NCBI GenBank assembly: GCA_012522795.1
Contig: JAAYJT010000064.1
Span: 1-41,677, forward strand
Length of the DNA stretch: 41,677 nt
Source: Bacteroidales bacterium
GTDB taxonomy: Bacteria; Bacteroidota; Bacteroidia; Bacteroidales; JAAYJT01
Reading direction: 5' to 3'
Shown here: piece by piece, positions 1 through 41,677 of the stretch
How the letters are laid out: each line of letters starts with the position of its first letter
How positions within the stretch are numbered: position 1 is the stretch's first letter
Made by a program: the position numbers and the translations under genes
Notes under the pieces: model-generated
Told to the model about the DNA's origin: nothing
The model's database searches: none
Seen by the model: only the letters and a program-made list of their open reading frames with translations

Positions 1-177
1 AAATAGTCCAAGCTGTTTTGTAAATTACAATCGTTAATGCCGGTGGTTAAAACATTCAGAACAATTGAGCGGAGCGATAATACGAATTGTATTTACAAAT
101 AGTCCAAGCTGTTTTGTAAATTACAATCGTTAATGCCAGTGGTTAAAACATTCAGAACAATTGAGCGGAGCGATAAT
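1..177. repeat. 96-bp tandem repeat, two copies at window edge
   Basis: Positions 1-81 recur at 97-177 with one mismatch (G42 versus A138), giving a 96-bp period. The first copy starts at base 1, so the array probably continues to the left of the window. No reading frame is conserved. It lies just upstream of a tRNA gene. Spacing and lack of dyad structure do not fit a CRISPR. Confidence 0.85.
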
Positions 178-234
178 TGGTCTGTTATATTTTGCCATCC
201 GGTATAATTGGTCTGTTATATTTTGCCAACCGGT
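173..234. repeat. 31-bp tandem repeat, two copies
   Basis: Positions 173-203 and 204-234 are head-to-tail copies differing at one base (CCATCCGG versus CCAACCGG). The first unit overlaps the last bases of the 96-bp repeat, so the two arrays are joined directly. Function unknown. Confidence 0.85.
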
Positions 235-297
235 ATTATTTCATTGGCGGAAGGAGTTATTAATGTTGAGTAATAATAAAAATATTTTTTAAAAATA

Positions 298-326
298 TTT
301 GTTGAATCAAAAAAGTTGTATATTTG
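298..326 (+). promoter_or_regulatory. Bacteroidota-type promoter of tRNA-Asp
   Basis: TATATTTG at 319-326 matches the -7 consensus TAnnTTTG exactly. TTTG at 298-301 is a possible -33 box with a 17-base spacer, slightly short. The tRNA begins 22 bases after the -7 box. Confidence 0.6.
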
Positions 327-348
327 CACACTTTTTAAAGGAGAGTAT

Positions 349-423
349 GGTCCGGTAGTTCAGTTTGGTTAGAATACGTGCCTGTCACGCACGGGGTCGC
401 GGGTTCGAGTCCCGTCCGGACCG
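349..423 (+). tRNA. tRNA-Asp (anticodon GTC)
   Basis: The sequence folds as a tRNA. The acceptor stem GGTCCGG (349-355) pairs with CCGGACC (416-422), with discriminator G423. The anticodon stem CGTGC/GCACG encloses the loop CTGTCAC with anticodon GTC at 384-386. A TTCGAGTC T-loop is present. CCA is not encoded, as is common in this phylum. The gene stands alone between its promoter and a hairpin terminator. Confidence 0.97.
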
Positions 424-424
424 C

Positions 425-459
425 AAAACCTTGCAGGTTAATGATCTGCAAGGTTTTTT
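425..459 (+). terminator. Rho-independent terminator after tRNA-Asp
   Basis: AAAACCTTGCAG (425-436) and CTGCAAGGTTTT (446-457) form a 12-bp stem with a 9-base loop, and the stem runs into a T stretch. It begins two bases after the tRNA. Confidence 0.9.
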
Positions 460-740
460 ATTTAGTTGGTTTTGCTTCACATACTAACTACTTATCACAC
501 TGATTTCTCAGAACTGAAAAACGTTTAATTTTAAAAGCTTGTTAGCCAGATAGAAATGGAGAGTACATTAGCGAAATTACAACCATAACCTTAAATCTGG
601 TACACAAGCTCATTATAAATTTATAATCAGCCTGTTAATAAGTGTAAAATTACTGAGTAAAAACCTGATGACCAGGTAAGTAAAATCTTTTTAGAAATGC
701 GTTATTGTATAATAATTACCCTCTTCATTGCATTCAGGCT
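460..740. other. Intergenic stretch without a recognised feature
   Basis: The bases between the tRNA terminator and the 3' end of the amidohydrolase gene are AT-rich. I see no open frame of useful length, hairpin or repeat here. Confidence 0.6.
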
Positions 741-2390
741 TTAGTTTTCTTTGCCCGAAACTTTTTTGCCTCCAACCCAGGTGCTTAGGATTTTAGTATT
801 TAAAATATCTTTTTCCGAGATCTGCATGATATCAAGGTCGGTCATGATAAAATCTGCTATTTTCCCTGCTTCCAGGCTGCCTTTTTCCTTTTCTTCGAAA
901 GTTGCTTTTGCCGCCCATATTGTCATTGAGCGTAAAGCTTCTTCACGGCTTAGTGCATTTTCCATCTGAAAACCATCTTCGGGGTAGCCGCTGTGATCTT
1001 TTCGGAATACGGCTGCATAAAATGTATGTATGGGATAAATTTCTTCAATCGGGAAATCGGTACCATTGGGCAGCCAGCCATTTTCATTTAACAGCATTTT
1101 TTGCGCATAACTGTATTTAAGTCTTTCATTTCCCAATCGCTGCCCTGCCCAATACATATCGGAAGTGGCATGAGTAGATTGAATGCTTGGTATTATTGAA
1201 TACTGTCCTAACCTTTGAAAATCATCAGGATGCACCACTTGTGCATGCTCTATCCGCCATCGCAGATCGTTTTTTTCGTTTAGGAATTCACTGTAAACAT
1301 CAATCACTCTTCTTACTGCTGCATCGCCAATTGCATGAATATTCATCTGATAGCCATTGTTATACGCTATTTCGCTGTATTTTCGTATAACATCAGCGTC
1401 ATCAACCCAGATTCCCAATTGCTCAGGTGCGTCATAGTATGGTTCGAGCAATCTCGCTCCTCGTGAGCCCAAAGCTCCGTCAGCATATAGCTTTATTGAA
1501 CGAATTGAAAGTCTGCCGGTCTTATAAACACCGTTTTTTACAAAATAATCTATATTTTCATCAGTTGGGTTGAGCATAGCATAAATTCTGATCTTGAGTT
1601 TGCCTTTTTGCTGTAACGAATCAATCAGCAGAACAGTGTTTTTATCAAGACCTGCGTCACAAACAGATGTTAATCCGGCTTCGAAGCAGTTTTTTTGTGC
1701 TTCCTGAAGTGCAGTTATCAGTTCATTTTGATTAAGTGGGGGAACTGCGTTTTTAAATCTGTCGGCACTGTGTTCAAGGAAAACACCGCTTAATTTTCCA
1801 TTATGATAAATCGCTTCTCCTTCGGGGAACAATGTGTCATCATCAATTCCAAGTCTGTTCATTGCTTCCTGATTGACTATTACTGCATGACCATCAATTC
1901 TTATTAATACAACAGGCACATCCGGAAAAATTTCTGAAAGTTGGTGGTGAACCGGAAAGCTTTTATCCTGCCATTTATTCTGATCCCATCCTCTTCCAAG
2001 CAACCATTCAGTATTATGATTGGCAGCATGTTGTTGCATAATTTCCAGAACATGCTCAAACGAAAAAGCCTCACGTAATGAAGCCTGTTGCAGCCCTCTG
2101 GCATACCCTGTAAAATGACTGTGAGCATCAATAAAGCCCGGATAAATTGGTTTCGTACCGGCATTTATCATGTTTTCTGAATTATATTTTCTCATGATAT
2201 CACTGTCGGTTCCCGTTTCAAGAATAATACCCTTGCTCACTGCCATTGCCTGAGAAGTACTGAAGTATTTGTCAATAGTATATATTTTAGCGTTATAAAT
2301 TATAAGGTCAGCTTCTTTTCGGTTTTCAGTACATGCAATACTCATAAGGATTACAATTAAAATTGAAAGAAATAAAGATGTATTCTTCAT
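741..2390 (-). CDS. Amidohydrolase family 3 (YtcJ/NfdA-like) lipoprotein
   Basis: Predicted metal-dependent amidohydrolase of the YtcJ/NfdA type, which hydrolyses amide or formamide bonds; the substrate is unknown. The 549-residue protein starts with a lipoprotein signal and lipobox (SIAC, Cys20), so it should be membrane-anchored outside the cytoplasm. Visible metal-site motifs are H90-x-H92 in FIDAHSHF, H352 in NIHAIGD, E381-H382 in WRIEHAQ and D445 in NGTDFP; LYADGALGSRG (301-311) is also typical of the family. The length is normal. It is transcribed alone on the minus strand. ATG at 2390 is the only start that gives the full signal peptide. Family assignment is secure; substrate and physiological role cannot be read from the sequence. 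Confidence 0.9.
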   Translation of the reverse strand: MKNTSLFLSILIVILMSIACTENRKEADLIIYNAKIYTIDKYFSTSQAMAVSKGIILETGTDSDIMRKYNSENMINAGTKPIYPGFIDAHSHFTGYARGLQQASLREAFSFEHVLEIMQQHAANHNTEWLLGRGWDQNKWQDKSFPVHHQLSEIFPDVPVVLIRIDGHAVIVNQEAMNRLGIDDDTLFPEGEAIYHNGKLSGVFLEHSADRFKNAVPPLNQNELITALQEAQKNCFEAGLTSVCDAGLDKNTVLLIDSLQQKGKLKIRIYAMLNPTDENIDYFVKNGVYKTGRLSIRSIKLYADGALGSRGARLLEPYYDAPEQLGIWVDDADVIRKYSEIAYNNGYQMNIHAIGDAAVRRVIDVYSEFLNEKNDLRWRIEHAQVVHPDDFQRLGQYSIIPSIQSTHATSDMYWAGQRLGNERLKYSYAQKMLLNENGWLPNGTDFPIEEIYPIHTFYAAVFRKDHSGYPEDGFQMENALSREEALRSMTIWAAKATFEEKEKGSLEAGKIADFIMTDLDIMQISEKDILNTKILSTWVGGKKVSGKEN

Positions 2391-2391
2391 A

Positions 2392-2427
2392 ATTGAGCGT
2401 GGGTTTATTATTGAGAGTGGGTTTATT
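2392..2427. repeat. 18-bp tandem duplication
   Basis: ATTGAGCGTGGGTTTATT (2392-2409) is followed at once by the same 18 bases with one change (2410-2427). It lies in the 5' leader of the minus-strand amidohydrolase gene, right before its start codon. Probably a slippage duplication. Confidence 0.8.
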
Positions 2428-2534
2428 TCAGTTATCGAACAATCGGTAATGGTGTACGTTATTAAATTGTTGTGTTGCGAAATTACATTTTTAATTTTTA
2501 ACTGTAGTTAAAGGTTATTGTCAAAATCATTTTT

Positions 2535-2542
2535 TATTTTTG
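2535..2542 (+). promoter_or_regulatory. -7 promoter box before the DUF6580-like gene
   Basis: TATTTTTG matches TAnnTTTG and lies 33 bases before the ATG at 2576. A TTG codon inside this box (2540) opens the frame further upstream but is better explained as promoter. No clear -33 box is seen. Confidence 0.55.
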
Positions 2543-2575
2543 CAAACTGTTAAGAATAATTTAGAATTAAAACTT

Positions 2576-3100
2576 ATGAACCGTAGCATTTTTACTCCCA
2601 GGTTTTTTATTGTCAGCGGCATTATTATACTTGCCATAATTTTACGTCTGATACCTCATTTGCCTAATTTTACTCCTTTGGCAGCAATGGCATTATTTGC
2701 CGGAACCTATATGAAACGCAAGGAATTGGCTTTTGCGATCCCGATAGTGGTTATGCTTATAAGTGATATTTTTCTTGGCTTTCATAATTCCATGATTGCG
2801 GTTTATTCAAGCTTTGCTATAGTGGTAATGATTGGTTTTTACCTTCAGCGCAATGTTAAGGTTCACAGAATATTCGTTGCTTCATTGCTTTCTTCTGTAG
2901 TGTTTTACCTGATCACAAATTTTGCTGTGTGGGCTTCAGGAATGGTTGGTTATCCTATGAATTTTGGAGGTTTAATGCAAAGTTATATTGCAGCTGTTCC
3001 TTTTTTCCGTAATGCATTATTGGGTGATCTTTTCTATAATGCCATGTTTTTTGGAAGTTTTTATTTTGCTACACTAAGATTTCCGGTTCTCCAGCACTAA
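2576..3100 (+). CDS. DUF6580-like multispanning membrane protein
   Basis: A 174-residue integral membrane protein with about five hydrophobic segments. It resembles the DUF6580 family, with the motif NFTPLAAMALFAG near residues 31-43, followed by a short basic loop (MKRKE) and a C-terminal LGDLFYNAMFFG. Such proteins resemble small substrate-binding S-components of ECF-type transporters, but no substrate can be named. The ATG at 2576 is chosen rather than an upstream in-frame TTG at 2540, because that TTG lies inside a -7 promoter box. The gene is monocistronic, with a hairpin terminator 25 bases after its stop. Family call moderately sure; transport role is inference. Confidence 0.75.
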   Translation: MNRSIFTPRFFIVSGIIILAIILRLIPHLPNFTPLAAMALFAGTYMKRKELAFAIPIVVMLISDIFLGFHNSMIAVYSSFAIVVMIGFYLQRNVKVHRIFVASLLSSVVFYLITNFAVWASGMVGYPMNFGGLMQSYIAAVPFFRNALLGDLFYNAMFFGSFYFATLRFPVLQH

Positions 3101-3124
3101 TTGTATTAAGAGATTGATATCTTA

Positions 3125-3159
3125 GGGATATCTCAATTGTTTGATATCCCGTTTTTTTT
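3125..3159 (+). terminator. Rho-independent terminator
   Basis: GGGATATC (3125-3132) pairs with GATATCCC (3143-3150) across a 10-base loop, followed by G and eight T. It ends the DUF6580-like gene. The rest of the gap to mnmE (3160-3374) shows nothing recognisable. Confidence 0.85.
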
Positions 3160-3374
3160 ATCATTGGCTATAACAGCAATAGCTTTGATTTCCGGTATAT
3201 TTCACTCATTGGCTGACATGACAATGACTTTAGGCTTTAAATGTGAAATATTAAGAAGATTTTCTCCAACATTTAGAATTCCTTTAAATTACCTGTGATT
3301 TTTTAATAATCGGGTGTTATGGTTCCTGTTTGTCTGTATCATAACTTCACTGAATCATATTGAATATTTTGTCT

Positions 3375-3382
3375 TAATTTTG
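3375..3382 (+). promoter_or_regulatory. -7 promoter box of mnmE
   Basis: TAATTTTG matches TAnnTTTG and lies 24 bases before the mnmE ATG. No convincing -33 box at normal spacing. Confidence 0.5.
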
Positions 3383-3406
3383 CCTTTAATCAATCTGGAT
3401 TAAATT

Positions 3407-4813
3407 ATGAATCAGAGAAAATATGATAACAGGAATGATACAATTTGCGCTATAAGTACAGCTTTTGGTATGGCAGCCATTGCAATGATCAGATTGTCAG
3501 GTCCGGATGCGATAACTGCTATAGAAAAGGTTTTTAAACCGGTACAGCGAAATATCAGGCTAACAGACCAAAAAGGATATTCAATGTTTTATGGCGATAT
3601 TTCTGATAACGAGGGACTTATTGACACTGTGGTAATCGGGCTTTTCAAAGCACCAAATTCCTATACCGGCGAGGATGTGGTAGAAATTTCATGCCATGGC
3701 TCAATTTATATTCAACAGCGTATTATGAATATGCTTACTGATTGTGGCATAAGAGTAGCAGAACCGGGAGAGTTTACCTTGCGTGCTTTTCTTAATCGTC
3801 GCCTCGATTTATCGCAGGCTGAAGCTGTTGCCGATCTAATAGCATCAACTTCCAAAGCATCACATCAATTGGCTTTATCGCAAATGCGCGGAGGGTTCTC
3901 AAAAAAAATTGAAGCTTTACGTCAACAACTGCTCGATTTTGCTTCACTGATTGAACTGGAACTCGATTTCAGCGAGGAAGATGTTGAATTTGCTAGCCGC
4001 CCTCAGCTTAATGAACTTCTTAATGAATTAAGAACTGAGCTTCAAAACCTTGTTGATTCTTTTAAACTGGGAAATGTCCTTAAACATGGAATACCTGTTG
4101 CTATCATAGGAAAAACAAATGTTGGGAAGTCAACCCTGCTGAATGCAATACTCAATGAGGAAAGGGCTATTGTTTCTGAAATACCCGGTACAACACGCGA
4201 TACCATTGAGGATGTGATCAGTATTAAGGGTATTGCCTTCCGGTTTATTGATACTGCCGGTTTACGCGATACTTATGATGAAATTGAAATAATAGGTATT
4301 GAACGTACCCATGAAAAAATTGAGCAGGCTGCCATTATTTTATATATATTCGATCTGAATGAGTTTAGTATCAGCGAACTAAAAGAGGATCTTGAGGATC
4401 TGAAAAATAAATTAGGTAATCTGGATAAGCGAATAATACTAATTGGTAATAAGACAGACCTGCTGGTAGAGATACCCCACGATTTCAAAGAGTTGGTTGA
4501 GTATGAAACCATTTTTATAAGTTCAAAAAGAAAGGAAAATATCAATCTTATTATTGATTCGCTACTCTTATCAGTTGAGCAAGGTATTACTGACACTGAT
4601 ATTCTGGTAAGCAACGCACGTCATCTACAAGCTTTGCAACAGGCACTTAAAGCTATTCAGTCAGTAGAGGAAGGCTTTCTTATCGGGCTTTCAACTGATT
4701 TGATCTCACTTGACATACGCATTGCCCTTCACCAGCTTGGAGAGATAACAGGGAAGATTACAACTGACGATATTTTAAGTAACGTTTTCTCGAAGTTTTG
4801 TATAGGTAAATAA
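3407..4813 (+). CDS. mnmE: tRNA uridine-5-carboxymethylaminomethyl modification GTPase MnmE
   Basis: MnmE (TrmE) works with MnmG to install the cmnm5 group on the wobble uridine of certain tRNAs, using a tetrahydrofolate one-carbon unit and K+-stimulated GTP hydrolysis, in the cytoplasm. The 468 residues have the family layout: an N-terminal folate-binding domain (about 10-125, with GEFTLRAFLN), a helical domain, an inserted G domain and the catalytic C-terminal CIGK (465-468). G-domain motifs are GKTNVGKS (235-242), EIPGTTRD (258-265), DTAG (282-285) and NKTD (348-351). Length is normal. It is preceded by its own promoter box and faces the ferritin-like gene tail to tail. I see no mnmG in the window. 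Confidence 0.97.
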   Translation: MNQRKYDNRNDTICAISTAFGMAAIAMIRLSGPDAITAIEKVFKPVQRNIRLTDQKGYSMFYGDISDNEGLIDTVVIGLFKAPNSYTGEDVVEISCHGSIYIQQRIMNMLTDCGIRVAEPGEFTLRAFLNRRLDLSQAEAVADLIASTSKASHQLALSQMRGGFSKKIEALRQQLLDFASLIELELDFSEEDVEFASRPQLNELLNELRTELQNLVDSFKLGNVLKHGIPVAIIGKTNVGKSTLLNAILNEERAIVSEIPGTTRDTIEDVISIKGIAFRFIDTAGLRDTYDEIEIIGIERTHEKIEQAAIILYIFDLNEFSISELKEDLEDLKNKLGNLDKRIILIGNKTDLLVEIPHDFKELVEYETIFISSKRKENINLIIDSLLLSVEQGITDTDILVSNARHLQALQQALKAIQSVEEGFLIGLSTDLISLDIRIALHQLGEITGKITTDDILSNVFSKFCIGK

Positions 4814-4876
4814 AATATACTGGTTTCCGGAATTCAAAAAACGGTATATTTCTTAAATCTGCAAAAAAGTATTTGC

Positions 4877-5380
4877 CTAAAAAGGCCAGAATTGGTTATC
4901 GTACCAGATTTTTTCCTTCAACTCTTCATTCAGATCATTGAGGATTTTGTGATGACTTTTTTCCCAGTCGGCAAGAAACTGATACAATTCCTTTTCCTCA
5001 GGGTCAGTAGATTCTTTTGCGCGAGTTGAATAAACTTCAATAGCCTTGTTTTCCATATCAATAGCTGCTGAAATTGCTGCAGCCTCAAATCCAGCAGCTG
5101 AAATGCGCTTTGTAATGGTTTTGTCAAGAACCATATTTGCCACTGATTCATCAGCTTTTGCTGCTATAGAAACTTTATCAAATTTCCCTTTTTTCTGATA
5201 CTGAAGATAATGCTCTGAAAGAAATTCAATATGCAACTGTTCTTCTTCTGCCATGATAGAGAATATCTTTTTTACATCAGGATCATCAGTTTTGGCAGCA
5301 ACAGTTTCATAAAAGGCTTTCCCTCGCTTTTCTAGTAAAATAGCGGTTTTTAGAATGTCAAGAGCAGTTTTGGTTTCCAT
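4877..5380 (-). CDS. Rubrerythrin/ferritin-like diiron protein
   Basis: A 167-residue all-helical ferritin-like protein with a complete set of putative diiron ligands: E17, E47-x2-H50, E110 and E140-x2-H143. It lacks the C-terminal rubredoxin [Fe(SCys)4] domain of classical rubrerythrins and has no cysteine pairs, so it belongs to the rubrerythrin-like erythrin subgroup. Members typically act in peroxide detoxification or iron handling under anaerobic conditions; the electron donor is unknown here. Cytoplasmic, no signal peptide. It has its own -7 box 53 bases upstream and is separated from the RRM gene behind it by a terminator. Confidence 0.88.
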   Translation of the reverse strand: METKTALDILKTAILLEKRGKAFYETVAAKTDDPDVKKIFSIMAEEEQLHIEFLSEHYLQYQKKGKFDKVSIAAKADESVANMVLDKTITKRISAAGFEAAAISAAIDMENKAIEVYSTRAKESTDPEEKELYQFLADWEKSHHKILNDLNEELKEKIWYDNQFWPF

Positions 5381-5432
5381 AATTCAATAGATTTTTTTTG
5401 AAAGAAAATATTAATAAATTGATGTTTGGACT

Positions 5433-5440
5433 CAAAAATA
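5433..5440 (-). promoter_or_regulatory. -7 promoter box of the rubrerythrin-like gene
   Basis: CAAAAATA on the plus strand reads TATTTTTG on the minus strand, matching TAnnTTTG, 53 bases before the ATG at 5380. No clear -33 box. Confidence 0.5.
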
Positions 5441-5460
5441 AAGAACGAGGGCGTAAAGAT

Positions 5461-5489
5461 AAAAAAAAGCCGGCAATTAAGCCGACTTT
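5461..5489 (-). terminator. Rho-independent terminator of the RRM gene
   Basis: On the minus strand AAAGTCGGC (5489-5481) pairs with GCCGGCTTT (5474-5466) with one G-U pair and a 6-base loop, ending in a T8 run. It lies 44 bases after the RRM stop codon. Confidence 0.85.
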
Positions 5490-5532
5490 CTTTTTAAGGA
5501 TCGGATGAAAAAAAGCCGTATACTAAGTGATT

Positions 5533-5835
5533 TTAATATCTCCTGTTGTATCCTCTATTGTCGTCTCTTCCTCTGCCGAAGCTTTTGTTCTCTTCACGCG
5601 GTCTTGCAACTGAAACATTCAGTTCACGGCTGTTTAATGCATATCCGTTTAATCCTGCAATAGCAGCATTACCCTCTGCTTCGTCAGCCATTTCAACAAA
5701 AGCATAACCTTTGCTCCTCCCGGAGAGCTTGTCAGTAATGATTTTCACTGAGTTAACCTCACCGTACCTGGCAAATAATTCTGAAAGCTGATCTTCAGTT
5801 GCTCTGAAGTCAACATTTCCTACATAAATGTTCAT
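5533..5835 (-). CDS. Single-RRM RNA-binding protein
   Basis: A 100-residue protein with one RNA recognition motif. RNP2 is IYVGNV (3-8) and RNP1 is KGYAFVEM, with the aromatic residues expected to stack on RNA bases. A short Arg/Gly/Asn-rich tail follows (about 80-100, containing GRGRDDNRGYNRRY). Free-standing RRM proteins of this size are abundant in Bacteroidota, and some have been linked to global post-transcriptional control; the role of this one is unknown. It is transcribed alone with a good promoter (5866-5895) and a hairpin terminator. Confidence 0.93.
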   Translation of the reverse strand: MNIYVGNVDFRATEDQLSELFARYGEVNSVKIITDKLSGRSKGYAFVEMADEAEGNAAIAGLNGYALNSRELNVSVARPREENKSFGRGRDDNRGYNRRY

Positions 5836-5865
5836 AACTGTAAAAAAATTAATTTAAAAACGCGG

Positions 5866-5895
5866 CAAAGATAGTCTTTTTATGTTCACTAGCAA
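5866..5895 (-). promoter_or_regulatory. Promoter of the RRM gene
   Basis: On the minus strand the -7 box TATCTTTG occupies 5873-5866 and TTG at 5895-5893 gives a -33 element with a 19-base spacer, close to the Bacteroides consensus. The ATG is 31 bases downstream of the -7 box. Confidence 0.65.
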
Positions 5896-6010
5896 TAAAT
5901 CATGATAAATATTGCTTTTTAGTAAAGCATTTTGTTCGTTTTGTAAATAGCAGTTATTAAGATAGTTATGTTTAGTGTTGAACATGTTTATCAAGTTTTA
6001 ATACTTAGCA

Positions 6011-6043
6011 TTGATAGTAAATTAGAAAATTGCTGTAGGTTTG
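6011..6043 (+). promoter_or_regulatory. Probable promoter of the kinase-RapZ operon
   Basis: TAGGTTTG (6036-6043) matches TAnnTTTG, and TTG at 6011-6013 lies 22 bases before it. It would give a leader of about 100 bases ahead of the ATG at 6147. The 311-bp gap 5836-6146 otherwise holds only the divergent RRM promoter. Confidence 0.45.
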
Positions 6044-6146
6044 GGCTTTATTTTCAGGAATAGAGAAGATCAGTTTGTTAAAACCTGTGTTTTGCTTAAT
6101 AAAAAGTTGTTTATATCGTTAATATAGTTAAAAATTCATTTGAGCA

Positions 6147-7601
6147 ATGTCAGCAAACTATAGAGAATTAAGCAATACAAATGATATGGCAATTGTCTTT
6201 GGCAGCTTGTTTCATAAATTCGCCAAAAGCTTTCCTGACAGTATAAAAGCCCTGCCTTTATCAGGTTCCCCGAGAAAATATTACAGAGTAAAATCCGGCG
6301 ATATTTCTGTTATTATCTCGAATAATTCTGATATTCAGGAGCATAAAGCATTCCTGGATTTGAGCTATCATTTTCATGATACCGGACTTCCTGTACCTCG
6401 TATACTTTATTCAGAACCTGATACAGGTATTTGCCTGATTGAAGATCTGGGAGATGTAACTTTGCTGGAACGTATAAATAAGGAAAGAACTCTACCTGAT
6501 TTTAATGATTTGCTTATTATTCATTATCAAAAGGTATTGACCGATTTGATCCGGTTCCAACTTGATGGAGATAAAGGCTTGAATTATAATAATTTGCCTG
6601 CGCCAGAATTTGATGAGCAGGCAATGTATTGGGATTTGAATTATTTTAAATACTACTTTTTAAAACCATCAGCAGTAGTGTTTAATGAAAAGTTGCTGGA
6701 GCTTGATTTTAAAAAACTATTGTTAATTCTGCAACAGGAGAAGCTTAAAGGTTTTATGTACCGTGATTTTCAGGCACGTAATATCATGTTGCACAATGAA
6801 AAATATTATTATATTGATTATCAGGGTGGCCGTAAAGGACCATTGCAATATGATGTTGTATCATTGCTTTTTCAGGCAAAAGCGGCTATCCCTGACTATT
6901 TGAAAGAACAACTGCTTGATTATTATATTCAGGAACTTGAAAAGCGTATTACGCTTAACAGGCAGGAATTCAGAGTAAGGTTCAACTATTTTGTGTTGTT
7001 GCGATTATTGCAGGTTATGGGAGCTTATGGTTTCAGGGGTTGGTTCGAACGAAAAGCTCATTTTCTTGAAAGCATTCCTTTGTTACAGCCTAATATTAAG
7101 TGGCTGCTTGATAATCAGCTTGTTATTGATGATATGCCGGAGTTAAAAAGAGTATTATCTGAAATTTTGTTTAAGATGGAAAATAATTTATTGGTTCAGA
7201 CTCCAAAACTTACAATTGAAATTAATAGTTTTTCCTATCGCCGTGGTATTCCTTATGATTCAAGCGGTCATGGTGGTGGTTTTATATTTGATTGCAGATT
7301 GCTGCCCAATCCTGGATTGCTTGAACCTTATAAAAAGTTAACAGGTCTTGACAGCGAAGTGATACTATTTCTTAAAAAAGAAGATGATGTTAAAGATTTT
7401 ATTGAGAACGCTGCCACTATTGTTAAACAATCAGCCAGAAATTATCTGAAGTCTGGTTACACCAATTTACAGGTGAATTTTGGATGCACTGGCGGCCAGC
7501 ATCGTTCAGTATATTGCGCTGAGAAATTAGCTGAGATCCTGAAGCAACAAACTGATATTTCAATAATTTTAAAACACAGAGAGATCAATATTCTAAAGTA
7601 A
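6147..7601 (+). CDS. Amino-sugar kinase (APH/AmgK-like) fused to RapZ C-terminal domain
   Basis: A 484-residue two-domain protein. Residues 1-340 form an aminoglycoside phosphotransferase/choline-kinase fold, with catalytic loop YRDFQARNIM (205-214, Asp207) and metal-binding IDYQGG (Asp224). This resembles AmgK, the anomeric MurNAc/GlcNAc kinase of cell-wall salvage. Residues about 355-484 match the C-terminal domain of RapZ: SFSYRRGIP (361-369), FDCRLLPNPG (381-390), GCTGGQHRSV (446-455) and a final HREINILK. In E. coli that domain binds glucosamine-6-phosphate. The RapZ N-terminal P-loop domain is absent and replaced by the kinase. It is the first gene of an operon with a MurU-like partner two genes on, which supports an amino-sugar substrate. 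Domain identities are seen in the sequence; substrate and regulation are inferred. Confidence 0.88.
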   Translation: MSANYRELSNTNDMAIVFGSLFHKFAKSFPDSIKALPLSGSPRKYYRVKSGDISVIISNNSDIQEHKAFLDLSYHFHDTGLPVPRILYSEPDTGICLIEDLGDVTLLERINKERTLPDFNDLLIIHYQKVLTDLIRFQLDGDKGLNYNNLPAPEFDEQAMYWDLNYFKYYFLKPSAVVFNEKLLELDFKKLLLILQQEKLKGFMYRDFQARNIMLHNEKYYYIDYQGGRKGPLQYDVVSLLFQAKAAIPDYLKEQLLDYYIQELEKRITLNRQEFRVRFNYFVLLRLLQVMGAYGFRGWFERKAHFLESIPLLQPNIKWLLDNQLVIDDMPELKRVLSEILFKMENNLLVQTPKLTIEINSFSYRRGIPYDSSGHGGGFIFDCRLLPNPGLLEPYKKLTGLDSEVILFLKKEDDVKDFIENAATIVKQSARNYLKSGYTNLQVNFGCTGGQHRSVYCAEKLAEILKQQTDISIILKHREINILK

Positions 7602-7682
7602 ATGGATATGCCTTGCTGACAGCTTTTTCCGGAAACCAATAAATTCTAAACTTCTAATAAAACTTATTTCTATACCACTAAA

Positions 7683-8066
7683 ATGATTGACGAAGTTATT
7701 TCACAATTTTCATCGCTACAGCCTGAAAAATATTATGACAATGCTGAAATAGTGCATTTGACTGCAAAGCAGATTATCAAGGATTTTGCAATGTTTGGTC
7801 TGGACATACAATTTTCGGGCAACACTGAATTTGCATATATGGAATTGATGGGGCAAATGGTTGAAAGCATTCAGGGCTTATTGCAGCATGACAGTGCAAG
7901 ACTGTTTGCGCTTATGTATCAGATTGATCTTAGTCAAACGGCTGTAGATAAATGCCTTGGATCATCTAAAAACATTGCAGCGAATCTGGCTGACCTGGTC
8001 ATACGCCGCGAGATGCTGAAAGTGTTAACAGTAAAATATTTTAAAGAGCTAAAAAATAAAGATTAA
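7683..8066 (+). CDS. Conserved small protein of unknown function in salvage operon
   Basis: A 127-residue soluble, apparently helical, acidic protein with no signal peptide, membrane segment, cysteine pairs or catalytic motif that I recognise. It starts 81 bases after the kinase-RapZ gene and ends four bases before the MurU-like gene, so it is very likely co-transcribed and probably translationally linked to the latter. The position between two enzymes of a predicted pathway suggests an accessory or regulatory partner, but that is inference only. Confidence 0.75.
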   Translation: MIDEVISQFSSLQPEKYYDNAEIVHLTAKQIIKDFAMFGLDIQFSGNTEFAYMELMGQMVESIQGLLQHDSARLFALMYQIDLSQTAVDKCLGSSKNIAANLADLVIRREMLKVLTVKYFKELKNKD

Positions 8067-8070
8067 AGCT

Positions 8071-8778
8071 ATGCCAAAAGCCATGATACTTGCTGCCGGT
8101 CATGGAACACGGCTTCTGCCATTAACTCTTGACCAGCCCAAAGCATTGGTTTTAGTTGCCGGTAAGCCTATGATTGTTCATGTTATTAATCGACTGAGAC
8201 AATTCGGGTTTGATGATATTATTGTAAATCTGCATTATCATGGTGAAAAATTGAAGCAGTTCCTGAGTTCTGAAAAGTTTGAAGGCATGACTTTTACTTT
8301 TTCTGACGAAAGCGAACAGTTACTTGATACAGGTGGCGCTATTAGTAAAGCTAAATGGTTTTTTAATGATGAAATGCCTTTTCTGGTTCATAATTGTGAT
8401 ATTATTTCCTATGTTTCTCTTGACAAAATGATTGAATTTCATGTTGATCGCAAAGCTATAGCTACTTTGGCTGTGAGTAAAAGAAAAACATCTAGGCTTT
8501 TGGCATTTGATCAGCAGGGAAATCTTATTGCCCGCTTTGATCCAGCGATGAACAATAACGTTAAAGCTCTGGCATACAGTGGAATTTGTGTTCTGGATAA
8601 AAATATATTTTCCTTTATGCCTGAGAAAGGAGCTTTTTCTATTATTGATATTTTTATAAAAGCTTCAAAAAGTTCTATAGTTGCTGCTTATGAGCATGAA
8701 CCGGATATATGGGTGGATGCTGGAAGCATAAAAAATATTGTAAAAGCCGAACAATTGTTGAAAAATGTTCATCTTTGA
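8071..8778 (+). CDS. MurU-like sugar-1-phosphate nucleotidyltransferase
   Basis: A 235-residue GT-A-fold nucleotidyltransferase. The N-terminal signature LAAGHGTRLLPLT (8-20) and PKALVLVAGKPMI (23-35) bind the nucleotide; LLDTGGAI (84-91) and HNCD (107-110, Asp110 the likely metal ligand) follow. The length and lack of a left-handed beta-helix tail resemble MurU, which converts MurNAc-1-phosphate with UTP to UDP-MurNAc, rather than GlmU or RfbA. It lies in an operon with an AmgK-like kinase, as amgK and murU do in Pseudomonas, so together they would convert a free amino sugar to its UDP form. Exact sugar and nucleotide are not proven by sequence; other sugar-1-phosphates remain possible. Confidence 0.82.
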   Translation: MPKAMILAAGHGTRLLPLTLDQPKALVLVAGKPMIVHVINRLRQFGFDDIIVNLHYHGEKLKQFLSSEKFEGMTFTFSDESEQLLDTGGAISKAKWFFNDEMPFLVHNCDIISYVSLDKMIEFHVDRKAIATLAVSKRKTSRLLAFDQQGNLIARFDPAMNNNVKALAYSGICVLDKNIFSFMPEKGAFSIIDIFIKASKSSIVAAYEHEPDIWVDAGSIKNIVKAEQLLKNVHL

Positions 8779-8780
8779 AC

Positions 8781-11651
8781 ATGAATACTTCAAATGATAC
8801 ATTTCTTGGAAAGGTTGCTGCCCGTATTGTGCAGGATCATGGTAAAGCAATGCAAAATATTTGTGTGATTTTGCCTAACCGCAGGGCAGGTGTTTTTCTA
8901 AAACGCTGTTTAAGCTCTCATTTTGAACTCCCGGTATTTGCACCCGCAGTTTTTTCCATTGAAGATTTTGTTTTTGAGCATGTTGGGTTGAACCATACCG
9001 ATCAACTGATACTACTTTGGGAACTTTATCAGTGTTATCTCAGGACCAGTGAGAATGATGTTCGTTCGTTTGAAGAATTTCTGAAATGGGGAAGGATATT
9101 ACTGCAGGATTTTGAAGAGATTGATTTGCATCTTATTGATGCTCCGGCTTTATTTACTTATTTATCGGATGCTAAAGCAATTGAATTGTGGAACCCTGGA
9201 AAATCTACACTTACCTCTGGACAGCAAAGTTATTTGACCTTTTATCGTTCACTAAATGAATTGTACGAGGTTTTTAAAAATCATCTTCTTTTGCAGCGAA
9301 TGGCATATAACGGATTAGCATTCAGGAAATTATCCGAAAAGAATTCAGCATTTTTTAATGAATTAAGCTGGAATGATTTTTATTTTATTGGTTTTAACGC
9401 TCTTACTCCGGCTGAAAGAAAAATAATAGATCTGATCTCAGGTTCAAAAAATGTTATTAATCTTTATGATTCTGATTCATATTATTTAAATGACACAAAG
9501 CAGGAAGCCGGGAAATATCTTCGGGAAACTCTTAAATATTCTAAAATCGGAGCATTTGAGTGGGTAGGTGATAGCCTGTTAGAAGGTTCTAAAAGCATTG
9601 AAGTTATTGGCTCTCCGCATAATATAGGTCAGACCCTGGTTGCCGGATCAATTCTTGAAAGTCTGGGCATATCCCAGGCCGAAAATACAGCCTTGATTCT
9701 CAATGACGAAAGCCTGCTTATTCCCATGCTTAATATGATACCCGATAATATTGGCGAATTCAATATTACCATGGGCTTCCCATTTTCACTAACTCCGGCT
9801 TATAGTTTGTTGGAAATTCTTTTAAGCCTGCATTTAAATGCAATTGAACGAAGTCGTAAAGATGATGATAGTACTTCGGAGAAATTATCACTGAGATTTT
9901 ATTTCCGTGATATTTCCGGATTGCTCAAACATCCCTTCATACTTAAATTTCTTTCACTTCAGATGGTGGAACCTAATGTGGTTCAGGAGCTATTGAGTCA
10001 GGGTAAGATATATTTTACAGTCGGGGATATTTTTAATGCGTTTGAGAGTAATGAAGAGGTTTTGTCTTTGTTTAAACTGATCTTTAGCGATTGGAAAGAG
10101 ATAGACGATATAGTGGATAAATTGCTGAGAATCAGTTCTGTTCTTTTTTCTACTTTCAGTAGCAATGAACCGAATCAAGCTCCAACTCTTGATTTAGAAT
10201 TTCTTGGCAATTTTTCTTTGATAATTAACAGGCTCAAGTTCTTAACCGATAAAGACAATTTTAATATCAGTCTTAAGGGTTTGCAGCAGCTTATCCGCAT
10301 CATTGCAGCTTCCACAAAAATCCCTTTTACTGGCGAACCTCTGAAAGGCTTGCAAATTATGGGGATGCTTGAAACCAGAACCCTGGATTTTGAGAATATT
10401 ATTATTCTGGGAATGAATGATGATCTTTTACCTGCTGTTAAAAACCTTCAAACCTTTGTGCCTTTTGATATACGCAGAGAATTCGGACTTCCGCTGGGCA
10501 ATGATAAAGAAGCTGTATTTGCATATCACTTCTACAGGCTTTTACAGCGTTGCAACAATATTTATCTGGTATATAATACCACTGCTGATGGTTTGGGAGG
10601 GGGCGAAAAAAGTCGTTATATTCTGCAAATCGAACATGAACTCACTAAAGTAAATCCAAATATTTCATACGTTGAAAAGTTTTACAGCCCGCCTGTAAAA
10701 TTTGATATGGCAATGAAAGAAATATCCATCGAAAAAACTACTGATGTAATGGCTGACCTTGAAAATATGGCTATCAGCGGTTTTTCACCTACTGCCCTTA
10801 GCAATTTTATAGCTTGTTCGCTAAAATTTTATTTTACCTATATACTTAAACTGGGCGAGGAGAATCTTGTGGACGACAGTATGGATTCTTTGACCTTTGG
10901 GATAGGAATGCATGATACACTTCAGGAACTCTATTCCCCATATAAAGGAGTACCGCTAACAGCTAAAATCCTTGATAAAATTGCTTCTTCCGCTAATGAC
11001 ACATTGCACAGATGCTTTTTGAAAGCATATAATAATAATGATATTGACTATGGCAGAAATCTGTTGATGGTTAAGGTTGCTGAGTCATACCTTCGGCGTT
11101 TTGTGAGCCTTGAAAAAGAGTTTATTTCAGAATTGGCGTCAGAAAAAAAACAACTGGTTATTGAAGAGATAGAAGTAGAATTTAATAAAGTAAAACCAGT
11201 TTTTATTAAAATCACTTATAAGGGGAATAAAAACTTTCCTGTGAGAATTCGTGGTAAAGCCGACCGTATTGATAAAATTGGTTCGAAGGTCAGGGTCATT
11301 GATTTTAAAACTGGATCTTTGACTGATAGTGAGCTTAGTGTAAAGTCATGGGATATTCTGCTGACTGCTGCTAAAAAAGAAAAAGCCTTTCAATTGGCAA
11401 CTTATGCTTTTTTATATGCAAAAACTTTCAATACAGAATTACCTGAATCAGGGATCATATCCTTCAGAAATCTTAATAATGGTTTTAAAAAGGTTAAATT
11501 ACCGGCTGACAATAGCGATGCTGTATCCCAAATCGAATTATTGTTACAACAACTGATTGAGAGAATATTCGATACAGATGAACCTTTTAATCAAACAACT
11601 GAACCCGACAGTTGCAAATATTGCCAGTTCAAAAGTATATGCAGCCGGTAA
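8781..11651 (+). CDS. AddB-like PD-(D/E)XK nuclease with Fe-S cysteines
   Basis: A 956-residue protein resembling the AddB/RexB subunit of the AddAB double-strand-break-repair helicase-nuclease. The N-terminus has the UvrD-like but degenerate motif LPNRRAGVFLKR (about 33-44). The C-terminus carries the nuclease motif, IRGKADRID then VIDFKTG (about 823-846). A lone cysteine in NFIACSLKFYF (about residue 677) and the terminal C-x2-C-x5-C (CKYCQFKSIC) fit the AddB Fe-S cluster. ATG at 8781 is two bases after the MurU-like stop and is preferred to an in-frame upstream start that overlaps that gene by 70 bases. The AddA partner is not in the window. Co-transcription with sugar-salvage genes is unexpected and may be only operon packing. 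Confidence 0.85.
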   Translation: MNTSNDTFLGKVAARIVQDHGKAMQNICVILPNRRAGVFLKRCLSSHFELPVFAPAVFSIEDFVFEHVGLNHTDQLILLWELYQCYLRTSENDVRSFEEFLKWGRILLQDFEEIDLHLIDAPALFTYLSDAKAIELWNPGKSTLTSGQQSYLTFYRSLNELYEVFKNHLLLQRMAYNGLAFRKLSEKNSAFFNELSWNDFYFIGFNALTPAERKIIDLISGSKNVINLYDSDSYYLNDTKQEAGKYLRETLKYSKIGAFEWVGDSLLEGSKSIEVIGSPHNIGQTLVAGSILESLGISQAENTALILNDESLLIPMLNMIPDNIGEFNITMGFPFSLTPAYSLLEILLSLHLNAIERSRKDDDSTSEKLSLRFYFRDISGLLKHPFILKFLSLQMVEPNVVQELLSQGKIYFTVGDIFNAFESNEEVLSLFKLIFSDWKEIDDIVDKLLRISSVLFSTFSSNEPNQAPTLDLEFLGNFSLIINRLKFLTDKDNFNISLKGLQQLIRIIAASTKIPFTGEPLKGLQIMGMLETRTLDFENIIILGMNDDLLPAVKNLQTFVPFDIRREFGLPLGNDKEAVFAYHFYRLLQRCNNIYLVYNTTADGLGGGEKSRYILQIEHELTKVNPNISYVEKFYSPPVKFDMAMKEISIEKTTDVMADLENMAISGFSPTALSNFIACSLKFYFTYILKLGEENLVDDSMDSLTFGIGMHDTLQELYSPYKGVPLTAKILDKIASSANDTLHRCFLKAYNNNDIDYGRNLLMVKVAESYLRRFVSLEKEFISELASEKKQLVIEEIEVEFNKVKPVFIKITYKGNKNFPVRIRGKADRIDKIGSKVRVIDFKTGSLTDSELSVKSWDILLTAAKKEKAFQLATYAFLYAKTFNTELPESGIISFRNLNNGFKKVKLPADNSDAVSQIELLLQQLIERIFDTDEPFNQTTEPDSCKYCQFKSICSR

Positions 11652-11855
11652 ATAAAGCTGCTAAAATACTTTTAAAACAACTTAAGCCTTTGATGGATCA
11701 GGCTGTAAGAGTTAAAAGTCAGTAATGATAAGGCTGAAAAATATTGCAGGGCTTAATCCTTAGATAAAGCCCCAGATTTTAATACAATATTGATATCAGA
11801 TATACTTTTGGAATCTCAGACTTTGCAATTTTAAAAAGCCTGCCCGCAAGTTGTA

Positions 11856-12164
11856 TTACAGAACTATAACGCTGTTTTCAGCATCGCCGAAACCGCTTTC
11901 AACGAATTTATCAGCATCCTGATCGTTAAGCCAGTTTTTGCCATCAAGTAAATAACGGAACTGATATTCACGACCTATGTCAAGATCCAATGTTATTGTA
12001 AATGAGCCGTCTTTCAGTGCATTCATTTGTCCGGCTTTTTCTTTCCATTTATTAAAATCACCTACAACGGCAATTTTTTTTGCTCCTGCCGCTAATCCCT
12101 TTTCAACTTTAAAGGTTACTTTACAAACAGGCTTGGATTTTAAATATTGCTTTTTAATACTCAT
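11856..12164 (-). CDS. Glycogen-binding-type (CBM48/isoamylase early set) domain protein
   Basis: A 102-residue protein consisting of one immunoglobulin-like early-set domain of the CBM48/AMPK-beta type. GDFNKWKEKAGQM and FRYLLDGKNWLNDQDADKFV are the usual conserved blocks, carrying the aromatic residues that stack on alpha-glucan. There is no signal peptide, so it should be cytoplasmic. Free-standing versions are common in Bacteroidota and may bind glycogen or act as a protein-interaction module. It is a single gene without an obvious glycogen-metabolism neighbour. ATG at 12164 is the natural start. Confidence 0.85.
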   Translation of the reverse strand: MSIKKQYLKSKPVCKVTFKVEKGLAAGAKKIAVVGDFNKWKEKAGQMNALKDGSFTITLDLDIGREYQFRYLLDGKNWLNDQDADKFVESGFGDAENSVIVL

Positions 12165-12771
12165 TTTTCTGATTTTTAATGGTTTAACAAAATTTAAAAG
12201 GATTAATAATACACTTTTAAAATTTTTGAAGGTGCAAAGGAAAGAATTTTTTAGGAAACACGAGTCTTTTTATATTAAATTACTGTTAAAACCTTGTATG
12301 AAACCTGAATTGCTATTTAATGCGAAATAGAATATTAAAACTCATGAAATTTTATTGCAGTTTGTTATATGTTGATTATCAGATAGATATTATTTGTGAA
12401 ACCTAATCGTAAGAATTCTTATAGGAATCATTCTTAACTTCCAATCCTAGCAGGCAACTCAGTTACAAAATTTTTCATGGCGTTGCTTATTGTCTGATTA
12501 GCAGATTTGTCATATTTAATTCAGGAATATTGTTAAAAGAGTCAGATTTGTAACATCTGTTGAAGTCTATAGAGGCACTTTAAATAATATTATCCCTTAG
12601 CCATAAAGTTAATGTAATGAAATTGGTAGCAATATTGTTGAATTGTAAAACATAGTATACAGTTCAAAAAATTATATATTGCCTGATGGAGGAAATGAAA
12701 ACACCTTTTTGATGCCCAGTTTGAAAAATACAATTAATTGTGTTAATTCAGTATTGTAAAGATTTTGTGAT
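12165..12771. other. Long intergenic region, nothing recognised
   Basis: About 600 AT-rich bases between the divergent CBM48-type and rhodanese genes. No open frame with recognisable similarity, tRNA, large repeat or terminator is seen. TTCCTTTG (minus strand, 12241-12234) is a one-mismatch -7 box that might serve the CBM48-type gene. Confidence 0.5.
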
Positions 12772-12779
12772 TATTTTTG
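12772..12779 (+). promoter_or_regulatory. -7 promoter box of the rhodanese gene
   Basis: TATTTTTG matches TAnnTTTG and lies 57 bases before the ATG at 12837. TTG at 12754-12756 would be a -33 element with a short 15-base spacer. Confidence 0.5.
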
Positions 12780-12836
12780 CGGATTAATAAAGTGATTTTT
12801 GGAGGAATCAATATTTTACTATAAAACTGTTGCTTT

Positions 12837-13157
12837 ATGCGCATAATTACCCCTGCTGAACTTAAGGTTCGAATGGACAAAGGCGAGAATATTCAGGTTA
12901 TTGATATACGTGAGCCCTTTAATTTTTCTGCCGGACATATCGAAGGTTCTCTGAATATTTGTCAGAGGGATATCCCTGATAATGTTCATCAAATCCAAAG
13001 GGTTGGTAATGTGGTGATTGTGTGTGCTTACGGTATGAAAAGCGATCAGGTTTACATATATTTACGCGAAAAGCATAAATTCAAGAATCTGTTGATTCTT
13101 GAAGGAGGTTTATATGATTGGTCGGTTATGTTTGACCCTAAAATGGTTGTTTTTTAG
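12837..13157 (+). CDS. Single-domain rhodanese (sulfurtransferase)
   Basis: A 106-residue rhodanese homology domain. VIDIRE (21-26) and SAGHIEGSLNI (31-41) are the CH2A-type landmarks, and the active-site loop is CAYGMKS with Cys63 available for persulfide transfer. No signal peptide, so cytoplasmic; the sulfur donor and acceptor are unknown. The six-residue active loop is typical of sulfurtransferases rather than Cdc25-like phosphatases. It is a lone gene with its own promoter box, ending 134 bases from the uvrA stop on the opposite strand. Confidence 0.9.
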   Translation: MRIITPAELKVRMDKGENIQVIDIREPFNFSAGHIEGSLNICQRDIPDNVHQIQRVGNVVIVCAYGMKSDQVYIYLREKHKFKNLLILEGGLYDWSVMFDPKMVVF

Positions 13158-13162
13158 TTTTA

Positions 13163-13261
13163 TCAAAACACAAATTTTACCAAACCCCTATCCACACTAA
13201 AAATTTGCCCTGTAATATATCCTGTATGAGGCGCGAGCAGCCATGCTGCAAGCATTGCAAA
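13163..13261 (-). pseudogene. C-terminal remnant of a short-chain dehydrogenase/reductase
   Basis: The minus strand reads 32 codons ending in TGA at 13165-13163: FAMLAAWLLAPH then TGYITGQIFSVDRGLVKFVF. The block G-Y-I-T-G-Q-x-x-x-V-D-x-G is the conserved C-terminal signature of Rossmann-fold SDR enzymes such as FabG. An in-frame stop (13264-13262) closes it upstream and no SDR sequence is seen beyond that, where uvrA ends at 13292. The rest of the enzyme has been lost, probably by deletion up to the 3' end of uvrA. The match is by eye; a chance resemblance is possible but the motif is long. Confidence 0.6.
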
Positions 13262-13291
13262 TCAGCTATATGTGCTTGATTTTGTGGCTAT

Positions 13292-16114
13292 TCACAATTT
13301 CAATTTATTTTTCAAAAACCTTGCGGTATATGATGATTCAACAAATGCAATTTCTTCCGGAGTACCAGCAGCAACAATATTACCGCCATCTTCACCACCT
13401 TCAGGTCCAAGATCAATTATCCAGTCAGCACATTTAATTACTTCCATATTGTGCTCGATCACCACAATTGTGTGATTACGTTTGATAAGTTCATTAAAAG
13501 CAAGTAACAGCTTGTTTATATCGTGATAATGCAAACCGGTGGTTGGCTCATCAAATATAAATAATGTAGGATTAACAGCCTGTCCCTTAATAAGAAAAGA
13601 TGCCAGCTTAATACGCTGCGCTTCACCACCACTGAGCGTACTCGACGATTGGCCTAGTCGGAGATATCCTAGCCCGACATCAGCTAACGGTTGTAATTTA
13701 TTAATGATGCGCCTGCATGAATTATCGTGTTTAGAATCTTTTCTAAAAAAATCAAGTGCCTGGGTAACTGACATATCAAGGATATCAGCAATGTTTTTAT
13801 CATTATATGTAATATCAAGAATTTCATTTTTATAGCGTTTGCCATGGCAAACATCACATTTTAATTCAATATCAGCCATAAACTGCATTTCGATATGTAC
13901 AACACCTTCGCCTTCGCACTCTTCGCAGCGTCCGCCTTCTATATTAAAAGAAAATACTCCGGGCGCATAACCTCTCATTTTGGCTAATGGCTGCAAACTG
14001 AAAAGTACACGTACATCATCCCATGCTTTTACGTAGGTAGCCGGATTTGAACGGGTTGACCGGCCAATTGGGTTCTGATCAACCAGCTCTACATGCACAA
14101 TATTATTTATATCGCCGGATAATTTTGCATATTGACCGGTTCTTTCGGAATACCCTCCAATAATTTTGCGCAAAGCAGAGTAGAAAATATTTTTTACCAA
14201 TGTGGTTTTCCCTGATCCGCTCACACCGGTAACCGCAGTGAATACTTTTAATGGAAATTTTACATCTATGTTTTTAAGATTATTTTCCATAGCTCCGACC
14301 ACTTCAATGTATTCTTTCCATTTTCTTCTTCTTTCAGGAAGGGGTATTTGTAACTTCCCTGAAAGATATTGTGCAGTGTAGGATTTATCATCTTTCATTA
14401 ATTCACTCCATTTACCTGCAAACACAAGTTCTCCGCCATATTCTCCAGCCAAAGGACCAATATCAATAATATGATCGGCACTGCGTATTATATCTTCATC
14501 ATGTTCTACCACTATTACTGTATTGCCCAGATCGCGCAGTTGTTGCAACACTTGTATTAAACGTTCAGTATCACGGGGATGGAGTCCTATACTTGGTTCA
14601 TCAAGAATATACATTGATCCTACAAGACTGCTACCCAGACTATTTGCCAGATTAATACGTTGAGATTCGCCACCAGATAATGAATTTGACAGACGGTTTA
14701 AAGTGAGATAACCTAATCCTACATCACAGAGATATTGAAGTCTGTTGGTAATTTCAGTAAGCAACCTTTTGGCAATAGTTCTTTCATTATCAGTAAGCTC
14801 AAGGTTTTTAAAAAAATCTAGGGCTTCTTCAGCCTGCATCAGAACTACATCAGAAATTGATTTTTCGTTGATTTTTACATAATTAGCATCTTTTCTCAGG
14901 CGGGTTCCACGACATTCAGGGCAAATGGCTTTACCTCTGTACCTTGCCATAAGTACTCTGTACTGCACTTTATATCCATTGGCTTCTACCATTTTAAAAA
15001 AAGCATCCAAACCCTCAAAATACTCATTGCCGGTCCAAAGTAATTCTTTTTGTTCAGAACTTAGTTCATAATATGGTTTATGAATAGGAAAACCGAATAA
15101 TCTTGCTGTATTTACCAGTTGGTTTTTCCATTCGCTCATTTTATCTCCCCGCCAGCAAGCAATGGCTTCTTCATAAATTGACAGGGACTTGTCAGGAACA
15201 ACCAGATCCTGGTCTAAGCCTATTATAGATCCAAAGCCTTCGCAACGTTTGCAGGCACCGTAAGGGTTGTTGAAACTGAACAGATTTGGCGAGGGTTCTT
15301 CAAAATTAATACCATCCAGTTTAAAGCGGTTTGAAAAATCATGTTTTTCAGGCTTTCCGTCAATTTCAATCTCAACAACACATTGTCCCCGACTTTCAAA
15401 AAATGATGTTTCAACTGAATCAGCCAGGCGGCTGCGAAGACTACTGTTGCCTGTCTGGGTTAAAACCCTGTCAATCAATATATGAAACTGCGAATCTATA
15501 CTCTTCAAAGCAACCGGATCGCTAATCAATTCTTCAATCCTCAATACCTGACCATTATTTTTGATCCTTGTAAAACCCTGTTGCATCAGGACTGTAAGCT
15601 GGTCTTTGAGTTTTGTTTTTTCTTTTTGAACTAATGGCGAAAGAATCAATACACGGGTATTGTCCGGCAGGTTCAGGATATAATTTACCACATCGTCCAC
15701 GCTATGGCGCTTAACTGTATTGCCTGAAACTGGCGAATATGTTGTTCCTATACGTGCATACAACAGCTTAAGATACTCATATATTTCAGTTGATGTACCA
15801 ACAGTTGAGCGCGGATTACGTGTGTTTACCCGCTGTTCGATAGCCACAGCCGGCGAAATACCAATTATATGATCCACTTCAGGTTTGCTCATCCTGCCGA
15901 GAAACTGACGGGCGTAGGCACTAAGGCTTTCCACATATCGCCGCTGACCCTCAGCGTATAAAGTATCAAAAGCAAGTGAGCTTTTCCCCGAACCTGATAA
16001 ACCAGTAATTACAGTCAGGCTGTTACGCGGAATATTTACATTTATGTTTTTTAGATTGTGAACGCGTGCACCCTTTATAATTATGTAGTTGCGAAAATTG
16101 TTTGAATTAGACAT
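13292..16114 (-). CDS. uvrA: Excinuclease ABC subunit A (UvrA)
   Basis: UvrA is the DNA-damage-recognition ATPase of nucleotide excision repair, acting as a dimer that loads UvrB. The 940-residue protein matches the usual length. It has two ABC ATPase units: Walker [11 protein letters not shown] and [10 protein letters not shown], signatures [12 protein letters not shown] and [12 protein letters not shown]. Zinc-binding cysteine pairs occur in [24 protein letters not shown] and [11 protein letters not shown] at 16114 is chosen; an in-frame TTG 27 bases upstream falls inside a -7 promoter box. uvrB and uvrC are not in the window. It follows trmD on the same strand but has its own promoter. Confidence 0.97.
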
Positions 16115-16138
16115 GAGCCTGGCTGGTAAATTAATCTG

Positions 16139-16146
16139 CAAAATTA
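16139..16146 (-). promoter_or_regulatory. -7 promoter box of uvrA
   Basis: The minus strand reads TAATTTTG (16146-16139), matching TAnnTTTG, 24 bases before the ATG at 16114. An alternative TTG start overlaps this box. No LexA-type operator was recognised. Confidence 0.5.
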
Positions 16147-16224
16147 TATGATTTTCTTATGCCGGAATACGAAAAGCACGAAGCAAAAGGATTATAAAAA
16201 GGATATGACAGAAATTAATTATGA

Positions 16225-16914
16225 TTATTCCTCTGTTATCCTATCGAGTAATTCCGGGCGATGTTCCTGAGTGCGTTTCAATGCCTGTTCATGTCTCCAC
16301 TGCTTAATTTTTGCTTCATGACCAGAAAGTAGTATTTCCGGAACTTTCCAGCCTTTATAATTAGCAGGGCGAGTGTATACAGGAGCCGAAAGCAAATGAT
16401 CCTGGAATGAATCAGAAAGAGCTGATGTTTCATCACTCATAGCTCCCGGTATGAGTCTGATAATACTGTCGCAAACCACTGCGGCAGCAAGTTCCCCACC
16501 CGACAGAACATAGTTCCCGATTGAAATCTCAAGGCTTATAAAATGCTCGCGTATACGCTCATCAATACCTTTATAGTGTCCGCAAAGCAAAATGATATTG
16601 TTAAGCAGCGATAAACGATTGGCTTCGGGTTGGTCAAAAAGTTTGCCATCTGGGGAAAGGAAAATCACCTCATCGTAATTGCGTTCTGATCTCAATTTTT
16701 CGATTGCATCGGCAATTGGTTGCAGCATCATTACCATACCACTGCCTCCTCCAAACGGGTAATCATCTACATGCCTGTGTTTGGATTTACTGAAATCCCG
16801 TATGTTGTGAAAATGAATTTCCACAAGTTTGTTTTCTATTGCCCGTTTAACTATAGAATGGTCGAAAGGACCGGCAAACATTTCAGGAAATAAAGTAAGG
16901 ATGTCAATACGCAT
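16225..16914 (-). CDS. trmD: tRNA (guanine-37-N1)-methyltransferase TrmD
   Basis: TrmD methylates N1 of G37 next to the anticodon, using S-adenosylmethionine, and prevents +1 frameshifting. The 229-residue SPOUT enzyme has the expected landmarks: [13 protein letters not shown] at the start, [13 protein letters not shown] (48-60), [23 protein letters not shown] and the knot/SAM-binding segment [11 protein letters not shown]. Length is normal. Unlike the classical rpsP-rimM-trmD-rplS operon, it stands alone here, divergent from the subtilase gene and upstream of uvrA. Its -7 box is 27 bases before the ATG. Confidence 0.97.
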
Positions 16915-16940
16915 GGTAATAGCAACTTAGATTTATTTTG

Positions 16941-16948
16941 CAAAAATA
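16941..16948 (-). promoter_or_regulatory. -7 promoter box of trmD
   Basis: The minus strand reads TATTTTTG (16948-16941), matching TAnnTTTG, 26 bases before the trmD ATG. It is divergent from the subtilase promoter 46 bases away. Confidence 0.5.
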
Positions 16949-16993
16949 CCCTGAAATTCTGGTATTTGATAAAAACTACGGACTATAAATGAT

Positions 16994-17001
16994 TAATTTT
17001 G
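16994..17001 (+). promoter_or_regulatory. -7 promoter box of the subtilase gene
   Basis: TAATTTTG matches TAnnTTTG, 63 bases before the ATG at 17065. An in-frame TTG inside the box (16999) is therefore unlikely to be the true start. Confidence 0.5.
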
Positions 17002-17064
17002 TGCTGCCAACTGTTTGATTTTATATCTTTGATAATCCAATTACTATTACGAATCTTTAATATC

Positions 17065-18792
17065 ATGCCTGAAAGTTCAAATAAATTACCCGGTTACGAT
17101 TCAGTTTTTACGTTCCTTTTTCTATTGCTTGTTCTGACAAGTCATATATACTCACAGCCATTAGGACCTGCTTACGTTGTTTATTTCAAAGATAAAGCCA
17201 ACTCTCCCTATTCTATTGATAATCCTTCTGAATTTCTTACAAACGAGGCAATTTCACGAAGGCAGATTCAGAATATACCAGTACAGGAAGATGATATTCC
17301 GGTAAATTCAGAGTATCTGGAACTGCTGGCTGGTACAGGTGCTCAAATTGCAGCGGTTTCCAGATGGTTCAATATGGCGGCTGTGTGGATACTGAACCCT
17401 GGTATTATACCTGAGATTGAAGCTCTGCCGTTTGTTTTGCAGATAATACCCATGAATGGAATTCCTTCCGGTTTCAAGAAAGCAAACTGGAAAACCAAGC
17501 CATTTTTCGATGAAGAAACTATTGAAATTGAATTACAACCGTTAAGTCGAAAAAATATAAATTCCGATTATTATGATTATGGACAAGCAGCTACTCAGAT
17601 AGAAATGATAAATGGTAAATATCTTCATAATCTGGGCTTTCGTGGTGAAGGAATGGTAATTGCCGTACTGGATGCCGGTTTCAGAAATGTAGACATAAAT
17701 CCTGCTTTTGATAGTCTAAGAACCAATAACTGTATTCTTGGCACTCGTGATTTTGTTGTGCCGGGAAATAATATATATAATCCCGGTATTCATATTCATG
17801 GTGCAAATGTGCTTTCCATTATGGCTGCCAATATACCAGGGCAAATGGTAGGGACTGCTCCCGAGGCTTCATATTGGCTGTTGCGCACTGAAGATGCTGA
17901 TGGCCCGTATAATAATACTGAATATCTGATGGAAGAGTATTACTGGATATCAGGAGCTGAATTTGCCGATAGCGTGGGTGCAAACGTTATCAATTCTTCA
18001 CTGGGTTATACAACTTTCGACAATCCATTGCAAAATCATAGCTATGCCGATATGGATGGAAATACAACCCCAATAACTCTTGGTGCAAACAAAGCTTCCG
18101 AAAAAGGAATTCTGGTTGTGAACAGTGCTGGGAACAGTGGCAATTTGCCCTGGAAGTATATCAGTGCTCCGGCTGATGGTTTAAATCTTCTAGCTGTAGG
18201 TGCTGTTAAGGGTAATGGCAGCTATGCCTCATTCAGTTCCATCGGTCCGAGTGCTGATGGCAGGGTGAAACCTGATATTACAGCCCGGGGTGATAGTACA
18301 ACTTATGTAAATACTTCGGGGCAGGTTAGAGCTGGTAATGGAACATCTTATTCTTCGCCGGTTATAGCCGGAATGGCTGCCTGTCTCTGGCAATCAAATA
18401 AAAGTGCTGACATTGAAGGTATTTATCAGTGTATCATTCAAAGCGCCTCGCAGTATCAAAATCCAGATGTTTACAAAGGCTATGGAATACCGGATTTTGA
18501 AATGGCGCGCTTACTGCTCACCCGCGATGATTCCACCATTCTTTCTAAAGGAATGATTAAGGTTTCACCAAATCCGGTAAAATCACATGTTTTTATTGAA
18601 ACTTTGAAATCAGGTGTATTAATACAGAATATAAACGTCTGCGACTTGAATGGGAGGATAGTTATAAAACGACATTATAGCAAAGGACAAGCATATATTA
18701 CTGAAAATGTGGATTTGCTTAATTCAGGATTATACATATTGCGGGTTGACTTTGAAAACAAAAGCGAATTTATTAAACTGGTTAAATTTTAA
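17065..18792 (+). CDS. Subtilisin-like (S8) serine protease with T9SS sorting domain
   Basis: A 575-residue secreted peptidase. A hydrophobic signal segment (about residues 13-30, ending in SHIYSQ) is followed by a propeptide-like region and the S8 catalytic domain. The triad is visible: Asp203 in IAVLDAGF, His245 in HIHGANVL and Ser428 in NGTSYSSPVIAG, with the oxyanion Asn in NSAGNSG. The last ~80 residues form a type A T9SS sorting domain, beginning VSPNPVKSHVFIE and ending in a basic LVKF, so the protein should be exported by type IX secretion. The substrate is unknown; nutrient digestion or processing of other surface proteins are both possible. Start chosen at ATG 17065, after the -7 box. 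Confidence 0.92.
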   Translation: MPESSNKLPGYDSVFTFLFLLLVLTSHIYSQPLGPAYVVYFKDKANSPYSIDNPSEFLTNEAISRRQIQNIPVQEDDIPVNSEYLELLAGTGAQIAAVSRWFNMAAVWILNPGIIPEIEALPFVLQIIPMNGIPSGFKKANWKTKPFFDEETIEIELQPLSRKNINSDYYDYGQAATQIEMINGKYLHNLGFRGEGMVIAVLDAGFRNVDINPAFDSLRTNNCILGTRDFVVPGNNIYNPGIHIHGANVLSIMAANIPGQMVGTAPEASYWLLRTEDADGPYNNTEYLMEEYYWISGAEFADSVGANVINSSLGYTTFDNPLQNHSYADMDGNTTPITLGANKASEKGILVVNSAGNSGNLPWKYISAPADGLNLLAVGAVKGNGSYASFSSIGPSADGRVKPDITARGDSTTYVNTSGQVRAGNGTSYSSPVIAGMAACLWQSNKSADIEGIYQCIIQSASQYQNPDVYKGYGIPDFEMARLLLTRDDSTILSKGMIKVSPNPVKSHVFIETLKSGVLIQNINVCDLNGRIVIKRHYSKGQAYITENVDLLNSGLYILRVDFENKSEFIKLVKF

Positions 18793-18921
18793 TCTCTGCT
18801 TTAATTTCTTTACATCCTGCATTTTTCGGCATTTTATTTTTTGAGCCTTTTTCTTCGCTATTTTTTGCAGATATTTATTAAAAAACCTCTTAACACGGAG
18901 AGATAATTATTTATCATTGCT

Positions 18922-18929
18922 TAAATTTG
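18922..18929 (+). promoter_or_regulatory. -7 promoter box of the small T9SS protein
   Basis: TAAATTTG matches TAnnTTTG and lies 28 bases before the ATG at 18958. No clear -33 element. Confidence 0.45.
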
Positions 18930-18957
18930 CTGATTATTTACCATACAATCACCCCAA

Positions 18958-19698
18958 ATGAAAAAAGCATTTCTTGTGATGCTACTGGCAGCCATTGTCA
19001 GTAGTAAAATTTTAAGTCAGTGCATTCCCGACACTACATATATCAGACCAGGTATTTACCCTGACACTTCCATCGGAATTCCGCCGGCATATGCCACATA
19101 TATGTATGAAGTTGTGATTACGGCTGTAATCCCTGAAGATACTCTGTTTCTTGGAAGTAGGGTTCCTGTTGACTCTATTGGAGTTACAAAGGTCATAGGA
19201 CTTCCTGAAGGATTTACAACAGCTACTGATTCCCCCAGCGGTTTCTGGAAAGGAGGTGAGCGGGGTTGCATGTTAATTACCGGCACACCCACCCATCAGC
19301 AGGTGGGCGAACATCAGCTGAATTTTAAACTGGCCGGTTATATAGCTTCATGGGCACTCCCGGTCAATTTTGATCTCACTTCATATAGTCTGATAATATA
19401 TGATTCAGTGTTGCATGGAATTGCTGATCGTGAAGTGCCTGTTAGCTCTGTGAAAGTTTTTCCGAACCCTTTCGCTGAGAAATATACAATAGAACTATAT
19501 GCAACGACACCGGTTCTTCTAGATATGTGTGTATTTGATCTTAACAACAGGGTAGTAGCAATTAAACAACTTAATACCGGTATTGGGATCAATCATTTTA
19601 CATTTAATTGTTCCGATTTAAAACCTGGTTTGTATTTCTGCCGTTTAATATCAAATGACGGAATTGCTGGAAAAGCTTTCAAAATTCTACGATATTGA
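18958..19698 (+). CDS. Secreted T9SS-sorted protein of unknown function
   Basis: A 246-residue protein with a cleavable signal peptide (about 1-21, ending KILSQ) and a T9SS type A sorting domain at its end (VKVFPNPFAEKYTIEL to GKAFKILRY). The middle, about residues 22-155, is rich in Pro, Thr and Gly and looks like one beta-sandwich domain. GCMLITGTPTHQQVGEHQLNF recalls the putative Ig (cadherin-like) folds seen in T9SS cargo. No catalytic motif is recognised. It follows the subtilase gene by 165 bases on the same strand and has its own -7 box, so it is a separate unit. It may be a structural or binding cell-surface protein. Confidence 0.82.
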   Translation: MKKAFLVMLLAAIVSSKILSQCIPDTTYIRPGIYPDTSIGIPPAYATYMYEVVITAVIPEDTLFLGSRVPVDSIGVTKVIGLPEGFTTATDSPSGFWKGGERGCMLITGTPTHQQVGEHQLNFKLAGYIASWALPVNFDLTSYSLIIYDSVLHGIADREVPVSSVKVFPNPFAEKYTIELYATTPVLLDMCVFDLNNRVVAIKQLNTGIGINHFTFNCSDLKPGLYFCRLISNDGIAGKAFKILRY

Positions 19699-19771
19699 TT
19701 GTCATGGTGTTATACCTTGCTAGTTGAAATAGTTGATAAAAAAGCTTAATGTTCATATTTGAAATCGTTAA

Positions 19772-22084
19772 ATGAAACTTTATAATTTTATTAGATATCT
19801 GATACTGCTCATACTGCTGCTTTGTGTTTACATTACTGTGGCACAAAAGCCGATAATAAGTGGTGTTGTTACTGATGAAAAAAACGGCGAACCTCTTGCC
19901 GGCGTGAATTTGATTTACGGTGATAATCAGGGTGCAGCCACTGATGCTAAAGGTTTTTATAGGATTGTAACCGAGCCGGGCAGGATAAGATTACAATTCA
20001 GGTTTGTAGGATATCATACACTTGTGAAGAATATTAATGTTCAAAATGGTGATTCCATTACATTGGACGTTCAGTTATTGGAAGAAACCCAATTACTTAG
20101 CGAGCTGGTAGTGAGTGCATCACGGTATGAGCAAAAGCTTTCGGATGTTATTGTATCAATGGAGGTTATAAACAAGGCAACTATTGAAAACACACATTCG
20201 TTGTCAATTGAAAGTGCTTTGCAACAGGTGCAGGGCGTTATGCTTCTCGACGATCAGATCAGCATCAGAGGAGGTAATGGTTATAGCTATGGAGTAGGCT
20301 CAAGGGTTATGCTGCTTCTCGATGATCTACCAATACTTACCGGAGGTGGGGGAGAGGCAAAATGGGATTTTGTGCCGATTGAGAATTTGCATCAGGTGGA
20401 GGTCATAAAAGGCGCATCATCAGCTATTTATGGCTCATCGGCTCTGAATGGTGTTGTAAATATCAGAACCTCCTGGCCTGGTACCAAACCTGAAACAAAT
20501 CTTACGTTTTACAGTGGTATTTACGGACAGCCAAAGCGTAAAGAAATAGCATGGTGGGGAAATACTCAGCCATTTTATTCAGGTTTGCGGTTCATGCATA
20601 GCCGGCAGGCAGGCAATCTCGATATTGTTATTGGCGGAAATATGTTTTCTGATATTGGTTATCGCGAAAATGAACATGAACAATATGCCCGATTTAATAT
20701 GAATACCCGTTATCGTAACCAAAAGATAAAAGGTCTGTCGTATGGTGCTAACACAAATTATATGATGAATAAAGGCGGGAATTTTCTTTTATGGCTCGAT
20801 GGCGACACAGGCGTTTACCGCTCGTCACCGGTTTTTGACCAGAAGTTTGACAACAAACGTTTTAATTTTGACCCGCATATTACATATTTTTCAGGCCAAA
20901 GCCGTCATACATTACGAGGCAGGATATTTAATGTGGCTTACGATAATGATAGCCTTACTAATCATGATGATACATATTTTGCTGAATATCAGTATCTTCA
21001 TCAGTTTAAGAGGGATCTTACACTTACTGCCGGTGTTAATGCAAACAAAGTTGTTTCAGAATCCAATCTATTCAGCGGAGAAAAAAATACTGCTTCAACT
21101 CAAGCAATCTATTTTCAGGCCGAAAAACAATACAGGGATTTGAGATTTACTTTGGGAGGTCGTTATGAATTCCAGAAAGTAAATAAAGATACTGAACTGT
21201 CAGGACCATTGCTTAGAGCCGGAATTAATTATCAGGCAGCTAAGTTCACGTTTTTAAGAGCCAGTTTTGGTCAGGGGTTCCGTTATCCGACAATAGCTGA
21301 AAAATATGCCTATACGATGGTGGGAGCGTTGAGGATTTTTCCAAATATGAATTTGAAACCTGAACATGGATGGAATTCTGAAATTGGTATCAAACAGGGC
21401 TATTCTTTTGGCAAAATAAGAGGCTACATGGATGCTGTTGTTTTCTGGACTGAGTATAAGGATATGATTGAATTTACTTTTGGACAGCATTATCCGGATA
21501 CGTTAACAAATCCTGATCTTTTTGACTTTTTTAATTACACAGGGTTCAAGGCTGAAAATATTAGCGATGTGAGGATCAATGGTTTTGAGATTGGCTTCGT
21601 AGGAGAAGGAAAAGCAGGGGTATTGAATTATCAGTATAATTTCGGTTATACATATACCAATCCGGTTGACAAAAATTTTGACAAGGAAAATGCACTTAAA
21701 TATACCTCTACAGATAAAAATATTCTGAAATACAGATTTTATCATAACAGTAAAGCAGCTTTCGATGTTTCATATCGCAAGATATCATCCGGATTCAACA
21801 TTGACTATCATAGCTATATGATCAATATTGATAAAGCTTTTGAAGATTCACTCCGGTTTGAGAATGGAGCTCCCTATGGTATAATACTTCCGGGCATGAA
21901 AGCCTACCGGGAAAAACATAATAAAGGTGATGTAATTGTGAACTGGCGTTTTTCGTGGGAACCGTTTCCGGCAATTCGCATGTCAGCAATTATAAACAAC
22001 CTTTTCAATCGTGAATATATGACCCGCCCTGCTGATGTGAGACCTCCCAGAGTATTTGCACTGCAGTTATCAATCAAGTTATAA
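19772..22084 (+). CDS. TonB-dependent outer-membrane receptor
   Basis: A 770-residue TonB-dependent receptor. In order: signal peptide (1-25), a CarboxypepD_reg-like domain (about 28-110, ISGVVTDEKNGEPLAGVNL and FVGYHT), a plug domain (about 115-240, SIRGGNGYSYGVGSRV and VEVIKGASSAIYGSSALNGV) and a 22-strand-type barrel ending NNLFNREYMTRP and an aromatic-poor LQLSIKL. No SusD-like partner follows, so it is not a canonical SusC; vitamin, siderophore, metal or small-molecule uptake is more likely. The ligand cannot be inferred. Upstream, CATATTTG (one base off the -7 consensus) might be its promoter. It ends 36 bases from the convergent aroK. Confidence 0.93.
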   Translation: MKLYNFIRYLILLILLLCVYITVAQKPIISGVVTDEKNGEPLAGVNLIYGDNQGAATDAKGFYRIVTEPGRIRLQFRFVGYHTLVKNINVQNGDSITLDVQLLEETQLLSELVVSASRYEQKLSDVIVSMEVINKATIENTHSLSIESALQQVQGVMLLDDQISIRGGNGYSYGVGSRVMLLLDDLPILTGGGGEAKWDFVPIENLHQVEVIKGASSAIYGSSALNGVVNIRTSWPGTKPETNLTFYSGIYGQPKRKEIAWWGNTQPFYSGLRFMHSRQAGNLDIVIGGNMFSDIGYRENEHEQYARFNMNTRYRNQKIKGLSYGANTNYMMNKGGNFLLWLDGDTGVYRSSPVFDQKFDNKRFNFDPHITYFSGQSRHTLRGRIFNVAYDNDSLTNHDDTYFAEYQYLHQFKRDLTLTAGVNANKVVSESNLFSGEKNTASTQAIYFQAEKQYRDLRFTLGGRYEFQKVNKDTELSGPLLRAGINYQAAKFTFLRASFGQGFRYPTIAEKYAYTMVGALRIFPNMNLKPEHGWNSEIGIKQGYSFGKIRGYMDAVVFWTEYKDMIEFTFGQHYPDTLTNPDLFDFFNYTGFKAENISDVRINGFEIGFVGEGKAGVLNYQYNFGYTYTNPVDKNFDKENALKYTSTDKNILKYRFYHNSKAAFDVSYRKISSGFNIDYHSYMINIDKAFEDSLRFENGAPYGIILPGMKAYREKHNKGDVIVNWRFSWEPFPAIRMSAIINNLFNREYMTRPADVRPPRVFALQLSIKL

Positions 22085-22120
22085 AAACACAATAATCAGG
22101 CTGTAACTCAAATGATTAGT

Positions 22121-22642
22121 TTACTGGTTTGTTTTGGTAACGATCTGATCAATAATGCAATCAATGCTTAAATCAAATGCTTCAATAATTAACTGAGCCT
22201 GATTATAATATTGTTCTCTTTCTATCAGTTGGTCAGTTATTTTTAACAGCATTTCTTCTTTGTTTAATCCTTTTAGCATGGGTCTCTTATAACGGAATGG
22301 AGAATTGCTCAACCGGGAGGCTAATACCGGAGTGCTTAACTTCAGATAAATTGTAAGTCCATGTTGATTCATCAAATTCATATTATTGTAAAAACACGGG
22401 GTTCCTCCACCGCTTGCAAGAACCATTCTATCAAATTTATTTATGAGTTCGAGGAGTACCTCATGCTCCAGGCTACGGAACTGGGCTTCGCTAAAGCGTT
22501 CAAAAAACAGGGCAATACTTGTTTTATATTTTTGTTCAAAATAATCGTCAAGGTCATAAAATTCATACTCCAGCTTCCTGGCAAGACGCTTTCCCAAAGT
22601 TGTTTTGCCGCTTCCCATATAACCTGTTAAAAAAATTCTCAT
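22121..22642 (-). CDS. aroK: Shikimate kinase
   Basis: Phosphorylates shikimate at the 3-hydroxyl with ATP in the chorismate pathway for aromatic amino acids. The 173-residue P-loop kinase has Walker A GYMGSGKTT (7-15), the shikimate-binding DLDD (30-33), FRSLE (55-59, Arg56) and the GGG triplet (78-80). RPMLKG lies in the lid region, where the catalytic arginine is expected. Length and motif spacing are normal. It is a single minus-strand gene convergent with the TonB-dependent receptor; other aro genes are not nearby. Confidence 0.95.
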   Translation of the reverse strand: MRIFLTGYMGSGKTTLGKRLARKLEYEFYDLDDYFEQKYKTSIALFFERFSEAQFRSLEHEVLLELINKFDRMVLASGGGTPCFYNNMNLMNQHGLTIYLKLSTPVLASRLSNSPFRYKRPMLKGLNKEEMLLKITDQLIEREQYYNQAQLIIEAFDLSIDCIIDQIVTKTNQ

Positions 22643-22848
22643 GAAATAAATTAATTGATTTAATGCAATGAATATCAGTAATTAAAATAGTTTAAGAATT
22701 TTTGGTGAATAATAGATTTTCCCCTTTCTGATTGTAAAAATAGAAAATTTTATACATTCGTACCGCAGGATAGTAATACAAGTACTTTTATAACATTGAA
22801 ACAGATAGTACAAGTCTTTGTTTTTTCGAACCTTAAAATCAAAATAAA

Positions 22849-24795
22849 TTGCCTTTAAAAAGCATACTTGTAAAATACTGGGGATACACTGAATTTCGCC
22901 CCTTGCAGGAGGACATCATCAAGTCAGTGATGGATGGGCGTGATACCCTTGCTTTGTTACCAACAGGCGGGGGTAAATCGGTATGTTTTCAGGTTCCTGC
23001 TCTTGCAAAGGATGGTTTATGTCTGGTCATTACACCTTTGATAGCTTTAATGCAAGATCAGGTTGAAAATCTTAAACGAAGGAATATCAATGCTGCTGCT
23101 ATATACAGCGGGATGAACCAGAGACAGATTGAGCTTGTGCTTGACAACTGTATGTTTGGTGATGTTAAGTTTCTGTATTTATCGCCTGAGCGGCTTGAAA
23201 CTGAGAAATTCCTTGCTGTATTGCCTCGTTTACCGGTTAATCTCATCGCAGTTGACGAGGCTCATTGTATTTCTCAATGGGGTTATGATTTCAGACCTCC
23301 ATATCTGAGAATTGCTGCTATACGTGAATTTCTGCCTGACGTGCCGGTGCTTGCATTAACAGCTACTGCAACTCCTGTGGTTGTGAAAGACATACAGAAT
23401 AAGCTCAGTTTCAAAGAAGAAAATATTTTTCAAAAAAGCTTTGAAAGATCAAATCTTACTTATGTGGTTCAACATGAAGAAGATAAAATGGGAAGGCTGT
23501 TGAAAATATGTAATCGTATCAGTGGTACAGGTATCGTATATGTGAGAAATCGTCGCAAAACAAGGGAGATAGCTGAATTTCTGAATAATAATAAAATTTC
23601 TTCTAATTTTTATCATGCTGGACTTGATACTACAACCCGCGATAAGCGTCAGGCAGCATGGATGAAGGGAGAGGTTCGTGTTATGGTGTCAACCAATGCT
23701 TTTGGAATGGGTATTGATAAGCCAAATGTCCGTTTTGTAGTTCATACCGATCTACCCGATAGTCTTGAAGCATATTTCCAGGAAGCCGGGCGTGGAGGTA
23801 GGGACGGAAACCAATCGTATGCAGTAATCCTTTACGATAATTCCGATATTATTGAATTAAAACATAATCTTAACCTTAAATATCCTGCTGTTGATGTGAT
23901 AAAACAGGTTTATCATACCCTTGGCAACTACTACCAGTTAGCCACGGGTAGCGGCAAAGACCGGAGTTATGACTTTGAACTTAGTGAATTTTGTAATCGT
24001 TATAATCTGAATCCGGTTGTTAGCTATAATGCACTTAAATTTCTTGAAAAAGAAGGTTATATCTCTCTTAACGAAGAGGTTGGCTCTCCATCACTTATCA
24101 ATATCCGGGTTAAAAAGGATAATTTATATCGTTTTCAGGTCGAAAATCCTTATTATGATCTTTTTATCAAGCTAATATTGCGTTCTTACACTGGTTTGTT
24201 CACAACTTTTGTACGTATCAGCGAGGCTGAAATTGCAAGACGTATGCCTATGCCGGTAAATGATGTTATCAGGAATCTTCATGCTCTTAACAAATTTGGA
24301 CTTATAACTTACGTTCCCCGCAAAGAAAAGCCACAGCTCATTTTTCTCACAGAAAGGCTTGATGTAAGCTCCTTGCAGATATCAACATATAACTATAAGG
24401 ACAGGCTTGATACGGCTAAAACAAGATTAGAAAGTGTGATCCGCTATGTCCAGAGCAGGGATACATGCAGAAGTATTCTGTTACTGGATTATTTTGGTGA
24501 GAAAGATGGAAAGCGTTGTGGTAAGTGTGATGTCTGTGTTGAACGTAACAGAATGGAGTTAAAGAATCTTGAGTTTAATAAAATTGTTGAACAGATTAAG
24601 CAATTGCTTTCAGAACAGGCTCTTTCAATGGAAGAGATCGTGGGATTGATAAAAGGATTTAATGATGATAAAATATTAAAATCCTTCAGGTGGCTACTTG
24701 AAAATGACAGAATCGTATCAACAGATCTTTATAAATACAGGTGGAAGGCAGGAAATGTTAAGAATGAGAGAAAAAGGAATGATGAAATATTTTGA
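22849..24795 (+). CDS. recQ: ATP-dependent DNA helicase RecQ
   Basis: A 3'-to-5' superfamily 2 helicase acting in recombination and fork repair. The 648-residue protein has the Q motif region FRPLQEDII (17-25), Walker A LPTGGGKS (37-44), DEAH (about 136-139) with the aromatic-rich loop, motif VI QEAGRGGRDG, and an RQC zinc-binding set (C-RSILLLDYFGE, then CGKCDVC). No HRDC domain is apparent at the C-terminus. No ATG precedes the conserved N-terminus: the frame is open only from the stop at 22834, and TTG at 22849 is the only sensible start. The first ATG lies beyond the Q motif. The glycosylase gene follows 29 bases on, probably in the same transcript. Confidence 0.93.
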   Translation: MPLKSILVKYWGYTEFRPLQEDIIKSVMDGRDTLALLPTGGGKSVCFQVPALAKDGLCLVITPLIALMQDQVENLKRRNINAAAIYSGMNQRQIELVLDNCMFGDVKFLYLSPERLETEKFLAVLPRLPVNLIAVDEAHCISQWGYDFRPPYLRIAAIREFLPDVPVLALTATATPVVVKDIQNKLSFKEENIFQKSFERSNLTYVVQHEEDKMGRLLKICNRISGTGIVYVRNRRKTREIAEFLNNNKISSNFYHAGLDTTTRDKRQAAWMKGEVRVMVSTNAFGMGIDKPNVRFVVHTDLPDSLEAYFQEAGRGGRDGNQSYAVILYDNSDIIELKHNLNLKYPAVDVIKQVYHTLGNYYQLATGSGKDRSYDFELSEFCNRYNLNPVVSYNALKFLEKEGYISLNEEVGSPSLINIRVKKDNLYRFQVENPYYDLFIKLILRSYTGLFTTFVRISEAEIARRMPMPVNDVIRNLHALNKFGLITYVPRKEKPQLIFLTERLDVSSLQISTYNYKDRLDTAKTRLESVIRYVQSRDTCRSILLLDYFGEKDGKRCGKCDVCVERNRMELKNLEFNKIVEQIKQLLSEQALSMEEIVGLIKGFNDDKILKSFRWLLENDRIVSTDLYKYRWKAGNVKNERKRNDEIF

Positions 24796-24824
24796 TAATA
24801 AGGCATACTGATTTTTAAGTTTTT

Positions 24825-25394
24825 ATGAAACTCCAATTATCTTTTTACAGCAGGACCAATGTGATAGAAATAGCCAGAGATCTACTGGGGAAAACTCTTT
24901 TTACAAATATTGATGGTTATTTAACCGGTGGTATAATCACTGAAACAGAAGCTTACGCTGGAGTTCATGACAGAGCTTCTCATGCATATAATGGCAGACG
25001 TACTGCACGTACAGAGGTGATGTATATGCGTGGAGGCACTGCCTATATATATTTGTGCTATGGCATTCATCATTTGTTCAATATTGTTACTGGTGAACCT
25101 GAAGTTCCTCATGCTGTTCTTATCAGAGGTATAAAAGTCACACATGGCATTGATATAATTCAGAAACGTACCAAAAAAAACATTACAGTTGGTGAGGTTA
25201 TTAGTGGTCCGGGTAAGGTTTCCAAAGCATTGGGTATCAATGTGTCATTTACAGGAACTGACCTGTTGGATAATGATATATGGCTGGAAGACAATAACTT
25301 CAGGGTAGATCCGAAAACAGTAAAATCAACACCAAGGATCGGTGTTGATTATGCCGGGAGTGATGCTTTATTGCCATACCGTTTTGTCATTTGA
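24825..25394 (+). CDS. 3-methyladenine DNA glycosylase (AAG/MPG family)
   Basis: Base-excision-repair glycosylase of the mammalian AAG type, which removes alkylated and deaminated purines. The 189 residues show ITETEAYAG (38-46, with Glu40 at the position of the catalytic glutamate), DRASHAYNGRRTART (49-63), MYMRGGTAYIYLCYGIHHLFNI (the DNA-intercalating and base-pocket region) and a terminal PRIGVDYAG. Length is typical for bacterial members. It lies 29 bases after recQ on the same strand, so the two repair genes are probably co-transcribed. Confidence 0.94.
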   Translation: MKLQLSFYSRTNVIEIARDLLGKTLFTNIDGYLTGGIITETEAYAGVHDRASHAYNGRRTARTEVMYMRGGTAYIYLCYGIHHLFNIVTGEPEVPHAVLIRGIKVTHGIDIIQKRTKKNITVGEVISGPGKVSKALGINVSFTGTDLLDNDIWLEDNNFRVDPKTVKSTPRIGVDYAGSDALLPYRFVI

Positions 25395-25606
25395 AACCAA
25401 TGTGATCTAGCTTGAATACACCTTTGTTTTTAACACTTTTAAGCGAGTATTTTGGTTTCACACACATTATAATGTTTTATTTTTAAAGAAAAATTATGTT
25501 TTGTGTAAGAAATCTATTGTTATATGAGCCTTTATTAGTTGTTTTTCAGCTTCTTATGATTTTTAATTATTTTTAATAGCTTTTCTAAATGTTAATAAAT
25601 TTTAAC

Positions 25607-25614
25607 TACATTTG
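25607..25614 (+). promoter_or_regulatory. -7 promoter box of the large T9SS protein
   Basis: TACATTTG matches TAnnTTTG, 38 bases before the ATG at 25653. The surrounding 25395-25652 gap is very AT-rich and otherwise unremarkable. Confidence 0.5.
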
Positions 25615-25652
25615 CAGTCTCTAATCTTTTGTTTAACTAAATTCAATTTGCA

Positions 25653-28600
25653 ATGAAAAGATTATTATTTCTTTTGGCATTTTTTGCCTTTGTTTTAAAC
25701 GTTAACGCTCAGGTAGTTCTTTACGAAGATGACTTTGAAGCATATACAGTAGGAGCTACTCTGGTTTCTCAGAATCCTGATTGGGCCGTATGGCCGGGTG
25801 GTACATCAGGTGTTATAAGCACTGACGTTGCTCATAGCGGTGCAAAATCAGTGTATGTTTCAGGTGATAACGACCTCATTTATGCTATGGGAAACAAGGT
25901 GAGTGGAAAATATCAGGTAGATTTTTATTATTATGTTCCAGCAGGTTTCGGTGGATATTTCAATTTCCAGCGTCATGAGTCTCCTGGCGTTGAATGGATT
26001 ATTGAGGTTTATTTTGGTAATGATGGCAATGGTTTCATTCATGCCGGTGGCGAGGATGCTGCAACCTTTAATTTCCAGCTTGACTCATGGACTTATGTTA
26101 AAACCATTATTGACCTCGATAGCGATTGGGCTGAGTTTTATATCAACGGGAATGAGGTTCATCAATGGCAGTGGAGCTATACCTCACAGGGTGCTGTAAG
26201 TCCTTATGGTGCACAATTAGGTTGTGTAAATATTTATGCCGGAGCTCCGACAGGGCAGACTGCAGAATTCTATTTTGATGATTTCCTATGGGTTGAACTT
26301 ACCGCTGGTAATAACCCTGCTATTGCTATTACACCAACTCAATTTCAGAAAAATCTGATTGCAGGACAGGTTGTTACCGATAATCTTAATGTTCAAAATG
26401 TAGGAACTGCGCCATTGGATTATGGTTTGCAGATAAATTATGTTTTCGACAAAGGTAATCCTGTTCTTGATTCCCCTGAATTTAATTCAACCATTAAGAA
26501 CCCTGCAGGCAATTTTGTTGTTGATCCTAACCCAAGACCATCTGCTGATCCTGCTAATCCAACTGATGAAGTAATACTCAATTATGATGGACCAAATTAT
26601 ACCGCAATTGGTTTGAACAACCCCAATCAATGGGAAGTTGCAGCTAAATTTACCAATGATATGACTGTGCCACATGCCGGTATGATGCTTACTAAAGTTG
26701 ATGTTTATGTAAATGAAACAGATGGATGTTCATTTAAATTACGCATTTATGGCGAAGGCTCAGCTATTGAACCAGGAGCTTTACTTCACGAACAAGAATT
26801 CTATCCTATCATGCCTGAATGGCATAGCATTACTCTTACTAATCCTATAATTGTAACAGGCGAAGAATTATGGATAGGCTATTGGATTGATCAAACTATT
26901 GGAAGTACTTATCCTGCCGGAGCTGATGAAGGTCCTGCTCATCCTCACGGAGATTATATCAAAACCGGTGCCGGATGGGGACATCTTTCAAGCAATGCTT
27001 CATTGGATTATAACTGGAATATCAGAGGTGTGCTGGAAGGAACAGCCGGACCAAGCTGGTTATCACTTACTCCGACAGCTGGAACTCTGGAACCTTCAGC
27101 CAGTGTTGATCACACTGTTACATTTGATGCCAGCCTGCTTAATCAGGGTGCCTACAATGCTGTGATTAAAGCTGTTAGTAATGATGCTAACAACCCTGTT
27201 GTAAGCATTCCCGTATCCGTCAATATATCAGGTTCATCACAGGAACCAACTATTAGTGTGAATCCAATGTCACTGACCCAGGAATTACTTGTTGGTCAAA
27301 CAGCTACTAAACAGGTGAATGTTGCTAACGTAGGGCAATTGCCACTTAACTACAATGTTGCCATTGAGTTTCTAAGTATGGATGGCGCTGCAATACAGCC
27401 TGTTCCGGAGGGAAAAACTGAAGTAATTGATATGGATTTAAGTCTTGCCCCAACTTCAACAGCAGGTGGAAATCCTGAAAATCTTACCGATAACGATCCT
27501 GTTGTTTTAAATTATGATGGACCAAATAACTCAGCAATTGGTTTAACAGATGGTGGTACTTTCCATGTTGCTGCCCGTTTCCCGTCGGCAATGACTACAC
27601 CTTATCAGTATTACATGCTTGAATCTGTTGAAATTTATATTAATCACATGCCTTCAACAACAATTGTTAAAATCTGGGGACCAGGAACAAGTACAAGTCC
27701 CGGTACATTATTGTCGCAACAGACTGTTACCCCTATTGCTAATAATTGGAATACTATTACTTTATCAACTCCAATTGAAATTACCGGTACTGATATCTGG
27801 ATCGGATATACAGTTACTCATGCTGCTTCCGAATTCCCTGCTGGCTGCGATGCCGGACCTCACCATCCAAGCGGAGACGGATCATGGATATCAACTGATG
27901 GTGCTTCTTGGAGTAAATTGTACGAAATTGCTGATCTGGATTACAACTGGAACATTCGGGGGAATCTTGTTCCCGGGGAAATTCCTTGGTTAAGTGTTAG
28001 TCCTACTTCCGGAACCGTACCGGGAGGTTCATCCAATATGCTGAATGTTGTTTTCAACTCAACCAGTACTAATGTGGGTGTTTACAATGCTAATCTTAAG
28101 ATCAGCAGCAACGACCCTGCAACACCAATGGTTACTGTTCCGGTTCAGTTAAATGTTACCGGTACACCATCAGGGCCTTCTATTACAGTTGATCCAACAT
28201 CTATTAGTACAGTATTGCCCCTTGGTCAGTCAGGAAGCGAAACACTGACTGTTGGAAACATTGGTATGCAGACTCTTAATTTTAATGTTAGTATTGCTTA
28301 TCCTGATCAAAAAAGAAGACCGGTGAAAACTGTACCTGTTGGAGAAGTCAGTCATCTTGAACTTGATCTTGCAAAGACTTCTGCCGGAACAAATGGCGGA
28401 AGTCCAAAACCTGATTATACTGATAATCCCGTTATTCTGCATTATGATGGCGAGAATAGCGATGCTATTGGATTAACTAATGGCGGTACTATGTATATGG
28501 CAGCACGTTTCCCCTCTGAAATGGTAAGCCAGTATGCTTATTATACACTTGAAACAGTATCAGTATATATTAACGATGTTCCAACTGCAACTACTGTCAG

Positions 28601-30734
28601 GGTATGGTCAGCAGGTACATCAACTTCTCCAGGTACATTAATTCATCAACAAGATTTTACACCTGTTGGTTATAGTTGGAACACGATCACACTTACTACA
28701 CCTGTAACTCTTGATGGTAATGATATCTGGATTGGCTATAATCTTACCCATGAACCTGGTGAATTCGGTGCTGGCTGCGATAATGGACCTGCAAATCCTG
28801 ACGGAGCATGGATATCAACAAATGGAACATCATGGAGTAGATTGTTTGAATTAGCACCTACTTTGGATTATAACTGGAATATCCGTGGTACAATTCATCC
28901 AGGAGTTGCTCCCTGGATAACCGTTAATCCGCTTGCTGGTTCAGTTGCTGGAGGTGGTTCAATGCCATTAACAGTTAATTTCAATGGTGCTAATCTTACT
29001 TTTGGTTCTTATAATGCTGATATTATTATAACTAGTAATGATGCTAATAATCCATCTATTGTTGTTCCGGTTGAATTGACTATTGAGGGAACACCTGAAT
29101 TCCCCAACATAGTGGTTACACCCGAACAATTGTCAGTAGACATGCTTCCTGAAACTACAGAAAGTAAATCTCTAACCATTGCGAACACTGGTGATGCAGA
29201 TCTTGAATACACAACAAGTATACAATATCTATTAGCCGGCGATTCAGATGCATTTGTATATTTTGAAGGTTTTGAGGGATCTGTTTTTCCACCTGCAGGT
29301 TGGACAAAACTTAACCCTATTCCTGGCACAGGCTGGACGGATATTTCTGCTGGTACTACACCGCTTCCGGGATGGGAAGGTGGCTCTGCTGATCCGGCTC
29401 CTAATGGTGATAATAAAATGGCATTCTGTACGTGGACTACCGGAGGTAATGCTGCCAATGACCAGTGGCTTGTTACCAAACAGTTTACAATGGTTGAAGG
29501 AATGGAGTTATCTTTCTGGTTACGTTACTGGCCAAATTCATATATAGATCATGTACAAGTTAAAATATCCAAGACTGTTCAAAATAATGTTAATGCATTT
29601 ACAATCCTTGTGGATGACCTTAACTTTACTTCAGCCAGCCCAATAACATGGCAACTATATACCTATGATCTGGATAAGTTCCTGCAGCCTGGAGAAAGCT
29701 TTTATATCGCATTCCGCGAATTTGTTGATGACAACAATAGCGATGGCGCTGCTATATTCCTTGACAATATTGGCTTATCAGTTTCATACGATTGGCTGAG
29801 CATTGATCCAGAAGCCGGTAATATTGCTCCTAACGGGCAGACATCACATACCGTTAACTTTAATAATGAAGGTCTTGCCCTGGGTAATTATACAGCGAAT
29901 ATCGTAATTACAAGTAACGACCCTGAATCACCTACTACTATTGTTCCGGTGAACATGTCAGTTGTTGATGTTATTATTACTCCGGGAGATGCAAATGGAG
30001 ATGGCATTGTTGATGCAAATGACGTAGTTGCTATGATCAGCTATATATTGTTTGGCAATCCAGAACCATTCTTCTTTGAAAATGCTGATGTAAACGGAGA
30101 TGGAAATATTGACGTAGTTGATGCTGTAGCTACAATTTACATTATTCTGGGTGCTAAAAATGAATCTTCAAATGTTATTTCCGCTCCGGGATCAATTTAT
30201 CTAAATCCTAATAGCATTGAATTGCAAAGTGATGGCACACTCACAGGTTTGCAATTTGAACTTGCTGGAATACACATGGATCAGCTTAAACTTGCACTTG
30301 AAGGTTATGAATTTGTTGGTGCAGTAAAAGATGGTGTCCTCAGGGGATTGGTATTTAGCTTTGATAATACTCCATTACCTGCAGGAATGGTTACAATGTT
30401 CAATATTAATTCTGAAGTAAATCCTTCGTGGGGTGATGTATTTGCAGCTAATGTAAATGCTGAGAAAGTTGATGTATTCAAATACATCAATGGTTTCGAA
30501 AACGAATTCGTTCTTTCAGTATTCCCCAATCCTGCAAAAGAATCTATCTCAGTTAAGTCAAATAAGCCAATTAATCTGATTCGTTTGACTAATCAACTGG
30601 GACAGGTAGTTGAAGAGGGAACACCACAGGTGGAAATGATGACTATCACTACTTCTGGTCTGCATAAAGGAATATACATTCTTGAAGTACACACAGATAA
30701 TAATGTATCAGTACAAAAGATTGTAATAGAATAA
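25653..30734 (+). CDS. Large multi-domain T9SS surface protein with dockerin
   Basis: A 1693-residue secreted protein. In order: signal peptide (1-19, ending NVNA); a LamG-like beta-sandwich (about 22-212); three rounds of an Ig-like choice-of-anchor-type domain plus a ~151-residue module (modules at 309-459, 619-770 and 929-1079, each from NYDG or HYDG to YNWNIRG); a cleaved-adhesin-like domain (about 1200-1380, FEGFEGSVFPPAGW to IFLDNIG); another Ig-like domain; a type I dockerin (1445-1500) with two Ca-binding loops, GDANGDGIVDAND and ADVNGDGNIDVVD; and a T9SS type A sorting domain (about 1622-1693). There is no catalytic motif, so adhesion or scaffolding is likely. A cohesin partner would be expected elsewhere. 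It has its own promoter box and a strong terminator. Confidence 0.9.
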   Translation: MKRLLFLLAFFAFVLNVNAQVVLYEDDFEAYTVGATLVSQNPDWAVWPGGTSGVISTDVAHSGAKSVYVSGDNDLIYAMGNKVSGKYQVDFYYYVPAGFGGYFNFQRHESPGVEWIIEVYFGNDGNGFIHAGGEDAATFNFQLDSWTYVKTIIDLDSDWAEFYINGNEVHQWQWSYTSQGAVSPYGAQLGCVNIYAGAPTGQTAEFYFDDFLWVELTAGNNPAIAITPTQFQKNLIAGQVVTDNLNVQNVGTAPLDYGLQINYVFDKGNPVLDSPEFNSTIKNPAGNFVVDPNPRPSADPANPTDEVILNYDGPNYTAIGLNNPNQWEVAAKFTNDMTVPHAGMMLTKVDVYVNETDGCSFKLRIYGEGSAIEPGALLHEQEFYPIMPEWHSITLTNPIIVTGEELWIGYWIDQTIGSTYPAGADEGPAHPHGDYIKTGAGWGHLSSNASLDYNWNIRGVLEGTAGPSWLSLTPTAGTLEPSASVDHTVTFDASLLNQGAYNAVIKAVSNDANNPVVSIPVSVNISGSSQEPTISVNPMSLTQELLVGQTATKQVNVANVGQLPLNYNVAIEFLSMDGAAIQPVPEGKTEVIDMDLSLAPTSTAGGNPENLTDNDPVVLNYDGPNNSAIGLTDGGTFHVAARFPSAMTTPYQYYMLESVEIYINHMPSTTIVKIWGPGTSTSPGTLLSQQTVTPIANNWNTITLSTPIEITGTDIWIGYTVTHAASEFPAGCDAGPHHPSGDGSWISTDGASWSKLYEIADLDYNWNIRGNLVPGEIPWLSVSPTSGTVPGGSSNMLNVVFNSTSTNVGVYNANLKISSNDPATPMVTVPVQLNVTGTPSGPSITVDPTSISTVLPLGQSGSETLTVGNIGMQTLNFNVSIAYPDQKRRPVKTVPVGEVSHLELDLAKTSAGTNGGSPKPDYTDNPVILHYDGENSDAIGLTNGGTMYMAARFPSEMVSQYAYYTLETVSVYINDVPTATTVRVWSAGTSTSPGTLIHQQDFTPVGYSWNTITLTTPVTLDGNDIWIGYNLTHEPGEFGAGCDNGPANPDGAWISTNGTSWSRLFELAPTLDYNWNIRGTIHPGVAPWITVNPLAGSVAGGGSMPLTVNFNGANLTFGSYNADIIITSNDANNPSIVVPVELTIEGTPEFPNIVVTPEQLSVDMLPETTESKSLTIANTGDADLEYTTSIQYLLAGDSDAFVYFEGFEGSVFPPAGWTKLNPIPGTGWTDISAGTTPLPGWEGGSADPAPNGDNKMAFCTWTTGGNAANDQWLVTKQFTMVEGMELSFWLRYWPNSYIDHVQVKISKTVQNNVNAFTILVDDLNFTSASPITWQLYTYDLDKFLQPGESFYIAFREFVDDNNSDGAAIFLDNIGLSVSYDWLSIDPEAGNIAPNGQTSHTVNFNNEGLALGNYTANIVITSNDPESPTTIVPVNMSVVDVIITPGDANGDGIVDANDVVAMISYILFGNPEPFFFENADVNGDGNIDVVDAVATIYIILGAKNESSNVISAPGSIYLNPNSIELQSDGTLTGLQFELAGIHMDQLKLALEGYEFVGAVKDGVLRGLVFSFDNTPLPAGMVTMFNINSEVNPSWGDVFAANVNAEKVDVFKYINGFENEFVLSVFPNPAKESISVKSNKPINLIRLTNQLGQVVEEGTPQVEMMTITTSGLHKGIYILEVHTDNNVSVQKIVIE
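26577..28889 (+). repeat. Three-copy internal coding repeat (about 455 bp module)
   Basis: Modules at 26577-27029, 27507-27962 and 28437-28889 encode homologous ~151-residue units separated by Ig-like linkers. Shared blocks include AIGL, AxRFPS(E/A)M, GTSTSPGTL, IWIGY, and WS-L-E ahead of LDYNWNIRG. Copies 2 and 3 are closer to each other than to copy 1, which lacks the GTSTSPGTL block in that form. Confidence 0.85.
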
Positions 30735-30764
30735 TTTGCTTTTGTAGAATTTGATTTTTCATTC

Positions 30765-30808
30765 AAAAAACGGAGGCTGCTTCAATATCGAAGCAGCCTC
30801 CGTTTTTT
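30765..30808 (+). terminator. Strong Rho-independent terminator
   Basis: A perfect 19-bp stem (30765-30783 with 30790-30808, core CGGAGGCTGCTTC) encloses a 6-base loop and ends in a T8 run. The A tract on the left also makes it usable from the minus strand. It closes the transcript of the large T9SS protein. Confidence 0.95.
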
Positions 30809-30881
30809 TTAGATTCTTCAGCCGCTGAAATGCAAATTTCAATAATGCTATTCCAAAAAAGTGTGTAAAGTATAAAGAGCT

Positions 30882-30889
30882 TAATTTTG
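30882..30889 (+). promoter_or_regulatory. -7 promoter box upstream of the interrupted small ORF
   Basis: TAATTTTG matches TAnnTTTG, 26 bases before an ATG at 30916. It would drive the short frame interrupted by the IS remnant. Confidence 0.35.
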
Positions 30890-30915
30890 ATTACTTCGCA
30901 TAAAAAATACCATCT

Positions 30916-31002
30916 ATGTACCTTACATCATCGCAGACCAGTGAAATTATTGAACAAATCGTATGCAAGGAAGACGGTTTAAACCCAAACCCTAAAGAAT
31001 AG
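30916..31002 (+). pseudogene. 5' fragment of a small ORF interrupted by an IS
   Basis: ATG at 30916 opens a 28-codon frame (MYLTSSQTSEIIEQIVCKED, then GLNPNPKE) whose last seven codons lie in the left inverted repeat of the IS. Removing the IS and one TTTAAA copy joins codon 21 in frame to sequence right of the element and restores 47 codons, ending at TAA 32071-32073. The first part faintly resembles the N-terminus of IS256/mutator-type transposases (EII..I..KEDGLN), but the restored right part does not clearly continue that similarity. Identity is uncertain. Confidence 0.35.
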
Positions 31003-31017
31003 GGAATAGAAAATTCC

Positions 31018-31051
31018 AAAAACCACATAAATCTTTGTTTATGTGGTTTTT
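31018..31051 (+). terminator. Hairpin terminator inside the IS left end
   Basis: AAAAACCACATAAA (31018-31031) pairs with TTTATGTGGTTTTT (31038-31051) across a 6-base loop and continues in T residues. In this position it would stop outside transcription entering the transposase gene, a common IS feature. Confidence 0.8.
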
Positions 31052-31066
31052 TTGTTGTTATTTCAC

Positions 31067-31084
31067 ATTACCTAATTAGGTAAT
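31067..31084. repeat. 18-bp perfect palindrome upstream of transposase remnant
   Basis: ATTACCTAATTAGGTAAT reads the same on both strands. It lies between the IS terminator and the first transposase codons and could be an operator, but it is AT-rich and may be fortuitous. Confidence 0.6.
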
Positions 31085-31096
31085 ATTCAAAATTAA

Positions 31097-31975
31097 TATA
31101 AACTGATAAAAACAAAGATAAACCACCCCGATTGGGCTTTGAAACACAAAAAACCGGGAATTGAACTGAAGCTGATAAACGGACGATACTACCTTTATGG
31201 CGTAAAAATCCGTTTGTGATAAAGCGCTCAAACGCTCAAGAAAAGTCTCGCACTGTATTCTGGGCAGCATCAGCTAGGAAAAGGGTTTCATCCCGTCAGA
31301 AAAAGCGGAGCTGAAAAAGAAAAGCAGAAACACCTATCTCAATAAGCAAGTGATGGTGTTTGAATACGGATTTGCCAAGTGGTTTCTAGACGAATTGGGA
31401 GGCAACGGATTGCTGAACTCATTGAAAAACACTTCCCTGAGCATTAGCAATTCATCGTTTTTAAGGTGTATTGCCGCCTGGCCTTCAAGTCCCCATTGAA
31501 AAACATCCCCACCGAGCTGGAACGCTCTGCCATTTTGGATCTTCTTGGATGGAAAGGGAAGATTTACGACCAGAAAGTATCAGACATGCTTTTTGAGGTT
31601 GGGCAGATGCGCCAATCCATCCATGAATTCATGCGTCCATTGGACAATAGGCGACGGAGCGTTCTGATAGATGTCACGGACATCGTACTGCAATCGAATA
31701 ACATAGATGCCTCGTGCTTTCATATGCAAAGGGAAGAATCGCTCGGGGGGTGTTCATCAACCACATAAGTATACAGCTCATATATGAGCTGTATACTTAA
31801 AGCCATTTCTCTGAACAAGAAGCAAATGCTGATTCACAAATATTCGATAAACGATGCGATAGAACAAATGAAGTCAATCAAGCAAATCAGATTTGCTCCA
31901 GGGGAGTTCGTGATTTCAGAAATGAATAAGTCAAACAAGACATTACTAAAGCAAATGAAAATAACGATTATCTAA
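31097..31975 (+). pseudogene. Broken DDE transposase of the IS
   Basis: Pieces of one transposase lie in successive frames. From 31097 the frame reads INHPDWALKHKKPGIELKL and NGRYYLYGVKIRL, then stops near 31217. The next frame gives SRKVSHCILGSIS, a TAG near 31275, and EKGFIPSEKAELKKK to NSSFLRCIAAW. A third frame (31466-31768) gives YCRLAFKSPLKNIPTELERS to VLIDVTDIVLQSNNIDAS, which holds the first catalytic-type Asp region. A fourth piece, ending at 31975, is the C-terminus (INDAIEQMKSIKQIRFAPGE to LLKQMKITII). The central DDE core is missing between the third and fourth pieces, at a 34-bp palindrome. No ATG precedes the first piece. With these frameshifts, a stop and a deletion it cannot be functional. 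The subgroup is judged by eye. Confidence 0.85.
31766..31799. repeat. 34-bp perfect palindrome at the transposase deletion point
   Basis: The 17 bases at 31766-31782 (TAAGTATACAGCTCATA) are the exact reverse complement of 31783-31799, with no spacer. It lies exactly where the transposase loses its central domain, between the third and fourth coding pieces. Confidence 0.95.
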
Positions 31976-31997
31976 AAAATTAGGGTTTGGGTTTAAA

Positions 31998-33612
31998 TCA
32001 ATATATTGACTTTAGCCAAAAAGATATGCATAGTTTGTTAGATGTGAGCATTTTAATTTGGGTAATCCATTAAAAAAGCCTATTACTGTTGATGATAACC
32101 ATATAATATTCATGAGATGCAGTTATGGATAATTGCTCTTGGGAGTATAGATTAAGCAATTTGAAACTTTATAGTAGTGGCAGTTTAATATTGATTCTTC
32201 TATCATCTTTATCTTACAAGTATTATTTGTGCCATGAATATCATTAAAAATAACTACAGTTATTTTGTGGTAAAATTGGTTTAATATAATGAATTATTAA
32301 AATTTGGTCAAATAAAACTGCTAATATATTAATTCAGCTAAATGTTCTGAATTACTTAATGGCTCACGGATTACAAATATTAATATATCTATATATTTAG
32401 TGCAATGTTTGAGTTAATAATATTTACTACCTTACTTAGCATATTAATATGAATAATGAATAAGTATTGCCAAAATAATATCCATATTTGACATAAACAC
32501 TAAATCATAATAAAAACCTTGCAATTTAACTTATAATTACATATTTTAGCTTTTCAACAAAACATAGAAGTTGGAGAGTCAACAATATACAGCTTATTTT
32601 AAATTAGACTAAGTATAAATTTAAATCAAGTTGAGAAAAAAACTTGCTTTCAGTTATTTCGTGATTTAATTTTGTGGCGCACATTTGAACGTCACTTATC
32701 CTGCGTATGGGGAATGACTAGAAATATATTCATGATTTCATTTGTTCATAGTAAAATATTGTTTTGTATCAAATTAATTAAAATATAGAATTTATTATAT
32801 ATGTTATTATTACGAACTATAAAATTATTGTAATTATGTAAAAATCAGTCCTTATTGTTCAATATTGAATAATTTTTAACTTGAATATAATTCTACCAAC
32901 ATGATATTAATTATAGTATAAATCAAGTGCACGTTTGTTTTCAATCGTTAATGAATTAAGTTAAGTATAATATTTTAGAATACATAGAACCATTGCGAAA
33001 TTCAATTTTCTTGCTATGTCGTAAATTGACACTATTATGAATATTTTAATAGCTAATGTATGGATATAAATATTTAATGCTACATAGAATGTGTAAATGA
33101 GTATTACTACACCTATTTAGCTTAAATTGCTTTTTAGTGATTATAAAGCATAACTAATTCTGCTATTTTCATTTATGATTGTCGCTTTAACAACTAGTGT
33201 AAAGATATAGAATCTTTGAGAATATTTTGATTTGTAGATTTAACTAGTGACCTTTTAAATTGATTATTTTATTTGTTTTGGACGTGATTTCTTTCAATAA
33301 ATATGATTTTGTTATGATTGGGAAAACTACTTCAGTGATTCAAATCCCGCAGGCTAAGAATAACAATCCTTATCCGATACTGGCTAAATCCAATTATCAA
33401 AAAAGAATTGGGAGTATGACTTTGATAAGTGTGATAAAATATTTTTATGAACTGACAAATTTACTGTGTTGTTTGTATCAGGGGCTAATGTGATAAATTT
33501 CTGATATCCTTTATAATTTAAAGTAAAAAGGGCAATACAGGTTAAGATATGACCATAAATGTTTAAGATAATATAAGAAGTAAATAAAAATAAAATATAA
33601 AAAATTTATGCC
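31998..33612. other. Very AT-rich 1.6-kb region without a recognised gene
   Basis: The stretch between the IS remnant and the giant secreted protein is far more AT-rich than the rest; for example 32821-32880 holds only 10 G or C in 60 bases. The longest frame, 33260-33493 from a TTG, has no recognisable similarity. A -7-like TAATTTTG occurs at 32667-32674 with no gene after it and may be chance. No tRNA, CRISPR or clear terminator is seen. It may be decayed insertion DNA or a long regulatory leader. Confidence 0.55.
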
Positions 33613-36600
33613 ATGAGTAAAACTTACATTTTAATTTCCAAATTAGTAGAAGTTCTTGCAAAAATGCAAGTGATCTTATTAAACGGTATTTTTTTACTGC
33701 TTATGCTTTTATTTCAGATTCCTGTATATGGGCAGGATGTACCTGTTATGGACAATCTCGATACGAAGACTGCTTCCGGAAGTGGTACTTCACTTAATAT
33801 TGAAAGGCCTCATAATGTACTTGAAGGTGATTTGATACTATTATTATTCACCCAACAACTAAGCTCCAGATTTGGTGATAGTGGTTTTACAACTCCTGAT
33901 GGTTTTAAGCAAATAAGAGTTGAGCATGCCAGTTCAAGCTCATCAACACCACAGATTGTAGCATTTTACAAAATAGCAGGTGAAAATGAACCAAAAGTGT
34001 ATACTAGTACTGTAACAGAGTATACTACCACTCCCAACTGGAAAGCGGTAGCAATGCGTGTTACCGGCCATGACCCTGTTAGTCCTATTGCAACAAATAG
34101 TGGTGCCAATTCAGGTAATACTTTGGTTCAATCACTTAATATTCATTCACTCTCAACCATTAATCAAAACTCTCTATTGATTGGTGCTGTTACAGTTAGA
34201 AGGGAGATTAGGAATGAAAAAACACCTGATGGCATAAAGGAGCTTTGGTTTCTTAACGGCACAGGTAACGAAGATAACAATTCAAATGCTCCCGCTTTTT
34301 ATGGAGGGATAGAACCCATTGAAGAAGCCGGTGCTACAGGAACACGTTCCTTTTCATGGACTGGTTATGCCAAAGCTGCCGGGCTGATGTTTGCCATAAA
34401 CCCGGATGTTAGTACAGTTGATCTGGAAATCACTAATGTGCCTGATAATGCAACTCCTGCATATAGTAGCCAAATCTCCTTTACAATCACTGCGAATAAT
34501 AACTGGTTTAACAGTGCTACCGGTGTAAAAGTAAGCTGTCCGCTACCCAATGGATATGTTTATCTGTCACATAGTGCTTCTCAAGGAAATTATCATCCTA
34601 AAACAGGTATATGGATTATTGGTAATTTGAATAATTATGCCAGTTCTGAACTTTGCATTACAGCAATTGTAGCTTGCCCGGGTAATCTGGAATATGATTT
34701 TACTGCATCTATTTCGGGTGCTCAACCTGATAACGATCCAACAAATAACAATGCTACAGCTAACGTTAAGCCTTTCGGAGATTGTCCGGTAGTAGCCATT
34801 GATGATTATGTTGAAACAATTCAGGGTAACTCTGTTATATTTAATGTGTTAACCAACGATATCGGTGATTTAGACTCTGAAGGCTTTGATGACTCTAATA
34901 TAGTAAGCAACCCGATTTTTGGAAATATTGTTGTTGGCTCCAAAGGTGATATAACTTACACACCTATAGGTAATTATATTGGTAACGACTCGTTTAAATA
35001 TAAAATTTGCAGTATTCACAATCCGGAACAATGTAGTGAGGCAACAGTATATGTTACCGTAAACTCTGATTTATTTAATGTATGTTATGATGCAGTACAA
35101 TCCCACATATATTATCTTCCTTTTCCTGAGCATCCCAATTTCTTGTTAAAAGCCTTACGAAGTGCTGCGAATCAAAATCCAAATCAAACAACTGTCAGAA
35201 ATATTGTAAGTATTAAAGTAAACTATCCTAAGACCATTATTATATATGACCATTGGGAAGACGGTTATGAAGCCGACATAACTGAGCCAACCCAATCTAC
35301 CACTGAAATCTGGGGAGATGGAAATCCTGCAAATGGCGTGGCACCGGGATATCCTGACGACATCATTCCTCCGGGCGGTCAGATTATTATTGACAAAACA
35401 TTTGCCTATAACCGAAATCAGTTACAAATAGAGTATGATGGCAGGGACAAGATTTTTTCGAGTTCTGATATTACAATCTCAAAGATAACAGGAAGTAATG
35501 CAGACTTTAATGTTCAGAACGTCAAAACCGATGTGATTGATGTAAGCCGATTTGGAAAATCGTTTACTATTGGCTTTGGCGAAGACCTGACAAAATTAGG
35601 TAATGCACATAATGCTTTTAGATATGTTGGGTTATTTGTAAGAGCCTCTGAAGACAACACTTTAGTAGAATTGGATTATAATGGTGACGGAATAATTGAT
35701 GTAACTAAAATCCTGAATGAAGGAGAGGTATGGCTATATGACGGAACAGCATCTACACCCGGAGACGTTAATAATGACGTAAATAAGTATAATGATATTA
35801 AAACCGGCGCACAACTTATTGCTGACAAACCTGTAGGAGTAGATATTGTTTTTGGAGGAATAGATAACTATGGAACCCGGAATATATATATATTGCCATC
35901 TAAGTTTTATGGGAGCAAATATATTACACCGGTACATACAACACTCAAAACTGCACCTGTAGTAGCCTATTTTTATAATAGTTCGGACACACCGATGACT
36001 TTAAAATGGGAAGCCGGCACTGGTCAATCAGGTGCGATAGAAATACCTGCAAAAGGTATTAATTTTTTAACTCTTAATCAGGCAGCAGGATATGAGTTTG
36101 AAAGTGAGGATGGCAGGACCTATACAGCCATTGCAGTTGTTGACGCAGATAATGAAGGGAGGGATTATGATTGGGCATATCCATTGGTACCCGTAGAAAG
36201 ACTTACTAATTTTGCCAGTATTGCATGGGCTCCAGGTTCTAATGATTTAAGTGCCAATTATAATCCTATCTGGGTTACACCTACAAAGAATACCACAATT
36301 TATGTAAAATGGGATGGTGATATTACCAGTAATACAGGAAATATTAGTCCGTGCGGTATTCCGTTTGATGCCAATTATCCGGTAGGAAGGTTACAATCGT
36401 TAAAGTTATACGATAATTCCAGCAATGATAATGATCAATCCGGAGCTTCGATATATACCTGTGATGGTACGACTTTTTCTGCCGTTTGGGGTCAGGATGC
36501 CAATGCAGGGAATCCTACACCTATTTCAGGGGTAGCGCTTGATGTTGGTTACCTGATGCTTCCACGTTGTCTGGATTTTTTAATACTTGCTAATGATGAC

Positions 36601-39600
36601 AGGGCAGTTACTGAACCTGAGATTCCGGTAATAATTGATGTATTAAGCAATGATGCCGGTTTTTTGTGCACTTTGGATCCCGGATCTGTAACTACAGATG
36701 GCTTTTTACAACCAACAGGAGGCAATGTTGTAATTAGTGATGATGGCATCATAATTTATACACCTAACCCGGGTTTTACAGGAACCGATGAGTTTGAGTA
36801 TCAGGTATGCTCAAAAGAATATCCTCATATATGTGAAATAGCTCTGGTTAAAGTAATTGTACGTCCATGTGACAATGAAGCTTCATCGGCAGGAGTCAAT
36901 ATTGTAAAAGGTCGCGTGTATATAGAACAACTACCGGACAATGGGCAATATGATGGTGAGGATTTTGTATGTGGTGTAGCAGTTGAATTATATGCCGACA
37001 ACAATTGTAATAATGAAATAGATAGTGGCGATCAGCTAATTGAAACCATTGTTAGCGATGTTAATGGAAGGTTTGATTTTGTGAAAACAGGAACAAAATA
37101 TGCAAGAGATATTTTCCCAACATTACATGATTATGATGCAAATCAGGGAACAATAAACTGGTCAGGTGCCTGGTCAATAAATAATAATGATCGTGTATAT
37201 TTACTAGAAGACCCCATTCCTTCTGATGCTGATAATATAGCGTTGTGTTTTAGTGGTAATAATAATTATGCTCAACGAAGTCTGGAGTTTATAGGTGCAA
37301 CCAGTGCAGTATTGAAATTTAGCTATCGTAGAGAGGACCTTAAGAATGCAAATGATAAGCTCATTGTGAGTTTTAATGGGCACACACAGATTGAGATTGA
37401 TAATGCTGGAAACATAAACACAGATCTATTTTATCATGATATGGTAGTATCCCTTTCGAACATTTATGCTGATGCTCCTAACTTACTCAAATTTGAAACT
37501 AACGGAACAGTTGGCAACAATAGTTATTTTTTTATTGATAATGTAGAACTCATATATTTTCCTGCTTGTTATATTGTAAAAGTGGATACTTCTATTACAA
37601 ATGGTAAGTTTGAAGCTGCTGTTTTGAATGAGGGAACAATTACATTTGACAATCAGGGTTATTGTTCAGATGATGTTTATTTGGGAGTGCGAGCTTTACT
37701 CACTGCTGTGGATGATGAGGCAAAAGTGATATCTGAGGTTCCCAAAGTAATTTATGTTTTGGCAAATGATATTGGCAACCCTGATCCAGCTAAAGTTTCA
37801 ATTCACACATCACCTTTAAATGGTCAAATAGAAATTAATCCGGACGGTAGTATTACCTATATTCCAGATCCTGATTATGAAGGACCAGACTCATTCAAAT
37901 ATACAGTTTGCAGCGCTGATGATCCTGATGTCTGCAGTACGGCTACTGTGAACCTGAATGTTACCTGTATTAGTATTCCGGGAATAAATGTTATTAACGG
38001 TATTGCTTTTGGCGATATTAATGGAAATGGCTTGCATGAAACAGGTGAAAATGGCCTACAAGGAATAGAAATAGAACTATATAACGATCTTAACGGAAAT
38101 GGAGAACTGGATAATGGTGAGCCTTTGCTACAAACAATTACAACAGATGCTACAGGAGGCTACCAGTTTGAATTAAATTGCAATCTTCTTCCTGAACACA
38201 CGGTTGCCGATAATTTCAACACTCGTTCATATAGCAGGAATGATGGAACAGATAATTGGATAAGTAACTGGGAAGAAACAGGCGATGATGGTTCACCAAC
38301 GAGCGGAAATATTTTTATAACTTTAGATGGTAAATTATGCATAATAAGAAAGGATGTGTCAGACTCCCGATCAATTTGTCGTACTGCTGATTTAAGTGGG
38401 TCTGTGAGTGCCACTCTTACATATACATATGATAAATCCAAATTTATAGACCATATTTATGAATTTGTAGATATTGAGATATCTACTAATGGTTATGACT
38501 GGACACAGTTAAAGAGATATTCAGGAGCTGCTCAAGCCAGTGGAACAGAAACATTTGATATTAGCGAATATATTTCACCTACTACCAGTATTCGATTTTT
38601 AGAGTCTAGTATTTCACTTTCTTCAACTGATAAATCTTTTACCATTGATGATTTGCAGATTAGTTTTTTCATTTATACTCCTCACAGTAATAATGGACTT
38701 TATGTAGAAGATAATTTTTCAGTTCAGTCTTATGACAACAACCATGGAACAATTAATTGGAAAGGTAAATGGATAGAAAATGATGATCCAGCCAATGACC
38801 CGACGAACGGAAGCATCTTTATCACACCAGAAACTAAGTTGAGAGTCCAGGGTGATGGTTCTAGTAATAGCAGGTCAATTAGACGGGAAGTAGATCTAAG
38901 TAATGCAGCCTTTGCTACTTTAGTATTTACATATAGCAAATCTTCATTTAGTCATGAGTCGAACGATTGGGTGAATATATGTGTGGCAGCTGATCCTTTG
39001 ACAAGTAATTTACAGCAACTGAAAAGAATTTCAGGTGTCGCTGCCAGTAATGGAACTGAGGTTATCCCTATTCCTTCTATTTATTTTTCAGAAAATACCA
39101 CTATACATATTTTTGAATCTAATAATATTAATTTCACTAGTAATGAATATGTATTATTCGATGACATTACGATTGTTTTTAGTCACAAAGACTATATAGT
39201 TAAAGCTAAAGAGCCTTTGCCGGATGGTTATAGCTTCTCACCCGGAGCATCAGATTATCATCATGTTAGTTTTAATAATGATTGTGGTATAGGAAGTTGT
39301 TCAAACAATTTTGCACTTTGGGCAGCGGATCTGGAAATAGAAAAAAAAGTGAATAACAACAATCCCGAAGTAGGGAGCACCGTAACATTTACCATAACTA
39401 TTATTAATAAAGGACCGAGTAATGCTACTGAAGTTTCGGCAAAAGATGTACTTCTAAACGGCTATACCTATGTTTCACATTCAGGTGATGGAAGCTATAC
39501 TCCTTCAACTGGAGAATGGGAAATTGGCGATCTGGAATTTAACGAAAAAGTCACTCTGTATATAGTGGTTAAGATTAATGAACCCAGTGAGGATGTGGAT

Positions 39601-41677
39601 TATTCCAATAAGGCTGAAATCATTAATTCAGTTCCTGGGGACCCGAACCCGGATAATAACACTTCAGTTTTAGATAATATTGAACCCAAATGTTCTCCAT
39701 TATGGGAAATAAGAAAAACTGCAAGGACTGTTTTTTTTGATTCTGTGGGTCAAACTATCGAATATGATATTATTGTTAAAAATACTGGTAATGTAAGTAT
39801 TGGGAATATTGTAGTTACCGACAATGATGTAAATACCGGTCCATTGTATGTAGCTGGCGATAGTAACGAAAACAACAGATTGGATATTGATGAAGAATGG
39901 AAATACTTTGCTTCCTATGAGATAACTCAGAATGATTTAGATAACTTTGGTTTTGTAAATCTGGCTACTGCGAGTGGTACAGTGTTTTGTGGTATATTGG
40001 ATGATGTTGAAGATCGCGAAACTGTTGGGGCACATACTTACCCGGGTCTTGTTTTGAAGAAAACAGCCATTTCTGGTGCAAACTACTCGCAAGTTGGCGA
40101 CATAATAAAATATGAGTATAAAATAATAAATACTGGAAATGTTACTTTTTATTGGTTCGATATTTATGACGATAAAATTGGTGAGCCTTTTATTACAATT
40201 GAAGAACCAATTGCGCCTGGAGACTCTTTAATAGTTACTGCTGAATATTCCGTGGTTGAAAATGATATAACAAATGGATATATAACAAATAATGCAAGAG
40301 CTGAGACTTTGTTTAATGATTGTTACTTAACCGCAGTGGATGATGAAACTGTGTACGGTGGTTCGGCTGATTTATCAATTAGTAAAACAAGTACTCCTAC
40401 CATTGCAATAGCAGGACAAAAACTCATTTATTCCATTGTTGTAACAAATAATGGTCCTACAATGGCAAATGCACCTGTCATAACAGATGCATTACCAACG
40501 GGCTTGGCAGCTATACGATATCGCGTGAACGGAGGCAGTTGGATAAGTGGTTGGGGCGGCAGCTATACGCACCCTTCGGCATTGCCGGCAACTTCCGGTA
40601 ATAATACCATTATCATTGAAATTGAGGCTAATTTAGCCATTAATCATTGCGATAGTTTGGTAAATACTGCTACTGTTTCATCCACCACAACAGACCTTGT
40701 GTCGACAAATAATACTGTAACAATCACAACAACAGTAGAAGATAAAGAGGCTCCGAGCATCACCTGTGCAACACCAGCGGCTTACTATGCTGCTGATGTC
40801 GGAGTATGCACATGGATTGTTCCAGACACCAGCCTTGATCCCTTAAACACATCAGACAACTGCTCTGTAGCATCTGTCACCAATGACTTCAATGATTCCG
40901 GCTCACTTAAGGATGCAAGCTTCCCGCTTGGAGAAACTTTAGTTGTATGGACTGTTACCGACGGCTCGGGCAACACAGCTACCTGCTCATATACTGTAAC
41001 TGTTAAAGACGAGCAAGATCCGAGCATCACCTGTGCAACACCAGCGACCTACTATGCTACTGATGACGGACAATGCACATGGACTGTTCCAGACACCAGC
41101 CTTGATCCCTCAACCGATGATAACTGCTCCGTAGCATCTGTCACCAATGACTTCAATAATTCCAACTCACTTAAGGATGCCATTTTCCCGCTCGGAGCTA
41201 CTGAAGTCATTTGGACTGTTAAAGACGGCTCAGGCAACACCACCACCTGTAGTTTTACAGTTGTAGTTGAGGATACTGAAGTACCTGTATTTACTATAAT
41301 TCCCCAAGACCTTACCGTTGAATGTGACGGCTCAGGCAACATCGAAGAATTGACCGTATGGCTCAATTCCCATGGTGGTGCGGCTGCAACTGATAACTGC
41401 GGTGAAGTTACCTGGTTACATAACTTTGAAGGATTAAGTGACCTTTGCGGAGCAACAGGCGCGGCAACAGTAACCTTTACCGCAACCGATGATTGTGGAA
41501 ACTCCACAACCACAACAGCTACATTCACTATTGAAGACACCACCCCGCCAGCATTGACCTGCCCGGCAAATATCAGCGTAAATGCCGATGAAGGCAAGGC
41601 TTATGCAACCGTAAGCATTGCAGTTCCACAAGCCAGTGATGATTGCGGAAGCGTGACTTTAGTGAACGACTTTACCG
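33613..41677 (+). CDS. Giant secreted repeat protein (DUF11/SdrD_B/cadherin-like/HYR), 3' end outside window
   Basis: One uninterrupted frame of at least 2688 codons runs from ATG 33613 past the window edge. Signal segment to about residue 41 (ending VYGQ); Met18 (33664) would give a more typical signal. Approximate order: N-terminal beta domain (45-265), DUF11-like (269-391), cadherin-like with VLTND (393-482), a region faintly like IgGFc-binding repeats (490-985), cadherin-like (991-1086), SdrD_B-like split by module R1 (1095-1361; R1 1170-1316), cadherin-like (1363-1453), SdrD_B-like split by R2 and R3 (1457-1905; R2 1532-1685, R3 1698-1856), four DUF11-type domains (1905-2375), then HYR repeats (2377 onward, three complete and one partial). 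Cell-surface adhesion or a filament is likely. A T9SS or CHU_C tail is expected beyond the edge but not seen. No -7 box is found upstream. Confidence 0.9.
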   Translation, partial: MSKTYILISKLVEVLAKMQVILLNGIFLLLMLLFQIPVYGQDVPVMDNLDTKTASGSGTSLNIERPHNVLEGDLILLLFTQQLSSRFGDSGFTTPDGFKQIRVEHASSSSSTPQIVAFYKIAGENEPKVYTSTVTEYTTTPNWKAVAMRVTGHDPVSPIATNSGANSGNTLVQSLNIHSLSTINQNSLLIGAVTVRREIRNEKTPDGIKELWFLNGTGNEDNNSNAPAFYGGIEPIEEAGATGTRSFSWTGYAKAAGLMFAINPDVSTVDLEITNVPDNATPAYSSQISFTITANNNWFNSATGVKVSCPLPNGYVYLSHSASQGNYHPKTGIWIIGNLNNYASSELCITAIVACPGNLEYDFTASISGAQPDNDPTNNNATANVKPFGDCPVVAIDDYVETIQGNSVIFNVLTNDIGDLDSEGFDDSNIVSNPIFGNIVVGSKGDITYTPIGNYIGNDSFKYKICSIHNPEQCSEATVYVTVNSDLFNVCYDAVQSHIYYLPFPEHPNFLLKALRSAANQNPNQTTVRNIVSIKVNYPKTIIIYDHWEDGYEADITEPTQSTTEIWGDGNPANGVAPGYPDDIIPPGGQIIIDKTFAYNRNQLQIEYDGRDKIFSSSDITISKITGSNADFNVQNVKTDVIDVSRFGKSFTIGFGEDLTKLGNAHNAFRYVGLFVRASEDNTLVELDYNGDGIIDVTKILNEGEVWLYDGTASTPGDVNNDVNKYNDIKTGAQLIADKPVGVDIVFGGIDNYGTRNIYILPSKFYGSKYITPVHTTLKTAPVVAYFYNSSDTPMTLKWEAGTGQSGAIEIPAKGINFLTLNQAAGYEFESEDGRTYTAIAVVDADNEGRDYDWAYPLVPVERLTNFASIAWAPGSNDLSANYNPIWVTPTKNTTIYVKWDGDITSNTGNISPCGIPFDANYPVGRLQSLKLYDNSSNDNDQSGASIYTCDGTTFSAVWGQDANAGNPTPISGVALDVGYLMLPRCLDFLILANDDRAVTEPEIPVIIDVLSNDAGFLCTLDPGSVTTDGFLQPTGGNVVISDDGIIIYTPNPGFTGTDEFEYQVCSKEYPHICEIALVKVIVRPCDNEASSAGVNIVKGRVYIEQLPDNGQYDGEDFVCGVAVELYADNNCNNEIDSGDQLIETIVSDVNGRFDFVKTGTKYARDIFPTLHDYDANQGTINWSGAWSINNNDRVYLLEDPIPSDADNIALCFSGNNNYAQRSLEFIGATSAVLKFSYRREDLKNANDKLIVSFNGHTQIEIDNAGNINTDLFYHDMVVSLSNIYADAPNLLKFETNGTVGNNSYFFIDNVELIYFPACYIVKVDTSITNGKFEAAVLNEGTITFDNQGYCSDDVYLGVRALLTAVDDEAKVISEVPKVIYVLANDIGNPDPAKVSIHTSPLNGQIEINPDGSITYIPDPDYEGPDSFKYTVCSADDPDVCSTATVNLNVTCISIPGINVINGIAFGDINGNGLHETGENGLQGIEIELYNDLNGNGELDNGEPLLQTITTDATGGYQFELNCNLLPEHTVADNFNTRSYSRNDGTDNWISNWEETGDDGSPTSGNIFITLDGKLCIIRKDVSDSRSICRTADLSGSVSATLTYTYDKSKFIDHIYEFVDIEISTNGYDWTQLKRYSGAAQASGTETFDISEYISPTTSIRFLESSISLSSTDKSFTIDDLQISFFIYTPHSNNGLYVEDNFSVQSYDNNHGTINWKGKWIENDDPANDPTNGSIFITPETKLRVQGDGSSNSRSIRREVDLSNAAFATLVFTYSKSSFSHESNDWVNICVAADPLTSNLQQLKRISGVAASNGTEVIPIPSIYFSENTTIHIFESNNINFTSNEYVLFDDITIVFSHKDYIVKAKEPLPDGYSFSPGASDYHHVSFNNDCGIGSCSNNFALWAADLEIEKKVNNNNPEVGSTVTFTITIINKGPSNATEVSAKDVLLNGYTYVSHSGDGSYTPSTGEWEIGDLEFNEKVTLYIVVKINEPSEDVDYSNKAEIINSVPGDPNPDNNTSVLDNIEPKCSPLWEIRKTARTVFFDSVGQTIEYDIIVKNTGNVSIGNIVVTDNDVNTGPLYVAGDSNENNRLDIDEEWKYFASYEITQNDLDNFGFVNLATASGTVFCGILDDVEDRETVGAHTYPGLVLKKTAISGANYSQVGDIIKYEYKIINTGNVTFYWFDIYDDKIGEPFITIEEPIAPGDSLIVTAEYSVVENDITNGYITNNARAETLFNDCYLTAVDDETVYGGSADLSISKTSTPTIAIAGQKLIYSIVVTNNGPTMANAPVITDALPTGLAAIRYRVNGGSWISGWGGSYTHPSALPATSGNNTIIIEIEANLAINHCDSLVNTATVSSTTTDLVSTNNTVTITTTVEDKEAPSITCATPAAYYAADVGVCTWIVPDTSLDPLNTSDNCSVASVTNDFNDSGSLKDASFPLGETLVVWTVTDGSGNTATCSYTVTVKDEQDPSITCATPATYYATDDGQCTWTVPDTSLDPSTDDNCSVASVTNDFNNSNSLKDAIFPLGATEVIWTVKDGSGNTTTCSFTVVVEDTEVPVFTIIPQDLTVECDGSGNIEELTVWLNSHGGAAATDNCGEVTWLHNFEGLSDLCGATGAATVTFTATDDCGNSTTTTATFTIEDTTPPALTCPANISVNADEGKAYATVSIAVPQASDDCGSVTLVNDFT
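40741..41280 (+). repeat. Near-identical tandem HYR-encoding repeat
   Basis: Two adjacent HYR units, offset by 267 bases, share long identical DNA blocks, for example CCGAGCATCACCTGTGCAAC at 40753 and 41020, and GTAGCATCTGTCACCAATGA in both. The next HYR units (41281 onward) are much more diverged, so this pair is a recent duplication. Confidence 0.85.

Follow-up and report, generated by a model that had tools for sequence, protein, structure and literature searches.

The locus examined here raises the question of what a domain known from a bacterial RNase adapter does when it is joined to an enzyme of cell wall salvage. In a 41,677-nt contig from a Bacteroidales bacterium (JAAYJT010000064.1; this whole stretch is referred to as the window), a single forward-strand gene at positions 6147–7601 encodes a 484-residue protein in which an AmgK-like sugar kinase of the APH fold is followed by the C-terminal domain of RapZ (denoted here as RapZ_C), as indicated by the open reading frame, Pfam, NCBIfam and an AlphaFold2 model. 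A first-pass annotation of this DNA had regarded RapZ_C as a direct sensor of GlcN6P acting on the kinase. The observations described below favor another answer, namely that, in many Bacteroidota and their relatives, the RapZ_C domain tied to a salvage kinase bears a closer resemblance to the missing phosphatase step than to a sensor.

Architecture of the Fused Protein and Its Neighbors

The core of the kinase matches Pfam APH over residues 37–262 (6255–6932, forward strand; E 4e-9), within a kinase fold spanning approximately residues 1–350. The catalytic motif RDFQARNIM (6762–6788, forward strand), which contains D207 and N212, is followed by IDYQGG, which contributes D224, and R206, D207, N212 and D224 were invariant in both alignments constructed (A1 and A2). 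The protein consequently displays the AmgK-type combination of an APH fold with the catalytic Asp/Asn pair and the Asp of IDxQ, reminiscent of the RDF(Q/H)xRN...IDxQ motif of Pseudomonas AmgK, with which it also shares the linkage to a MurU-like gene. It departs from the Pseudomonas enzyme in carrying (or, in other genomes, adjoining) RapZ_C and in its score with the AmgK model NF045759, which amounted to 69.3 bits against an equivalog cut-off of 550. The first-pass assignment of the kinase can be retained in this qualified form; AmgK models, albeit below their cut-off, were the only NCBIfam models matching the kinase part. In the predicted structure (pLDDT 92.7 for the whole protein and 94.1 for RapZ_C), the kinase part was closest to 3csv (Z 29.8, 2.5 Å, 310 residues), and its further structural matches included sugar kinases, NahK (4ocv) among them.

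RapZ_C occupies residues 355–480 (7209–7586, forward strand; Pfam E 1.2e-33) and is complete, covering positions 1 to 120 of the 121 in PF22740 with 116.3 bits against a cut-off of 27, whereas the Pfam search of the 484-residue protein yielded no match to the RapZ P-loop family. The presence of an APH kinase fused in one reading frame to an entire RapZ C-terminal domain devoid of the P-loop domain, as initially annotated, was thus confirmed. The modeled domain superimposes on the E. coli RapZ C-terminal domain (CTD; 5o5s) with Z 20.4 and 1.3 Å over 123 residues, and the next folds, corresponding to PFK and kinases, appear at about Z 6. RapZ and AmgK were the top NCBIfam models for the fusion, and the former (NF003828) gave 109 bits against an equivalog cut-off of 244, below the level that defines the RNase adapter.

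Downstream, a MurU-like nucleotidyltransferase of 235 residues is encoded at 8071–8778 on the forward strand. Its best NCBIfam model is MurU (NF045761), with 126.4 bits and E 1.5e-36 against an equivalog cut-off of 250; the terms "AmgK-like" and "MurU-like" are used here because these scores fall below the equivalog cut-offs. The proposed operon with a MurU-like gene holds as far as linkage is concerned, but the two genes are not directly adjacent: a 127-residue reading frame that the first-pass annotation had missed intervenes (7683–8066, forward strand). This frame keeps its position between the fusion and murU in three relatives (G297, G310 and G302), with 33–65% identity, and its product gave no Pfam or NCBIfam match and no convincing relative in the PDB.

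An Old and Nearly Obligate Pairing

A sample of 296 genomes drawn from the phylum was scored for RapZ_C, the kinase, MurQ and AnmK. RapZ_C was found in 36 of them, exactly once in each, and none of these 36 matches lay in a frame of the size of classical RapZ (P-loop plus CTD, approximately 280–295 residues). All 36 genomes contained the kinase, which was fused to RapZ_C in 27, encoded by a neighboring gene in 7 (L043 and L060–L065) and unlinked in 2 (L056 and L059). A MurU-like gene adjoined in 27 of the 36, so that both the fused architecture and the murU linkage proved to be conserved across genomes.

A separate, wider scan was restricted to the best 80 of 587 kinase loci, and is therefore biased towards close relatives; two of these loci repeat genomes of the 296-genome draw. 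Among these best 80 of 587, the kinase frame was found in 79 (77 fused, one split and one cut by a contig end), RapZ_C accompanied the kinase in all 78 interpretable loci, and MurU lay within 700 bp in 49 of the 79 with a kinase frame. The taxa represented include Bacteroides, Phocaeicola, Tannerella-labelled MAGs, Calditrichota, Ignavibacteria, Elusimicrobia, Acidobacteria and Neomarinimicrobiota. A chance event or an assembly artefact can be dismissed on the basis of 103 other fused copies (26 in other genomes of the draw and 77 in scan loci, a few of the loci being the same genome counted twice). In one family (f5), RapZ_C is a stand-alone gene placed between the kinase and murU genes, and the distribution of fused and single forms on the kinase tree requires five changes, indicating that both domains have parted or joined repeatedly. 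The pairing of kinase and RapZ_C is, therefore, old and near-obligate, whether fused or split.

A Conserved Phosphate Cradle in an Altered Pocket

In E. coli RapZ, residues H190, T248, G249, H252 and R253 form a pocket that binds sulphate or malonate (PMC5737377), C247 adjoins this pocket, and the change of H190 to Ala abolishes function (PMC9841335). When 114 RapZ_C copies were aligned with the E. coli RapZ-CTD, C247 and T248 were present in 114 of 114 copies, and G249, H252 and R253 in 113 of 114. In the fusion, these residues belong to the sequence GCTGGQHRS (7482–7508, forward strand), where Cys447 and Arg453 are the equivalents of C247 and R253. In contrast, H190 is replaced by Gly in 112 of the 114 copies (within NPG at 7308–7316 of the forward strand in the fusion), the next residue, W191, is Arg or Lys in 112, and a Gly-rich loop absent from E. 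coli RapZ has been inserted (GHGGG at 7266–7280 of the forward strand in the fusion; family consensus GNGGG). Asp is found at the positions of E. coli D176, D182 and D202 in 110–114 of the 114 copies. Four of the five residues of the E. coli GlcN6P/phosphate pocket are, thus, kept and the fifth is lost, which means that the correspondence with the RapZ pocket initially assumed is valid for the phosphate cradle (T248, G249, H252 and R253) but not for H190.

Some of the basic RNA-contact residues examined have also diverged. R238 is Phe in 109 of the 114 copies, K251 is Gln in 110 and K194 is usually lost, whereas K170 (mostly K/R), R184 and R196 (mostly K) have for the most part survived; F181 and D182, both required for RapZ-CTD dimerisation (PMC5737377), are invariant. 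The loss of H190, the basic residue beside it and the new loop point to a sugar ligand other than that of E. coli, and these same three changes leave direct sensing of GlcN6P, as first proposed, unsupported. A fixed cradle combined with uniformly altered ligand and RNA contacts argues, at the sequence level, for a phosphorylated ligand different from GlcN6P, and the altered RNA contacts make RapZ-type RNA binding unlikely. As a separate observation, the fusion in a Spirochaetia-labelled MAG (L113, 2199–3611) has a degenerate cradle, CTQGQRRAV, and its RapZ_C is possibly inactive or altered.

The cradle has a second aspect. GCTGGQHRS fits the pattern C-x2-G-x2-R-S, its Cys being present in 114 of 114 copies and its Arg in 113, and in the model it forms a strand–loop–helix unit, that is, the C-x5-R-S/T loop after a strand by which PTPs and dual-specificity phosphatases (DSPs) are recognized. 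A PTP-like character and a possible hydrolytic activity had already been proposed for the E. coli RapZ loop (PMC7199280), and Islam et al. reported that the C247S version was as inactive as C247A and described density for a probably transformed ligand (PMC9841335). The resemblance to cysteine-dependent phosphatases is confined to this loop between strand and helix. A one-to-one hhalign comparison with bacterial DSPs aligned exactly the C-x2-G-x2-R stretch, albeit insignificantly (E 0.18, probability 0.3%), and the structural similarity was at background level (Z 5.2 and 4.8); neither comparison gave significant support for homology between RapZ_C and DSPs, and the fold is RapZ/PFK-like.

RapZ_C Follows the Predicted Capacity for MurNAc-6P Formation

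The relationship between RapZ_C and MurQ was tallied by hand over the 296 genomes and evaluated by a Fisher test: outside family f18, kinase plus RapZ_C occurred in 20 of the 21 MurQ-less genomes versus 16 of the 210 MurQ-positive ones, counts that come from genomes sharing ancestry (f18 being one family). The exclusion of MurQ was complete in family f17 apart from G009, and not significant in family f35. AnmK gave 25 strong matches and one weak match among the 36 RapZ_C genomes, and 9 of the remaining 10 presented a strong match to a BadF-family kinase of about 300 residues. When two of these BadF kinases were compared with the PDB, one had the MurNAc/GlcNAc kinase 8zo3 as its best match (1.4e-31) and the other had hexokinase 2e2n first and 8zo3 second. 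Most of the BadF kinase loci read have an AmpG-like permease gene after the kinase and some a GH3 gene, in the manner of murK-ampG-nagZ-like operons; L158–L161 and L163, from genomes without MurQ matches, show the order BadF-family sugar kinase, AmpG-like permease and sometimes GH3 (NagZ-like). A MurNAc 6-kinase of the AnmK or MurK type is, in this way, found in 35 of the 36 RapZ_C genomes, in which MurQ is often missing. The exception, G230, combines RapZ_C with MurQ and gave no match to AnmK and no strong match to a MurK-type kinase.

In G009 and in family f18, where 63 of the 65 genomes have the kinase, this enzyme is not accompanied by RapZ_C. AnmK was found in none of these genomes, and the BadF type of about 300 residues in none of the 30 genomes with a RapZ_C-free kinase that were tested; some f18 genomes carry a different BadF protein of about 270 residues. 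In G009, which lacks matches to AnmK, MurQ and BadF kinases alike, the kinase (L146) is a relative of the fused kinases that no longer carries RapZ_C and stands directly before murU. Almost every f18 operon read has genes for a NamZ-like exo-muramidase and a transporter after those for the kinase and MurU; most of the loci L149–L157 show an AmgK-like kinase without RapZ_C and then MurU-like, NamZ-like and SLC5-type transporter genes. A chlorosome-like small protein encoded nearby suggests that f18 probably corresponds to green sulfur bacteria. NamZ frees unphosphorylated MurNAc; it was likewise found in the majority of RapZ_C genomes and, consequently, does not discriminate by itself. The combined distribution of AnmK, BadF kinases and NamZ indicates that RapZ_C occurs in genomes able to generate MurNAc-6P and is missing from those in which MurNAc seems to be delivered without a phosphate. 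Taken with the phosphatase-type loop, this makes a catalytic role no worse a fit than a sensory one.

The genome from which the window derives follows this pattern, with AnmK and MurA present and no match to MurQ or to a BadF kinase. Its only match to the Gph-type HAD family is partial (147 residues), whereas most other genomes tested encode full-length HAD proteins with the potential to serve as MupP. Because several HADs are present elsewhere, HAD content was discarded as a general proof that MupP is absent, and it is informative for the window's genome only.

A Putative Bifunctional Salvage Enzyme

These observations can be integrated by assuming that the fusion is a bifunctional peptidoglycan-salvage enzyme, in which RapZ_C supplies a putative MurNAc-6P phosphatase step to the AmgK–MurU route. 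RapZ_C would hold the phosphate of MurNAc-6P in the Cys447-x5-Arg453 cradle and remove it by cysteine-phosphatase chemistry, replacing MupP and serving either as a part of the kinase or as its neighbor. The attached AmgK-like kinase would then add a phosphate to C1 of the released MurNAc, and conversion of the resulting MurNAc-1P to UDP-MurNAc, bypassing MurA and MurB, would fall to the MurU-like enzyme. We infer the substrate of the kinase, the phosphatase activity and the identity of MurNAc-6P as its substrate from the near-obligate pairing in fused or split form, the repeated separation of the genes, the invariant Cys and Arg and the genome pattern. Against this reading stand the 16 MurQ-positive RapZ_C genomes, G230, the background-level similarity to DSPs and the possible MupP-like HADs. 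A rough probability of 45% is assigned to it, a figure kept low by, among other factors, the shared ancestry behind the genome counts.

The idea of a sensor can be maintained in a modified form, in which the binding of GlcN6P, GlcNAc-6P or MurNAc-6P to RapZ_C would adjust the fused kinase allosterically. The E. coli RapZ-CTD does function as a sensor, its KD for GlcN6P being 10 nM as measured by SPR (PMC7073468); the retention of most of the pocket is in line with this proposal, and a covalent tie to a pathway enzyme suits regulation. However, the replaced His and the inserted loop speak against GlcN6P itself, so that a sensor would more likely recognize another ligand; binding alone leaves the invariance of the Cys unexplained, and a catalytic step accounts as well or better for the repeatedly separated genes and the genome pattern. 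A sensory function is, in our opinion, rather unlikely. The invariance of that same Cys, for which no structural need is known, also weighs on the notion that RapZ_C keeps RNA binding or merely dimerises the kinase. The conserved dimerisation residues and the basic positions still present would agree with such a role, which we consider improbable given the missing P-loop domain and the loss of R238, K251, H190 and, in most copies, K194.

A phosphatase-like cradle might alternatively act on, or bind, GlcNAc-6P or the 1-phosphate products of the kinase itself, in a futile or proofreading cycle. In Pseudomonas, AmgK phosphorylates the anomeric position of both MurNAc and GlcNAc (PMC5371407), and the BadF kinases, judging from their best PDB matches (a MurNAc/GlcNAc kinase or a hexokinase), may produce GlcNAc-6P. 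By itself, such a cycle does not account for the RapZ_C-free kinases in genomes where a MurNAc 6-kinase was not found, and it appears improbable.

The proposed bifunctional enzyme can be compared with characterized systems. Recycling in Pseudomonas depends on MupP, an HAD phosphatase that acts between AnmK and AmgK (PMC5371407). The same kinase and uridylyltransferase steps are implied here, and the window's genome likewise has AnmK but no MurQ; the difference lies in MupP being a separate, unrelated protein, where RapZ_C is proposed for the same step. E. coli RapZ shares the CTD fold and the C-T-G-G-x-H-R-S cradle, but the fusion lacks its P-loop domain and H190, contains the additional loop and is paired with a salvage kinase. 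According to the accessible part of one report, which does not mention a RapZ domain, AmgK and MurU from Tannerella forsythia, another salvage pair from Bacteroidota, show activity upon expression in E. coli (PMC13041923). The fusion is found together with murU in two Tannerella-labelled MAGs (L122 and L138), and if the T. forsythia AmgK is the fused form, the kinase activity of this family has already been demonstrated.

A literature search retrieved no paper naming RapZ together with AmgK, none that presents the fusion as a conserved system and no enzyme described for the phosphatase step of MurNAc salvage in Bacteroidota. The domains and the pathway were already known; as far as found, RapZ_C had not been assigned to the MurNAc-6P step before. 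If correct, this assignment would fill that step in a route that feeds UDP-MurNAc around the target of fosfomycin. It would also offer, through a lineage in which the domain is bound to a single metabolic pathway, a candidate substrate and reaction for a domain whose cysteine is essential even against Ser and in which a transformed ligand has been seen. A broader and more tentative conjecture, which we hold with considerable doubt, is that RapZ_C is at root a cysteine-dependent amino-sugar-6-phosphate phosphatase, acting on MurNAc-6P in Bacteroidota and related phyla, and that, in its E. coli relative RapZ, catalysis gave way to sensing and RNA control.

Apart from this locus, the window contains an open frame of at least 2692 residues (33601–41677) that runs past its end. 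With a 264-base repeat near 40752–41240, it looks like a gene for a large repetitive secreted protein.
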